Origin: Gammaproteobacteria bacterium
GTDB taxonomy: Bacteria; Pseudomonadota; Gammaproteobacteria; Ga0077536
DNA length: 54,369 nt
Assembly (NCBI GenBank): GCA_016874535.1
Contig: VGUA01000009.1
Span: 1-54,369 of the forward strand
Direction of reading: 5' to 3'
Part shown: piece by piece, positions 1-54,369 of the stretch
Position numbering within the stretch: the stretch's first letter is position 1
How the letters are laid out: each line of letters starts with the position of its first letter
The notes under the pieces: model-generated
What the model saw: the letters and a program-made list of their open reading frames with translations, nothing else
Database searches by the model: none
What the model was told of the DNA's origin: nothing
Translations under genes and position numbers: made by a program

Positions 1-1
1 G

Positions 2-898
2 AACTGGTTCAATCTGGAGGGACGCAGCTACAAGGTCATTCCCCAGGTACCGGATAACGTGCGCGACAGTGAGGACAGGCTCAAGGGCTACTACCTGCGC
101 AGCGGTAGCGGCAAGCTGGTGCCACTGGCAAGCCTCGTCAGTTTCAGCACTGCGGTCGAGCCGAGTGAACGCGCGCAGTTCCAGCAACTGAACGCCCTGA
201 CCTTGCAAGGGCTGGCGGCCCCGGGCGTGACCATGGGCGATGCGCTGGCCTTTCTCGAACAGGAGGCACAGTCCACCCTGCCCGAAGGTTTCAGCTGGGA
301 CTTCGCCGGCGTTTCACGCCAGTACGTGCAGGAAGGCAGCGCACTGGTGGTGACCCTGCTGCTGGCTGCGGTGGTCATCTACCTCGTCCTCGCGGCGCAG
401 TTCGAGAGTTGGCGTGACCCGCTGATCATCATGATGTCCGTGCCGATGTCCCTGGCCGGCGCGCTGGCCTTCATTTTTCTGGGCTTTGCCTCCATCAACA
501 TCTACACCCAGGTCGGACTCATCACGCTCATCGGTCTAATCGCCAAGAACGGCATCCTCATCGTGGAATTTGCGAACCAGCTCCAGGTCACGCGTGGCAT
601 GAGCCGGCGGGCCGCAGTGGAGGAAGGCGCGATGATCCGCCTGCGCCCGATTCTGATGACCACCGTCTCCATGCTGGTGGCAATGGTGCCGCTGCTGACT
701 GCCGCCGGCCCCGGTGCCATGAGTCGCATGCACATCGGCCTCGTGATCGCGACCGGACTCGGCCTTGGCACCCTGTTCACCCTGTATGTGGTGCCCGCGT
801 TCTATCTGCTGCTCGCACGCGATCACCGCGAGATGGCGGCTCTCGCCCTCGAGCGTGAGGCGGGCGCCACCGAGCAACCATCCACCTCACCCAACTGA
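2..898 (+). CDS. RND multidrug efflux pump, inner-membrane subunit (HAE1/AcrB family), C-terminal fragment
   Basis: This is the C-terminal part of a resistance-nodulation-division pump, which exports hydrophobic compounds by proton antiport as a trimer joined to a periplasmic adaptor and an outer-membrane channel. The frame is already open at base 2, so most of the protein lies left of the window. Visible are the end of the periplasmic porter region (first ~95 residues), then a membrane helix leading into the family motif AAQFESW, then further helices including QVGLITLIGL and KNGILIVEFA, which are typical of HAE1 pumps. The C-terminus is a short polar tail. An SDR gene follows 11 bases downstream on the same strand, so the two are probably co-transcribed. 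Family assignment is firm; the substrate cannot be read from this fragment. Confidence 0.93.
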   Translation, partial: NWFNLEGRSYKVIPQVPDNVRDSEDRLKGYYLRSGSGKLVPLASLVSFSTAVEPSERAQFQQLNALTLQGLAAPGVTMGDALAFLEQEAQSTLPEGFSWDFAGVSRQYVQEGSALVVTLLLAAVVIYLVLAAQFESWRDPLIIMMSVPMSLAGALAFIFLGFASINIYTQVGLITLIGLIAKNGILIVEFANQLQVTRGMSRRAAVEEGAMIRLRPILMTTVSMLVAMVPLLTAAGPGAMSRMHIGLVIATGLGLGTLFTLYVVPAFYLLLARDHREMAALALEREAGATEQPSTSPN

Positions 899-909
899 AG
901 GGGCAGCTC

Positions 910-1698
910 ATGCAAGACCAGTCCACCCGCACTACCCTGTTCGATCTGACGGGCAAGGTCGCGCTCATCACCGGTGGAAGCCGGGGCTTGGGGCGTGAGA
1001 TGGCACTGGCCTTTGCCGATCATGGCGCCCATGTCGCCATCGCCAGTCGCAAGTTGGAGCAATGTGAGAAGACGGCGGCCGAGATTGCCGCGCGTGGTGT
1101 GCAGTCCTATGCCCATGCCTGCCATGTCGCGAAGTGGACCGAAGTGGAAGCGCTGGCCGAGGCCGTGTTCGCGCGCTTCGGCCGCATCGACATCCTTGTC
1201 AACAATGCAGGGCTCTCGCCCCTTTATCCGAGTCTCGATGCCATCACCGAGGAGCTCTTCGACAAGGTGATCGGCATCAACCTGAAAGGTCCTTTCCGCC
1301 TGAGTGCGCTGGTGGCCAAGCGCATGATGGAAGGCGACGGCGGTTCCATCATCAACATCTCGAGCACCGCCGCGGTGACGCCGAGCCCGGGCTCCGAGCC
1401 ATACTGCTCGGCCAAGGCCGGTCTGAATGCGCTCACGCGCTCCATGGCTTATGCCTACGGCCCCAAGGTCCGGGTGAATTGCATCATGCCGGGGCCTTTC
1501 CTCACCGATATCTCGAAGGCCTGGGATCTCGAGGCCTTCGAGGCCGGGGCGCGCGCGAACATTCCGCTGCAACGGGGCGGGCAGCCGCATGAAATCGTGG
1601 GTGCGGCGCTGTACCTGGCAAGCAGCGCTTCCAGCTATACGACGGGTGCGATCCTCCCGGTCGATGGCGGCTCGGGCGGCAATCCGAAGATTCTCTGA
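910..1698 (+). CDS. Short-chain dehydrogenase/reductase (classical SDR)
   Basis: A 262-residue classical SDR, the usual family length. The Rossmann cofactor loop TGGSRGLG is at residues 21–28, NNAG at 98–101, the catalytic serine region ISS at 150–152, and the catalytic pair in YCSAK at Y165 and K169. The Arg in the cofactor loop and the SRK stretch near residue 47 suggest NADP(H), but this is an inference. The ATG follows an AAGGGG ribosome-binding site and lies 11 bases after the RND pump, which suggests one transcript. Related proteins are annotated as gluconate 5-dehydrogenase-like or FabG-like; the substrate is unknown. A perfect 8-bp inverted repeat begins directly after the stop. Confidence 0.88.
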   Translation: MQDQSTRTTLFDLTGKVALITGGSRGLGREMALAFADHGAHVAIASRKLEQCEKTAAEIAARGVQSYAHACHVAKWTEVEALAEAVFARFGRIDILVNNAGLSPLYPSLDAITEELFDKVIGINLKGPFRLSALVAKRMMEGDGGSIINISSTAAVTPSPGSEPYCSAKAGLNALTRSMAYAYGPKVRVNCIMPGPFLTDISKAWDLEAFEAGARANIPLQRGGQPHEIVGAALYLASSASSYTTGAILPVDGGSGGNPKIL

Positions 1699-1724
1699 AG
1701 CCCGGCTCGCTCGGGTGCCGGGCT
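1699..1724. terminator. Hairpin between convergent genes
   Basis: AGCCCGGC (1699–1706) and GCCGGGCT (1717–1724) form a perfect 8-bp stem with a 10-base loop, starting at the base after the SDR stop codon. The neighbouring genes converge here, so it could end transcription from both sides. There is no T-tract, so intrinsic termination is unproven. Confidence 0.45.
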
Positions 1725-1736
1725 CGATGAGAAAGC

Positions 1737-2135
1737 TCAGCAACCCTCTTTCAAGGTTGCCACCGCAGGTCCTGTCTCGGGAACGGTGATGCGAACGCCC
1801 TTGTCCGGGCGATCCGTCGCACTCAGGCAAACAACGGCAGAGCGGGGGGAAGTCCAGCGCAGGCCAATGTTGCGGCGGGTGAAAGGCACCCCGTCGTAAG
1901 CGAGTTCGGTGCGCAGCAGTTCCTCGCGTGTGCCATCGGCCACGCTCTCCAGCACCAGCACCACTTCATGCGGCCCCTGTGGAAACCAGGGTTCGATGAT
2001 CAGCGCGATGAGTCGGTGCTGGCCTGAGGGCGCCTCGGCAACATCGAACTGCGAGGTGCGACCCGCCTCGGAACAGCCGCCGAGCAAGGCCGACGCGAAC
2101 AGCAGGGCAGCGTATCCTGGCGCGCGTCGTCTCAC
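1737..2135 (-). CDS. Small putative lipoprotein of unknown function
   Basis: A 132-residue protein whose N-terminus looks like a lipoprotein signal: basic start MRRR, hydrophobic core, then the lipobox LLGGC with the acylated cysteine at about residue 21. The rest is a small domain with several beta-rich stretches and ends in a cysteine. I do not recognise a family. The GTG start overlaps the stop of the upstream hydrolase gene (GTGA), so the two are probably translationally coupled. Its location after a MetX-like hydrolase gives no clear functional clue. The lipoprotein call rests only on the signal sequence. Confidence 0.7.
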   Translation of the reverse strand: MRRRAPGYAALLFASALLGGCSEAGRTSQFDVAEAPSGQHRLIALIIEPWFPQGPHEVVLVLESVADGTREELLRTELAYDGVPFTRRNIGLRWTSPRSAVVCLSATDRPDKGVRITVPETGPAVATLKEGC

Positions 2136-3133
2136 GCCAGCAGCTCGCGCAGCGCGCGGTCGATGAAGGCGCCATCAGGCGCGGACAGACCGAAGCCCGC
2201 GCCGTGTCCCCACACGGACGGAATCGGTCGGCATTCCGCGCGCGGCATCTGCGCGGCTTCGGCCTCGTTGTCGGCGACCCGGAAGTAGAGATCCGTCATG
2301 CCGGGCATGACGATGGCGGGACAGGTGATCGCGCGGAGCGCGGCCGCGAAATCACCTCCGTGGACCGGGTTGCGGCTTATGTCTCCGTGCATCCAGGTGT
2401 TGGCCATGGCGATGAGATTGTTGGCATCGTTCTGCAGGAAGTAGTTCTGGGTCAGCAGCACGACGTCCTGACGCGCCTTGAGCCCCAGCTCCCGATAGTG
2501 CTCGCCCCGCATGAAGTCCTGGCTGAACAGCCACGCCGCGTAGACCTTGCCGAAGGCCAGCATGCCACGCATGGGTGGTGCGTCGTACCAGCCGTCCTTG
2601 AAATCCGGGTCGAGCCGCAGGGTGGAGACCGCGCTGTCCACGAATATGTGGTTGTGATCGGAGATGCGGGCTGCAGCGCAGATGGGGGCGATTGCCTCCA
2701 CCAGACCGGCATGGAGACTGCCCCACTGGTAGGTCTGCATGCCGCCCATCGAAAAGCCGGCCACAAGCCTGATGCGTTTGACCTTGAGGTGTTCGGTCAA
2801 CAGCTTGTGCTGGCAGGCGATATTGTCGTGGAGACTGACCAGCGGAAAGGCGCCGCGCCCCCAGGGGGCCGGCGTGTTATGGGGCGAGGAAGACAGGCCG
2901 TTGCCGAACATGTTCGGCACCACCACGAAGTACTTGTCGGTATCGATGGCGCGGCCCGGGCCAAAGAGGTACTCGGCTTCCGGGTGGCGTGCCCCATAGA
3001 AAGTGGGCACCACCACCACGTTGTCGCGCGCCCTGGAGAGCTTGCCCCAGGTCTTGTAGGCGAGCTTCAGATCCAGCGTCACGCCGGATTGCAGGGTGTA
3101 GCCCTTGATCTCGAACATCTGATGATCGTGCAT
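2132..3133 (-). CDS. Alpha/beta-hydrolase of the homoserine O-acetyltransferase (MetX)-like family
   Basis: A 333-residue alpha/beta-hydrolase. The nucleophile elbow GFSMGGMQ puts the catalytic serine at S128; the acid is probably D281 in MPGMTDLYF and the histidine H310 in WGHGAG. The GFSMGGMQ elbow and overall layout match the MetX branch of acyltransferases, but this protein is shorter than most true MetX enzymes and belongs to the broad group often annotated as alpha/beta-fold hydrolase. Homoserine acetylation is therefore only one possibility. The ATG at 3133 has a GGAGG site 5 bases upstream. The gene lies downstream of the SMR exporter on the same strand (29-base gap) and overlaps the lipoprotein gene that follows. 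Confidence 0.8.
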   Translation of the reverse strand: MHDHQMFEIKGYTLQSGVTLDLKLAYKTWGKLSRARDNVVVVPTFYGARHPEAEYLFGPGRAIDTDKYFVVVPNMFGNGLSSSPHNTPAPWGRGAFPLVSLHDNIACQHKLLTEHLKVKRIRLVAGFSMGGMQTYQWGSLHAGLVEAIAPICAAARISDHNHIFVDSAVSTLRLDPDFKDGWYDAPPMRGMLAFGKVYAAWLFSQDFMRGEHYRELGLKARQDVVLLTQNYFLQNDANNLIAMANTWMHGDISRNPVHGGDFAAALRAITCPAIVMPGMTDLYFRVADNEAEAAQMPRAECRPIPSVWGHGAGFGLSAPDGAFIDRALRELLA

Positions 3134-3162
3134 GGCGACCTCCGGAGATTCAGCCGCAGTGC

Positions 3163-3492
3163 TCAGTGCGGCATGGATTTGGAGAGCAGGGTCAGTACCA
3201 GTACCCCGGCGACGATGAGCGCGATGCCGGCCAGCGCCGCTGCATCCAGCGCCTGGCGATACAGCACCCAGGCGATGAACATGACGAGCACCTGCCCAAC
3301 GCCGGACCAGATCGCGTAGGCAATCCCAACCGGGATGGTACGCAAGGTGAGACTGAGAAAATAGAACGCGCAGGCGTATCCCGCGATGACCAACAGGGTG
3401 GGGCCAGGGACCCGCAAGCCGTCCGCAGCCTTGAGTGCGGACGTCGCAATGACCTCGCTGATGATGGCGATGGTCAGATACCAGTAATGCAA
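3163..3492 (-). CDS. Small multidrug resistance (SMR) family exporter, EmrE/QacE-like
   Basis: A four-helix inner-membrane exporter of the SMR family, which swaps protons for cationic compounds as a dimer. The first helix carries the essential glutamate (E13 here, equal to E14 of EmrE) in AIISEVIATSALK. The motif for helix 4 and the C-terminus LLSKSMPH resemble EmrE. An in-frame ATG further upstream (3534) would add 14 polar residues. I chose the TTG at 3492 because GGAGGAAG sits just upstream at proper spacing and the product is then 109 residues, matching EmrE's 110. It heads a probable minus-strand unit with the hydrolase and lipoprotein genes. Confidence 0.88.
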   Translation of the reverse strand: MHYWYLTIAIISEVIATSALKAADGLRVPGPTLLVIAGYACAFYFLSLTLRTIPVGIAYAIWSGVGQVLVMFIAWVLYRQALDAAALAGIALIVAGVLVLTLLSKSMPH

Positions 3493-3551
3493 GCCACTTC
3501 CTCCCGCACGGGTGCCGTGCACGCTACCCGTCATGACGGCCGATGAAACCC

Positions 3552-3572
3552 CGGCGAGCCTCGCCGATTATA
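3552..3572 (-). promoter_or_regulatory. Candidate SMR promoter -10 box with adjoining inverted repeat
   Basis: On the minus strand a perfect TATAAT lies at 3572–3567, about 75 bases before the TTG start of the SMR gene. It is directly followed by an odd palindrome CGGCGAG-C-CTCGCCG at 3552–3566, where a repressor could bind near the transcription start. I see no good -35 box, so the promoter call is tentative. Confidence 0.35.
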
Positions 3573-3639
3573 GGCAAGGCGGCCCAGCGAGGCGCGACTC
3601 TTTGACCCTGCGCGCGGGATCCGCAATGCTACGCCGCGC

Positions 3640-5268
3640 ATGAATTCACCTGCCCCCGCCTCGACCGCTGCAAGCCCCCGCCAGCAACGCTGGCACAAGC
3701 TTTTCCAGGTCGCTTATCTGCCACCGCTCATGGTCTATCTGGCCGCCGGCATCTCGGGCCTGACCGGGATCGTCGGGACGTTTTTCGTCAAGGAGTATCT
3801 CGGGCTCTCAGCAGCCTTTCTTGCGGCCATCGGGTTCTGGGCCGGCATTCCGTGGGCGCTCAAGATGCCGATGGGACATCTGGTCGATCTGCTCTGGCGC
3901 CACAAGTCCTGGTTCGTCTTGCTCGGCGCGAGCCTCATCGCCAGCAGCCTGCTGATCATGCTGGGCTTGCTCACGGCGCCTGACCGTCTTGGCGCCTTTC
4001 TGCCGGTCGAGAGCTGGTATGTCATCTCCGCCCTGCTCTCTCCCGTGGGCTACATGATGCAGGACACCGTGGCGGACGCCATGACGGTGGAGGCCGTGCC
4101 GCAAGTGGATGATGCAGGCAACCCGATCGCACCCGAGACACGGCGCTCGATGAACACCACCATGCAGACGCTGGGCCGGGTGGCAATCATTGGAGGCGGC
4201 GTGCTCGTCTCCCTCGCCAACGTGCTGCTGTTCGCCGGTATTGATCCGTCCGATCAAGCGGCGGCGCAGGCGGTCTACATCCGGGTCTACGAATACGCGC
4301 TCGTGATCCCATTGGTCTCGGTCGCCGGCATCGCACTCGCGGCCGTGTTGCGGCGGCGGCGCATGCAGGCGCTGGTGCGCGCGGGATACAGTCCGGAGGC
4401 GGCGCGGGTGGCAGTGAGCCAGCATGCGGAGAAGGTCACGCCGAACTGGTGGATTCTGGGCGGCAGCGCCGCCTTCCTGTGCTTGACCCTCGGTATCGGG
4501 ACATCGGAATTCGCCTGGGCCCAGGAAGCGATCTTTGGTGGCTCCTTCGTGGTGATCGCCTTCCTCATGTACCGGCTGCTCGGCGAACTGTCCGAGGAAT
4601 CGCGTCGCACCCTGCTCGGCACCGCCATCATCATCTTCATGTTCCGCGCCATCCCGACCTCCGGTGCCGGGAGCACCTGGTGGATGATCGACGAACTGGG
4701 CTTCGATCAGGCCTTCCTGTCCCGCCTTTCACTGGTGGCCAGCGTACTCACCCTGGCCGGCCTGTTCGCCTTCCGACGCATGATGGCGGAGCGCTCAATC
4801 ATCTACATCGTGGTGCTGCTTACGGTGGCGGGCTTCATCCTGGGACTGCCGGTCGTTGGCATGTATTACGGCCTGCACGAGTGGACTGCCGCGATCACCG
4901 GAGGCGTGGTCGACGCGAGATTCATCGCCTTGGTGGATACCGCGCTCGAGTCGCCCTTGGGCCAGATTTCCATGGTGCCGTTGCTCGCCTGGATCGCGAA
5001 TTCGGCGCCGCCTCACCTCAAGGCCACTTTCTTTGCCGTGATGGCTTCGTTCACCAATCTGGCGCTGTCCGCCTCGCAGCTAGGCACGCGCTACCTCAAC
5101 GAGTTCTTCGTGGTGACCCGCGAGGTCCGCGATGCCGCGGGAGAGATCACGCTGGCTGCGGACTATTCTGAGCTCGGTGCGTTGCTGGTGACTGTGAGTG
5201 CGCTGGGCCTGTCAGTGCCGCTGCTCGCCATCCTGCTGACCCGAATCGCAGGCCTGCGCAGCGCCTGA
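3640..5268 (+). CDS. Major-facilitator-type transporter, probably folate-biopterin transporter (BT1)-like
   Basis: A 542-residue polytopic membrane protein with about 12 hydrophobic segments. The first helices carry FFVKEYLGLS and GIPWALKMPMGHLVDL, which resemble the PW..K...G..SD signature of the BT1/FBT branch of the major facilitator superfamily. QDTVADAMTVE, at about residues 141–151, resembles the D..ADA..VE stretch of the same family. A basic loop (RRRRMQ) lies between the two halves. The N-terminal ~25 residues are polar and cytoplasmic. The substrate is unknown; BT1 members carry folates or pterins, but distant bacterial members are uncharacterised. It stands alone, divergent from the SMR gene and convergent with exoD. 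Confidence 0.7.
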   Translation: MNSPAPASTAASPRQQRWHKLFQVAYLPPLMVYLAAGISGLTGIVGTFFVKEYLGLSAAFLAAIGFWAGIPWALKMPMGHLVDLLWRHKSWFVLLGASLIASSLLIMLGLLTAPDRLGAFLPVESWYVISALLSPVGYMMQDTVADAMTVEAVPQVDDAGNPIAPETRRSMNTTMQTLGRVAIIGGGVLVSLANVLLFAGIDPSDQAAAQAVYIRVYEYALVIPLVSVAGIALAAVLRRRRMQALVRAGYSPEAARVAVSQHAEKVTPNWWILGGSAAFLCLTLGIGTSEFAWAQEAIFGGSFVVIAFLMYRLLGELSEESRRTLLGTAIIIFMFRAIPTSGAGSTWWMIDELGFDQAFLSRLSLVASVLTLAGLFAFRRMMAERSIIYIVVLLTVAGFILGLPVVGMYYGLHEWTAAITGGVVDARFIALVDTALESPLGQISMVPLLAWIANSAPPHLKATFFAVMASFTNLALSASQLGTRYLNEFFVVTREVRDAAGEITLAADYSELGALLVTVSALGLSVPLLAILLTRIAGLRSA

Positions 5269-5279
5269 CCATGTGTGCT

Positions 5280-5302
5280 GAGCTCTGCTTTCTGCAGGGC
5301 TC
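5280..5302. terminator. Hairpin between convergent transporter and exoD genes
   Basis: A 9-bp stem with one G-T pair: 5280–5288 (GAGCTCTGC) with 5294–5302 (GCAGGGCTC), loop TTTCT. It fills the 43-base gap between two convergent stop codons. No T-tract is obvious on either strand. Confidence 0.45.
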
Positions 5303-5311
5303 TGCTGCCAA

Positions 5312-5965
5312 TCAGCGCAGCAAGGCCTTGATGGATTCAAAGTCCTGCAGGCCGACTCCGAGCATGACCACGCCATAAATGAGCGCGCCAAAGTAGATGA
5401 GCGTGACCAGCACCATCAGATAGCCCATCAGCACGAACAGGCCGTCGCGCTGGATCATGCCCGCCGCCAGCAGCAATACCGCCAGGCCCGGCAGGGTGTT
5501 GGAAAAGGGCACCATCACGAACGGCATCAGCAGCAGCACGCCGGAGAGGATGATCATCATCCCGTTCCAGCGGTTGAGCGTGGCGCCATGGGTGAGCGCC
5601 GACCAGCGCGGACGGATCACCCGTTCGATGCGCGTGGTCAGACCGATGGCCTTGTCCAGCGCCGGCATCAGGCGTTCCACCGCAATCGCATGGGCCAGCA
5701 GCCGGGGCGGCAACCAGGGAATCCTGTTCATCACCACACCGGCGCCGACGAGGATGACCACCAGGCTGAATACCGTGCTCATGCCCGGAATCGAAACCGG
5801 CAGCAGAAACGGCACCATCAGGAACATGACGAAGAGAAGCAGGCCCTGCTCACCGATGAGGCCCAGCAGGGCGGCAAGCGTGATGCTCTCGCCGCTCACC
5901 TGTGCGCGCACTGCACGCAAGGTGCCACTCAGGCCGAGTGAAGTATCCTGGAAACGAATGCTCAT
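5312..5965 (-). CDS. ExoD-family membrane protein
   Basis: A membrane protein of ~217 residues matching the ExoD family (exopolysaccharide synthesis, first described in rhizobia). The cytoplasmic N-terminus contains the family-like stretch ITLAALLGLIGEQGLLLFVM, followed by VPFLLPVSIPGMST and several hydrophobic segments, with MPFVMVPFSNTLPGLA as the second conserved block. Biochemical function is unknown in the family. Two in-frame ATG codons are possible (5980 and 5965), neither with a clear ribosome-binding site; I used the inner one. It lies 93 bases downstream of msrA on the same strand. Confidence 0.82.
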   Translation of the reverse strand: MSIRFQDTSLGLSGTLRAVRAQVSGESITLAALLGLIGEQGLLLFVMFLMVPFLLPVSIPGMSTVFSLVVILVGAGVVMNRIPWLPPRLLAHAIAVERLMPALDKAIGLTTRIERVIRPRWSALTHGATLNRWNGMMIILSGVLLLMPFVMVPFSNTLPGLAVLLLAAGMIQRDGLFVLMGYLMVLVTLIYFGALIYGVVMLGVGLQDFESIKALLR

Positions 5966-6058
5966 GCCGCGCGTGTCCATCCATCGCAATCCGGGCTCAC
6001 GCAGCGTTCCTGTGTGCGCCCCCGGGCCCGACGCGCGATTTCATTGCGCGGTTGAAAC

Positions 6059-6694
6059 TCAGGCACACCTGACTCCAGTGCCACCAACGCCGCAATAGCC
6101 TCCCGGATTCTTGGCCAGATACTGCTGGTGATAGTCCTCTGCATGGTAGAACTCGGGCGCAGGCAGGATTTCGGTCGTGATGGCAGCGAAGCCGGCCGCT
6201 GTGAGGTTGGTCTGGTAGCGCGCCGCGGAGGCTTCTGCCAGCGCCTGCTGTGCGTCATCACTGGTGTAGATGCCGGATCGATACTGCGTGCCCACATCAT
6301 TGCCCTGGCGCATGCCCTGCGTGGGGTCGTGTGATTCCCAGAACACCTGAAGCAGGGCTGCGTAGTCGATGGCCGCGGGATCAAACACCACCCGGACCAC
6401 TTCATTGTGTCCGGTCATGCCGCTGCAAACTTCTTCATAGAGCGGGTTGGGCGTGATTCCCCCTGCATAACCCACCACGGTGGTGTACACGCCGGGCAGC
6501 TGCCAGAATTTGCGCTCCACGCCCCAGAAGCAGCCCATCCCGAACAGCGCAAGCTGGCAGTGATCCGGATAGGGTGGCAACAAGGGTGTGCCGAGCACGA
6601 AGTGGTGATTCCGAATCACCAGCGGCGTCGAGCGCCCCGGCAGGGCATCCGCGGGATCGGGCATGCGTTGTTTGCGAGCCAGTCCGAACATGGT
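6059..6694 (-). CDS. msrA: Peptide-methionine (S)-S-oxide reductase MsrA
   Basis: Repairs oxidised methionine (S-epimer) in proteins, using thioredoxin. The catalytic motif GCFWG has its cysteine at C54, followed by GYAGG and [13 protein letters not shown], then [19 protein letters not shown]; cysteines in GYCGVGG and at the C-terminus can serve as resolving residues. The N-terminal extension ([12 protein letters not shown]) is the same as in the longer E. coli-type MsrA. I chose the ATG at 6694 because AGGAGG lies 5 bases upstream; this gives 211 residues against 212 in E. coli. A farther in-frame start exists but has no such site. Confidence 0.96.
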
Positions 6695-6743
6695 GTCCTC
6701 CTGTTCAGCGTTCATCAATCAGTTCCGGGTAAATTAGCACATC

Positions 6744-7780
6744 ATGACTCCCCTGCCGGTCTGCCTCCTCGCCTTGGCGAGTCTGTTCAGCGTGTCCGCA
6801 CCGGCCACGGAAAAATCGCCCGGGCAGACCTCGACCTTCACCTTCATCTTCGAGAACGATCTCTTCGGCGAGACCGACGCCCAGTACACCAATGGCCTGC
6901 AACTCGCCTGGCTGTCGGGCGATCTCGCACGGTATGCAGAGGACGGTCGGGTCCCGGACTGGCTGCTCGGTGTGGTTTCCAGAATGCCGTTCGTCAATGC
7001 CGAGGGGCGCCTGCGCAACGTGGGCTTCGCCCTTGGGCAGCAGATGTACACACCGGAAGACATCGCGCAGCGTGAGCTCATTCCCACGGATCGCCCCTAC
7101 GCCGGCTGGCTGTACGGCGGCGTGAGTTTCATGAGCCGCTCCGAGGCGGCCATGGATGTGGTGGAGTTCCAGGTTGGCATGGTCGGGCCTGCGGCGCTGG
7201 CTGAACAGGCCCAGAACCTCGTGCATGAGATACGGGGTCTGCCTACGGCCAAGGGTTGGGATCATCAACTCGAGAACGAACCCGGCCTCAATCTGATCCT
7301 CGAGCACCGTGACCGTCGCTGGCGCCAGACCCTGCATGAGCGCTGGGCTTTCGATGTGATCACGGGCGCGGGCGGCGTGCTCGGCAACGTCGCCACTCAC
7401 CTGCAGGCCGGTGGAACCGTCCGCCTCGGCTGGAACCTGCCGTTTGATTTCGGCACTTCGCCGATCAGGCCGGGGGGGATCCCAATGCACCCGCAGCGCG
7501 GGGAGATCCTCGCCTCGATCGCCGCACGCGCTTCGGTTTCCATGTGTTTGCGGGCCTCGGTGGGCGCCTGGTGCTGCGTGACATCTTCCTTGACGGCAAC
7601 ACCTTTGCCGACAGCCACAGCGTGGACAAGGAGCTGCTGGTGGGTGATGTCGTGCTGGGTGCCACCGTGCTGGCGGGCCCAACCAAGCTTTCCTATATCC
7701 AGAACTTCCGGAGCCGCGAGTTCGAGGCCCAACCGGACAGCCACAATTTCGGCTCGATCAGCCTGTCCTGGACTTTTTGA
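6744..7780 (+). pseudogene. lpxR: Lipid A deacylase LpxR family protein, frameshifted
   Basis: LpxR is an outer-membrane beta-barrel enzyme that removes the 3'-acyloxyacyl chain of lipid A. A signal peptide covers residues 1–~21. Family residues are present: N38/D39 in FEND, YTNG at 48–51, DRPYAGW, and H161 in the NLVHEIRG block with KGWDHQLENEPG. The frame then breaks near the 7-G run at 7472–7478. Upstream it reads GTSPIRPGG; downstream the family sequence resumes in another frame as DPNAPAARGDPRLD, then FAGLGGRLVLRDIFLDGN, and ends at 7780 as SISLSWTF. One more G would restore a protein of ~345 residues. The wrong frame stays open into lolC, producing a false 792-codon fusion. Mutation, sequencing error and tract variation all remain possible. 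Confidence 0.85.
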
Positions 7781-7851
7781 ACCGGGGCCCGGGAGTCGTA
7801 CCGGGTCCGCGCCCCTGCGGGTGCACCAGGAGCTTGGCCGCGCAGGGTTTG

Positions 7852-7860
7852 TGCTAGATT
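7852..7860 (+). promoter_or_regulatory. Candidate extended -10 box before lolC
   Basis: TGCTAGATT matches the extended -10 pattern TGnTAnnnT. It would place the transcription start only 1–3 bases before the lolC ATG at 7869, and no ribosome-binding site precedes that ATG, so a leaderless message is possible. This is a pattern match only. Confidence 0.25.
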
Positions 7861-7868
7861 CCGGCGCC

Positions 7869-9122
7869 ATGTATCGCCCCCTGTCCCTGTTCATCGGCTT
7901 GCGCTATCTGCGCGGCAAGCGGCGCAATCGTTTTGCGACCTTCGTGTCATTCGCCTCCGTGCTGGGGGTGGCGACGGGTGTCGCAGTGCTCATCATCGTG
8001 CTGTCGGTGATGAACGGTTTCGAGCGCGAAGTGGCAGGACACATCCTTGGCATGACCTCGCATGCAACCGTTTTTCGTGGCGGCGAGGCCATGGCGGACT
8101 GGCCGCAAGTCGCCGCGGAAATTCGCCGGGTGCCGGGCGTCACGGGCGTCCAGCCCTTCATCCGCGGCAGCGCGATGATCAATCGGCGGGGCCGCATCAA
8201 GGGCGTGGTGGTGTATGGAATCCCGCGTGATGGCGAGAACGAAGTCTCGGATCTCGCCCGCTATCTCAGTGGGACCAGCCTCGGCGACCTTGCCGCCACC
8301 GGTGGCAAAACCCCGGTATTCCTCGGCCGGACCCTGACGGAGGCACTGGACGCCGAACCGGGTGATACTGCCACGCTCATCATCCCCCGCTGGTCCGCGG
8401 AAACCGGTGCCACCCAGCCACGCTACGCACCCGTGAACCTTGGCGGTGTGTTCAGGGTTGGCATGCACGAATTCGACTCCGCTTTCGTGCTGATGGATCT
8501 ACCCGTGGCTGCACGACTTTTTGATTACGGGGAGGCCGTGACAGGCCTGCGGGTACGTTTCACCTCACCGGGAGAAGCGTTGGCCCAGGCGGCCCATCTT
8601 CAAACCGTCCTCGGCCCCGGCTTCGTGGTGCTTGACTGGAGCCAGTTCCATCGCAATTTCTTCCAGGCCCTGCAATCGCAGAAACGGATCCTGTTTCTCA
8701 TCCTGTCCGTCATCATCGGCGTCGCCGCCTTCAACGTGGTGGCCTCGATGATCATGGTGGTCAAGGAAAAACGCCGCGACATCGCCATCCTGCGCACCCA
8801 GGGCTGCACTGCCGGCACCATCCTCGGCGCGTTCGTGATTCAAGGTGTGCTGATTGGTGTTGCCGGGATCGCGCTCGGCGTGGCCACGGGAATGCTGGGC
8901 GCGGAGTACGCGAACGATCTCATGCGCTGGCTGGAGCGGAGCTTTGATCTCAAGCTCATCAAGGCGGATGTCTATTACATCGACTATCTGCCGACCCGCA
9001 TTCTTGTCGGGGATGTGTTGCGAGTCGCTGGCATCACTCTGGGGATCTGCCTGTTTGCCACTCTCTACCCCGCCTGGCAGGCCGCAAGGGTGGAGCCGGT
9101 GGAGGCGCTGCGCTACGAGTGA
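7869..9122 (+). CDS. lolC: Lipoprotein-releasing ABC transporter permease LolC/LolE family
   Basis: A 417-residue inner-membrane permease of the Lol system, which extracts outer-membrane lipoproteins and hands them to LolA. The N-terminus FIGLRYLRGKRRNRF and the first helix with IIVLSVMNGFEREV are hallmarks of LolC/E. A large periplasmic domain (~residues 50–270) is followed by three helices, with the conserved KEKRRDIAILRTQG loop, and the C-terminal PAWQAARVEPVEALRYE. The start is set by homology; a frame open from lpxR runs into it artificially. The lolD ATPase that normally follows is not here, because the next gene lies on the other strand. Confidence 0.92.
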   Translation: MYRPLSLFIGLRYLRGKRRNRFATFVSFASVLGVATGVAVLIIVLSVMNGFEREVAGHILGMTSHATVFRGGEAMADWPQVAAEIRRVPGVTGVQPFIRGSAMINRRGRIKGVVVYGIPRDGENEVSDLARYLSGTSLGDLAATGGKTPVFLGRTLTEALDAEPGDTATLIIPRWSAETGATQPRYAPVNLGGVFRVGMHEFDSAFVLMDLPVAARLFDYGEAVTGLRVRFTSPGEALAQAAHLQTVLGPGFVVLDWSQFHRNFFQALQSQKRILFLILSVIIGVAAFNVVASMIMVVKEKRRDIAILRTQGCTAGTILGAFVIQGVLIGVAGIALGVATGMLGAEYANDLMRWLERSFDLKLIKADVYYIDYLPTRILVGDVLRVAGITLGICLFATLYPAWQAARVEPVEALRYE

Positions 9123-9129
9123 GCGCAGC

Positions 9130-10122
9130 TCAGAATGGCAGCAGCTGCTGTGGTTCGCTCCGGCAGCGCACGCTGAGAGATTCCCGGAGCGCCGTCCTGA
9201 TCACCCCACCAAGTTCGATGATGCGCACGAAAACAGGCGGCAGGGTGGCGCTTTCCGGCGCAGTGGATGCGATGAGTTCCTGACGTACGGCCGGTTCCTG
9301 CAGCAGCATGAGCCCATCCCCGTACGCGCTCACGATGCGCGCCACTTCCTGCGGTGCGTATTCCTTCAACACGTGCACGATGCGCTCCAGAGGGGTAAGC
9401 GCGAGCCGGGACAGCAACCAGTTCTGTCCTTGATCGCCCCGGGCGCGCGCATCGACGATGAGCAGGAAAAGCCCCATCCAGGTCACGTAGCGCACCAGCC
9501 GCAGCTTGGCCTGGCGCAAGGTCCAGCTGTCCTGCGCCGAGCGTGCAAACCGAAAGCTCTGCCAATTGCGGTAGGCATGCGCGTAGCGCACGAGATCGCC
9601 TTGCAGATAGTCCCAGGGAGCTTCGGCCGGCAGCACCCGGGCGGGAGAGCAGTACCAATCGAGCACCCGGGCCTGCAACTGGCGAAAAGCCGATTCGCCA
9701 AAAACCGGCCTTGCGTCCAGCAAGAGCTGCATGCGGCGTCCGAAAGTGGCGGGCGTTTCATCCAGACTGCCCAGTGCCCCGGGGTCGGTGAGGGCAGCCG
9801 GTGTGGTTGCCGTGCGAAAAATGCCATCCGCTTTCGGAACTGCCAGTCCACACGCACGGGCGCGGTCGAACACGGCTTCGATGCCCGCGGCCACGACGGT
9901 ATCGCGAGATGCCTCTTCGACCGCGGAGTCCGCCACGATGAAGAGGCTGTCGAAGTCCGAGTCCGCCCCGGCCTCCAAACGCCCCAGTGATCCCGCGGCG
10001 GCAAGCGTGAGGAAGATCGGCTGCTGGCTTACCGTTCCCGCGGCGAGGCTGTGCAGGATTTCATGCGAACGCGCGCGGCATGCCGCGAGCCACGGGTGTG
10101 AGAGTTCCTCAGGCACCGGCAT
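9130..10122 (-). CDS. Nucleotidyltransferase-like protein of unknown target
   Basis: A 330-residue soluble protein. Near the N-terminus is AAAGSLGRLEAGADSDFDS (about residues 41–59), which fits the GS..R.E....SD.D pattern of the polymerase-beta nucleotidyltransferase fold, with two metal-binding aspartates. The C-terminal half is alpha-helical and includes a tryptophan/arginine-rich segment (WTLRQAKLRLVRYV). Proteins with this motif include GlnD-type uridylyltransferases and the DUF294 group, but no HD or ACT domain is visible, so GlnD itself is excluded. It stands alone, convergent with lolC and divergent from an SDR gene. Function is unknown. Confidence 0.65.
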   Translation of the reverse strand: MPVPEELSHPWLAACRARSHEILHSLAAGTVSQQPIFLTLAAAGSLGRLEAGADSDFDSLFIVADSAVEEASRDTVVAAGIEAVFDRARACGLAVPKADGIFRTATTPAALTDPGALGSLDETPATFGRRMQLLLDARPVFGESAFRQLQARVLDWYCSPARVLPAEAPWDYLQGDLVRYAHAYRNWQSFRFARSAQDSWTLRQAKLRLVRYVTWMGLFLLIVDARARGDQGQNWLLSRLALTPLERIVHVLKEYAPQEVARIVSAYGDGLMLLQEPAVRQELIASTAPESATLPPVFVRIIELGGVIRTALRESLSVRCRSEPQQLLPF

Positions 10123-10235
10123 GGTGCGACTTTGGGTGTAGCGGTCGACGGCAATTCGGCATGGCCCTGTCGCTTGTTAGTCGAGCTGACTGCACAATAG
10201 CGAGCATCCCTTTTTCCAGACAAGCGAGACGGCAC

Positions 10236-11057
10236 ATGATTATCACCGGCAAGACCGCGGTCATCACGGGTGGCGCCAGCGGCATCGGACTCGCCACTGC
10301 GCGCGAGATGGTCAAACAAGGCGCAGGCATCGTGGCGCTGGTGGATCGATCGGACGTGGCCCACACCCATGCCCAGGAGATCAATCGCGCGGCCGGACGC
10401 GAGGCCGTGGTGGCCTACCGCGGCGACACCACCAGCGAGACATTCCGCCACTCGGTGTTTGACGATCTGCAAACCCGCAGCGTGCAGCCCGTGAGCATCT
10501 GTGTGCCTGCCGCAGGCATCACGCGCGATGGACTCTCGGTGCGCGTGAACAAGGAAAGCCACAAGGCGCAGATCTATCCCGCAGAGACGTTCCGTGAAGT
10601 GGTGGAAGTGAATTTGATTGCGCCGGTGTATTGGGCGCTCGAAATGGTGTCACGCATCGCCGAGCGCAGAAGTGCGGCGGGACTCAAACGCTGGCAGGCT
10701 GCCGAAGGCATGCAGGGCGTGGTGGTCTTCATCGGCTCCGTATCCTCACAGGGCAACAAGGGCCAGATTGCCTATGCCAGCACCAAGGTCGGGCTGGAAG
10801 GCGCGGCGGCCACCTTGATGATCGAATCAATGTTCTACGGCGTGCGCTGCGCGGTCATCCATCCCGGTTTCACGGATACGCCCATGGTGCGGGCCCTGGG
10901 TGAGGACTACATCCAGAAACATGTACTGCCGGCCACCCAGATAGGCCGCCTCATCGCACCCGAGGAAATTGCCGATGCCATCTGCTTCCTGTGCCGCAAC
11001 TCGGCGGTCAGCGGCCAGTTGTGGGCTGATGCCGGTTGGCAGCCACTCAATACTTAA
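10236..11057 (+). CDS. Short-chain dehydrogenase/reductase
   Basis: A 273-residue SDR. TGGASGIG is at residues 11–18, and the catalytic Tyr and Lys are Y180 and K184 in IAYASTKVG, preceded by the serine in IGSVSS. The usual NNAG is replaced by PAAG (residues 91–94). A longer-than-usual insertion (ERRSAAGLKRWQAAEGMQ) precedes the catalytic serine strand. Start chosen at ATG 10236 because the Rossmann fold begins only four residues later; the open frame extends 52 codons further up, but that part resembles no SDR. It is monocistronic, with an AT-rich gap downstream. Substrate unknown. Confidence 0.85.
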   Translation: MIITGKTAVITGGASGIGLATAREMVKQGAGIVALVDRSDVAHTHAQEINRAAGREAVVAYRGDTTSETFRHSVFDDLQTRSVQPVSICVPAAGITRDGLSVRVNKESHKAQIYPAETFREVVEVNLIAPVYWALEMVSRIAERRSAAGLKRWQAAEGMQGVVVFIGSVSSQGNKGQIAYASTKVGLEGAAATLMIESMFYGVRCAVIHPGFTDTPMVRALGEDYIQKHVLPATQIGRLIAPEEIADAICFLCRNSAVSGQLWADAGWQPLNT

Positions 11058-11068
11058 TTAATATAAAT
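11057..11068. repeat. Left copy of a 12-bp direct repeat
   Basis: ATTAATATAAAT begins at the last base of the SDR stop codon. The same 12 bases recur at 15307–15318. The two copies bracket the PilZ-avtA-hipBA block. Both sit in AT-rich gaps, so chance similarity is possible. Confidence 0.4.
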
Positions 11069-11146
11069 CATTAGGTTATAGAATATTTCTTTAGTTTTTT
11101 CGCCATAGCGCTCCCAACACGCTAATTTTTAGTCAAAAAGGGCAAT

Positions 11147-11160
11147 CTCCGCTTGCGGAG
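11147..11160. repeat. Inverted repeat CTCCGC-TT-GCGGAG
   Basis: A perfect 6-bp inverted repeat with a 2-base centre, 77 bases before the PilZ-like start. The 2-base loop is too tight for a good RNA hairpin, so a protein-binding site on DNA is more likely than a terminator. No known regulator site is recognised. Confidence 0.35.
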
Positions 11161-11167
11161 TCCAAGG

Positions 11168-11206
11168 GTCATAACTAGAATCGGCAGCAGGTAGAAGTCA
11201 TAACTA
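11168..11206. repeat. Tandem direct repeats GTCATAACTA
   Basis: GTCATAACTA occurs at 11168–11177 and again at 11197–11206, a period of 29 bases or nearly three helical turns. It lies 31 to 69 bases upstream of the PilZ-like start, a position fitting a transcription-factor site pair. The factor is unknown. Confidence 0.45.
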
Positions 11207-11236
11207 TCCAATCAAACAGAAATTGATGTCTCCTTG

Positions 11237-11683
11237 ATGCCGAATTCCGGTTTCACAGAAGATCTACCGGTCTCCGCGCCTGGCGCGGTAATGCCCAATA
11301 CAGTCCCGACCCCGTCCGAAAAAACGTCGACGCACTCCGAGGGAAGATTCTTCAGCCATCCTGAAGACTTCCCTCTGGAAGTGCGCACTTCCCTGACTTG
11401 GCCAGACTGGCCTGGCCAAGAAAAAAGCCCTATGCCAGTGGGCCTGCGTTTCTTCTCCGGCACCCGACTGCGCCTGCAGGCGGGCATCCGCATCACGATT
11501 CCCATCCGTCAGCGGGAACATCACTTCCAGGCCCGGGTGATCGAGGTCCGGCCGCTGCGAGTGGGCTACGAGATCACGGCCGTCCTGCGTAATCCGAAGG
11601 ATGCCGACCATCTCGCACTGGTCGAGCGGATCTGCGCAATAGAGTGCGTGCTGCACAAGCCGGTATTCAGACAGGAGAGCTGA
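11237..11683 (+). CDS. PilZ-like domain protein, probably without c-di-GMP-binding motif
   Basis: A 148-residue protein. The first ~40 residues are polar and low complexity; the rest reads like a PilZ barrel: FFSHPEDFPLEV, then VGLRFFSGTRLRLQ, IRITIPI, FQARVIEVRPLRVGYEITAV, and a C-terminal helix LALVERICAIECVLHK. In canonical PilZ domains c-di-GMP is held by RxxxR and (D/N)xSxxG. Here the matching positions read RFFSH and PMPVGL, so binding is doubtful. A TTG codon lies directly before the ATG; I used the ATG. The gene is alone, convergent with avtA. If the fold call holds, it may be one of the atypical PilZ proteins that act through protein contacts. Confidence 0.6.
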   Translation: MPNSGFTEDLPVSAPGAVMPNTVPTPSEKTSTHSEGRFFSHPEDFPLEVRTSLTWPDWPGQEKSPMPVGLRFFSGTRLRLQAGIRITIPIRQREHHFQARVIEVRPLRVGYEITAVLRNPKDADHLALVERICAIECVLHKPVFRQES

Positions 11684-11702
11684 GCCGCCCTCCCCTCACG
11701 TC

Positions 11703-12965
11703 TCAGCGCTTGGCGAAAGCCCTGCGCACTTCCTCCGCCAAGATGGCTATGCCACGCGACACCGTATCTTCCGGCTGCGCGAACGAGAGCCTGATGCACT
11801 GCTCGAGGTGGGCTGGAGCCGCTTTCTGTCCGGGCGCGAAGTGGTGCCCGGGGATGATGAGCACACCGCTTGCCTTCAGACGTGCATAGAGTTCCTGTGC
11901 CGTGATCGGCAACCCGCGCAACCACAGCCAGAGAAAGATGGCCCCCTCGGCGTCGTGGATGAGGTAGTCGAGCCCACTCAGTTCACGGTCGCAACAGGCC
12001 AGGGCAAAGCGGGCCTTCGCGGCGTAGAAGGGACGAATTTCCCGGGCGATGAAATGCGTGAGTTCGTCGGTCTCGAAGAGTGGTGCGGCGAGATGACAGC
12101 CCAGGGGATTGGGTGCGAGCACCATGCTGGTGTTCATGTTGGTGAGTACACCGATGAGCTCCGGTGCGGCCACGATCACACCCACCCGGAGGCCAGGCAG
12201 GCCAAGCTTGGAGAGACTGAAACAGGCAATCAGGCGCGAGGACCACGGCAGGCTGTGCGCCACGAAACTGATGCCGGGGAAAGGCTCGCCGTAGGCGCAG
12301 TCGACAATCAGGGGCACCTCGGCCGCGTCCGCCATCGCGGCCAGGCGAGCGAGGTCCTCATCGCGGCAGACATTGCCAGTCGGGTTGCACGGGCGGCTGA
12401 GACACAAGGCCGCCGTCCGCGCATCCGTGCGGATGGCGGTGAAATCCATCTGGTAACGGAACCGATGCGGCGCGGTCTCGACAGGACGCGCAGCGACCGC
12501 CCGCATCATGTCAGCCCCAAGTCCGAGGCCGCCGTAGCCGATGTATTCAGGACATTGGGGAAACACAATCTCGCGCGGGAGGCCATCACCGGTCGGGCCG
12601 CCGAGCAAGTTGAACAGCATGAAGAAGCTGGCCTGGCTGCCCGCGGTGCAAAGCACATGAGAGGCATCCACCGGCCAGCCGTGATGGCGAGCCAGGAAGC
12701 CTGCAACCGCTTGACGGAAAAACAGAGGCCCTTGGGGATCTTCATAGGCCGCAAAGGCGTCATCGAGGGCGCCGGCATTGGCGAGCGTGGCCAGGCGCCG
12801 CGAGAACCAGGTGTGCATGGCAGGCACACGGGCCGGATTGCCACCACCCAGATTGAGATAGGCACCCGGATTGCGCTGCACGGCACCGAGATCATCCATG
12901 AGCGAGCGCGTACCGGAATGTCCGGCGAAATAATCGCCCACGCGTGAGAGTCGTGGCAGGTTCAT
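11703..12965 (-). CDS. avtA: Valine-pyruvate aminotransferase AvtA
   Basis: A PLP enzyme that interconverts valine plus pyruvate with 2-oxoisovalerate plus alanine. The sequence follows E. coli AvtA along its length: LNLGGGNPA near residues 38–45, PEYIGY at 139–144, SRPCNPTGNV at 190–199, the PLP lysine K253 in SLSKLGLPG, GAIFLWLW and PGHHFAPG near the C-terminus. The product from ATG 12965 is 420 residues against 417 in E. coli; AGAGGAAAG lies upstream. The longer frame to 13016 would add a non-homologous extension. It converges with the PilZ-like gene and diverges from a small membrane protein gene. Confidence 0.93.
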   Translation of the reverse strand: MNLPRLSRVGDYFAGHSGTRSLMDDLGAVQRNPGAYLNLGGGNPARVPAMHTWFSRRLATLANAGALDDAFAAYEDPQGPLFFRQAVAGFLARHHGWPVDASHVLCTAGSQASFFMLFNLLGGPTGDGLPREIVFPQCPEYIGYGGLGLGADMMRAVAARPVETAPHRFRYQMDFTAIRTDARTAALCLSRPCNPTGNVCRDEDLARLAAMADAAEVPLIVDCAYGEPFPGISFVAHSLPWSSRLIACFSLSKLGLPGLRVGVIVAAPELIGVLTNMNTSMVLAPNPLGCHLAAPLFETDELTHFIAREIRPFYAAKARFALACCDRELSGLDYLIHDAEGAIFLWLWLRGLPITAQELYARLKASGVLIIPGHHFAPGQKAAPAHLEQCIRLSFAQPEDTVSRGIAILAEEVRRAFAKR

Positions 12966-13034
12966 CTGCTTTCTTTCCTCTGCGACCGGATCAACACTGA
13001 TGGCTCCTGCCACCACCGGGTTCTGTTGCGGATC

Positions 13035-13343
13035 ATGAAATTCAGCCCCCTGCGCGCGCTTTTATTGGCAATCACCGTCTGCGTCTCCTGCGTCGGACCG
13101 TTTCTGGATGGTACGGCTGATCCCCACTCCTGGCGCATCATTCCCACCGTGATCGCGCCGGCTTTCATGATGATGCTGGTCTTTGCCCTGCCGTTGGACA
13201 TGACCATGACGCTGGTTTTCATGAGCGACAGCGCGCCAGAGCGCAGAATCCAGCTCAGGCGGGAACTGAAGCTGGAAGCGGCAGCCATGGCGCTCATGCT
13301 GATCGCATGGACGCCTTTCTACGTGCGCTTCTTTTCGCTCTGA
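13035..13343 (+). CDS. Small membrane protein of unknown function
   Basis: A 102-residue protein with two or three hydrophobic segments: residues ~7–23, a methionine-rich stretch around APAFMMMLVFALPLDMTMT, and a C-terminal helix before the end FYVRFFSL. A charged amphipathic segment (ERRIQLRRELKLE) lies between the last two. I recognise no family. The ATG at 13035 is used; a TTG three codons upstream is also in frame. It diverges from avtA with a 69-base gap that may hold promoters for both. Confidence 0.6.
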   Translation: MKFSPLRALLLAITVCVSCVGPFLDGTADPHSWRIIPTVIAPAFMMMLVFALPLDMTMTLVFMSDSAPERRIQLRRELKLEAAAMALMLIAWTPFYVRFFSL

Positions 13344-13365
13344 GCGTAGACGCCTGACTGTCGCG

Positions 13366-13391
13366 CAAGCGTTCTGAGCCGGCTTCGCTTG
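13366..13391. terminator. Hairpin between convergent small-membrane-protein and hipA genes
   Basis: CAAGCG (13366–13371) pairs with CGCTTG (13386–13391), and the loop contains the self-complementary AGCCGGCT. It sits in a 61-base gap between convergent stops, so it may end transcription from either side. No T-tract follows. Confidence 0.4.
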
Positions 13392-13404
13392 CCCCGCCCG
13401 GCAT

Positions 13405-14682
13405 TCACGATTGCTCTGCAGCGAGAGAGACCAGCGCCTGCCGGCAACGTTGCGCAATGAGCGCTCCCAGCGCCTCGACGACCTGCGATTTGGCATTGGG
13501 ACCCAGTTCGGTCAGCAAGCCCTCCCAGAGCTTCGCCAGGCGGCTCGCCAGATGGGCCAGGAGTTGCAGCACGTAGGCGGGCTTCACGCCGATCTGCTGG
13601 CCGAGCTCCCGCCAGCGCGCAGCGTGCACCCAGTCCGGCCTGTCCTCACGCCCGATGGCCATGGCCAGGCGATCACTCAGCCCAGGATAGACATGCCACG
13701 ACCAGATACCGAAAAATGGCCCGAGGCGGGGCCCTTGTGCGGTGTGACTCATCACGAGCTGCTTGGCATGGCCACCGCCGTAGCCAACCAGAAAGCCAAA
13801 CAACAGCCAGCGGATGAATTCCCGCAGATCCACTCCCGGTAGCGCGCTGTAGCGGCGAATCAATCCCGCGCAATCGGCGACACCGAGACCGCCCTCCCGT
13901 TCAAACTTGAGCGATGGATCAAGCACCGCGACCTGACAGAAATCCTCCATGTGCAGGCTGTGCACCGCGCCCTCTGCGTCACGGGTTCGATCGATTCTCT
14001 CCACCACGAGCAGGGTGGCATAGGCCTTGTGCAGTTCGACCTTGGCCACCCGCAGCCCTGCGGAGGCTGCGAGGCGCATGCAGAGCCACTCGTTCAGCAC
14101 AAGATCGCGCAGCGTGGTGTCGTTTATCTTCAGTAGATGTGTGCTCAGACCTGAGCCCAAACTCAGGGCAACGCCTTTTTCATCCCTGCAGACCGGTATC
14201 TTCGGCCGCGCGCCGGGCAGCACATAGCGCAGACCTTCCACTTCCATGCCAAGCGGACGCTCGGCAATCGCGGCAACGAGATGTCGCAGCTCCTCGTCAT
14301 TCAGGTGCCGCAGCCCGGATTCCCCGGGTCTCCTGTCGCTGCCCGCACCATGGAAACTCACCCCACCGACACAATCGCCACCGAGGGCGGCCAGCAGCGC
14401 GAGACTGTTGCCGGAAGAAATCCCGAGCCGGCGCGCCATTGCCGGAATGAGTTCGGGCTCTGGCAGGAGTTGTTCGCACCAGGTCTTGAGACCTGGCGCT
14501 TGTCCCCGGAGGTCGGTTTCGGACAAGGCGAGAGCGAATGGCACGGCTTTGGCCGGTGCGAGAGAAGTGGAAGTGCTGACGGCGTCGGCCGGGGGAACCA
14601 GCGCCCAGTTCGTGGTGGTGGTGGCGACCAGATGCCCCAGCCGCTCACCCCGAAAATCGAACTCGAGTTCAAGCCCCAGCAT
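13405..14682 (-). CDS. hipA: HipA-family protein with a degenerate kinase active site
   Basis: HipA toxins are Ser/Thr kinases that inactivate glutamyl-tRNA synthetase and are held in check by HipB. This 425-residue protein has the HipA layout: N-terminal subdomain (residues 1–~110), LPGARPK (155–161) in the P-loop position, the ATP-lysine region THLLKIN (K185), LNEWLCMRLA, VVERIDR, HMEDFCQ, and VYPGLSDRLAMAIG (331–344). The catalytic block that normally reads xDxHAKN is GGGHAKQ (302–308), and the metal-binding PFYD is PFFG (322–325). The three positions equal to E. coli D309, N314 and D332 are thus Gly, Gln and Gly. It should be a pseudokinase. The ATG at 14682 overlaps hipB by 14 bases. Confidence 0.85.
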   Translation of the reverse strand: MLGLELEFDFRGERLGHLVATTTTNWALVPPADAVSTSTSLAPAKAVPFALALSETDLRGQAPGLKTWCEQLLPEPELIPAMARRLGISSGNSLALLAALGGDCVGGVSFHGAGSDRRPGESGLRHLNDEELRHLVAAIAERPLGMEVEGLRYVLPGARPKIPVCRDEKGVALSLGSGLSTHLLKINDTTLRDLVLNEWLCMRLAASAGLRVAKVELHKAYATLLVVERIDRTRDAEGAVHSLHMEDFCQVAVLDPSLKFEREGGLGVADCAGLIRRYSALPGVDLREFIRWLLFGFLVGYGGGHAKQLVMSHTAQGPRLGPFFGIWSWHVYPGLSDRLAMAIGREDRPDWVHAARWRELGQQIGVKPAYVLQLLAHLASRLAKLWEGLLTELGPNAKSQVVEALGALIAQRCRQALVSLAAEQS

Positions 14683-14902
14683 GGGTTCCCGCCGCGCGCT
14701 GGTGACGCTCGTGCACGTCGAGTTCAAGACCCAGAGTCTCCAGCACCCGCAGCACGCGACCTATTTCGAGCGTTTCCTTGCCTTTCTCAAGCTCGCCGAT
14801 GAATCGGGTACCAACGCCGGCCAAGGCAGCGAGTTCCTGCTGCCGCAGGCTGACCCCCTTGCGGCGCAGACGAACCCTGCGGCCCAGCTCCTCGACGTTC
14901 AT
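14669..14902 (-). CDS. hipB: HipB-like XRE-family antitoxin/repressor
   Basis: A 77-residue DNA-binding protein with a Cro/C1-type helix-turn-helix: LRQQELAALAGVGTRFIGEL at about residues 19–38, followed by the HipB-like helix and strand EIGRVLRVLETLGLELDV. HipB proteins bind DNA as dimers, repress their own operon and neutralise HipA. The ATG at 14902 follows GAGGGA at proper spacing. The gene precedes and overlaps hipA, the standard antitoxin-first order, so it probably autoregulates through sites in the AT-rich region upstream. The C-terminal tail (residues 66–77) is short and polar. Confidence 0.9.
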   Translation of the reverse strand: MNVEELGRRVRLRRKGVSLRQQELAALAGVGTRFIGELEKGKETLEIGRVLRVLETLGLELDVHERHQRAAGTHAGA

Positions 14903-14930
14903 GATGTTCCCTCACGGCCTGATTTTTCTT

Positions 14931-14969
14931 TTAGATGGCCGATAATGTCATGATTTTCCCTGAATGCAT
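14931..14969 (-). CDS. Possible 12-codon leader peptide upstream of hipB
   Basis: A tiny frame MHSGKIMTLSAI with GGGAGG five bases before its ATG, a stronger ribosome site than that of hipB. It lies between the candidate promoter and hipB, ending 28 bases before the hipB ATG. It may be a leader that tunes hipBA translation, or chance. No conservation evidence is available from this sequence. Confidence 0.2.
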   Translation of the reverse strand: MHSGKIMTLSAI

Positions 14970-14992
14970 ATTTACCTCCCAGACCGATGATT

Positions 14993-15021
14993 TGTATATT
15001 TTTCTTCCCGCTCACGCGTAA
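14993..15021 (-). promoter_or_regulatory. Candidate hipBA promoter
   Basis: On the minus strand TTACGC (15021–15016) and TATACA (14998–14993) are separated by 17 bases, placing a start near 14986 and an 84-base leader before hipB. The -35 box is weak. Three copies of AAATCA (minus strand; TGATTT at 14988, 14951 and 14920 on plus) spaced 37 and 31 bases may be operator elements. Confidence 0.35.
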
Positions 15022-15269
15022 TTTATAGATCAGCGCGCAAAGAGGCGTGTTGCTGCCAGGGGTGGCCGCGCGGCGACTGGCGCAGGCTGGCCAGCCGACA
15101 GAATCTGCAAGGGCGCGAGACAAAGTCTGGGTTTCAGATATAACTCAATGATTTAATTGATTTTATCTTTCCTCGAAAAATCATGAGAAAACACTTGAAC
15201 GACGCTCCATCGGGATCTGACTTTTTATTCATGAAAATCAGGGGGATAGCTTCATTTCAGGAAAATTTC

Positions 15270-15288
15270 ACCCGAACAATTATCGGGT
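15270..15288. repeat. 6-bp hairpin in AT-rich gap
   Basis: ACCCGA and TCGGGT pair across a 7-base loop and are followed on the plus strand by TTATGTTT. It resembles a very weak terminator, but no gene ends here. Confidence 0.3.
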
Positions 15289-15306
15289 TTATGTTTCAAG
15301 CTACTG

Positions 15307-15318
15307 ATTAATATAAAT
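15307..15318. repeat. Right copy of a 12-bp direct repeat
   Basis: ATTAATATAAAT, identical to and in the same orientation as 11057–11068. The interval between the copies is 4.25 kb and holds the PilZ-like, avtA, small membrane protein, hipA and hipB genes. Confidence 0.4.
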
Positions 15319-15391
15319 TTATGGCTGGCTTGAGGAAAATCCTCAGGTGAATTCGAGGAAAGTGGCCCAACTTTTCGCAGCCCCGGCGCGC

Positions 15392-15408
15392 AAGCACGTC
15401 GCGTGCTT
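15392..15408 (-). terminator. Hairpin just after lhr
   Basis: AAGCACG and CGTGCTT form a perfect 7-bp stem with a 3-base loop, beginning 3 bases past the lhr stop. There is no T-tract on the minus strand, so it may protect the 3' end rather than terminate. Confidence 0.4.
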
Positions 15409-15411
15409 ATG

Positions 15412-18400
15412 TCAAATCTTGCGTCTCGCGGCTTGGGGGCTGGAGCGTCGGGCGATCAAGGCCGTCCGGACGCGCATCTCCTGTGCCGCGTCCAAGGTCT
15501 TGAGAAGGTGAATCTGGCCTGCAAGGCGGGTGGCAACGGGCTCGCCATCCAGCCAGGCGACCACCGCCTGACTGTTCGTTGGTACCCGCACTCCCGGGGT
15601 GAGTATGCCCACGAGATTGAGCGGATCCGCGGCGCTGGTGAGTACGGGAACTCCGCTGGCCTGGCTTGCGCGGACACGCCGCAGGGCAGCGACAACCTCG
15701 GGCAGGGCAAATTGCTCGCCGGCAAAACCGGCCACGAAGCGCCCTCCCCTGATTTCCCCGCGCGCTTCCATGCGCCGCAGGCATTGCAGGATGGGTCGCC
15801 AGAGCTGCGCGCAGTTCTCGCGCTCCAGGAGTCGCCGGAAGACCACGCCGTAGCGTTGCAGGAGACTCCGTGCGACAGGTTCCAGATCCGGAGCGCCATA
15901 GGGCAGTTGTTCCGGCCCGCCTTCCCCGGCTGCGAGCAACGCCCAACGGCCCGTGTCCTCGATGCCGGTGGCCACGGCCCGTCGTCGGCGTTGACCGTGC
16001 AAGGGACGGCGTTTTGCACTGGGGGTCAGAAGCACACGCAGACCCAGCGTGTTGTCGGATGTCGCGAGCCCCGCTGTCACGAGCTCACTCAGCGCCTGCT
16101 CGCACTGGGTCCTGAGCAATCGGGTGCCGGCCGCAATGTCGTCGAAGAACGAAGCGCCATGACCCTGCAAAAAGGCCTGCACGGCCAACGCCACGCCACT
16201 CAGTTCGGGTTTTTCATCGCCACCATGCAGGCGCAACCATGCGCGCAAATCACCGCGCGGAACAAAGCTGATGGGGGAAGTCCGCAGCAACTGTGCGCCC
16301 GCCTTGCCGCCCTCGCGGGGCCGCAGGCGCAACCAGCTCACCCTGCCGCCTCCGCTCAGGCGGTCGAGCATCGACGGGCTGTAGTCCTTGATCCTGAGCG
16401 GGAGGATGGCCTGCTCCCACGCCGCGGCCGGGGCTTCGAAGCCCGCAAGCATTTCGAGCACCTTGGCAGTCGCCTGGGTGCCCTCCACCTGCTGCCCCCC
16501 AGCCGCGTATTGCCACTCAAAGAGGAAACGCAGGAAGTCGGCAGCGGCGACCGGTTCTATCTCGGCGCGCAGACGGTTCAGGGTGTAGCGGTGGATGCGC
16601 GCAAGCAGGCGGCGCTCACACCATTCGAGGTCGACCACCCCCGGGGAATACTGTCCGCGCATCACGATGCCCTGGGCTTCCAGTGCATGAAGTTGTTGTT
16701 CGATGGCGGAGGTCTCCTGTCCGAGGTGCGCGGCAAGCATCTGCACCGTTACCGGACCGCAGACCTCCATCCAGCCCCGCACCAGCGCCAGCAGGGGCGA
16801 CTCCACGGTCGGCAACTGCAATTCGGCCGGCGGCTCTGCGCCGATCAGTGCTGCGCCGGGCCATAGCCCGCACAGGTCGCGGCAACGCTCGGCCGCGAGC
16901 CACTTCATCTCATCCGCTGGCTGCGAACCTAGGCCGCCGGTCGAGGATCCTCGCGTATGCAAGGTGAGCGCGCGGCCCTCGCCTGCCAGCACCTCGTACC
17001 AATCCGCAAGCCTCGCCTCATCCACCTCTGCAAGCTCGCCCCGGGGGCCGTGTGCGAGGGTCGAGGGACTGACCGCCCCCAGCAGATCCAGCGCCTCATG
17101 CAGCTCGTCCCGATTGCGCGGGCTTGGCCAGACTTCCGCGATCACCCGTGCGATGGCCTGAGGATCCAGTGCGCCGAGATCGGTTGCCAGGGCCGGATCC
17201 AGCCAGCGACGGCTCTGCACGGCCTGGGTACGCCGCTCCTCCAGCGGGGCATCATCGAGAAACGCATAGGGATTGGCATTCAGGACTGCCTGCGCGAATG
17301 GCGATGGCTCGGTGAGGTCGCGCGCAACCAGTTCTTTTTCCCCCGCTTCGATGGCGCGCAGGAGAGCTTCGAGGCCGGTGCAGTCCATGACGTCCGAGAG
17401 GCAGTCGTCGATGGCTTGTGCGACGAGCGGATGGTCCGGGATCTCGCGGGCGCCAGTGAGGTTTTCCGCACAAGCCAGCTGATCGGGAAACACCAGCGAC
17501 ACCAGATCCTCGGCAGACATGCGCAACAGTCTGGGCGGCGTGCGTTTGCCAAACCGGCTGCGCTGGATGGCCAGTGCACAGCAGGCCACCCAGCGCCAAC
17601 GCACCGGAAACATGGGCGCATCCAGAAGCGCCTGGGTCAACACCTGGCGCACGGTGGCCGCCTTGAGGAAGCGCCAGACATCTTCCAGCGGAAAACTGTG
17701 GATGGCGCCCAGCGAAATGACGATTGCATCCTCCACCGCCGCAGCCTGCAGCTCGAAATTGAACTGGCGGCAGAAACGCTTGCGCAGGGCGAGCCCCCAA
17801 GCCCGATTGATGCGTGTGCCGAAAGGCGAATGGATGACGAGCTGCATGCCGCCCGATTCGTCGAAGAAGCGTTCGAGTACCAGTGTGTGCTGGGTGGGCA
17901 TGACACCGAGCGCCAGGCGACCGCCCGCGAGATATTCGTAGATCTGCTCGGCAGCGGAACGACCCAGTGCCAGATCCTCGCGCAGCCAGGCGAGGAGCGT
18001 GGCTGCTCGTTGCTCACCCGCAGTGGCCAGCAGGCGCAGATCGAAATCAGCGCGCAGGCGGGACACGGCCGTGGACAGTTCATCACTGCGCGCCGGTGCC
18101 TCACCGACCCAGAACGGCATGTTGGGAGGTTCGGCGGCGGCGTCGGCCACGCGCACGGCAGATTGCTCTATCTTCACGATGCGCCAAGAGCTGTTGCCCA
18201 GCTGGAAGATGCTTCCGGGCATGCTGTCGATCGCAAAATCCTCGTTGACGGTGCCGACAAACTGGCCGCTCGGCTCCACCAGGACGTCGTAATCGGCCGT
18301 GTCGGGAATTGCCCCGCCACAGGTGATGGCAACGAGGCGCGCGCCCGGGCGGGGCCGCACCTGGCGGTTGATGCGGTCCAGATGCAGATAGGCACTGCGC

Positions 18401-19803
18401 CGGCCACGGGCGAAGGCATACCCTTCGGCCAGCATGTCGAGCACGCGCGAGAAGGTTTCGGTGGACAAGGCGCGGTAACAATATGCACCCCGCATCAGGC
18501 CGAGCAGTGCATCGAAGCTGCATTCCCCGCGCGCCGCCACTTCGGCCACGATTTGCTGGGCGAGCACATCCAGTGCCGGGCCAGCGATGGTCAAACGATC
18601 CAGTTCACCCCGACGCGTCATGTCGAGCAGGGCTGCGCATTCCACGAGTTCGTCCCGGCTTTGCGGGAAAAGGCGTCCCTTGATCAGCGCATCGAGTCGA
18701 TGGCCGGAGCGCCCCACACGCTGGAGCAGTGTTGCGAGCGTTCGCGTGGAGCCAATCTGGCAGACCAGATCCACCTCGCCCACATCGATACCAAGCTCGA
18801 GTGAGGCCGTGGCCACCAGCGCCCGCAGCTGCCCCGCCTTGAGCCGCTGCTCGGCCTGCAGGCGCAGCTCGCGCGACATGCTGCCGTGATGGGAAGTGAT
18901 GAGATCATTCCCGATACGATCACTGAGCGCCTTGGCGACCCGTTCGGCCATGCGCCGCGTGTTGACGAACACGAGTGTTGTGCGGTGCTCGAGGATCAGT
19001 TCCGCAATCCGGTCGTGCATCTCGGACGCGGATTCCGCAGACAGCACCGCCTCCAGCGGCGCGCTCGGCAGCTCGAGCGCGAGGTCACGGGTGCGGGCGT
19101 GGCCCTCATCGATGATGTCGACCTGCTTCTGCAGGCTCTCGCACGCAGAAGTGCCGCAGAGGAAACGAGCCACTTCCTCCAGCGGCCGTTGCGTGGCGGA
19201 GAGCCCAATCCGGCGGGGGCGTTGGGCGGTCAGCGCCGACAGCCGCTCAAGACTCAGGGCCAGGTGGGCGCCCCGCTTGGTGCCCGCCACGGCATGAATC
19301 TCGTCCACGATGATCGTGCGGGTGGTCTTCAGCATGTCCCGCCCGCTCTCGCTGGTGAGCAGGATGTAGAGCGACTCGGGCGTGGTGACGAGGATCTGGG
19401 GCGGGTTCCGCCGCATCAGCGTGCGGGAGATCTGGGGTGTATCTCCCGTTCGCACCGCCGTGCGCAGGGGCACTGCGGGAAATCCCCCCGCCGCGAGGGC
19501 CTCCTGAATACCCGCGAGCGGCTGCTCCAGATTGCATTGGATGTCGTTGCTGAGAGCCTTGAGCGGCGAGACATAAACAATCTGCACACCCTCGGCGAGC
19601 CTGTTCTCCACGCCCTGGCGGACCAGTTCGTCAATGACGGCCAGGAACGCAGCCAACGTCTTGCCAGCACCGGTGGGTGCCGCCACCAGGAGATCGCGTG
19701 GCTCGCGCAGTGCCTCCCAGGCACGGATCTGCACCGGGGTGGGGGCCGTGAAAGCCACACTCAACCAGGTGGAAACCGCGGGATGAAAACGTTCCGGTGA
19801 CAT
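15412..19803 (-). CDS. lhr: ATP-dependent helicase Lhr
   Basis: A 1463-residue superfamily-2 helicase of the 'large helicase-related' family, which unwinds DNA 3' to 5' and is linked to repair. Walker A is APTGAGKT at residues 42–49, the DEIH box at 167–170 and motif III SATQ at 202–205. The second RecA-like domain includes TTLVFVNTRRMAERVA, ASLELGIDVGEVDLVCQIGS and QRVGRSGHR. Winged-helix and Lhr-core regions follow, then the long C-terminal half found only in full-length bacterial Lhr (E. coli 1538 residues). No frameshift is seen. It is transcribed alone, divergent from trmO; a 7-bp hairpin lies directly after its stop. Confidence 0.95.
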   Translation of the reverse strand: MSPERFHPAVSTWLSVAFTAPTPVQIRAWEALREPRDLLVAAPTGAGKTLAAFLAVIDELVRQGVENRLAEGVQIVYVSPLKALSNDIQCNLEQPLAGIQEALAAGGFPAVPLRTAVRTGDTPQISRTLMRRNPPQILVTTPESLYILLTSESGRDMLKTTRTIIVDEIHAVAGTKRGAHLALSLERLSALTAQRPRRIGLSATQRPLEEVARFLCGTSACESLQKQVDIIDEGHARTRDLALELPSAPLEAVLSAESASEMHDRIAELILEHRTTLVFVNTRRMAERVAKALSDRIGNDLITSHHGSMSRELRLQAEQRLKAGQLRALVATASLELGIDVGEVDLVCQIGSTRTLATLLQRVGRSGHRLDALIKGRLFPQSRDELVECAALLDMTRRGELDRLTIAGPALDVLAQQIVAEVAARGECSFDALLGLMRGAYCYRALSTETFSRVLDMLAEGYAFARGRRSAYLHLDRINRQVRPRPGARLVAITCGGAIPDTADYDVLVEPSGQFVGTVNEDFAIDSMPGSIFQLGNSSWRIVKIEQSAVRVADAAAEPPNMPFWVGEAPARSDELSTAVSRLRADFDLRLLATAGEQRAATLLAWLREDLALGRSAAEQIYEYLAGGRLALGVMPTQHTLVLERFFDESGGMQLVIHSPFGTRINRAWGLALRKRFCRQFNFELQAAAVEDAIVISLGAIHSFPLEDVWRFLKAATVRQVLTQALLDAPMFPVRWRWVACCALAIQRSRFGKRTPPRLLRMSAEDLVSLVFPDQLACAENLTGAREIPDHPLVAQAIDDCLSDVMDCTGLEALLRAIEAGEKELVARDLTEPSPFAQAVLNANPYAFLDDAPLEERRTQAVQSRRWLDPALATDLGALDPQAIARVIAEVWPSPRNRDELHEALDLLGAVSPSTLAHGPRGELAEVDEARLADWYEVLAGEGRALTLHTRGSSTGGLGSQPADEMKWLAAERCRDLCGLWPGAALIGAEPPAELQLPTVESPLLALVRGWMEVCGPVTVQMLAAHLGQETSAIEQQLHALEAQGIVMRGQYSPGVVDLEWCERRLLARIHRYTLNRLRAEIEPVAAADFLRFLFEWQYAAGGQQVEGTQATAKVLEMLAGFEAPAAAWEQAILPLRIKDYSPSMLDRLSGGGRVSWLRLRPREGGKAGAQLLRTSPISFVPRGDLRAWLRLHGGDEKPELSGVALAVQAFLQGHGASFFDDIAAGTRLLRTQCEQALSELVTAGLATSDNTLGLRVLLTPSAKRRPLHGQRRRRAVATGIEDTGRWALLAAGEGGPEQLPYGAPDLEPVARSLLQRYGVVFRRLLERENCAQLWRPILQCLRRMEARGEIRGGRFVAGFAGEQFALPEVVAALRRVRASQASGVPVLTSAADPLNLVGILTPGVRVPTNSQAVVAWLDGEPVATRLAGQIHLLKTLDAAQEMRVRTALIARRSSPQAARRKI

Positions 19804-19881
19804 GGCGCCAGCCTAGCGTGCCGTGACAGCGGGGACCAGTGAGCGCGATGATCGGAGCCCCGCAACTGCCAGACCTGACTC

Positions 19882-20403
19882 ATGCGCACAGACACCCCCC
19901 TCACGTTCGCGCTCAAGCCCATCGGCCATGTGGTCACCGAGGTGCCGGACGAGGAGATCCCGCGCCGTCGCCGCGAGGTGGTATCCGAAATCCTGATTCT
20001 CCCCGAGTATGTGCCGGGCCTCGCCGGGCTCGAGGCCTACTCCCATCTCATCGTGATTTTCTTCATGCATCGCGCGCCTCCGTGTACCGAACTGGTGATA
20101 CCTGCAGATACCGAGAGAGGGAGGCCGGCGGTCGGCACCTTCGCCATGCGCACCCGCAACAGACCCAATCCCCTGGGCCTCGCGGTGGTCGATTTGCTGG
20201 AGATCAATGACAACCGGCTGAAGGTCAGGCGCCTCGATGCCTGGCACGACACGCCGGTGGTAGACCTCAAACCCTATGATTTCTACGATATCCATACGGG
20301 CATTCGTGTCCCGGCGTGGTCGAACAGTGCGCGCCAGCCTCGCGCCGTGACCCCGCAGGCGAGCGCGATCGATGCGCCAGATGCTCGCGATGGAGTAAAG
20401 TAG
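19882..20403 (+). CDS. trmO: tRNA (N6-threonylcarbamoyladenosine37-N6)-methyltransferase TrmO/TsaA family
   Basis: A 173-residue protein of the UPF0066/TsaA (YaeB) family; its studied member methylates the t6A base at position 37 of certain tRNAs using S-adenosylmethionine. Visible family blocks are the early KPIGHV, EILILPEYVPGLAGLEAYSHLIVIFF (residues ~35–60), then GTFAMRTRNRPNPLGLAVV and LDAWHDTPVVDLKPYDF. The protein ends soon after the catalytic domain, lacking the C-terminal extension of E. coli TrmO (235 residues), so it is a short-form member. It diverges from lhr and precedes the IalB-like gene by 6 bases. Confidence 0.85.
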   Translation: MRTDTPLTFALKPIGHVVTEVPDEEIPRRRREVVSEILILPEYVPGLAGLEAYSHLIVIFFMHRAPPCTELVIPADTERGRPAVGTFAMRTRNRPNPLGLAVVDLLEINDNRLKVRRLDAWHDTPVVDLKPYDFYDIHTGIRVPAWSNSARQPRAVTPQASAIDAPDARDGVK

Positions 20404-20409
20404 CGCCCC

Positions 20410-20937
20410 GTGAAACCCCGGTTCTTTTTCCTCACTGCCTCGGCACTGCTGCTCGCCTGCGCGGCGACTTGCGCGCTCGCCGTCGAGGCCGACGGCAATG
20501 GCGAAGCGCAGCGTTTCGGCAGCTGGATCGCCAAATGCGAGGCACCCCAGGAAGGCCAGCAAGGAGGCTGTTTCATCCTTCAGGAGCTGGTGCTGCGCGA
20601 GGGCGGACAGCGGGTCTTGCAGATGGCCATAGGCTATGTGCCGGGAGACGGGTCCCCGATCGCCGCACTCAGTCTTCCGCTCGGAATGTCCCTGCCCGCC
20701 GGGGTGGTGATGGAAGTTGCCGGCGCACGCCCCATGCACTTCCCGGTGGAACGCTGCGAACCGAGCGGGTGTCGCGCGGGCGCCCGCCTGGAACCTGATT
20801 TCCTGCGCGCACTGGGCGCCGCCGAGCGCATGACCGTGCGTTTCAATGACTCCAAGCGCGAGCCCATCAAAGTGGCGGTGTCGCTGGAGGGCTTCAGCGC
20901 CGGTCTCAACGCCTTGAAGGCGACACGCCGTCCCTGA
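20410..20937 (+). CDS. Invasion-associated locus B (IalB)-like periplasmic protein
   Basis: A 175-residue exported protein with a signal peptide (about residues 1–25, ending CALA-VEAD). The mature part fits the IalB family: QRFGSWIAKCE, GGCFILQEL, PLGMSLPAGVVMEV, RCEPSGCRA and FNDSKREPIKVAVSLEGFSAGLNAL. Four cysteines are positioned for disulfides. IalB was named for Bartonella invasion, but the family is widespread in free-living proteobacteria and its biochemical role is unknown, so no virulence meaning is implied. The GTG start is 6 bases after trmO, suggesting a shared transcript. Confidence 0.82.
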   Translation: MKPRFFFLTASALLLACAATCALAVEADGNGEAQRFGSWIAKCEAPQEGQQGGCFILQELVLREGGQRVLQMAIGYVPGDGSPIAALSLPLGMSLPAGVVMEVAGARPMHFPVERCEPSGCRAGARLEPDFLRALGAAERMTVRFNDSKREPIKVAVSLEGFSAGLNALKATRRP

Positions 20938-20994
20938 GCGCTATCGCGGGCCCGGCGGCGCTGTCGGCTTGGCGGAATCAGCCGCACAGGTGAT

Positions 20995-21486
20995 TCAATG
21001 TCGTGCGCTCTCCAGGCACTCGCGCAGGCTGTCCGCCTCCAGGCGCGTGCCAGAGGCGACGGACAGTGACTTCCCCTCCCCACCGTTGATTTCGAGCACG
21101 TAGCGCGCCAGCACCGGCGGCTGACGGTGACGCAGTGAATGTGGCTCGGCCTCACGCTCGAGATGCACAAGCACGCCGCCATCATCAAAGAACAGCATGT
21201 CGAGCGGAATCAGCGTGTTCTTCATCCACATCGCGAGCCGTTCAGTCTCATCGAACACAAACAGCATGCCGTGCCCCCCGGCAAGCAATTTCCTGCCCAT
21301 GAGACCGCGCTGCCGGGCCTCGGGAGTGCGGGCGACCTCGACTTCGAAGCGTCTCGCACCCGTCGAGCTGCCAACTTGCAACTCGCATAGGGGCAGGGTT
21401 TCCGCCGCCAAGGCAGGGTGTGGACACATCCCGCACGCAAACACCCACGCCCCGGCGATCGCGACTGGCGAGGCCCACGCCCGCAC
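20995..21486 (-). CDS. DUF192 family exported protein
   Basis: A protein of ~163 residues with an N-terminal signal peptide ending PALAAETL and a DUF192 domain. The domain blocks are FEVEVARTPEARQRGLMGRKLL, GMLFVFDE, LAMWMKNTLIPLDMLFFDD and VLEINGGEG. The function of DUF192 is unknown. The start was set at GTG 21486, which gives a normal signal peptide; the open frame extends further, but into the divergent SRPBCC gene. It converges with the IalB-like gene and diverges from the MxaD-like gene. Confidence 0.83.
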   Translation of the reverse strand: MRAWASPVAIAGAWVFACGMCPHPALAAETLPLCELQVGSSTGARRFEVEVARTPEARQRGLMGRKLLAGGHGMLFVFDETERLAMWMKNTLIPLDMLFFDDGGVLVHLEREAEPHSLRHRQPPVLARYVLEINGGEGKSLSVASGTRLEADSLRECLESARH

Positions 21487-21544
21487 ACTACACTGCCGCC
21501 GCCCGCCGCTGAACTGCGGGCCAGATTCAACCGGAGATCTCTTA

Positions 21545-22078
21545 ATGCGACTGCGTATCCTCACCCTGTTCCTGTGCACTCTCGCCTCCAGTCTTGTCTT
21601 CGCGCACGGCCCGTCCCGCCAGAAAGCCACCCAGACCATAGAAATCAACGCGCCCGCGGCCAAGGTCTGGGCGCTGATTGCGGATTTCTGCGCCATCTCA
21701 CAGTGGCATCCGGCGATCGCTGCGTGCACGCCCGAGGGCGGCAACGCGGTGGGTGCCAAGCGTACCTTGCGCGTTGGCAAGGCCGATGGTCCGGAAATCG
21801 TCGAAGAGCTGCAGGCCTGGGACCCGGTGACCATGATGTATCGCTACAAGATCATCAAGACCGACAACGCCGTGATGCCTGTCACCACCTACTCAGCCTT
21901 TCTGACAGTCAGTGCGCGAGATGACAAGACGAGCAGTGTGGAGTGGCGCAGCGGTTTCTACCGCGCCTATCCCAAGAACAATCCGCCGCCCGAATTGAAC
22001 GACGAAGCGGCGCTCAATGCAGTGAACGCGGTTTACCAGCAGGGCCTGGAAAACCTGAAGAAGCTGGCGGAGCAGTAG
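21545..22078 (+). CDS. MxaD-like SRPBCC protein, exported
   Basis: A 177-residue protein with a signal peptide (residues 1–~20, ending VFAHG) and an SRPBCC/polyketide-cyclase-like domain (about 28–175): TIEINAPAAKVWALIADFCAI, then SQWHPAIAACTPEGG and VEWRSGFYRAY. MxaD proteins of this type are periplasmic and accompany PQQ-dependent methanol or alcohol dehydrogenases, but no such dehydrogenase is visible here. GGAGAT lies before the ATG. The beta-propeller gene follows 45 bases downstream, a pairing that fits PQQ-linked alcohol oxidation elsewhere in the genome; that link is inferred. Confidence 0.78.
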   Translation: MRLRILTLFLCTLASSLVFAHGPSRQKATQTIEINAPAAKVWALIADFCAISQWHPAIAACTPEGGNAVGAKRTLRVGKADGPEIVEELQAWDPVTMMYRYKIIKTDNAVMPVTTYSAFLTVSARDDKTSSVEWRSGFYRAYPKNNPPPELNDEAALNAVNAVYQQGLENLKKLAEQ

Positions 22079-22123
22079 ACCCGGATCGCGCGGGCACAGG
22101 CACCTGCGCCGAGACCGGCTGCC

Positions 22124-23110
22124 GTGAGCACCGCCCTCCCCTGGCCCATGGCGAGCACCTTTTCCTGGAGCTTCGCATGGGCCATCGCCTTGAGCTCTCT
22201 CTGCGCCTGCCCGTCGGCTTACGCGCAGCTCGCCTTCATCACCAACCAGGGCACGGATACGGTGTCCGTGGTGGATTTGCGCACGCTCCACCCGGAGTTC
22301 GAAATCCCGGTGGGCAAGGATCCGGCCGGAGTAGCCATCGATCGCGCGGGCGCGCGGGTGTTTGTCACCACCCCGGGCGCACATGGTCTCAGCGTCATCG
22401 ACGTGGCCAGCCGTCGCGTGGCACGGCAGATTGACCTGGGTGGCGAGGTGCTGGGCATCGCACGCGATCCGGCGCGCGATCGCGTCTACGTGACAGAGTG
22501 GTATGGCCAGCGCCTGCTCGCAGTGGATACGCGCTCACTGAAAGTCGTGGCCGAGGTGGCGACGGGGGAAGTGCCGGCAGGCGTCGCGGTCAGTCCTGAC
22601 GGCAGCTGGCTGATGCTGGCTCACCGGGATGCGAATACCGTCGGCATCCATGCCCTGCCGGATCTTGAAAGCCTCGCGACCTTGCCGGTCGGCAAGGCGC
22701 CCTTCGGGGTGAGCGTCTCCGCCGATGGCACACAGGCCTTCGTGGCCAACGTCCAGAGCAATTCCATCTCGCTCATCGACATCACGACACGCACGGTCAC
22801 CGCGGAAATCGAGGTCGGTGAGGCGCCTTACGCCATCGCGCACGATGCGCGCCGCAAGCGTCTGCTGGTCACCAACCAGCAGGCCGGCACAGTTTCGCTG
22901 GTGGATCTCGCGCGCCTGAAGGCGGCGCCCGCCGTACCCGTCGGTGAATACCCGGAAGGCATCAATTACTCGCCGACACTGGACCGCTATTTCGTGGCCA
23001 CATGGTTCGACAACGAGTTGGTGGTACTGGGGGCCGAGAAGCTCGACATCCTCGCGCGGATTGCCACGGGTGATGGTCCGCGCGCCTTCGGGGATTTCAT
23101 CCTCTACTGA
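22124..23110 (+). CDS. Exported YVTN/YncE-type beta-propeller protein
   Basis: A 328-residue protein with a signal peptide (ending SAYAQLAF) and about seven propeller blades of ~40 residues. Each blade shows the repeat theme of the YVTN family, e.g. TNQGTDTVSVVDL, VGKDPAGVAID, VTEWYGQRLLAVDT, VANVQSNSISLIDI and VTNQQAGTVSLVDL. Relatives include proteins found beside PQQ-dependent dehydrogenase systems. The GTG at 22124 or the ATG at 22148 could start it; both leave a signal peptide. It follows the MxaD-like gene, probably as one transcript, and likely acts in the periplasm. Partner and ligand are unknown. Confidence 0.82.
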   Translation: MSTALPWPMASTFSWSFAWAIALSSLCACPSAYAQLAFITNQGTDTVSVVDLRTLHPEFEIPVGKDPAGVAIDRAGARVFVTTPGAHGLSVIDVASRRVARQIDLGGEVLGIARDPARDRVYVTEWYGQRLLAVDTRSLKVVAEVATGEVPAGVAVSPDGSWLMLAHRDANTVGIHALPDLESLATLPVGKAPFGVSVSADGTQAFVANVQSNSISLIDITTRTVTAEIEVGEAPYAIAHDARRKRLLVTNQQAGTVSLVDLARLKAAPAVPVGEYPEGINYSPTLDRYFVATWFDNELVVLGAEKLDILARIATGDGPRAFGDFILY

Positions 23111-23116
23111 CCGTTG

Positions 23117-23965
23117 CTACCCCGCGCCGGGCGCAAGCCCCAGCGCATCGCGCACGCCGTCGCGATAGCCGGTGAAACGCGGGCGCCAGCCCAGGCGCAG
23201 CCAGGTTGAAGCGGGATTGACCCGCTTGCCCGCATCGCCTTCATCGAGGCTCTCGAAGCACGGAGCCGGGGCGTGCAACAACCCGGCAAGAAAGCCGTAA
23301 TACTCGCTGCGGCGCATTGCCTGTCCATCACTGCCCAGTTCAATGGTTGCCGCATGCGCAGACGCCGCCAACACGCGCAGGAGATCCGCTGCGTCCCGCT
23401 GATGGATGAGATTGAGCCAAGCGGAGGCGCGGCCGGGAATCATGCGTCCCTCCTGTACCATGCCTGCGCCGATTACACGCCCCGGTCCATAAAGGCCTGC
23501 CATGCGCACGATGCGGGCCTGTGGCAGCTGCCGCCAGGCCTGCTCGATATCGGCCAGGCCCTGTTCGCGAGGACCACTGAGAGTGGGCACGGTCTCCGCG
23601 CTGACTTCACTACCCTCTGCCGCACCATAGATACCCGTGCTGGAGACAAGTACGGCGCGCTTCAGCGGCAGCCTCTCAATCTGGGAGAAAAGAGAGTCTC
23701 GCAGCTGGGCATTGGACAATGCCGAGGGCGTCAGCAGGCAGAAGACCTCCACAGCATCCGCGCCCGTGAGCGGAGTGGAGAGCTGTTCCGGCGTCAGCGC
23801 CCCCGTCTCGAGCAGCAGGCCCTCGGCGCGCCCGTCGGCCGTGAGTGCAGCGAGGCGCTCCCGACTGCGGCTGGTCACGATGATGCGACCCGGTGACGGG
23901 GCAAGCGCCTCGAGCAGGGCCCGCCCGAGATAACCGCAGCCGAGGATGAAGCGCGCCGGGGGCAT
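23117..23965 (-). CDS. NAD(P)-dependent epimerase/dehydratase-like protein (YeeZ-like)
   Basis: A 282-residue extended-SDR-type Rossmann protein. The dinucleotide loop GCGYLG is at residues 9–14, the substrate-strand segment VLVSSTGIYG includes the serine and tyrosine of the family, and RMAGLYGPGR follows. This composition matches YeeZ-like epimerase-family proteins of unknown substrate. The catalytic YxxxK motif of classical SDRs is not evident. Its ATG overlaps the stop of the upstream hydrolase gene (TAATG), so the two are translationally coupled. Confidence 0.78.
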   Translation of the reverse strand: MPPARFILGCGYLGRALLEALAPSPGRIIVTSRSRERLAALTADGRAEGLLLETGALTPEQLSTPLTGADAVEVFCLLTPSALSNAQLRDSLFSQIERLPLKRAVLVSSTGIYGAAEGSEVSAETVPTLSGPREQGLADIEQAWRQLPQARIVRMAGLYGPGRVIGAGMVQEGRMIPGRASAWLNLIHQRDAADLLRVLAASAHAATIELGSDGQAMRRSEYYGFLAGLLHAPAPCFESLDEGDAGKRVNPASTWLRLGWRPRFTGYRDGVRDALGLAPGAG

Positions 23966-24855
23966 TACACGAGCTCCGGGTCGAGGAAGAAATCACGCAA
24001 GAGGCGACCAAGCCGGGCCGGTTGCTCCCAATGCAGCATGTGTCCGGCCTCCGTAATCGTCTCCACGCGTGCAGCGGGCAGCACTGCGGTGAACGCCGCA
24101 AGGGGATCGAGATTCACGAAATGCCGCGGCCACTCGGAGCGATCGCCCAGGAAAAGCAGCACGGGTGCGCGGATCTCCTGCCAGCAGGCAATGGCTTCAG
24201 CGCGACGACAAAGCACGGGATTCGGCCAACGGTGACGCGGATCCATGCGCAGCCTCCAGCGTCCATCCCCGGCTGGCTGGGCCCACAGCGGACACAGCGC
24301 CTCCAGGATTTCGTCGCTCGCAAAAGGCGCAAGACGCCGCAGGTGCTCACGCAGCGCAGCCTGCGAGGAAAACTCGCGCAGCCGCGGTTCGCGCTGCTGG
24401 GCATCCAGCCACTCGCGATAGCGCGACGGCGCGCCGCCCGGCGACGTGGTGTCGAGCCCAAAGCCCTCCAGCAGTACCAGTTTTCGAATACGTTCGGGCC
24501 TGATGCCGGCGTAGAGGCCCGCAATATTTCCACCCATGCTGTGCCCAACCAGATCGCAGGGGCGCTCCCCGCAGAGCGCAGCCAGCAAGGCGTCCAGATC
24601 GGCCAGGTAATCAGGAAACCAGTACTCGCCGGCCGGCGCGCGCGACTGCCCAAAGCCACGCAGATCGGGCGCGATGAGGTGGAAGTGCGGCGCCAGGAAA
24701 GGCGCGATGAACTGGAAGCTCGCGCCGGTATCACCCCAGCCATGCAGCAATACCAGAGGAGACTTGGCCGGATCGCCCACGGAGCACACGGCCAATTCCA
24801 CGCCCCGCAGCGGATAGCGGGTCAAACAGGGTTCAAGAGCCGGTTCGGCCTGCAT
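23965..24855 (-). CDS. Alpha/beta-fold hydrolase
   Basis: A 296-residue alpha/beta-hydrolase. The oxyanion-hole motif HGWGDTG is at about residues 39–45, DLRGFGQS near 72–79, and the nucleophile elbow GHSMGG near 107–112 with its catalytic serine. The histidine is probably in EAGHMLHWEQP near the C-terminus, and the acid in LFLGDRSEW. The family includes esterases, epoxide hydrolases and haloperoxidase-like enzymes; the substrate is unknown. It overlaps the epimerase gene downstream and lies 21 bases before the stop of the GGDEF-EAL gene. Confidence 0.83.
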   Translation of the reverse strand: MQAEPALEPCLTRYPLRGVELAVCSVGDPAKSPLVLLHGWGDTGASFQFIAPFLAPHFHLIAPDLRGFGQSRAPAGEYWFPDYLADLDALLAALCGERPCDLVGHSMGGNIAGLYAGIRPERIRKLVLLEGFGLDTTSPGGAPSRYREWLDAQQREPRLREFSSQAALREHLRRLAPFASDEILEALCPLWAQPAGDGRWRLRMDPRHRWPNPVLCRRAEAIACWQEIRAPVLLFLGDRSEWPRHFVNLDPLAAFTAVLPAARVETITEAGHMLHWEQPARLGRLLRDFFLDPELV

Positions 24856-24876
24856 GGAAAGCGGTGGCTTGCCGCC

Positions 24877-27018
24877 TCAGTGCCGGATGGATTGAGCGGA
24901 ACTTCCGGCGCGGGACTCCGCGCTGCCACCAATCCTCAGGAAGTCGTTGACCGCATCCTGATGCATGGGTCGTGCGTACCAGTAACCCTGGGCCGCCGGA
25001 CACTGCATGGCCTGAAGCTGGCGCACCTGGTCGGCAGTCTCCACACCTTCGGCCACCACCTTCATGCCCAGGGTGCCGCCCAGCGTGATGAGCGCCTCCA
25101 CGATGGCGCTGCTGTCCACCTTTTCCGTCATGGTCTGCACGAAGCTGCGATCGATCTTGAGCGAGTCATAGCGGAAGCGTTGCAGGTAGGTGAGGGAGGA
25201 ATAGCCCGTGCCGAAATCGGCCACATGCAATTCCACGCCGAGACCCCGCAAATCGGACAGGGTACTGAGCACCAGATCGCCGTGGTCCATCACCACGCGC
25301 TCGGTGATCTCCAGATGCAAGGTGCGTGGGTCTATCTCGCAGTCTTCCAGCAGGGCGGCGAGGCGCTTCGCCATGTCATCGGTGAGGAAGAGCTTGCCGG
25401 AAACATTCACGCTCATCGCGAGTGGCGGATCCACCGGGAAAAGGCGCTGCCACACCGCCAGCTGCTGGCAGGCCCGCTCGATCACCCACCAGCCGATGGG
25501 CGTGACAAGACTGGTGTCTTCGACGATGCCGATGAATTCCTGCGGCATGACGAGACCCCGTGTTGGGTGCTGCCAGCGCAGCAGCGCTTCGAAGCCGAGC
25601 ACCCGCTCGTTTTCCAGCGAGATGATGGGCTGGTAGTGGATCTCGAACTCGCCCTTCTCGAGCGCGCGCCGCAGATCGGTCTCCATGCGGTGTTGGAAAA
25701 TCGCCTGGTCGTGCATGTAGGTGTCGAACACCGAATAGGTCGACTGACCGGAATTCTTGGCGCGATACATGGCGATGTCCGCGTCGCGCACGATTTCATC
25801 CGGAGAACGATAAATCTCGGAGCTGACCGCGATTCCAATGCTGGCCGAGGTGTAGATCGTGTGGGCGGCAATCTCGAACTCACGCGCGAGTGCCTTCTGC
25901 ACACGGTCCACCACATAGATGGCATCGGTGGCGCCGGAGATGTCGTTGAGCACAATGGCAAATTCATCGCCCCCCAGGCGCGCCAAGGTGTCGCCCGGTC
26001 GCAAACAGGAAAGGATTCTGGCCGCCACCAGCCCCAGCAGTTCATCTCCCACGCCGTGGCCCAGACTGTCGTTGACATGCTTGAAGCGGTCGAGATCGAA
26101 GAAGAGCACGGCAAACAGCTTGCTCGGATCACGGCGGAACCTGCGCAGGGCGAGGTCGAGACGATCCATGAACAGGATCCGGTTGGGCAGGCCGGTGAGT
26201 GCGTCGTGCATGGCTTCGTGCAGCAGCCGCGCCTCGGTCTGCTTGCGGCGGGTGATGTCGGTCATCGAGCCCGCCATGCGCAGCGCCGTGCCCGCATCGT
26301 CACGCACGGCGACACCACGGGTGGAGACCCAACGGACCTCGCCGCCCTTGGTGGCCATGCGGTATTCGCATTCGAACGAGTTGCTGCGTCCCTCGAGGTG
26401 CGCGTTGAGTGCCTCGTTGAACTGCTCACGGTCATGATGATCGATGCGCTCGAACCACTCGCGCAATTGATCGGCAATCTCGCCGTCACTGTAGCCCAGG
26501 ATGGCTTTCCAGCGCGCTGAGAAGTAGATCTCGCGGTCCCGGATGTTCCAGTCCCAGATCCCGTCATTGGCGCCAGCAACGGCAAGGGCGTAGCGTTGTT
26601 CGCTCTCACGCAGCGCGCGGTCCACGCGCGTGCGTTCGATGGCATAGCGAATCGCGCGGCCCAGCAGGGGGCCGTCCACTTCCCGCTTGATGAGATAGTC
26701 CTGCGCACCTTCGCGTAGCGCGCGGTTGCTGAGATCCTCGCTGTTCTGGTTGGTGAGAACGATGATCGGAGTGCGCGGAGCGGCCTTGCGCATGCGCTGG
26801 CAGACTTCCAGCCCCGCACCATCCGGCAGATTGAGGTCGATGAGGATGACGTCGAACTGGCCTTCGCGCGCCCGTTCCAGCCCGGGTGTCAGGCGATCAT
26901 GGTGCTCGATGCTGAAGCGCCAACCGCTCACACGGCGCAGATGTTTGTGGACCAACTGTGCTTCGGTTTCGATGTCCTCGACGAGGAGAACCTTGCAGTG
27001 GACCACTCCCTCCGACAT
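24877..27018 (-). CDS. Response regulator with REC-PAS-GGDEF-EAL architecture
   Basis: A 713-residue cytoplasmic c-di-GMP protein. REC domain (~8–125) has phospho-acceptor D61 in VILIDLNLPDG and K111. PAS/PAC follows (~138–260), with ARLLHEAMHDALTGLPNR linking to GGDEF (~270–430). The cyclase signature GGDEF is intact (349–353), with an inhibitory I-site RPGD at 340–343. The EAL domain (~445–690) has EALLR (477–481), N538, ITE, K621, EGVE and Q in QGYW, but the usual DDFGTG reads ADFGTG (A600), which removes one metal-binding aspartate. Phosphodiesterase activity may be weakened. The ATG shares a base with the stop of the upstream kinase gene (TGATG), so kinase and regulator form a coupled pair. 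Confidence 0.93.
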   Translation of the reverse strand: MSEGVVHCKVLLVEDIETEAQLVHKHLRRVSGWRFSIEHHDRLTPGLERAREGQFDVILIDLNLPDGAGLEVCQRMRKAAPRTPIIVLTNQNSEDLSNRALREGAQDYLIKREVDGPLLGRAIRYAIERTRVDRALRESEQRYALAVAGANDGIWDWNIRDREIYFSARWKAILGYSDGEIADQLREWFERIDHHDREQFNEALNAHLEGRSNSFECEYRMATKGGEVRWVSTRGVAVRDDAGTALRMAGSMTDITRRKQTEARLLHEAMHDALTGLPNRILFMDRLDLALRRFRRDPSKLFAVLFFDLDRFKHVNDSLGHGVGDELLGLVAARILSCLRPGDTLARLGGDEFAIVLNDISGATDAIYVVDRVQKALAREFEIAAHTIYTSASIGIAVSSEIYRSPDEIVRDADIAMYRAKNSGQSTYSVFDTYMHDQAIFQHRMETDLRRALEKGEFEIHYQPIISLENERVLGFEALLRWQHPTRGLVMPQEFIGIVEDTSLVTPIGWWVIERACQQLAVWQRLFPVDPPLAMSVNVSGKLFLTDDMAKRLAALLEDCEIDPRTLHLEITERVVMDHGDLVLSTLSDLRGLGVELHVADFGTGYSSLTYLQRFRYDSLKIDRSFVQTMTEKVDSSAIVEALITLGGTLGMKVVAEGVETADQVRQLQAMQCPAAQGYWYARPMHQDAVNDFLRIGGSAESRAGSSAQSIRH

Positions 27019-28510
27019 CACCCGGCCGCCCGGTTCCCGGTCGAGTTGACGGAGCGCAGCGCGGCACCCTTGAACTCGATGGTGAAGCGACTGCCGCGCC
27101 CCGGCGTGGAATCCACCGTGATGTCACCGCCGTGGGCGCGCACGATCTGGCGACTGATCGCGAGCCCGACGCCAATGCCTGGATATTCGCGCTCGGTGTG
27201 CAGGCGCTGGAACATGCCGAAGATGCGCTCCAGCTCGCGCGCCTCGATGCCGATGCCGTTGTCCTCCACCACGATGCGCAGCGTCTCGCCCGACTCCTCG
27301 GCATGCACGCGGATGCGCGGGATGCGATCGCCGCGGAATTTGAGCGCATTGGCGAGCAGGTTCTGCATGACCTGCACCATCTGCTGGCGATTGACTCGCA
27401 GTGTTGGCAGCGACTCGCGCTCGATGGTGGCGGCCGTGGTCTCGATTTCACTGTGCAGGTTGTCCATCGCGTCCTGCAGCACCGCATCGAGCCCCACCAC
27501 TTCGGGCTCCTGGCTCGCACGGCGCACGTTGGCAACCTGCAGGATGCCATCCAGCATCAGCTGCATGCGCTCGGCCAGAGTGCCGATTTCCCGCGCAGCT
27601 TCCCGCGCTTCCTCGCCTGGTGCGGCCTCGCCCTCGCCCAGCGTGCGGGCGTGACTGGCAAGCGAATTCAGCGGTGCCTGCAGGTCGTGGGAAATGGCGT
27701 AGAGAACCTGATCCAGTTCGACGCCCGGCACCGGGGCCGCCGTGGTGCTTGCGGGACTGCTGCCGAGCAGGCGGGTGACATCCATGAGGCACACCGCCCA
27801 CAGGCCTTGCGGGGCACCGGTATCGGCGAGGGGATTCGCCGAGAAGGCGGCCGTCAACGGGCGGCCCGAGGCGGTCTTCAGCGGTGCTGCGGCTTCCCAG
27901 GCCTCGTGGCCCACGAGAAAACGTCGACGCCATTCGTCCTCGCGTCCCGGTTCATTTAGCAACTGATCGAAAGAGAGCTCCAGGAGTTCGTAACGGGGGC
28001 GCTCCAGCATCTGCTCGAAGGTGCTGTTCACGGCGCGAATGGCGCCGCCCTTGCCAAGCAGGCAGGCGGAAAGGTCGAAGGTGCCGGAAAAGACACTGTC
28101 GCCCTCCCAGGGAACCGCGCCCGCAACTCGCGCTGGGACCGCAGGCGATCGAGCAGCGCCGCCGGCATGGCGAGGAAGCCCGCGCTGCCCTTGGGCGTGC
28201 GGCCATCGACGCCGAGCCCCACGCATTCACGCGCGGTCGGAGCCTCCACGGTCGGGGTGAACAGCCAGAACAGGCTCTGCGAAGATCGCTTGCGCAACTC
28301 GGCGGCGAGGCCCGCGACCTCACCGAATGCATCGGCGGGGTCGGCGATCAACGCATCGATGGCACCACTACTGACGTGTTGCGCGATTTCGAGCGGCGTT
28401 GAAGCCTCGAGGATTTCCAGTTGAGCCTCGGCACTTCGCAGCGCCAGGGCGAGCAGTCCGCGGTCATGCGGGTGCTCATCATAGATGACGATTCTGTATT
28501 TATAATTCAA
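27018..28510 (-). pseudogene. REC-PAS sensor histidine kinase, interrupted by a single-base frameshift
   Basis: Two frames together encode one protein. From TTG 28510 a receiver-like domain (~residues 1–125) starts YRIVIYDEHPHDRG, with IADPAD as the likely phospho site, and ends LLDRLRSQRELRAR. Near 28110–28120 the frame shifts by one base; the other frame continues VPWEGDSVFSGTFDLSACLL as a PAS domain, then HisKA with the phospho-histidine in ISHDLQAPLN (at ~27689), N-box NLLANALKF, VEDNGIGI and GVGLAISRQIVRAHGG. One extra C in the CCC of GGTTCCCTGG (minus strand) would join the frames. Overlapping separate genes are the alternative. It is translationally coupled to the GGDEF-EAL regulator. 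Confidence 0.75.
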
Positions 28511-28552
28511 TGGCTTGCCGCCTTTGTGACACGTACTGCCGCGTGTGCACCG

Positions 28553-28581
28553 AGAATATGGCAAGGCCTTTGTTTTCTCAA
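28553..28581 (-). promoter_or_regulatory. Candidate promoter of the sensor kinase-regulator operon
   Basis: On the minus strand TTGAGA (28581–28576) and TATTCT (28558–28553) are separated by exactly 17 bases, matching sigma-70 boxes at 5/6 and 4/6 positions. The start would fall near 28546, about 36 bases before the TTG start at 28510, which supports that start. Confidence 0.55.
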
Positions 28582-28780
28582 TAAAAACATTGTCCGCACG
28601 GCTGGACTGTGACCGTGCGCACAGAGTCACCCTGCCCGCACTGCGCAGACCCCGTCGAAAAACACCTGCGACCTGCTTGCAAGGCCTGTCGCCATTCATG
28701 CCACCGCCCCTTCCCGTCATGGCAAGCGATCGCCGTTTGTGGAACACTTGCGGGGCTTTTCGACATTGGGAGGTAAGGCA

Positions 28781-30076
28781 TTGGCTACGCAAGCTTCGGC
28801 GCCGATCAGCGGCAGCAAGATCACGATTTCCAACGGGCGTCTGACGGTTCCGGATGATCCGATCATCCCGTTCATCGAGGGGGACGGTATTGGCCCCGAT
28901 GTCTGGCGGGCCAGCCAGCGCGTGATGGATGCTGCAGTGGCCAAGGCCTACGGCGGCAAGCGCAAGGTGAACTGGCTGGAAGTGCTGGCTGGCGAGAAGG
29001 CCAACAACCTCACCGGATCCTGGTTGCCGGATGCCACGCTGGATGCCTGCCGTGAATATCTGGTCGCCATCAAAGGTCCGCTCACCACCCCTGTTGGCGG
29101 TGGCATTCGTTCACTCAACGTGGCGCTGCGCCAGATCCTCGACCTCTACGTCTGCCTGCGTCCGGTGCGCTGGTTCAAGGGCGTGCCCTCACCGGTCAAG
29201 CGGCCCGACCTGGTCGACATGGTCATCTTCCGCGAGAACTGCGAGGACATTTACGCCGGCATCGAATTCGAGATGGGCACGGCCGATGGCAAGCGCTTCA
29301 TGGCGATGTTCCAGGAAGCCTTCCCGTCCATGTACAAGAAGATTCGCTTCCCGGAAAGCTCCGGCATCGGTATCAAGCCGGTGTCCCGCGACGGCTCGGC
29401 CCGGCTCATGCGCGCAGCTGTCAGCTACGCGCTCAACAATGGCCGCAAGAGCGTGACCCTTGTGCACAAGGGCAACATCATGAAGTACACCGAAGGCGCC
29501 TTCCGCAACTGGGGCTATGACGTGGCCGAGCAGGAATTCGGTGACCGCACCTATACCTGGAACCAGTGGGATCGCACCGTGGCCGCGCAGGGCAGCAAGG
29601 CTGCCAACGCAGAGCAGGAAGCGGCTCTCGCTGCCGGCAAGGTGCTGATCAAGGACGCCATTGCCGACATCACCCTGCAGCAGGTACTGACCCGCCCCAC
29701 CGAGTTCGATGTCATCGCCACCCTCAATCTGAACGGTGACTACCTGTCGGATGCGCTCGCGGCGCAAGTCGGCGGTATCGGTATTGCACCGGGTGGCAAC
29801 ATCAATTACGACACCGGGCATGCCATCTTCGAAGCGACGCATGGTACTGCACCGAAATACGCCAACCAGGACAAGGTGAACCCCGGGTCCGTGCTGCTGT
29901 CGGGTGAGATGATGTTCCGCTACATGGGCTGGACCGAAGTCGCGGACATGATCATCAATTCGATGGACCGCACGATCGGTGACCGCATCGTGACCTACGA
30001 CTTCGCGCGCCTGATGGAAGGTGCAAAAGAGGTCAAGTGCAGCGAGTTCGCCACGGCGCTCATCGAGCGCCTCTGA
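28781..30076 (+). CDS. icd: NADP-dependent isocitrate dehydrogenase
   Basis: A TCA-cycle enzyme turning isocitrate into 2-oxoglutarate and CO2 with NADPH. The phosphorylation/substrate site is intact in [17 protein letters not shown], with the serine equal to E. coli S113. NADP preference is shown by the KY pair in [30 protein letters not shown] and [18 protein letters not shown] are family blocks. I placed the start at TTG 28781 because GGGAGG lies 7 bases upstream and the product (431 residues) then fits the E. coli enzyme (416) with a short extension; the farther GTG at 28739 lacks a ribosome site. aceK follows after 12 bases, putting the enzyme and its regulator in one operon. Confidence 0.96.
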
Positions 30077-30088
30077 GAGCAACGCCTC

Positions 30089-31852
30089 GTGGTTACCGAC
30101 GCGCGCCGGCAGCTGGTGTTCGAGGCCGGCAAGGGCATCCACGAGGCGTTCATCAAGTACAACGACAACTTCGGGCGGATCACGCGTCGCGCGCGTGACC
30201 GCTTCGAAATCCGTGACTGGCGGGGTGCTGAACGGGATTTCGTCGAGCGCCTCGAGCTCTACACCAAGTCGGTCGATCGGGTGGTGGCCGCACTCAACCG
30301 GCAGCTCGTCGAAGTCGGGCTCGACAAACCGCTATGGGCAGACATCAAGCAGTCCTTCGGCGATCGCGTCAGCGGCATTGCCGATGGCGCTTTCTGCAAG
30401 ACCTTCTTCAACTCGGTCAGCCGCCGTGTGTTCAACACGGTGGGCGCCGACCCGCAGACCGAATTTCTGGATATCCGTTTCAATGTGCGGGACGCCCAGC
30501 GTCACGCCAGCGATATCCATTCCTATGTCGTATGGGGTGCACTGGCCCCGGTCCTGCGCCAGCTGCTGGGGGATTTTTCTTTCTCATCCCTCCACGCGGA
30601 TCGACAACGCGACGAGGCACGCATTGCGGAAGCCCTGTCGAGGCACGGTGAAGCCCACGCGGGAGGCGAGGAGCTGCTGCGCATAGACGTACTGCCTGCG
30701 GTGTTCTACCAGTCCAGCGGTGCGTACCTGATCGGCCAGGCCTTCTGGCCGGACCACAGCGCGCCACTTGTCATCGAGTTCCGGCATCCCGAAGAAGGCG
30801 TGGAAGTCGCGCAGGTGATGATGGATGTGGACAGCATCAGCATCCTGTTTGGCTTCACCCGGTCGTATTTCTTTGTGGATCTGGAGCCCGTGGAAGGCGC
30901 CATCCATTTCATCCATGGCCTGCTGCCACATAAACCCATCGACGAGCTTTATACGGTGCTCGGTCGCGTACGGCAGGGTAAGACGGAGCGCTACCGCCAG
31001 TTCACCACCCATCTCGCCACCTGCCAGGACCGCTTCGTACATGCGGCGGGTGACCGCGGGCTGGTGATGATCTGCTTCACCCTGCCCTCCTACGATCTGG
31101 TGTTCAAGGTCATCCGGGACAAGTTCGGTTTTCCCAAGACCTCCACACGCGACGAAGTGATCGAGAAATACCAGCTGGTATTCAAGCACGATCGTGCGGG
31201 TCGTCTGCTTGATACGCAGGAGTTCACGCATATCGGATTTCCGCTCGCCAAATTCGATCAGGCTGTGATCGATGAACTGATGGAGGAGGCCTCGGAAACC
31301 GCGCGCATCGAAGGCGACCAGCTCGTGATCAAGCATCTCTACGTGGAGCGTCGCCTGAATCCGCTCAACCTTTTCTTGCGCGAATGCCCGCGCGAAGCAG
31401 GTCGGGCGGCAGTTGTGGACTATGGCAATGCCATCCGGGATCTCGCCCAGACCAATGTGTTTCCGGGCGACCTGCTGCTCAAGAATTTCGGGGTCACCCG
31501 CCATGGCCGGGTGATCTTCTATGACTACGACGAGCTGTGTCTGGTCACGGACTGCAATTTCCGCGAGGTGCCGGAAGCGCGCTTCGAAGAAGACGAGATG
31601 CGCCAGGACACTTGGTACTACGTGGATGGCAATGATGTGTTCCCCGAGGAATTCATCCGCTTCCTGGCCATGGATGATGATTACCGTCAGGCCTTCCTTT
31701 CCGCTCACGCCGATCTGCTGACCGTGGATTTCTGGCGCACGATGAAAGAACGTCACCTGCTGAATGCCGCGCTTGAGCGCGCAGGGGGATATCGCACCGG
31801 GCCGGGCAGCCGACACGGCCGCCCGACGCCACGGCGCGGCTACAGCATCTGA
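30089..31852 (+). CDS. aceK: Isocitrate dehydrogenase kinase/phosphatase AceK
   Basis: A bifunctional enzyme that switches isocitrate dehydrogenase off by phosphorylating its active-site serine and on again by dephosphorylation, directing carbon to the glyoxylate bypass. At 587 residues it is full length (E. coli 578). AceK blocks are visible throughout: FEAGKGIHEAFIKYNDNF, ADIKQSFGDR, FFNSVSRRVF, YFFVDLEPVEGAIHF, HIGFPLAKFDQ, KHLYVERRLNPLNLFL and NFGVTRHGRVIFYDYDEL. It lies 12 bases after icd and starts with GTG. The usual aceB and aceA neighbours are absent; if the bypass genes exist they lie elsewhere. Confidence 0.96.
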   Translation: MVTDARRQLVFEAGKGIHEAFIKYNDNFGRITRRARDRFEIRDWRGAERDFVERLELYTKSVDRVVAALNRQLVEVGLDKPLWADIKQSFGDRVSGIADGAFCKTFFNSVSRRVFNTVGADPQTEFLDIRFNVRDAQRHASDIHSYVVWGALAPVLRQLLGDFSFSSLHADRQRDEARIAEALSRHGEAHAGGEELLRIDVLPAVFYQSSGAYLIGQAFWPDHSAPLVIEFRHPEEGVEVAQVMMDVDSISILFGFTRSYFFVDLEPVEGAIHFIHGLLPHKPIDELYTVLGRVRQGKTERYRQFTTHLATCQDRFVHAAGDRGLVMICFTLPSYDLVFKVIRDKFGFPKTSTRDEVIEKYQLVFKHDRAGRLLDTQEFTHIGFPLAKFDQAVIDELMEEASETARIEGDQLVIKHLYVERRLNPLNLFLRECPREAGRAAVVDYGNAIRDLAQTNVFPGDLLLKNFGVTRHGRVIFYDYDELCLVTDCNFREVPEARFEEDEMRQDTWYYVDGNDVFPEEFIRFLAMDDDYRQAFLSAHADLLTVDFWRTMKERHLLNAALERAGGYRTGPGSRHGRPTPRRGYSI

Positions 31853-31867
31853 GGCGCGGGCTCGCCG

Positions 31868-31896
31868 ATGACAAACCTCACCCCAGCCTTTAGCAT
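31868..31896 (+). promoter_or_regulatory. Candidate feo promoter
   Basis: ATGACA (31868–31873; 5/6 to TTGACA) and TAGCAT (31891–31896; 4/6 to TATAAT) are exactly 17 bases apart, starting 15 bases after the aceK stop. Transcription would begin near 31903, overlapping the Fur-like site. Confidence 0.5.
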
Positions 31897-31903
31897 GCCA
31901 TTC

Positions 31904-31916
31904 GAGAATCATTCCC
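31904..31916 (+). promoter_or_regulatory. Candidate Fur box upstream of feoAAB
   Basis: GAGAATCATTCCC matches 10 of 13 positions of the Fur core GATAATCATTATC. It sits at the predicted transcription start, where Fur-Fe(II) would block initiation. The outer hexamer of a full 19-bp box does not match, so the site would be weak or partial. Position before a ferrous-iron operon is the main support. Confidence 0.5.
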
Positions 31917-31939
31917 GTTCAGGTCGTTTCAGTCAGCCG

Positions 31940-32245
31940 ATGCCGAACCCGGATCCACATGCCCTGTCACCGGAAGCCCCAGAAACCTGGTGTCGCCTTG
32001 GCAGCTTGCCTCGTGGCGCGCGTGGCGTGGTCATCGCCGTGCACGAGGCGCGGCTCGCCGCGCGGCTGGCGGCCCGGGGCCTCGTGCCTGGTGCGGAATT
32101 CGAAGTCCTTCGTGGTGGAGATCCCATGTTGCTGAAGCAGGATGAAAGTCGCTGGGCGCTCGCCGGCCCGGAGGCCGACCTCGTGGAAGTGGAGAACCTC
32201 GCACAAAGCCGCCTGCCGTCCCTGCTGCGCAGACTGTTCTCCTGA
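31940..32245 (+). CDS. feoA: FeoA-domain protein, first of two
   Basis: A small cytoplasmic SH3-like protein that supports FeoB in ferrous iron uptake. The FeoA domain spans about residues 17–90 of this ~101-residue form: LPRGARGVVIAV, LAARLAARGLVPGAEFEVLRGG and ALAGPEADLVEVE. In-frame ATGs also exist at 31868 and 31895; I prefer 31940 because a promoter and Fur-like site occupy 31868–31916, so the earlier starts would lie in or before the promoter. None has a clear ribosome site. Its stop overlaps the start of the second feoA (TGATG). The C-terminus has a basic tail (RLPSLLRRLF) that the second copy lacks. Confidence 0.8.
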   Translation: MPNPDPHALSPEAPETWCRLGSLPRGARGVVIAVHEARLAARLAARGLVPGAEFEVLRGGDPMLLKQDESRWALAGPEADLVEVENLAQSRLPSLLRRLFS

Positions 32246-32481
32246 TGGCGGCGCGCACTCTGGCCGGCCTCGCTCCCGGCGAGGCCGGAATCATCAGCGG
32301 CTTTACCGTCATCGATGGCTTCACGCAACGGCTCATGCAGTTCGGCCTCATGGAAGGCACAGAAGTGAAAGTCCTGCGCCGGGCCCCCACGGGCGATCCG
32401 CTGGAGGTGGAGGTGATGGGCTATGCGCTGTCCCTGCGTCGCGAGGAGGCGGATCTCGTCCTGCTGGAAATCCCGGCATGA
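32245..32481 (+). CDS. feoA: FeoA-domain protein, second of two
   Basis: A compact 78-residue FeoA protein: LAGLAPGEAGIISGF, LMQFGLMEGTEVKVLRRAP, GDPLEVEVMGYALSLRREEADLVLLEI. The GYALSLRREEA block is more typical of canonical FeoA than the matching region of the first copy, which suggests different roles. It overlaps both neighbours (TGATG before, ATGA after), so feoA-feoA-feoB is a tightly coupled unit. Confidence 0.92.
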   Translation: MAARTLAGLAPGEAGIISGFTVIDGFTQRLMQFGLMEGTEVKVLRRAPTGDPLEVEVMGYALSLRREEADLVLLEIPA

Positions 32482-34568
32482 ACACCTCGGCGCGCGAACC
32501 CGTGCTGGTCACGCTTGGCAATCCCAATACCGGCAAGAGCACGCTGTTCAATGCCCTCACCGGCCTCAAGCAGAAGGTCGGCAATTTTCCCGGCGTGACC
32601 GTCGAACATCTGCTCGGCCGCACTGAGCTTGGCGGTCGGACCGTGCAGGTCGTCGACCTGCCCGGCACCTATTCACTGAGCGCCCAGTCACCCGATGAAA
32701 TCGTCGCGGTGGATGTGCTGCTGGGCCACCGGGAAGAGGTCGGGCCGCCCTCCATGGTGCTCATCGTGCTGGATGCCACCAACCTGCGCCGCAATCTGTT
32801 TCTCGCGAACCAGGTGCTGGAACTCGGCCTGCCGACCGTCATCGCCCTGACCATGACCGATATGCTGGAGGCGAGCGGCGTGACCTTGGACATGGCCGCG
32901 CTCGAAGCACTGCTCGAATGCCCGGTGGTCCCGCTGGCGGTCAACAAAGGACAGGGCCTCGAGGCGTTGAAAAGCGCACTGACCATGATGCTGGCCGAGC
33001 CGAAACCCCACTCTCTGATCCTGAACCGGCCGCTACGGGAAGCCAGCACCGCACTCGCCGCTGCGCTTTCTGCCGGCCTTGAGGGACACCCGCTGCACGC
33101 GGTGGAAGTCGAACGTGCGCTGACCGACAAAGGCGGCTATGCGGAGCAGCGCCTGCTCGCGCGCTGCGGACCGGCAGCCGCGGAGGCGCTCGCGAGTGCG
33201 AGACAAGCCGTGGGCCAGGGCCGGGATCTCGCAACCTTGGAGGCCCGCGAGCGTTATCTCTGGATCAATCGCATCGTCGGTCAGGTGGAGCAGCGCAGCC
33301 CACGGCAGCGTACATGGCGTGACGGGGTGGATGTGCTGCTCAACCATCCCCTCTACGGGGCCCTTTTCTTCCTGTTGGCCATGGCGGTGGTGTTCCAGTC
33401 CGTCTTCGCCTGGGCAACGCCACTCATGGATGTCATCGATGGCGCCACGGTGGCGCTGGGTGAAACCGTGCGTACTCACTTGGGGGATGGCCTGTGGGCC
33501 AGTTTCCTGACCGATGGCGTGATCGCTGGCGTAGGCAGCGTGGTGATCTTCCTGCCCCAGATCCTCATCCTCTTCGCCTTCATCATCGTGTTGGAAGACT
33601 CCGGCTACATGTCACGTGCGGCCTTTCTGGTCGACCGACTCATGCGCTGGTGCGGCCTGTCCGGCCAGTCCTTCATCCCCATGCTCTCGAGCTTCGCCTG
33701 CGCGGTGCCCGGCATCATGGGCACGCGGGTGATCGGCAATCCTCGTGATCGCCTGGCCACCATACTCGCCGCGCCCCTCATGACCTGCTCGGCGCGCCTG
33801 CCGGTCTACACACTGCTCATCTCCGCCTTCGTGCCGCAAAAAACCTGGTTGGGTGGCCTGCTCAACCTGCAGGGGCTGGTGCTACTCGCCTTCTACCTGC
33901 TCGGACTTTTTGGCGCCGTGTTCACGGCCTTTCTCATCAAGCGCGTGCTCTATCGCGGACCTGTCACCCGTTTCCTGCTCGAGATGCCGCCTTACCGCTG
34001 GCCCAATCCGCGCTCGGTGCTGATCAAGCTGGTGGCGCGGGCCGGGATCTTCCTGCGTCGGGCCGGCACGCTGGTCTTCCTGGTTGCGCTTCTGGTGTGG
34101 GGCCTCGCTTCCTTTCCCCAGCGCCCCGAGGCCAGCCCCACGGCGCAGCTGGAGCAGAGCTATCTCGGCCGGGTGAGTCATCAGGTGGCCCCGGTATTCG
34201 CCCCCCTCGGTTGGGATTGGAAGGTCACGGCCGCCGTGATCGCCTCCTTCCCGGCGCGCGAGGTGGTGATTGCCGTGCTCGGTACGCTCTATGCCGTGGA
34301 AACGGAGGATGAATCGGCCGAGGCCACCTTGATCGGACGGCTTCGCGCCTCGACCCATGCCGATGGCAGCCTCGTCTTCACCTTGCCCATGGCGCTGGGT
34401 CTCATGGTCTTTTATGCGCTCTGCCTGCAGTGCATTTCCACCCTGGCGGTCATCCGCCGCGAGACCGCCTCCTGGCGCTGGCCGGTCCTTGCGTGGAGCT
34501 ACATGACAGGCCTCGGTTACCTCGGCGCGTTCCTCTGCTATCGCGTGGGAACGGCGCTGATGGCCTGA
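32478..34568 (+). CDS. feoB: Ferrous iron transporter FeoB
   Basis: The inner-membrane Fe(II) transporter with an N-terminal G domain. At 696 residues it is somewhat shorter than E. coli FeoB (773). G1 GNPNTGKS is at 14–21, the switch region VGNFPGVTVE at 34–43, and G3 DLPG at 60–63. The G4 base-recognition motif, normally NxxD, reads TMTD (125–128). The membrane half contains the two gate-type repeats, with IMGTRVIGNPRDRLATILAAPLMTCSARLPVY and IASFPAREVVIAVLGTLY. The ATG overlaps the feoA stop (ATGA). No FeoC gene follows; aroG begins 99 bases later with its own promoter-like element. Confidence 0.95.
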   Translation: MNTSAREPVLVTLGNPNTGKSTLFNALTGLKQKVGNFPGVTVEHLLGRTELGGRTVQVVDLPGTYSLSAQSPDEIVAVDVLLGHREEVGPPSMVLIVLDATNLRRNLFLANQVLELGLPTVIALTMTDMLEASGVTLDMAALEALLECPVVPLAVNKGQGLEALKSALTMMLAEPKPHSLILNRPLREASTALAAALSAGLEGHPLHAVEVERALTDKGGYAEQRLLARCGPAAAEALASARQAVGQGRDLATLEARERYLWINRIVGQVEQRSPRQRTWRDGVDVLLNHPLYGALFFLLAMAVVFQSVFAWATPLMDVIDGATVALGETVRTHLGDGLWASFLTDGVIAGVGSVVIFLPQILILFAFIIVLEDSGYMSRAAFLVDRLMRWCGLSGQSFIPMLSSFACAVPGIMGTRVIGNPRDRLATILAAPLMTCSARLPVYTLLISAFVPQKTWLGGLLNLQGLVLLAFYLLGLFGAVFTAFLIKRVLYRGPVTRFLLEMPPYRWPNPRSVLIKLVARAGIFLRRAGTLVFLVALLVWGLASFPQRPEASPTAQLEQSYLGRVSHQVAPVFAPLGWDWKVTAAVIASFPAREVVIAVLGTLYAVETEDESAEATLIGRLRASTHADGSLVFTLPMALGLMVFYALCLQCISTLAVIRRETASWRWPVLAWSYMTGLGYLGAFLCYRVGTALMA

Positions 34569-34617
34569 CAGGCATCCGCACCCAGCACGATACTCTCCCC
34601 TCGCACGATGGGCCGGC

Positions 34618-34623
34618 TACAAT
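34618..34623 (+). promoter_or_regulatory. Candidate -10 box before aroG
   Basis: TACAAT (5/6 to TATAAT) lies 45 bases before the aroG ATG in an otherwise GC-rich gap. No matching -35 box is visible at 16–18 bases. Confidence 0.35.
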
Positions 34624-34667
34624 GCGGGCCCGCCTTGGCAGTGCGGTCCCAAAGGAGTCCCAAGCCC

Positions 34668-35729
34668 ATGTTCGAAATCACTGACGACGCCCGCATCGCC
34701 GGCTATCGTCCCCTGCTTCCTCCGGCCATCCTCATAGAGGAGCTGCCGCTCACCGAGCATGCCTCGCATGTGGTCTCCCGCGCGCGCCGGGCGGCGGAAA
34801 AAATCATCAAGGGCGAGGATGATCGCCTGCTCGTCATCGTCGGCCCCTGCTCCATCCACGACACCAAGGCGGCGCTCGAATACGCGGACCGCCTGCAGAG
34901 CGCGGTGGAAGCCCATGCCGCCGACCTCATGATCATCATGCGGGTGTATTTCGAGAAGCCCCGGACCACCATCGGCTGGAAGGGGCTCATCAATGATCCG
35001 CATCTGGATGGAAGCTTCGACATCAACAATGGCCTGCGCATGGCGCGTCGCCTGCTGCTGGAACTCGCCAACCGTGGCCTTGCCTCCGGCACCGAGTTCC
35101 TCGATGTGATCACCCCACAGTTCATCGCCGACCTCATCGCCTGGGGCGCCATCGGCGCGCGCACCACGGAAAGCCAGATTCACCGGGAGCTCGCCTCGGG
35201 CCTCTCCATGCCGGTGGGCTTCAAGAACGGGACCGACGGCAATGTGCGGATTGCGGTCGATGCCATCGGAGCGGCGCGCAACGCCCACCATTTCCTCTCG
35301 GTGACCAAGCAGGGAATTTCCGCCATCGTGACCACGCGCGGCAATGAGCATTGCCATGTGATCCTGCGCGGATCGAACAGCGGTCCCAACTACGATGCAG
35401 CCGCGCTGGAAGCGTGCTCCGGCGCGCTTGAGAAGGCGGGCCTGCCGTCGCGCATCATGATCGACTGCAGCCACGGCAACAGCCGCAAGGATCACAATCG
35501 GCAGCCGGCGGTGGCCGAGGACATCGCGGCGCAGGTGGCAGCGGGCTCGCAGCGCATCGCGGGCGTGATGCTGGAAAGCCACCTCAAGGAAGGCAAGCAA
35601 AACCATACGGCCTCCACGCCCCTCGTGTATGGCCAGAGCATCACCGATGCCTGCATCTCCTGGGAGACCACGGTGCCGGTGCTCGAAACCCTCGCAGCAG
35701 CGGTACGGGCGCGGCGCGCCAAGGCGTGA
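34668..35729 (+). CDS. aroG: 3-deoxy-7-phosphoheptulonate synthase, class I (AroG type)
   Basis: First enzyme of the shikimate pathway, condensing phosphoenolpyruvate with erythrose 4-phosphate. At 353 residues it matches E. coli AroG (350). Active-site blocks are VIVGPCSIHD, YFEKPRTTIGWKGLINDPHLDGSF, ASGTEFLDVITPQ, GARTTESQIHRELASGLSMPVGFKNGTDG, HCHVILRGS, DCSHGNSRKDH and EGKQNHT. The ATG at 34668 has AAAGGAG ten bases before it. Which aromatic amino acid inhibits it cannot be decided by eye. Its stop overlaps the start of the importer's binding protein gene (GTGA), an unexpected coupling to a transporter. Confidence 0.95.
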   Translation: MFEITDDARIAGYRPLLPPAILIEELPLTEHASHVVSRARRAAEKIIKGEDDRLLVIVGPCSIHDTKAALEYADRLQSAVEAHAADLMIIMRVYFEKPRTTIGWKGLINDPHLDGSFDINNGLRMARRLLLELANRGLASGTEFLDVITPQFIADLIAWGAIGARTTESQIHRELASGLSMPVGFKNGTDGNVRIAVDAIGAARNAHHFLSVTKQGISAIVTTRGNEHCHVILRGSNSGPNYDAAALEACSGALEKAGLPSRIMIDCSHGNSRKDHNRQPAVAEDIAAQVAAGSQRIAGVMLESHLKEGKQNHTASTPLVYGQSITDACISWETTVPVLETLAAAVRARRAKA

Positions 35730-36595
35730 GCTCATCCCGCCCGCGCGGTGTGGCCGCAAGGCTCATACGCGCGGGCCTGTTTTTCCTGCCCGCACTCGTA
35801 CTGGCAGCGCCCTTGCCCGCCACGCCCGACCGGATCGTTTCGCTGAACCTGTGCACCGACAGCCTGCTGCTTGAACTGGCTCCGACCAATGTCAGTCTGT
35901 CTCTCACCCGGCTCAGCCGGGATCCCCGGCTTTCCCCGCTTGCAGCAGAGGCTGCTCGACATGCCAGCAATGACGGCTTGGCGGAGCAGGTCGTCGCCTT
36001 CAAGCCACAACTCGTATTGGCGGCGAGCGACAGCAGCCCGGCAATCCAGCTCCTGCGTGAGCTCGGCTATCGGGTGGAGATCTTTGCACCGGCGAATAGG
36101 CTGGCTGACTACCAACGCGCGCTGCACCGCCTCGCTGGACTCCTGGGCAGCGAGCAGACAGGCGTGGGGCTGTGGTCGCAGCTGCAGGAGCGCCTGTCGA
36201 CCTTGCCGCGCCTCGTTACGCCAGAGCGCGCTCTGATGCTCTCCGGCAACGGCTATCTACCGGATGAAGGTTCACTGTCACGCGAACTGCTGGCAACGGT
36301 CGGTCTCGAGGATGCCCGTGCGCGCTACGTGAGGACGGCACAGGGGACGTTGCCGCTGGAGGCATTGGTCCGCCACCCGCCCAGCTGGCTCGTGGCGGGC
36401 ATCGCGCCGGGCGGTGCGCCCTCGCTGGCCGGGGAATATCTCGGTCATCCAGCCTTGCAGGCGGTCTTCGCGGATTCCTCCCGCGTGATCCCGCTACCCG
36501 AAGCGCTCTTCACCTGCGCGGGAAGCCATTTCGCGGACGCCGCGGCGGCCCTTTCCCAGGCCTTGGTGCGCGGAGGGGCGAGGATGCAGCCATGA
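35726..36595 (+). CDS. BtuF-like periplasmic binding protein of an ABC importer
   Basis: A 289-residue exported protein of the PF01497 type that binds corrinoids, haem or ferric siderophores. A signal peptide covers residues ~1–32. Family signs are RIVSLNLCTDSLLLELAP, VVAFKPQLVLAASDSSPA, LRELGYRVEIFAPANRL, and the helical backbone linking two lobes. The ligand is not determined; no B12 riboswitch or Fur box is visible upstream. The GTG overlaps the aroG stop and its own stop overlaps the permease start (ATGA). Confidence 0.85.
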   Translation: MSSSRPRGVAARLIRAGLFFLPALVLAAPLPATPDRIVSLNLCTDSLLLELAPTNVSLSLTRLSRDPRLSPLAAEAARHASNDGLAEQVVAFKPQLVLAASDSSPAIQLLRELGYRVEIFAPANRLADYQRALHRLAGLLGSEQTGVGLWSQLQERLSTLPRLVTPERALMLSGNGYLPDEGSLSRELLATVGLEDARARYVRTAQGTLPLEALVRHPPSWLVAGIAPGGAPSLAGEYLGHPALQAVFADSSRVIPLPEALFTCAGSHFADAAAALSQALVRGGARMQP

Positions 36596-37578
36596 ATGCG
36601 CGTGCCGGGCGCTGGGCGGTTCTGGGCCTTGGAGCTTGCACACTCCTGCTGGCCATCTCCCTGTGCGCAGGATTGCCGCTCGCGGAGCTCTTCGGGTCAC
36701 ATCAGGGCGATTCGAAGCTTGGGCTGGTGGTCCTCGAGATACGTTTGCCGAGAGCCTTGCTGGCGCTCGTGATTGGCGCGGGCCTCGGTGCCGCCGGGGC
36801 GGCCTTGCAGGCGCTGCTGCGCAATCCGCTTGCCGAGCCCGGCGTGCTTGGCATTTCCGCAGGCGCGGCGGCGGGCGCGGTGCTCGCCTTCTACAGCGGA
36901 CTCAGCCTCACTTTCGCGCCGCTGCTGCCGCTGGGAGGATTCATCGGCGCACTGCTCGTGACCGTCGTCCTGTCGATGCTGGCTGCGCGCGCGACCAGCA
37001 CCACCACGCTTTTGCTCGCCGGACTTGCACTCAACAGCCTGCTCGGCGCCGTCGTCGCGCTGCTGCTGAGTCTCGCGCCCAATCCCTATGCGCTTTACGA
37101 ACTCTATTTCTGGCTGATGGGTTCCGTGACAGATCGCAGCCTCCTGCATCTCGCGCTGGCAGCTCCGCCCCTGTTGGTGGGCATCGCGCTGCTGGTGCGC
37201 GAAGCCCGCCCGATGGAAGTGCTGGCACTGGGCGAAGAAACTGCGGTCAGCCTCGGGCTCGATCTGCCCCGCTTGCGTCAGCGCGTGATCTTCGCCACTG
37301 CGCTGGCCGTGGGACCTGGGGTCGCTGTCGCGGGTGCCATCGCCTTCGTCGGCATGCTGGTGCCACACCTCGTGCGCGCGCTGGTGGGCAGTGCGCGACC
37401 GCGCCTTCTCATCCCCCTGAGCGCCATCGGCGGAGGTGCACTCACACTGCTCGCGGATTTGTTGAGTCGCAGCCCCCTGCTGCCGGTAGAGCTCAAGCTC
37501 GGTGTGATCACCGCGCTGCTTGGTGCCCCGGCATTCCTGCTGGTGGCGCTCAGACTGCGCGAGGGCGTCGCCCGATGA
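36592..37578 (+). CDS. FecCD-family ABC importer permease (BtuC-like)
   Basis: A 328-residue inner-membrane permease with about 9–10 helices. FecCD family signatures: EIRLPRALLALVIGAGLGAAGAALQALLRNPLAEP, LGISAGAAAGAV, WLMGSVTDRS, and the coupling stretch GVAVAGAIAFVGMLVPHLVR, which contacts the ATPase. It works as a dimer with the downstream ATPase and the upstream binding protein. Overlaps both neighbours by 4 bases. Confidence 0.92.
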   Translation: MNARAGRWAVLGLGACTLLLAISLCAGLPLAELFGSHQGDSKLGLVVLEIRLPRALLALVIGAGLGAAGAALQALLRNPLAEPGVLGISAGAAAGAVLAFYSGLSLTFAPLLPLGGFIGALLVTVVLSMLAARATSTTTLLLAGLALNSLLGAVVALLLSLAPNPYALYELYFWLMGSVTDRSLLHLALAAPPLLVGIALLVREARPMEVLALGEETAVSLGLDLPRLRQRVIFATALAVGPGVAVAGAIAFVGMLVPHLVRALVGSARPRLLIPLSAIGGGALTLLADLLSRSPLLPVELKLGVITALLGAPAFLLVALRLREGVAR

Positions 37579-38363
37579 TGATGCTTCGGGCTGAGAATCT
37601 GCACTGCCTGCGCGACGGCAAGCCGGTACTCAAGGGCTTGGGCTTCGAGCTTGCTGCCGGCGAAGTACTTGGCGTCCTCGGCCCCAATGGCGCGGGCAAG
37701 AGCAGCCTGCTGCTGACTCTCGCCGGCCTGCTGCCGCTGTCCTCCGGCGCCCTGCGACTGGGCGACACGGATTCCTTCACGCTCACACCGCTGGCGCGCG
37801 CGCGTCGTGTGGGCTACCTCCCCCAACAGCCCATGCTCGCCTGGCCGCTCAGCGTGCGCGAACTCGTCGGTCAGGGGCGATTTCCGCATCCGGCCGATCC
37901 CGAGGCCGATACGAACGCTGTCGACGCCGCACTCCTGCGTACCGAGCTGACAACGCTCGCGGAGAGAGACGTGGCGACCCTCTCGGGTGGAGAGCGTGCG
38001 CGGGCGCATCTCGCGCGGCTTCTGGCAGGCAGGCATGAGCTGCTCTTGTGTGACGAGCCTGTCGCGGCCCTGGAGCCCTTTCATCAACTGGCCTTCCTGG
38101 CCTTGCTGCAGAGCTTGGCGCGTGAGGGTGGGAGCAGCATCATCGTCGTCCTGCATGATCTGGCCTTGGCTGCCCGCTGGTGCGACCGCGTGCTCGTGCT
38201 TGCCGAAGGTCGCGCGGTGGCCAGCGGCGCGCCCGACCTGGTGCTGGACGATGAACTGCTGGCGAGCGTCTTCAGGGTATGCGGCACCCGCGATGCGAAC
38301 AGTCGTTTGCTCGGCCTCGCGCCGTTGAACCGGCAGGATCGGCTGCGCATCGCAGGCGAATAA
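37575..38363 (+). CDS. ABC importer ATP-binding protein (BtuD/FecE-like)
   Basis: A 262-residue ATPase energising the FecCD-type importer. Walker A GPNGAGKS is near residues 37–44, the Q-loop in YLPQQP, signature LSGGERARAHLARLL, Walker B LLLCDEPVAAL and the switch histidine in VLHDLALAARWCD. The start is ATG 37575, the first of three consecutive ATG codons, overlapping the permease stop. A longer open frame upstream is only a shadow of the permease gene. The C-terminus ends after the standard domain. Confidence 0.92.
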   Translation: MMMLRAENLHCLRDGKPVLKGLGFELAAGEVLGVLGPNGAGKSSLLLTLAGLLPLSSGALRLGDTDSFTLTPLARARRVGYLPQQPMLAWPLSVRELVGQGRFPHPADPEADTNAVDAALLRTELTTLAERDVATLSGGERARAHLARLLAGRHELLLCDEPVAALEPFHQLAFLALLQSLAREGGSSIIVVLHDLALAARWCDRVLVLAEGRAVASGAPDLVLDDELLASVFRVCGTRDANSRLLGLAPLNRQDRLRIAGE

Positions 38364-38442
38364 GCTTATTCGGCGTCGGCCTAATCGGGCTCGGGCCAGG
38401 AGGGGATAATGCGCGCCGTCCTGTCACTGCCGGTGCGAGCCC

Positions 38443-39108
38443 ATGTCCACTCCCAAGCCCGTTGACAACATTCCAGTCCTTCGCGATCGGCAGGAAGCCG
38501 TCCTGCCTGCAGGCCTCGAACAACCTGAGGACATCATTGCGTGGGCGCTGGACCGCGCCGAGCGGCCCATTCTGAGCACCAATTTTCGGCCGCATACCGC
38601 GGCCATCCTGCACCTCGTGACCCGAGCCTGCCCGGGTATTCCCGTCATCTGGGTGGACAGCGGCTACAACACACCCGCCACTTATCGCTATGCGGAGGAG
38701 ATCACACGGCAACTGGCGCTCAACCTGCAGGTGTATATGCCGAAGGTCAGTGTGGCTCGGCGCACGGCGGTTTTCGGTGGCGTACCGGGACTGACTGATC
38801 CGCGCCATGCGGAATTCACGCGGGAGGTGAAACTGGAGCCCTTCGAACGTGCCTTGCGCGAGTGGAAACCTGATGTCTGGTTCACGGGGATACGGGCAGA
38901 GCAGAACGATTTCCGCCGCTCACTGGGCGTGGTTTCACGCGGCCCCTCCGGCACATTGAAGGTTGCCCCGCTGCATCACTGGCCCAGTGTTGATCTCGAA
39001 AATCATATCCACCGGTATCAGCTGCCGGACAATTCCGATTATGTGGATCCCACCAAGGGCGAAGACCGCCTGGAGTGCGGACTGCAGTTTCTGGGTAGCG
39101 GCATCTGA
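38443..39108 (+). CDS. cysH: Phosphoadenosine phosphosulfate reductase family protein (CysH)
   Basis: Reduces PAPS to sulfite in assimilatory sulfate reduction, using thioredoxin. The 221-residue protein has TNFRPHTAAILHLVTRACPGIPVIWVDSGYNTPATYRYAEE near the N-terminus, TGIRAEQNDFR, PLHHWPSVDLENHIHRYQLP, and the catalytic cysteine C212 in ECGLQ at the C-terminus. It lacks the two cysteine pairs of the iron-sulfur (APS-type) enzymes, so PAPS is the likely substrate. The first loop reads STNFRP where SSSFG or SGGKDS is more usual, so it is somewhat divergent. It stands alone, convergent with fumarase. Confidence 0.85.
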   Translation: MSTPKPVDNIPVLRDRQEAVLPAGLEQPEDIIAWALDRAERPILSTNFRPHTAAILHLVTRACPGIPVIWVDSGYNTPATYRYAEEITRQLALNLQVYMPKVSVARRTAVFGGVPGLTDPRHAEFTREVKLEPFERALREWKPDVWFTGIRAEQNDFRRSLGVVSRGPSGTLKVAPLHHWPSVDLENHIHRYQLPDNSDYVDPTKGEDRLECGLQFLGSGI

Positions 39109-39120
39109 CTCCACCAGCCA

Positions 39121-39148
39121 GACACCGCGTGCACGCGAACAGGGTGTC
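39121..39148. terminator. Hairpin between convergent cysH and fumarase genes
   Basis: GACACC (39121–39126) pairs with GGTGTC (39143–39148), with the self-complementary GCGTGCACGC (39127–39136) inside. It touches the fumarase stop codon. No T-tract is seen. Confidence 0.35.
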
Positions 39149-40670
39149 AGGCAGTCACCACCGGAATCTTGCCGATGCGCTTGCGCCATTCTGCTGGACC
39201 GGTCTTGTGCACGGACTCGCCATTGGCATCCACGGCAACCGTCACCGGCATGTCTTCCACCTCGAACTCATAGACGGCTTCCATGCCGAGATCGGCAAAA
39301 GCCACCACGCGTGATTTGCGAATCGCCTTGGACACGAGATAGGCCGCGCCGCCGACCGCCATCAGGTACACCGCGCGATGCTTGCGAATGGATTCGATGG
39401 CAATGGGCCCACGCTCGGCCTTGCCGATCATGCCGAGCAGTCCGGTCTGTTCGAGCATCATGTCGGTGAATTTGTCCATGCGCGTGGCAGTGGTCGGGCC
39501 GGCGGGTCCCACCACCTCGTCACGCACCGGGTCGACCGGTCCCACGTAATAAATGAAGCGCCCGTGAAAATCGACGCCCTCCGGCAGGGCTTCGCCGCGC
39601 GCGAGGATCTCCTGGATGCGCTTGTGGGCCGCATCGCGGCCGGTGAGCATGGCGCCGCTCAGAAGCAGGGTCTCGCCCGGCTTCCACTGTGCGATTTCCG
39701 CGGGCGTGACGGTGTCCAGATTCACCCGACGGGCTGTAGCCCCGGCAGACCAGGTGATTTCGGGCCAGTCCTCGAGACTCGGCACCGGCAGCTCGGCCGG
39801 GCCGGAACCGTCCAGCACGAAGTGCGCATGGCGGGTCGCGGCGCAGTTCGGGATCATCGCGACGGGTTTGGACGCAGCATGGGTCGGGAATTCGCGAATC
39901 TTCACGTCGAGCACGGTCGTGAGGCCGCCCAGACCTTGCGCGCCTATCCCTAGCGCATTGACCTTCTCGTAGAGTTCCAGCCTGAGTTCTTCCATTGCAT
40001 TCGCCGGGCCGCGCGCAACGAGTTCCTGGATATCAATGGGATCCATCAGCGCCTCCTTGGCCATCAGCACCGCTTTTTCCGCCGTGCCGCCGATACCGAT
40101 GCCGAGCATGCCGGGTGGGCACCAGCCGGCACCCATGAGCGGCACGGTATTCAGCACCCAGTCGACGATGCTGTCCGAAGGATTGAGCATCACGAACTTC
40201 GACTTGTTCTCCGAGCCGCCGCCCTTGGCCGCCACCGTGATTTCGAGCTCATCGCCCTGCACCAGCTCCATATGAATCACGGCTGGCGTGTTGTCGCGGG
40301 TGTTCACGCGCTTGCCGGCCGGATCCGCCACGATGGACGCGCGCAGCTTGTTGTCCGGGTGCAGGTAGGCACGACGCACGCCCTCGTTGATCATGTCGGT
40401 GAGGCTCAGCGAGCCCTCCCAGCGCACTCCCATGCCAATCTTGCAGAACACGGTGACGATGCCGGTGTCCTGGCAGATGGGCCGGTGTCCCTCCGCACAC
40501 ATGCGCGAATTGATGAGGATCTGGGCCATCGCATCCTTGGCGGCCTGCGATTCTTCGCGCTCATAGGCCGCAGCGAGATTCTTGATGTAATCGGTGGGGT
40601 GGTAGTAGGAGATGTACTGGAGCGCATCGGCCACGCTCTGAATCACGTCGTCCTGGCGGATGGTCGTCAT
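39147..40670 (-). CDS. fumA: Fumarate hydratase, class I (iron-sulfur)
   Basis: Interconverts fumarate and malate in the TCA cycle using an oxygen-sensitive 4Fe-4S cluster. The 507-residue protein joins the alpha and beta modules in one chain, as E. coli FumA/FumB do. Cluster cysteines are probably those in ICQDTGIVTVF, MIPNCAAT and GWCPPGMLGIGIGGT. The C-terminal beta module includes GPTTATRMDKFTDMMLEQ and AVGGAAYLVSKAI. The ATG at 40670 follows GAGGAG. It is the last gene of the ETF run, 23 bases after acetoacetyl-CoA synthetase. Confidence 0.95.
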   Translation of the reverse strand: MTTIRQDDVIQSVADALQYISYYHPTDYIKNLAAAYEREESQAAKDAMAQILINSRMCAEGHRPICQDTGIVTVFCKIGMGVRWEGSLSLTDMINEGVRRAYLHPDNKLRASIVADPAGKRVNTRDNTPAVIHMELVQGDELEITVAAKGGGSENKSKFVMLNPSDSIVDWVLNTVPLMGAGWCPPGMLGIGIGGTAEKAVLMAKEALMDPIDIQELVARGPANAMEELRLELYEKVNALGIGAQGLGGLTTVLDVKIREFPTHAASKPVAMIPNCAATRHAHFVLDGSGPAELPVPSLEDWPEITWSAGATARRVNLDTVTPAEIAQWKPGETLLLSGAMLTGRDAAHKRIQEILARGEALPEGVDFHGRFIYYVGPVDPVRDEVVGPAGPTTATRMDKFTDMMLEQTGLLGMIGKAERGPIAIESIRKHRAVYLMAVGGAAYLVSKAIRKSRVVAFADLGMEAVYEFEVEDMPVTVAVDANGESVHKTGPAEWRKRIGKIPVVTA

Positions 40671-40693
40671 GGGGATCTCCTCTGTACTGTTGA

Positions 40694-42634
<1,941 letters not shown>

Positions 42635-42737
42635 GCAGTCATCTCCGTGGAGCGAACGGGATTGCGGACCGGGATCCGCCTCGGGCTTGCCCCTCCCGAC
42701 GCGCGCGGGGCACGCCGGTGAGAGGTCTGGAGGCAGA

Positions 42738-43055
42738 TCAGTCGTTCTTCGCGACGTGAATCACGAGGCCCTCAAATTCGGGCTGCATCGTGATCTGGCA
42801 GGTGAGCCGGCTGTGAGTCCGCCGATCATTCGCGAGATCCAGCGTGGCATCCTCGATTTCATTGGGCCCGCCCACCTTGTCGGCCCAGGCATCATCCACA
42901 TAGGCGTGGCAGGTACTGCAAGCGCAGCTGCCGCCGCAGATTGCAAGAATCCCCGGCACGCCACCGGCAATGGCTCCCTCCATCACCGACAGGCCATTGG
43001 CGATGTCGCATTGGTGGGATTTTCCTTCGAGATCGATAAAAGTGACTTTTGGCAT
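42738..43055 (-). CDS. Adrenodoxin-type [2Fe-2S] ferredoxin
   Basis: A 105-residue ferredoxin of the adrenodoxin/putidaredoxin type. Cluster ligands fit C40, C46, C49 and C86 (CGGSCACSTCH and RLTCQ). Such ferredoxins pass electrons from an FAD reductase to a cytochrome P450 or other oxygenase. It follows the reductase gene by 17 bases and pairs with a second, related ferredoxin upstream of the reductase. Confidence 0.94.
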   Translation of the reverse strand: MPKVTFIDLEGKSHQCDIANGLSVMEGAIAGGVPGILAICGGSCACSTCHAYVDDAWADKVGGPNEIEDATLDLANDRRTHSRLTCQITMQPEFEGLVIHVAKND

Positions 43056-43072
43056 GGCGTTTCTGGTTGAGG

Positions 43073-44287
43073 TTACTGGAGGAGAGTCTTCAGATCGGTT
43101 GAGGTATCCGCGAGGCGTTCAGGATCGCACTGGCCGCCGGCGGCAATGAGCTTGCGTGCCGCCATGTGTTCGGCGGGCTTGTTGATCGAGTCGACCGCGA
43201 TGACGCGATCACCAGACCGGTAAAATACCGAAAAACCATCCGGACCGGGCACGCCGCGTACGACCAGCGAGTCGTGGCCGGTGGAAATGCCGACCATCTG
43301 GAGCTTGACGTCGTACTGGTCTGACCAGAACCAAGGCACCTGGGCATAGGGGACCGGGGCATCGAGCATGGTGGACGCCGCCACCTTGGCCTGGTCTACC
43401 GCATTCTGCACCGACTCCAGCCGATGCGGCGCCGCGAAGAGCAGATTGCGATGCCGTGTGCAATCACCCGCGGAAACGATGTGCGGGTGACTGGTGCGCG
43501 CGAATTCATCCACCACGATGCCCGCGTCACAGGCAAGTCCCGCAGCCTCTGCGAGCTCCGTGTTGGGCAGCACGCCGATGCCCACCACCACGAGGTCGGC
43601 TGGAATGACGGTGCCGTCCTGGGTCTGCACCGTCAGGGCGTCGGCTGACGGGACGAGTGCCGCCACCTGTTGGTCAAGCAGGATGCGTACGCCATGGCCC
43701 GTGTGCAGTTCATGGAAGAAGGTCGACACCAGCGGGGCGACCACGCGGGGCAGCACGCGCGACTGCGCTTCAACAACCTTCACTTCAAGTCCCAGCTTGC
43801 GTGCAATCGCCGCCACTTCGAGGCCGATGAAACCGCCGCCGATCACCACCACCCGGGCCGCCTGCTCCAGACCTTGGCGCAGGGCTTCCGCGTCCTCCAC
43901 GCCGCGCAACACATGCACGCGAGGATCCTCGGCCCCGGGCACCCCAAGCTTGCGCACACGCGCACCGGTGGCGAGCGCCAGCCTGTCCCATTCGAGCTGC
44001 GAACCCTCGGCAAGAGTGACGGTGTGTGCGGCCGGATCGATGGCCGTGACGCGCGTGGAGAGCCGCAGCTCGACGCCGAGACGGCCATAGTGTTCGGGTG
44101 CGCGAAACAGCAGGCGCTCGGCCGTGATCTGGCCCAAGAGATATTTCTTGGACAGGGGGGGACGCTGATAGGGCGCGGAAGCTTCGTCGCCGATCAGGGC
44201 TATCTCGCCGGAGAAACCTTCCTTGCGCAGGCTCTCCACAATCTGCAGGCCCGCCTGTCCGGCCCCGATGATCACATGGCGGGTCAT
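43073..44287 (-). CDS. FAD-dependent NAD(P)H-ferredoxin reductase
   Basis: A 404-residue flavoprotein of the putidaredoxin/rhodocoxin reductase type. FAD-binding GxGxxG is IGAGQAGLQIVE near the N-terminus, with PYQRPPLSKKYLLG, the second dinucleotide site VVIGGGFIGLEVAA, and VVGIGVLPNTELAEAAG plus IVSAGDCTRHRN for the flavin end; the C-terminal reductase domain includes VPWFWSDQYDVKLQMVG. It would oxidise NAD(P)H and reduce the flanking ferredoxins. Short gaps of 19 and 17 bases to the two ferredoxin genes suggest one transcript. No P450 gene is in the window. Confidence 0.93.
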   Translation of the reverse strand: MTRHVIIGAGQAGLQIVESLRKEGFSGEIALIGDEASAPYQRPPLSKKYLLGQITAERLLFRAPEHYGRLGVELRLSTRVTAIDPAAHTVTLAEGSQLEWDRLALATGARVRKLGVPGAEDPRVHVLRGVEDAEALRQGLEQAARVVVIGGGFIGLEVAAIARKLGLEVKVVEAQSRVLPRVVAPLVSTFFHELHTGHGVRILLDQQVAALVPSADALTVQTQDGTVIPADLVVVGIGVLPNTELAEAAGLACDAGIVVDEFARTSHPHIVSAGDCTRHRNLLFAAPHRLESVQNAVDQAKVAASTMLDAPVPYAQVPWFWSDQYDVKLQMVGISTGHDSLVVRGVPGPDGFSVFYRSGDRVIAVDSINKPAEHMAARKLIAAGGQCDPERLADTSTDLKTLLQ

Positions 44288-44306
44288 GATGCGTGCGCAG
44301 GCCGGT

Positions 44307-44630
44307 TCAGGTCTGGCGTTCCGGCAACATCACCACCAGGCCATCGAGTTCAGGGGTGAGCTTCAACTGGCAACTCAGCCGGGAGTTCTCCTGGCGGGGC
44401 ACGGCCGTGCAGTCCAGCAGATCCTGCTCTGCCGCCGCAGGGGCAGGCAGCTTGCTAAGCCAGGCGGGGTCGATGAAGACGTGACAGGTGGCGCAGGCGC
44501 AGCCGCCGCCACACTCCGCAGCGATTTCCTGCACGTTGTGCTGGACGGCACCTTCCATGAGGGTCCAGCCGTCTGCGATGGCGAGTTCCCGCCGCGCGCC
44601 GCCCGGCGAGACGAATACGACCTTCGGCAT
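44307..44630 (-). CDS. Second [2Fe-2S] ferredoxin
   Basis: A 107-residue adrenodoxin-type ferredoxin with ligands C40, C46, C49 and C87 (CGGGCACATCH and RLSCQ). It shares the framework of the other ferredoxin but differs at many surface positions, so it is a diverged paralogue and not a recent copy. It lies 18 bases after the ETF-QO gene and 19 before the reductase, suggesting co-expression with both. Confidence 0.94.
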   Translation of the reverse strand: MPKVVFVSPGGARRELAIADGWTLMEGAVQHNVQEIAAECGGGCACATCHVFIDPAWLSKLPAPAAAEQDLLDCTAVPRQENSRLSCQLKLTPELDGLVVMLPERQT

Positions 44631-44648
44631 GTGCGCCTCTCCCTCGTC

Positions 44649-46280
44649 CTACATATTGGGATAGTTGGGGCCGCCGCCGCCCTCGGGCGTCACCCAATGG
44701 ATGTTCTGCGAAGGATCCTTGATGTCGCAGGTCTTGCAGTGCACGCAGTTCTGCGCGTTGATGCGCAGCTGCTTGCCACCCTCGCCTTCCAGGTATTCAT
44801 ACACGCCAGCCGGGCAGTAGCGCTGCTCAGGGCCGTCGTACAAGGCAAGATTCAGCCGCGTCGGCACGCTGGGATCCTTGAGCGTCAGGTGGCAGGGCTG
44901 ATCTTCCTCGTGGTTGGTATTCGAGAGGAACACCGAGGAGAGGCGATCAAAGGTGATTTGCCCGTCCGGCTTGGGATAGTCGATGGGCTGGCATTGGGCC
45001 GCGGGTTTCAGGCTCGCGTGATCCGGCGTGTGATGCAGGGTCCACGGGGCCTTGCCGCGAAACAGATAGGTGTCCAGCGCAGAGTAGGCCATTGCCCCCC
45101 AGAGTCCCCAGTGGAAGGACGGCTTGATGTTGCGCACGCGGTAGAGCTCGTCCCACAGCCAGGTATTGCGCAGCCGATCCGGGTAATTGACGGCCTCGCG
45201 GCTCGCCCGCTCACCAGCACGCAGCAATTGGAATACCGACTCGGCAGCGGTCATGCCTGACTTCATCGCGGTGTGACTGCCCTTGATCTTGGGCAGGTTG
45301 AGGAAACCGGCCGTATCCCCCACCAGCAGGCCACCCGGGAAGGTGAGCTTGGGGATCGACTGGAAGCCGCCGGCGCTGATGGCGCGCGCGCCGTAGGAGA
45401 CGCGTCGCCCGCCCACGAAGAGATCGCGAATCGAGGGATGGGTCTTGAAGCGCTGCATCTCCTCGAACGGGCTCAGGTAGGGGTTCTCATAGTTGAGCCC
45501 CACGACATAGCCCACGGAGACGAGGTTGCCTTCGAGGTGATACAGCCAGGAGCCGCCGTAAGTCGAGGCGTCCACCGGCCAGCCCACGGTGTGAGTGACC
45601 CGGCCGGCATGATGCTTGGCGGGATCGACTTCCCACAATTCCTTGATGCCGAGCCCGTAGACCTGGGGATCCACGCCCTCGCGCAGGCGGAAGCGCTCGA
45701 ACAGGGTCTTGGTGAGCGAGCCGCGGCAACCCTCGGCGAAAATCGTCTGCCGGGCATGCAGCTCCATGCCGGGTGCGAAATTGGGTCCCTCTTCCCCCTC
45801 GCGGGTGCGGCCCATGTCCCCGGTGGCGACCCCCTTGACCGAGCCATCCTCGTGATAGAGCACTTCCGCCGCGGCAAAGCCGGGATAGATGTCCACGCCC
45901 AGCGCTTCTGCCTGCTGCGCGAGCCAGCGGCAGACGTTGCCGAGGCTCACGATGTAATTGCCGTGGTTCTGCATCTGCGGCGGCGTGGGCAGGGTGAATG
46001 ACCGGGTCGCCGTGAGAAAACGGAAGCTGTCCTCGGTGACCGGCGTGTTCAGGGGTGCGCCCTTCGCCTTCCAGTCCGGAATCAGCTCGTTCAGCGCGCG
46101 CGGTTCCAGCACTGCGCCAGACAGGATGTGCGCCCCGATTTCCGAGCCTTTCTCGATGAGGCAGACCGCAAGCTCGACGTCATGCTCCGCAGCGAGCTGC
46201 TTCAGGCGAATCGCGGCGGCAAGCCCGGAGGGCCCACCTCCCACGATCACCACATCGAACTCCATGGCTTCGCGTTCCAT
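44649..46280 (-). CDS. Electron transfer flavoprotein-ubiquinone oxidoreductase
   Basis: A membrane-associated FAD and 4Fe-4S protein that takes electrons from EtfAB and reduces ubiquinone. The 543-residue length is normal. FAD site [18 protein letters not shown] is near residues 9–26, then [21 protein letters not shown], the quinone/FAD block [23 protein letters not shown], and a C-terminal iron-sulfur region with [14 protein letters not shown] and an upstream cysteine in [10 protein letters not shown]. The ATG at 46280 follows AAGGAGAG. It sits between etfA and the ferredoxin genes, 38 and 18 bases from each. Confidence 0.95.
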
Positions 46281-46318
46281 CCGCTCTCCTTCTCGCCGAC
46301 CCGGCTACGCCTGCGTAC

Positions 46319-47251
46319 TTACTTGGAAAGCTCGGCGACCAGCGCCGGCACTTCCTTGAACAGATCTCCGACCAAGCCATAGTCCGCCACCTGAAAGATG
46401 GGTGCCTCTTCATCCTTGTTGATGGCCACGATCACCTTGCTGTCCTTCATGCCAGCGAGGTGCTGGATGGCACCCGAGATCCCCACTGCCACATAAAGCT
46501 GCGGCGCGACAACCTTGCCGGTCTGGCCGACCTGGTAGTCGTTCGGTACATAGCCTGCGTCCACGGCGGCACGGGATGCGCCCACCGCGGCACCGAGCTG
46601 GTCCGCGAGCGCTTCGATGAGTGAAAAGTTCTCCGAGCTGCCAACACCACGACCACCAGAGACGATGATCTTGGCTGCTGCGAGTTCCGGCCGGGCGGAC
46701 TTGGTGAGTTCCTCGCCCTTGAACGTGGAGAGACCCGCATCCGGGCCGGCTGCCACCTGCTCCACCGTCGCGGCACCGCCGTCGGCGGCCACCGGGTCGA
46801 AGGCAGTGGTGCGTACGGTGATGCACTTGATGCGATCGCTGGACTGCACGGTGGCGAGCACATTGCCCGCATAGATGGGGCGCACGAAGGTGTCTTCGCT
46901 CACCACTTCGATGATGTCGGAGAGCTGCGCCACATCGAGCAGAGCCGCCACGCGCGGCATCACGTTCTTGCCGTTGGTGGTGGCGGGCACGAGCAGATGG
47001 CTGTAAGCGGCCGCGAGCTGCACCACCAGCGGGGCCACGTTCTCGGCCAGCATGCTCGAGTAGTGCGGCGCATCCGCCACCAGCACCTTGCCCACGCCGC
47101 TGACCTGGGCAGCGGCACTGGCGACCTCCCCGCAGCCGTGGCCGGCGACGAGGATGTCCACCGTGCCGAGGCGGGAGGCGGCAGCCACTGCGTTCAGGGT
47201 GGCGACGTTGAGAGTCCGGTTGTTGTGTTCGGCAATGACAAGGGCACCCAT
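46319..47251 (-). CDS. etfA: Electron transfer flavoprotein, alpha subunit
   Basis: The FAD-binding subunit of ETF, a soluble carrier from acyl-CoA dehydrogenases to ETF-QO. The 310-residue protein has the C-terminal FAD motif [22 protein letters not shown], then [37 protein letters not shown] and [13 protein letters not shown]. It starts 3 bases after etfB, an arrangement seen in most ETF operons. Confidence 0.97.
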
Positions 47252-47254
47252 GGC

Positions 47255-48004
47255 TCAAATCACCTTTGCTTCGTTGCGGAGTTTCGCGACCAGTTCCTGG
47301 ACATCGGCCACCTTCACACCCCCTGCCCGACCGGCAGGTTCGGAGGCCTTGATGAGCTTCAGGCGGGGAGCAATGTCCACGCCGAGTTCGGCGGGAGTGA
47401 GGGTGTCGAGCGGCTTCTTCTTGGCCTTCATGATGTTGGGCAGCTTCACGTAGCGGGGCTCGTTGAGCCGCAAATCCGCCGTGACGACTGCAGGCAGCTT
47501 GAGCGCCAGGGTCTGCAGGCCGCCGTCGATTTCCCGCTTCACTTCGATGCTGTCGGCGCTGACTTCCACCTTGGCGGCGAAGGTGCCCTGCGCCCAGCCG
47601 AGCAAACCAGCCAGCATCTGGCCGGTCTGGTTGGAATCGTCGTCGATCGCCTGCTTGCCGAGGATCACGAGGCCCGGCTGCTCACGATCCACCACGGCCT
47701 TGAGCAGCTTGGCCACGGCCAGCGGCTGCACTTCTTCCCCGGTCTCGACGAGGATGCCACGATCCGCGCCCATCGCCATCGCGGTGCGCAGGGTTTCCTG
47801 GCAGGCTGAAGGGCCGATGGACACCACCACGATTTCCTGACCCTTGCCGGCTTCCTGCAGGCGGATGGCCTCTTCCACCGCGATCTCGTCGAAGGGATTC
47901 ATGGACATCTTGACGTTGGCGAGTTCGACGCCAGAACCGTCGGATTTGGGACGTGCCTTCACGTTGTAGTCTATGGCGCGCTTGACGGCGACCAGGATCT
48001 TCAT
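47255..48004 (-). CDS. etfB: Electron transfer flavoprotein, beta subunit
   Basis: The AMP-binding partner of EtfA. From ATG 48004 it has 249 residues, the family norm: [19 protein letters not shown] at the N-terminus, [23 protein letters not shown], and [23 protein letters not shown]. Two ATG codons are adjacent; the second has GGAGG at 5-base spacing. The open frame extends 57 codons further up without ETF similarity. As the first gene, it probably carries the promoter of the etfBA-ETF-QO-fdx run in the 267-base gap shared with gcdH. Confidence 0.96.
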
Positions 48005-48271
48005 CATGTCCTCCAGCTGTAGCTTGGGTTGACCGGAGACCGTGGCGGCGTGCGTCTGGATGCCACGGCTTGGACTCCGTCGTTGGGCCGGAATGGTAGC
48101 AGTAACGGGTTGATCGAAGAAGACGATGCGCCGCAACACGAGGTGGCCGGATCGAGCCGCCCGGCGCTCTCGGGCCACGCCCGTGGGGGGTGGGTCGAAG
48201 GACTGGCACCACGGCGCGCTGCAGTGCGATGATCGGGCTCGATCCTTCCCTCCGGACCACAGGAATCAGCC
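48005..48271. other. Divergent intergenic region, etfB and gcdH
   Basis: A 267-base gap between two divergent starts, expected to hold promoters for the ETF operon and the dehydrogenase gene. I find no convincing sigma-70 boxes or a long palindrome by eye. It is as GC-rich as the genes around it. Confidence 0.6.
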
Positions 48272-49507
48272 ATGACCCAGACCGCCGCGAAGAAAGCCGC
48301 TCCCTCAAGCTCCCACGGTCACGCCTCCGCCGAGGCCGCCTTCGATTGGGCCGACCCCCTGCTGCTGACCAGTCAGCTCAGTGATGATGAACGCATGGTC
48401 ATGGAGGCTGCCCGCGGCTTCTGCCAGGAATCCCTGCTGCCGAGGGTGCGCGACATCCATCGGCATGAAACCTTCGAACGCGGCCTGATGCGGGAATTCG
48501 GCGAACTGGGATTCCTCGGCTCCACCATCCCCTCGGAATACGGTGGTGCGGGACTCAACTATGTCTCCTACGGGCTCATCGCCCGCGAGGTGGAGCGCAT
48601 CGATTCCGGCTTCCGCTCCGCGATGAGCGTGCAGTCCAGCCTCGTCATGCATCCTATCTATGCCTATGGCGACGAAGCCCAGCGCCAGCGCTACCTGCCC
48701 AAGCTCGCGTCCGGCGAATGGGTGGGATGCTTCGGCCTGACCGAGCCCGACCATGGCTCAGACCCGGGTGGCATGCAGACCCGGGCTCGCAGCGTGGACG
48801 GCGGCTACTCCCTCACCGGCGCCAAGATGTGGATCACCAACTCCCCTCTCGCTGATGTGATGGTGGTGTGGGCCAAGACCGATGACGGCGTCATCCGCGG
48901 TTTCGTGCTCGAACGCGGCATGCAGGGGCTCAGCACACCCAAGATCGAGGGCAAGTTCTCATTGCGTGCTTCCTGCACCGGCGAAATAGTGATGAACGAA
49001 GTGTTCGTGCCGGAGGCGAACCTGCTGCCCAACGTGAAAGGGCTGCGCGGTCCGTTCGGCTGTCTCAACCGCGCCCGCTATGGCATCTCCTGGGGCGCGA
49101 TGGGTGCTGCGGAGTTTTGCTGGCATGCGGCACGCCAGTACACCCTTGATCGCAAGCAGTTCGGGCGCCCGCTCGCCGCCAACCAGCTCATCCAGAAGAA
49201 ACTGGCCGACATGCAGACCGAGATCACTCTGGGCCTGCAAGGTTCGCTGCAAATCGGCCGGATGATCGATGCCGGGGTCGGCGCACCGGAAGCCATCTCG
49301 CTCATGAAGCGCAACAACTGCGGCAAGGCCCTGGACATTGCGCGCATGGCGCGTGACATGCACGGCGGCAATGGCATCTCGGACGAATACCACGTGATGC
49401 GGCATGTGATGAATCTCGAGGCCGTCAATACCTATGAGGGCACGCATGACGTGCACGCCCTCATCCTCGGTCGCGCTCAGACCGGGCTGCAGGCCTTCAC
49501 CGGCTGA
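48272..49507 (+). CDS. gcdH: Glutaryl-CoA dehydrogenase-like acyl-CoA dehydrogenase
   Basis: An FAD enzyme that converts glutaryl-CoA to crotonyl-CoA plus CO2 in lysine, tryptophan and aromatic-acid degradation. The 411-residue sequence carries strong GcdH blocks: [77 protein letters not shown] and the C-terminal [20 protein letters not shown], whose glutamate is the catalytic base. The first ~20 residues are an unconserved basic/polar tail. It diverges from etfB; its electrons would go to EtfAB and ETF-QO encoded next door. Confidence 0.92.
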
Positions 49508-49715
49508 GTCCGGTCCTCGCCGACGGGGTGCGCCTTCATTGCGCCGCCACGTCCGGTGTGCTTGAATCAGGCTCGCTCCGGACGTGGCCGCAAGACTCCG
49601 GAGCCTGCCCAGCAGTTCCGTCCCGCCCCCGCCGTGTCGGTCGGCCGCCTCCCCGTGGAGGCCTGGTCCCGCCGAGCGGGCATCGCCACCCTCAGCACAA
49701 GAGTCGAACATTTTC
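49508..49715 (+). other. Leader/gap before the RRM protein gene
   Basis: A 208-base gap, GC-rich except for its last 25 bases (AACATTTTC just before the ATG). The frame of the RRM gene is open through much of it but lacks RNA-binding homology, so I treat it as non-coding. It may be a long 5' untranslated region, as seen in cold-induced RNA-binding protein genes. Confidence 0.5.
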
Positions 49716-50087
49716 ATGAACATTTACGTTGGCAATCTGCCCTACAGCGTGCGCGACGAAGAACTGCGCGCCGCTTTCGAACCTTTTGGCCAGGTCCTTT
49801 CCGCCGAGGTGATTTTCGACAAGCGCACCCGGCGTTCGCGCGGCTATGGTTTTGTGGAAATGGCCGATGACGGTCAGGCCCGACGCGCCATCGAGTCCCT
49901 GAACGGCCAGGAATTCCACGGCCGTGAGCTGCGCGTGGATGCCTCCCAGCCGAGGTCCGAGAAGCCTATGGGCGCCGAGCGCAGCGAAGGCAACCGCCAG
50001 CCGCGCAGTGCATCACCCAGGGCCAGCGCCAAGGCACCAGCACCGGCCGGCGGTATCAAAGGGTTTTTCAAGAAAATCTTCGGCTGA
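49716..50087 (+). CDS. Single-RRM RNA-binding protein
   Basis: A 123-residue protein with one RNA-recognition motif (residues 1–~80): RNP2 NIYVGNLPYS and RNP1 RGYGFVEM, with conserved aromatic residues, then LRAAFEPFGQVLSAEVIFDKRT and ALESLNGQEF-like helix. After a basic low-complexity linker rich in Ser, Arg and Ala it ends in GIKGFFKKIFG, a hydrophobic-basic tag that may bind membrane or partner. Similar small RRM proteins are cold-induced in many bacteria. The start at MNIYVGNL was chosen because RNP2 begins there. The next gene follows 2 bases later. Confidence 0.9.
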   Translation: MNIYVGNLPYSVRDEELRAAFEPFGQVLSAEVIFDKRTRRSRGYGFVEMADDGQARRAIESLNGQEFHGRELRVDASQPRSEKPMGAERSEGNRQPRSASPRASAKAPAPAGGIKGFFKKIFG

Positions 50088-50089
50088 GC

Positions 50090-50422
50090 ATGACGGGCGA
50101 CACTTCTGGAGAGTTCCCGGCGGAGTTGCCCGCCATCGCCCACCTCGCGTGGTCGTCCTACCACGCGATGGTGGCCTCCAAGACCCGCCACTTCGACTTC
50201 CTGAGCGAGCTCGACCGCAAGCACGAGGGAGGCGGCAGGCGCAGCCTCGCGGAAATCGCCCATCTCGAACAACTGCTCGAGCTGCACACCCGCGCGGTAA
50301 AGGCCTTCGGCCAAGCGGTGGCGCAGCTCGCGACCGAGGATCCCGGGGCCCGCGACTCGCTGCTCACCCACCTGCATGGGCTCAATGCCGCTTTGGGTGC
50401 GGAGCCGGAAGCGAAGCACTAG
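50090..50422 (+). CDS. Hypothetical small helical protein
   Basis: A 110-residue protein, mostly predicted helix: residues ~16–45 (WSSYHAMVASKTRHFDFLSELDRK) and ~50–105 with many Leu, Glu and Ala. I recognise no family and no enzyme motif. It begins 2 bases after the RRM gene, so co-translation is likely and a functional link to RNA binding is possible. A palindromic hairpin follows its stop. Confidence 0.65.
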   Translation: MTGDTSGEFPAELPAIAHLAWSSYHAMVASKTRHFDFLSELDRKHEGGGRRSLAEIAHLEQLLELHTRAVKAFGQAVAQLATEDPGARDSLLTHLHGLNAALGAEPEAKH

Positions 50423-50432
50423 CGGCTTGGCA

Positions 50433-50453
50433 AGGCCTCCTCGAGGAAAGCCT
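50433..50453. terminator. Hairpin after the RRM operon
   Basis: The self-complementary TCCTCGAGGA (50438–50447) is flanked by AGGC (50433–50436) and GCCT (50450–50453). It lies between convergent genes, 10 bases after the hypothetical gene's stop. No T-tract follows. Confidence 0.4.
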
Positions 50454-50474
50454 CAAGACGCGATCCGCGGCGAC

Positions 50475-51365
50475 TCAGTCCTCGGCATCCAGACGACGCG
50501 TCGCGTCGCGGAAATATTCCGGCTTGCCCGTGGTCCAGATTTCACCCCAATGACGACCGCCGCCATCGATGGTCACCACCTCACCGGTGATGTAACCGCC
50601 TGCGGGCCCGCCGATGAAGAGCGCCGCCTCGGCGATCTGCCACGGTGAACCCACCCGCTGCATCGGATTGGTGAGGGGATACTTGGCGCGCGCTTCGGGG
50701 CTGTAGACCGCCCAACCCTCGGTCTGGACAGAGCCTGGCGCAATGCAGTTGACCCGGATGTTGTAAGGCGCCCATTCCACCGCCACGGCCTCGGACAGCG
50801 CCACCACGCCGGCGCGTGCCGCAACGGTATGCGCCACGCCATGCAGGCCCCGTGGCACCACCACGATGTTCACCAGACTCCCCGGAATACCGGCCGCGTG
50901 CCAGCGTCGGGCGTGACACTGCATCATGGACCAGGTCCCGTGCAGGTTGGTGTTGATGACGGTATTCCAGCCCTTCTCCGAAAAATCGAGTGCGGCCTGC
51001 GGGAACTGGCCACCGGCGCTGTTCACCACGAGATCGATCTGCCCGTAACGCTCCCAGAGCGTGGCAGTGGACCGCTCCACCCAGGCCCGGTCGCGGATAT
51101 CGAGCGGCTCGAAATCCGCATCCAGATCCCGCGCGCGCATCGCTTCCACCACCTCGACGAGTTTTTCCTCGTTGCGACCACAGACAATGACGCTGGCGCC
51201 CAGCCGTGCAGCCAGCCAGGCAGTCGCCCGGCCGATGCCGCTGCCACCGCCGGAGACCAACACCACCTTGTCCTTGAGAAGGTCCGGCGCAAAGACCGTG
51301 GGATGTTCTGCCAGCTCCTCGTTGGTCGACGGAATCGCGGGCTCGCTCGACATCGTGGTACTCAT
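50475..51365 (-). CDS. SDR-fold protein with altered active site (enoyl-CoA reductase/PECR-like)
   Basis: A 296-residue SDR. The cofactor loop SGGGSGIG is at residues 38–45 and VVNSAGG replaces NNAG. The catalytic YxxxK reads T180...R184 in HTVAARAG, and the serine position is in VVVPRG, so the classical Ser-Tyr-Lys triad is absent. The peroxisomal trans-2-enoyl-CoA reductase group has a similar HSGAARAG pattern, so this may be a natural subfamily and not decay. The ATG at 51365 lies 8 bases after the acyl-CoA dehydrogenase stop, suggesting the pair acts on one acyl-CoA path. Function is inferred only. Confidence 0.78.
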   Translation of the reverse strand: MSTTMSSEPAIPSTNEELAEHPTVFAPDLLKDKVVLVSGGGSGIGRATAWLAARLGASVIVCGRNEEKLVEVVEAMRARDLDADFEPLDIRDRAWVERSTATLWERYGQIDLVVNSAGGQFPQAALDFSEKGWNTVINTNLHGTWSMMQCHARRWHAAGIPGSLVNIVVVPRGLHGVAHTVAARAGVVALSEAVAVEWAPYNIRVNCIAPGSVQTEGWAVYSPEARAKYPLTNPMQRVGSPWQIAEAALFIGGPAGGYITGEVVTIDGGGRHWGEIWTTGKPEYFRDATRRLDAED

Positions 51366-51373
51366 GCCGTCCT

Positions 51374-52588
51374 TCAACGTTTGCCGAGCAGCTCGCGGCT
51401 GATGATCATCTTGCGGACTTCCGTGGTGCCTGCTCCGATCTCCAGCAGCTTGATCGAGCGATACAGGCGGTTGATCTCCGTATCCCACATGTAACCCGCG
51501 CCACCAAAGATTTGCAGCGCCTCGTTGAGCACCAGATTGAGCGAATTGGCGGTATACATGAGCGAGGCCGCGGTCTGCGCATGAATCATCCCCCGACCAC
51601 CGCCCCCGACTTCCAGATCATTGGCCTCCGCCAGCACGCCGTAGCAGAGCGCCTTCATGCTCTCCACCCACACATACATGTCGGCAATCTTCGACTGGAT
51701 CATCTGGAACTCGGCAAGCGGCTTGCCGAACTGCTCACGGGTCTTGGCGTAGTCGATGGAGAGTTCCAGCGCACGCTCCGCGATGCCCACGCAGATGGGC
51801 GAGATCACCGCGCGCTCGAGGTCCAAGCCGCTCATCACGATGGCCACGCCGGTATTCTCCTGGCCGACCAGGTTTTCCACCGGCACCTTGCAGTTGTCGA
51901 ACACCAGCTCGCCGGTCTGGCTGCCACGGAAACCCATCTTGATGAGCTTCTGCGCAACCCGGAAACCAGGGAAATCCTTCTCCACGATGAAGGCCGAGAT
52001 GCCGTGCGCGCCACGCTCGGGGGCCGTCTTGGCATACACCAGCAGGGTGTCGGCAATCGGTCCGTTGGTGATGTAGATCTTGCTGCCATTCAAGATGTAG
52101 TAACCGCCCTCGCGCCGCGCGGTGGTACGCATGGAGCCGAGCGCATCCGAACCTGCGCCGGGTTCGGTCAGGCCGAGGGCACCCACGGCCTTGCCGGAGC
52201 ACAGATCCGGCAGATATTTGCGCCGCAGATCGTCGTTCGCGTTGCGGTAGATGTTGTTGAGGCAGAGGTTCTCGTGTGCGATCCAGGACAGGCTCAGCGC
52301 GTAGTTCCAGCGCGCCATCGCCTGGCAAACGAGGCCACTGGTGAAGAAGTCGAGGCCCGTGCCCCCGAATTCCTCAGGCACCGTGATGCCGCAATAACCC
52401 TGATCACCAATGCGATGGAAGGCGTCCTCCGGCCACCATTCCTCGTTGTCCATGCGCTGGGCGAGTGGATAGAGTTCGCTGCGGCAGAATTTGTCCGCCT
52501 CATCGAGGATGGTCTGCTGATCCGGAGACAGCTTGAAGGCATGCGCCGGGGTAGCGGAATCGGCGGCGATGCGGGTGGGTTGGTTCAT
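51374..52588 (-). CDS. Isovaleryl-CoA dehydrogenase-like acyl-CoA dehydrogenase
   Basis: A 404-residue FAD acyl-CoA dehydrogenase. Family blocks: ITVPEEFGGTGLDFFTSGLVCQ, GLTEPGAGSDALGSM, YITNGPIADTLLVYAKT, GFRGSQTGELVFDN, EALQIFGGAGYMWDTEINRLYRS. The residue where most members have the catalytic glutamate is glycine (EIGAGTTEVRK), and a glutamate is present in SGLDLERAV, the position used by isovaleryl-CoA dehydrogenase. This supports a branched-chain acyl-CoA substrate (leucine or isoprenoid breakdown). Start at ATG 52588 with GTGGAG upstream. Electrons should go to ETF. Paired with the SDR-like gene. Confidence 0.88.
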   Translation of the reverse strand: MNQPTRIAADSATPAHAFKLSPDQQTILDEADKFCRSELYPLAQRMDNEEWWPEDAFHRIGDQGYCGITVPEEFGGTGLDFFTSGLVCQAMARWNYALSLSWIAHENLCLNNIYRNANDDLRRKYLPDLCSGKAVGALGLTEPGAGSDALGSMRTTARREGGYYILNGSKIYITNGPIADTLLVYAKTAPERGAHGISAFIVEKDFPGFRVAQKLIKMGFRGSQTGELVFDNCKVPVENLVGQENTGVAIVMSGLDLERAVISPICVGIAERALELSIDYAKTREQFGKPLAEFQMIQSKIADMYVWVESMKALCYGVLAEANDLEVGGGGRGMIHAQTAASLMYTANSLNLVLNEALQIFGGAGYMWDTEINRLYRSIKLLEIGAGTTEVRKMIISRELLGKR

Positions 52589-52663
52589 GGAAAAGCTCCA
52601 CTGCACTGGGGTTTTCGAGAGGAAAATGGCAGCCGGGGACCGGCCGCCGCGAGTGGCCGGACC

Positions 52664-54369
52664 TTAGCGAATGGTCGCGGCCTTGTCCAACGACCGGGCT
52701 TCGTCCGGTGCGGCTTCAAGCGTGACCGCGATTCCCGTCATGTGGGCCTGTCCGGACAGCGGATCGAAAGACCCCGGGCCTGTCGGCAGCAGGCGGTTGC
52801 AGTTCACCCCCGGCGAGGCGTGCGCAACGCGCATGCCCGGACTCGCCTGATGTCCCCAGCCATGTGCCATGGCCACCACGCCCGGCATGAGATCCGCATC
52901 CAGGCGCACGGTCACCAAGGTGTCGCCCCAGGTGTTGTGCAATCTCGCCGTGTCCCCATCGGCAAGACTGCGCGCGCGAGCATCCTCGGGATGGACATAC
53001 AGGGGATTGAAGCTGTTCGTGCGGGTGCGCAACCGGGGAAGATTTGAATACCAGCTGTTCATCATGCGCGCTTCGCGCCGGCTGATGAGCTTCAAGGTGT
53101 CGACAGGCTCGTCGACCAAACCCTGGAACTCGGTTGCCAGCGCCGGGAAGCGTTCACGGAAAACCATGGGACAGCAATCCACTTTCTGATCCGCAGTCTG
53201 GAGATGGTCGGTGAAGAAACGCCCATACTCATGCGGCCCGAATTCGATGACCTGACGCGCCTTGAGCTCGCTGAAGGCGATGTCGCGACTGCGCAACATG
53301 TGCGCGAATTTGCCCCAGGGCTCAACTGCGGGTGAGTCCGCAGGCTCCAGGCCCATCACTGCGGCGAGATCGGCCAGGACCTCATGCTCAGGTCGGCGTT
53401 CAGCCCGCGCCGGCACCACGGCCGGGGTGTACTGGACATAGGGCGTTGCCTGCAGGCCGGTCGCCATCACGTTCACATCCTCACGCTCGAACGCATCGGT
53501 GGCCGGCAGCAGATAATGGGAATACTCCGCCGTGGCATTGCGATAGAGATCCAGTACGACCAGCAGTTCCAGCTCAGGCAAAGCCGCCCTGAGGCGTGCC
53601 TCCCCGCCCATGGACAGCACCGGGTTGCCGGCACAGACCACCAGGGCACGAATACGATCCGAATCGGCCGTGATGAGATTTGGCAGCAGATTCCCGGGCA
53701 CGGGAAACACCGGCGCCTGCGGTCGGCGAATGCGCCCCAAGGGCGTGTCGATGAATTCTATCCCGCCGCGCGGGGTGCGACCGGCGCGGGTGTGTCGCGT
53801 GTAGTAGCCCACGGACTGCACGCTGCCGCCCGGTCGATCGAGATTGCCGGTGACGAAATTCACCATCTGCAACAGCCAATAGGCCAAAGTGCCCTGTCGC
53901 CCCATGTTCACACCTGTGGACATGTGGACGGCTGCGCCCTCGGCACGCCCGAACTCGCGGGCCAAGGCCTGCATGCGTTCCGCAGGGATGCCGGTGACGG
54001 ACGCCACCCGCTCCGGGGTGTAGTCCCGGATGAAGGCGCGCAGCTCGTCTACATGGCGGCCGTGCCGGGCGAGGATCTCCTCGCGGAAGAAGCCTTGGCG
54101 ATCGAGCTCCACCAGTAGGGCCGCCAGGAAGTAGACATCCGTATCCGGATGTATCGGCAACCACTCGCCGGTCTGTTTGGCGCTTTCTATCCGCCGCGGA
54201 TTGACGAAAACCACCTTGCCACCGCGGGCTTCGATGGCCTCCAGTGCATCCATGGACGCCGGCAGCGACACGAAGCTCATCTGACTGACCTTGGGGTTTT
54301 CGCCAATCAGCAGCAGGTAGCGTGTCTGCGCGAAATCCGGGATGGGTTGCACGGTCACTGAGCCGAACA
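52664..54369 (-). CDS. Molybdopterin-dependent oxidoreductase, C-terminal ~568 residues
   Basis: Part of a DMSO-reductase-family molybdoenzyme, cut by the right window edge. Visible are the middle domains (ESAKQTGEWLPIHPDTDVYF, a family site after the metal-binding domain; GVNMGRQGTLAYWLLQMVNFVTGNLDRPGGSV) and the C-terminal molydopterin dinucleotide-binding domain (NSFNPLYVHPEDARARSLADGD, VRLDADLMPGVVAMAHGWGH). The frame stays open to the last base, so the N-terminal iron-sulfur and first pterin domains lie outside. Substrate cannot be told from this part. It lies 75 bases upstream of the acyl-CoA dehydrogenase gene on the same strand. Confidence 0.9.
   Translation of the reverse strand, partial: FGSVTVQPIPDFAQTRYLLLIGENPKVSQMSFVSLPASMDALEAIEARGGKVVFVNPRRIESAKQTGEWLPIHPDTDVYFLAALLVELDRQGFFREEILARHGRHVDELRAFIRDYTPERVASVTGIPAERMQALAREFGRAEGAAVHMSTGVNMGRQGTLAYWLLQMVNFVTGNLDRPGGSVQSVGYYTRHTRAGRTPRGGIEFIDTPLGRIRRPQAPVFPVPGNLLPNLITADSDRIRALVVCAGNPVLSMGGEARLRAALPELELLVVLDLYRNATAEYSHYLLPATDAFEREDVNVMATGLQATPYVQYTPAVVPARAERRPEHEVLADLAAVMGLEPADSPAVEPWGKFAHMLRSRDIAFSELKARQVIEFGPHEYGRFFTDHLQTADQKVDCCPMVFRERFPALATEFQGLVDEPVDTLKLISRREARMMNSWYSNLPRLRTRTNSFNPLYVHPEDARARSLADGDTARLHNTWGDTLVTVRLDADLMPGVVAMAHGWGHQASPGMRVAHASPGVNCNRLLPTGPGSFDPLSGQAHMTGIAVTLEAAPDEARSLDKAATIR

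What the first reader, a model, noticed from the sequence alone, without database searches (positions are those of the whole stretch)
6744..9122. lpxR frameshift at a G7 tract, creating a false LpxR-LolC fusion frame
Seen: family sequence is continuous across the G7 run at 7472–7478 only if one G is added. The wrong frame stays open through the rest of lpxR and the intergenic gap into lolC in phase, giving an apparent 792-residue protein. Established: G tracts in surface-lipid genes can vary by slippage. Inference: options are a sequencing or assembly error, a fixed null, or a slippage-driven on/off switch of lipid A deacylation. Any automated annotation here will probably be wrong.
Basis: partly seen in the sequence, partly recalled or inferred. 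Interest (0 to 1): 0.5.

Follow-up and report, generated by a model that had tools for sequence, protein, structure and literature searches.

The report
lpxR broken at a G7 run
A gene for an outer-membrane lipid-trimming enzyme in an uncultured environmental bacterium is cut by a reading-frame slip at a run of seven Gs, and it looks like ordinary gene breakage or an assembly slip rather than an evolved on/off switch.

Summary
A G7 run at 7472-7478 splits an LpxR gene (PF09982): profile positions 2-231 lie before it in one frame and 237-323 after it in another. The shifted frame stays open into lolC (7869-9122), giving a false 792-residue ORF.

The switch reading is not supported. The nearest relative (same genus, 86% identity) has an intact lpxR with no G run there, and none of 46 homologues fetched by name has a G/C run of 7 or more. 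After the break the LpxR frame is still conserved: dN/dS 0.053, against 0.118 before it, and 37 of 37 near-invariant residues kept. So the break is recent, or not real.

lpxR is not alone. The same assembly breaks three metabolic genes at G7/C7 and a GT10 gene at G8; one of them also carries a 42-base deletion. At least two more genes break away from any homopolymer. mutS and mutL are present. I read this as unselected slippage: a recent null allele (0.45) or a consensus slip (0.35). A true switch is about 0.1. Reads would decide.

The parts
6744..7478 (+). lpxR, part before the break (residues 1-245; holds the catalytic-His equivalent H161)
   Evidence: PF09982 profile 2-231; H122 of PDB 3FID aligns to residue 161 (role of H122 from passages of PMC6260217)
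7472..7478 (+). G7 run at which the frame changes
   Evidence: read; relatives have no G run here
7478..7780 (+). lpxR, part after the break, in another frame, with its own stop codon at 7778-7780
   Evidence: PF09982 profile 237-323; 37 of 37 near-invariant residues kept
7479..7868 (+). wrong-frame stretch that joins lpxR to lolC in the 792-aa ORF; no family match of its own
7847..7873 (+). block before and over the lolC start, identical in G003 while the rest of the spacer has diverged; likely lolC's own start signals
   Evidence: alignment; function inferred
7869..9122 (+). lolC (LolC/E family permease), intact
   Evidence: TIGR02212 above cut-off

Best explanation
A length change at a chance-made G run has recently put an ordinary lpxR out of frame in the sequenced cells: unselected replication slippage, not a dedicated switch. 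The run is seen only in this genome; relatives write the same Pro-Gly-Gly stretch with codons that form no G run. Translation leaves the family frame at residue 245, so the product loses the last ~100 residues with the conserved C-terminal end of the barrel and would hardly assemble (inferred). LolC is made from its own conserved start, and the 792-residue fusion is an annotation phantom (inferred). Shown: private tract, family split over two frames, constraint still visible downstream, other genes broken at G7/C7/G8 in the same assembly. Inferred: that the break is in the cells and not only in the consensus.
For: Family split at the tract; G003 intact with no G run; 0 of 46 named homologues with a G/C run of 7 or more; purifying selection still visible after the break, so it is recent; SDR, FAD monooxygenase and isochorismatase-family genes also broken at G7/C7, and a GT10 gene at G8, so the process does not pick surface genes; the SDR also lacks 42 bases, so at least one of these is a true pseudogene; two more genes broken away from runs; lpxR is patchy (16 of 40 relatives including this genome) and ends early in 3 of 46 named homologues, so it seems dispensable.
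Against: No reads were seen, so the break may exist only in the consensus. lpxR itself has no second lesion. The share of broken G7 runs is not significantly higher than in relatives (4 of 37 against 0 of 33, p = 0.12).
Confidence: 0.45

Rival explanations
1. Consensus error: reads or assembler settled on the wrong length of the run, and lpxR is intact in the cells.
For: Constraint after the break is undiminished. Several unrelated genes break at G7/C7/G8, in both directions of shift. In 454 kb, 4 of 11 coding G/C7 runs shift frame but 0 of 50 G/C6 runs.
Against: The G8:G7 ratio (22:109) is like that of G003 (27:114), so long runs are not lost wholesale. A/T runs of 7 or 8 showed no shift (0 of 4). 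The broken SDR also has a 42-base deletion and two genes break away from runs, so true lesions occur here.
Confidence: 0.35
2. Phase variation: the run is a slippage switch for lipid A 3'-O-deacylation.
For: A G run inside a surface-lipid gene; a GT10 (fucosyltransferase-family) gene is also broken at a G8, and H. pylori fucosyltransferase genes switch at homopolymers (passage of PMC12342981). Downstream constraint persists.
Against: No tract in G003 or any other homologue examined; the run is only G7; three metabolic genes are hit in the same way; mutS and mutL present.
Confidence: 0.11
3. Recoding: ribosomal frameshifting or transcript slippage on G_GGG_GGG makes some full-length LpxR.
For: In the ORF's phase the run reads G GGG GGG, a heptamer that allows re-pairing in the family frame (read; the rule is recalled). 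Constraint downstream persists.
Against: No unusual downstream structure (z = -0.06; pseudoknots not modelled). The site is not conserved. Two of the four broken G7/C7 genes shift the other way, so no common recoding signal.
Confidence: 0.05
4. The 792-residue LpxR-LolC chimera is a real functional protein.
For: Uninterrupted frame.
Against: The frame opens by chance; the joining stretch matches no family; in G003 the same stretch read in that frame holds a stop and the spacer differs by gaps of 3 and 14 bases.
Confidence: 0.01

Closest known systems
LpxR lipid A 3'-O-deacylase (PF09982; PDB 3FID)
   Same: Both parts match the family in order, with the catalytic-His equivalent kept
   Different: Coding sequence split over two frames at a G7 run
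Homopolymer-tract phase variation (such as H. pylori fucosyltransferase genes; passage of PMC12342981)
   Same: Frame set by the length of a G run inside a surface-related gene
   Different: Tract not conserved in relatives; no evidence of on/off alleles; enzymes of metabolism are hit too
Ordinary homopolymer frameshift: pseudogene or consensus slip
   Same: One frame change at one run in an otherwise normal gene, several per assembly
   Different: Nothing distinctive; which of the two it is cannot be told without reads

Membership tests
LpxR (PF09982) | Match to the family profile over its length | tested here: met
   Profile 2-231 and 237-323 of 323, in two frames
LpxR (PF09982) | Catalytic His (H122 of 3FID) | tested here: met
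   Aligned to residue 161
LpxR (PF09982) | One open frame through the C-terminal strands | tested here: not met
   Frame changes at residue 245
LpxR (PF09982) | 3'-O-deacylase activity | not testable with these tools
   Needs lipid A mass spectrometry
Homopolymer phase-variable gene | Tract of slippage-prone length inside the reading frame | tested here: met
   G7; short compared with many known switches (recalled)
Homopolymer phase-variable gene | Tract kept in related genomes | tested here: not met
   Absent in G003 and in all loci read
Homopolymer phase-variable gene | On and off alleles in one population | not testable with these tools
   No reads and no second genome of the species held
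Programmed -1 frameshift site | Slippery heptamer in phase | tested here: met
   G GGG GGG in the ORF's phase (rule recalled)
Programmed -1 frameshift site | Downstream stimulatory structure | tested here: not met
   z = -0.06 over 90 nt; pseudoknots not modelled
Programmed -1 frameshift site | Conserved in relatives | tested here: not met
   Relatives code LpxR in one frame

The most novel reading that the evidence does not exclude
G runs act as slippage switches for surface lipid and glycan genes (lpxR and a GT10 gene) in a free-living gammaproteobacterium, giving a slippage-switched lipid A deacylase; the metabolic breaks would be by-catch.
Probability: 0.1. Interest if true: 0.55.

Novelty: new member of a known kind. 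Interest (0 to 1): 0.2.

Why it matters
Mainly as a caution: automated annotation here would call a 792-residue LpxR-LolC chimera and miss lpxR. If the run does vary among living cells, it would be an unusual case of switchable lipid A acylation in an environmental bacterium.

Tried and rejected
Considered and rejected or lowered: (1) Old fixed null: downstream frame still constrained. (2) Mismatch-repair loss as the cause: mutS full length and mutL open in this genome; function not tested. (3) Wholesale loss of long homopolymers by the assembly: G8:G7 ratio is like G003's. (4) An excess of broken G7 runs special to this genome: suggested by the first 40 tracts (p = 0.012), weakened by 40 more (4 of 37 against 0 of 33, p = 0.12). 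Six changes were flagged at G7 in this genome: four real, two (L239, L255) gene boundaries by reading. Three flagged in G003 were gene boundaries and were left out of the 33. (5) My impression in notes that this genome's frameshifts lie only at G7 was wrong: reading more candidates showed two breaks away from homopolymers, and one in G003. Besides the G7 cases I read 14 candidate places of this genome and one of G003 by eye; the other rows printed, and the 12 of 358 G/C5 runs marked 'diff', were not read. (6) Promoter scan gave nothing. (7) One search aligned G003 on the wrong strand and is void (replaced); one search used unturned loci and is void (replaced). (8) DNA of the broken isochorismatase gene found no counterpart in G003. 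(9) Literature: listings for LpxR with phase variation or frameshift showed no homopolymer switching of lpxR (open-licence PMC only); searches gave nothing used.

Full report
Setting. The window is contig C9 of a 3.08-Mb, 189-contig, 97.6% complete genome. Its nearest held relative, G003, has the locus on a 14,859-base contig. A named record of the same length with the same 86% match is JAURMM010000235.1, a Gammaproteobacteria MAG (isolate SFB_Oligo_Co_35). I therefore take the organism to be an uncultured environmental gammaproteobacterium; the link to that record rests on length and identity only.

Observation. The G7 run is at 7472-7478. Pfam LpxR covers 6744-7478 in one frame (profile 2-231) and 7478-7777 in another (237-323). 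The catalytic His of S. Typhimurium LpxR (H122; passages of PMC6260217) aligns to residue 161, before the break. Lost from the frame are the last ~100 residues, which align to the C-terminal part of 3FID, with the conserved ending. The wrong frame runs on to lolC and gives the 792-aa ORF.

Is the long frame remarkable? No. 38% of 2000 synonymous shuffles leave it open to lolC, and the phase then fits one time in three. The block before and over the lolC start is identical in G003, while the rest of the spacer has diverged with gaps of 3 and 14 bases. This points to an independent lolC start (inference).

Relatives. 16 of 40 relatives, this genome included, have LpxR, and 4 of 6 genomes of the genus. 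G003 has the gene intact; at the site it writes Pro-Gly-Gly-Asp with codons that form no G run. In 13 aligned relatives the motif over the site is continuous (the more distant L015, L016 and L017 were left out of that alignment). Of 46 homologues fetched by name (one of them the named record of G003), none has a G/C run of 7 or more within 1,100 bases of the match start, and 43 read to a normal end. The other three end early: L038 at a stop after 215 residues, L068 near a G6, L069 not at a homopolymer. So lpxR is broken now and then elsewhere, at other places.

Age of the break. Against G003, dN/dS is 0.118 before the tract, 0.053 after it in the family frame, and 0.075 in the part of lolC compared. 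The two lpxR parts do not differ significantly (Fisher p = 0.17 and 0.38). After the break 37 of 37 near-invariant residues are kept; before it, 66 of 73. An old null is unlikely.

Is lpxR special? The genome has 109 G7 and 22 G8 runs. I sampled 80 of the 109 G7 runs. By a codon-usage score on both sides, 37 lie inside a gene, and 4 of these break it: lpxR, an SDR, an FAD monooxygenase and an isochorismatase-family gene (families). The other 43 were noncoding, edge, strand-change or gene-boundary cases. Of 20 G8 runs sampled, 10 were testable and one breaks a GT10 gene whose G003 counterpart is whole. In relatives 0 of 33 testable G7 runs break a gene (22 of 40 sampled in G003, 11 of 20 in G004). 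The difference, 4 of 37 against 0 of 33, is not significant (p = 0.12); within this genome, 4 of 37 G7 against 0 of 50 G/C6 gives p = 0.03. In the 454 kb scanned, 4 of 11 coding G/C7 runs shift frame and 0 of 50 G/C6 runs; these are the same four genes. Breaks also occur away from runs: two in this genome (DUF58-like and M16-peptidase-like, named by reading) and one in G003. The broken SDR also lacks 42 bases that G003 has, including the tyrosine of its YxxxK motif (motif recalled), so that one is a true pseudogene.

Mechanism. I conclude that replication slippage at a chance G run broke lpxR recently (0.45), or that the consensus slipped (0.35). A dedicated switch (0.11) lacks a conserved tract and a bias to surface genes. 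Recoding (0.05) has a heptamer of the right form but no unusual downstream structure. mutS and mutL are present, so a mutator is not indicated.

Literature. H. pylori LpxR is described as part of a constitutive lipid A pathway, and homopolymer switching there is described for fucosyltransferase genes (PMC12342981, passages). PMC3245313 (passages) describes LpxR as the last step of that pathway; of its two uses of 'phase variation' the passages shown were reference titles. Listings for LpxR with phase variation or frameshift showed no switching lpxR.

Noticed in passing
L126 (G000:C72:2001-3201): A GT10 (fucosyltransferase-family) gene changes frame at a G8 run; the G003 counterpart (L277) is one open frame without such a run.
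   Followed up: partly
L073 (G000:C1:14401-15601): SDR gene broken at a G7 run and also lacking 42 bases that hold the catalytic tyrosine in G003 (L280); a true pseudogene.
   Followed up: yes
L074 (G000:C1:22884-24084) and L078 (G000:C1:92887-94087): An FAD monooxygenase gene and an isochorismatase-family gene change frame at C7 runs.
   Followed up: partly
G000:C3 near 12177; G000:C5 near 24352; G003:C5 near 2578: Frame breaks away from homopolymers in a DUF58-like, an M16-peptidase-like and a flavin-monooxygenase-like gene (names by reading).
   Followed up: partly
L068 and L069: lpxR also changes frame in an uncultured Granulosicoccus (near a G6) and in Pseudomonas sp. F(2018) (not at a homopolymer).
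   Followed up: partly
window 6728-6750 and 7847-7873: Blocks next to the lpxR and lolC start codons, each with a TA-rich hexamer some 7-8 bases before the ATG, are almost unchanged in G003; this could mean leaderless transcripts.
   Followed up: no
G003:C153:26031-27020: mutL of G003 lies in an open frame of only 358 aa, against 555-667 aa in nearly all other relatives with a full N-terminal match; it may be broken.
   Followed up: no
L078 near 966-1000: A stretch of about 27-35 bases after the isochorismatase-family gene matches six places in G003, as a dispersed repeat would.
   Followed up: no

Follow-up and report, generated by a model that had tools for sequence, protein, structure and literature searches.

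A HipA-fold protein without the canonical kinase residues, retained beside HipB in one gammaproteobacterial family: a candidate domesticated co-repressor

HipA is the founding persistence toxin. In the 54,369-nucleotide stretch of gammaproteobacterial DNA analyzed here (the window), a gene arrangement of the HipBA type is present, with hipB directly upstream of hipA and overlapping it, and the HipA-like protein has lost the residues of kinase catalysis. Sequence comparison across the family gives good support to the view that this protein is a selected pseudokinase, presumably devoid of kinase activity. The module as a whole is probably an anciently domesticated, autoregulated HipBA in which HipA would act as the non-catalytic co-repressor partner of a DNA-binding HipB. 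A clade without the catalytic residues but with HipB and, mostly, its operators separates the regulatory role of the toxin from the poison. It enables a direct test of whether a toxin-antitoxin complex can be maintained solely for its action as a transcription factor or for the protection it gives against active relatives.

Catalytic residues and predicted fold

The features of the locus are collected in Table 1. The window HipA matches Pfam HipA_C (E=5.5e-37) and Couple_hipA (E=4.5e-10), both above the curated cut-offs, and its HipB scores 76.2 bits for NCBIfam couple_hipB, for which the cut-off is 71.65. Alignment to the solved chains of E. coli and Shewanella HipA places G303, Q308, and G325 of the window at the positions of E. 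coli D309, N314, and D332; the window reads GYGGGHAKQ versus GATDGHAKN in E. coli and PFFG versus PFYD. The alignment bears out the preliminary description, which had read these positions as Gly, Gln, and Gly. That description was also correct that the ATP lysine (K185), the LNEW and VYPGLSD segments, and the overlap with hipB are intact and that the frame is unbroken over 425 residues. The autophosphorylated Ser150 has been replaced too, by V154; this position is serine in 21 of 21 active relatives, whereas across the 18-locus clade described below it is serine in one locus and threonine in nine.

Table 1. Positions of the HipBA-type module, its motifs and putative operators, and its neighbors in the window
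Feature	Position	Strand	Remarks
hipA-like gene, 425-aa HipA-fold pseudokinase (putative)	13405..14682	-	ATG start, unbroken frame
hipB-like gene, 77-aa HTH antitoxin/repressor (Y4mF/couple_hipB)	14669..14902	-	14-nt overlap with hipA
Degenerate catalytic loop YGGGHAKQ, residues 301-308	13759..13782	-	G303 for D309, Q308 for N314
Degenerate metal-binding motif GPFFG, residues 321-325	13708..13722	-	G325 for D332
V154, position of autophosphorylated Ser150	14221..14223	-	By alignment
K185, equivalent of the ATP lysine	14128..14130	-	Kept in window, lost in genus g2
Degenerate operator, register -18, AGGCCGTGAGGGAA	14907..14920	-	
Degenerate operator, register -67, ATGCATTCAGGGAA	14956..14969	-	
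Degenerate operator, register -116, CGCGTGAGCGGGAA	15005..15018	-	
lhr-type helicase gene, conserved upstream neighbor	15412..19803	-	Context outside the module
Class I/II aminotransferase gene, conserved downstream neighbor	11703..13016	-	Context outside the module

An ortholog search of 36 genomes of the family, the full set available for its order, returned 17 orthologs beyond the window. A scan of the genome contigs for related loci contributed a single ortholog, from the very contig of G003. Together, the window and the 17 orthologs make 18 loci, 34-79% identical, from seven genera of the family. In every one of the 18, another residue stands at the position of the catalytic Asp (G, A, Q, L, or H) and at that of the Asn (Q, D, T, A, or S). 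The metal-binding Asp is absent from 16 and kept in two; the substitutes vary from genus to genus. Sequencing or assembly error was rejected as an explanation because the loss is common to all 18 loci, each from a genome that was sequenced separately. HipAs for comparison came from sampling the class (369 genomes) and the phylum (398 genomes). Nearly all HipAs in these samples have the canonical residues, and all three are kept in 62 of 64 comparison HipAs, the exceptions being L031 (Asn for the catalytic Asp) and L086 (Glu for the catalytic Asp, Gly for the metal Asp). A maximum-likelihood tree unites the family loci in one clade (support 100/99), and 100% of bootstrap trees have one change of catalytic state. 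The loss has a single origin in the family; near and distant relatives alike share it, and none has regained all the residues.

The AlphaFold2 model of the window HipA has the HipA fold (pLDDT 79.8, pTM 0.84). A Foldseek search with this model ranked Shewanella HipA 4pu5 first (E 9e-26, TM 0.85), so the prediction proposed earlier, as run for HipA alone, matches a solved HipA. A model of a protein from genus g2, whose members lack the lysine, has the same order of elements (75.8 and 0.82, respectively). The HipA fold is thus predicted to be retained in both.

Selection and inheritance in place

Across pairs, dN/dS of hipA is about 0.06-0.23 overall (NG86/YN00), values to be read with the caveat that dS is high, near saturation, in several pairs. 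The window and its nearest relative, G003, give 0.096 (NG86 only, dS 1.68). Other pairs give 0.09/0.06 (G020-G019, NG86/YN00 here and below), 0.16/0.18 at a dS of 0.08 (G009-G010), 0.09/0.13 (G012-G011), and 0.20/0.23 (G007-G012). These values are near those of the neighboring aminotransferase gene (0.05-0.18), and hipA evolves faster than lhr (mostly 0.05-0.12). No internal stop was found in any of the 18 loci. Given the low dN/dS and the intact frames, simple decay is strongly disfavored, with caution over the high dS. The earlier claim of a selected pseudokinase rather than decay therefore holds up: dN/dS is not near 1, the loss is shared, and the carriers form a single clade under purifying selection.

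Constraint within the protein has also moved. Three parts of the protein hold the positions that are fixed in active relatives and lost in the clade: the surroundings of the Gly-rich loop (S150 and its neighbors), the catalytic loop, and the metal motif. New near-invariant positions include W26, R262, R287, H330, R338, R356, and the C-terminal R414 and Q415; D347, R348, D350, W351, and E423 are clade-specific as well. The mean conservation shift goes from -0.06 in the kinase core to +0.11 in the C-lobe tail, residues 327-425 (Mann-Whitney p=4e-6).

As far as the contigs extend, the 18 loci have hipB and then pseudo-hipA between the lhr helicase gene and the aminotransferase gene. A glycerate kinase gene may stand between lhr and hipB, and an FHA-domain gene of the opposite strand between pseudo-hipA and the aminotransferase gene; some genera, that of the window included, lack these additional genes. 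Pairwise identities of hipA track those of lhr (Spearman 0.53) and of the aminotransferase gene (0.60). The module is inherited vertically at the same chromosomal position, and a mobile-element origin of the clade was rejected on the basis of the conserved synteny. In G002, a complete congener, lhr, glxK, and the aminotransferase gene are present without hipBA between them, and the module is therefore dispensable.

The interval between pseudo-hipA and the aminotransferase gene varies in content. In several genera it holds the FHA-domain gene (L061:8059-8961; equivalents in L060 and L062-L065), which is absent from the window. In the window, positions 13026-13343 of the forward strand hold a hydrophobic 105-aa ORF without a Pfam match, and a similar place is also occupied in L110.

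HipB, operators, and a putative co-repressor

A hipB gene adjoins pseudo-hipA in 18 of 18 loci, and its recognition region, GVGxRF, is conserved in the clade and matches that of active relatives. The C-terminal Trp of HipB, which in E. coli inserts into a pocket of HipA (PMC10627512), is present in 15 of the 18 loci and absent from the window, L066, and L073. Upstream of hipB is a palindrome, TTCCCGTACGGGAA, mostly near -117, with more copies near -68 and -18. At constant registers, the best copy exceeds the 95% shuffle level in 16 of 18 loci, with a matrix built from those same loci; single-locus shuffle tests against a fixed consensus gave p values of 0.005-0.015 in most loci. The window has only degenerate, half-site-like copies at the three registers, with 5-6 mismatches of 14 each and a joint match of p about 0.001. 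With the operators and the HipB Trp both weakened, DNA binding in the species of the window may be weaker or changed.

The same palindrome is found in active relatives outside the family, at -117, -68, and -18 in L029, L030, L032, L075, and L077 and at -138, -88, and -38 in L020, L036, L037, and L081. The simplest origin of the array is therefore inheritance from a functional toxin-antitoxin module. No shared second target was found when the 36 family genomes were searched for ATTCCCGNNCRGGAAWA with one mismatch allowed. The non-hip sites examined are either coding (L145-L148) or confined to a single genome (L149, L150), those of L144, L146, and L147 falling in one conserved protein. As there is no common target among them, a trans-regulon was rejected.

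In canonical HipBA, the toxin pairs with HipB and bridges operators. We favor a comparable structural role here as the members share HipB, the predicted fold, and, mostly, the operator. In an ancestor of the family, an active hipBA operon with the array TTCCCGTACGGGAA would have come to lie between lhr(-glxK) and the gene for the aminotransferase. Loss of the catalytic Asp, of the Mg-binding residues, and of the autophosphorylation serine from its kinase would have happened once, ahead of the divergence of the sampled genera, and vertical inheritance as a non-catalytic HipB-HipA complex would have followed. HipB would bind the palindromes upstream of its own gene, and HipA, paired with HipB, would bridge the operators as a structural co-repressor. 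Co-repression is a common role of the toxins in type II modules (PMC4803016). Of the three roles suggested in the preliminary description, that of HipB co-repressor fits best, with HipB at every locus and the operator mostly conserved; the role itself, the HipA-HipB-DNA complex, and the advantage of the circuit are what we infer. Some findings weigh against this reading. In the window, the operators are degenerate and HipB lacks the C-terminal Trp. Without a conserved target gene beyond hipBA, the module would be a pure autoregulator with no visible purpose, and the complete congener G002 lives without it.

Alternative readings and known systems

An unlikely alternative, although the one that survives best, is immunity or anti-addiction: the dead HipBA would keep the operator specificity and the HipB of a widespread, mobile active family and so silence or neutralize entering modules. 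Were this so, the former persistence toxin would now serve the lineage as a lasting, vaccine-like regulator. Distant families of the class do carry active HipBA modules that share the operator core and have closely similar HipAs (L020, L034-L037, L039). The array lies at -38/-88/-138 in those checked, and the type is a widely transferred module. In G011, a genome of the family, the pseudokinase module coexists with an active one of this type whose operator matches. Against this, a second HipA_C protein is missing from 11 of the 18 genomes, that of the window among them; the additional resident HipAs that were examined (L019, L021, L023) sit on different branches of the tree; and the shared operators may just be inherited. 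The same count tells against the earlier suggestion of a decoy for resident HipA toxins, which is therefore not a general role; the second, active hipBA that was to be looked for is missing from the genome of the window.

A search of plasmid sequences gave 1,639 records with HipA, none above 60% identity, and the two examined are canonical. An anti-phage system was rejected, there being no PADLOC match for HipA.

Somewhat less probable than immunity is a sensor, in which HipA would bind ATP or a tRNA synthetase without phosphorylation and so tune HipB. The clade has two grades in this respect. Ten loci keep the lysine, together with Q308 and G325, which are clade-specific and conserved, as a nucleotide-binding role would have it. 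In the other eight, all of genus g2, the lysine is gone along with much of the pocket, and most are altered elsewhere in the site as well, yet the gene, HipB, and the predicted fold are kept; ATP sensing, also put forward at the outset, is therefore not the shared function. The family-wide absence of the Asn and the near-complete absence of the metal Asp (16 of 18) point the same way.

That the protein is an atypical active kinase, with other residues in place of the catalytic ones, appears improbable. The intact predicted fold and the conserved pseudo-site residues of the ten lysine-bearing loci are compatible with it, and atypical effector kinases are known in Legionella (PMC9758233). However, the loss extends to the base, the Asn, and the metal Asp together, the substitutes differ by genus (G/A/Q/L/H and Q/T/D/A/S), and in HipA the single substitution D309Q reduces both toxicity and tolerance (PMC11717353). 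Least probable of all is that a dead toxin-antitoxin module is decaying slowly and neutrally, which would suit the weakened operators and HipB Trp of the window and the pace of hipA relative to lhr but not the absence of internal stops from 18 loci, a dN/dS far below 1, or the newly conserved residues.

Canonical HipBA (E. coli K-12, Shewanella oneidensis; clade I HipA, PMC8262856) shares with the window the hipB-hipA order with overlap, a full-length HipA with N-subdomain 1, the fold, and an HTH HipB, and palindromic operators lie upstream in canonical HipBA as they do at most loci of the family. It differs in having the catalytic Asp, Asn, and metal Asp and Ser150 that the window HipA lacks and in being mobile, whereas the family module is inherited in place. 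The nearest type outside the family is the active gammaproteobacterial HipBA of L029, L030, and L032 (34-39% identity), which has the same operator in the same registers and the same HipB recognition region but intact motifs for catalysis (GNADAHxKN) and metal binding (P(F/C)YD). HipBST (HipT; E. coli O127, Legionella) shares the Hip kinase fold and a HipB partner; its toxin is split in two proteins, with the N-terminal part as a separate HipS, and its kinase is active. The Legionella pseudokinases Llan_0165 and Lspi_2187 have also lost the catalytic Asp of a kinase fold, but they belong to other families, are predicted effectors, and keep the Asn and metal Asp (PMC9758233). A survey of Hip kinases describes their families as retaining four core kinase motifs (PMC8262856). 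We found no report of HipA pseudokinases or of an inactive HipA clade in the open-access literature searched.

The two exceptions among the comparison HipAs differ in kind. L086 (L112, G480:C76:85602-86792) is a degenerate HipA (GNTEGHGQN, PFTG) beside hipB in another lineage of the phylum, and its degeneration is apparently independent of the family clade; it lacks the operator, which its congener L082 keeps together with a canonical HipA. In L031 (L113, G193:C117:4641-5774), the catalytic Asp has become Asn (GNHNAHAKN), the Asn and metal Asp are kept, and the upstream region holds no clear operator.
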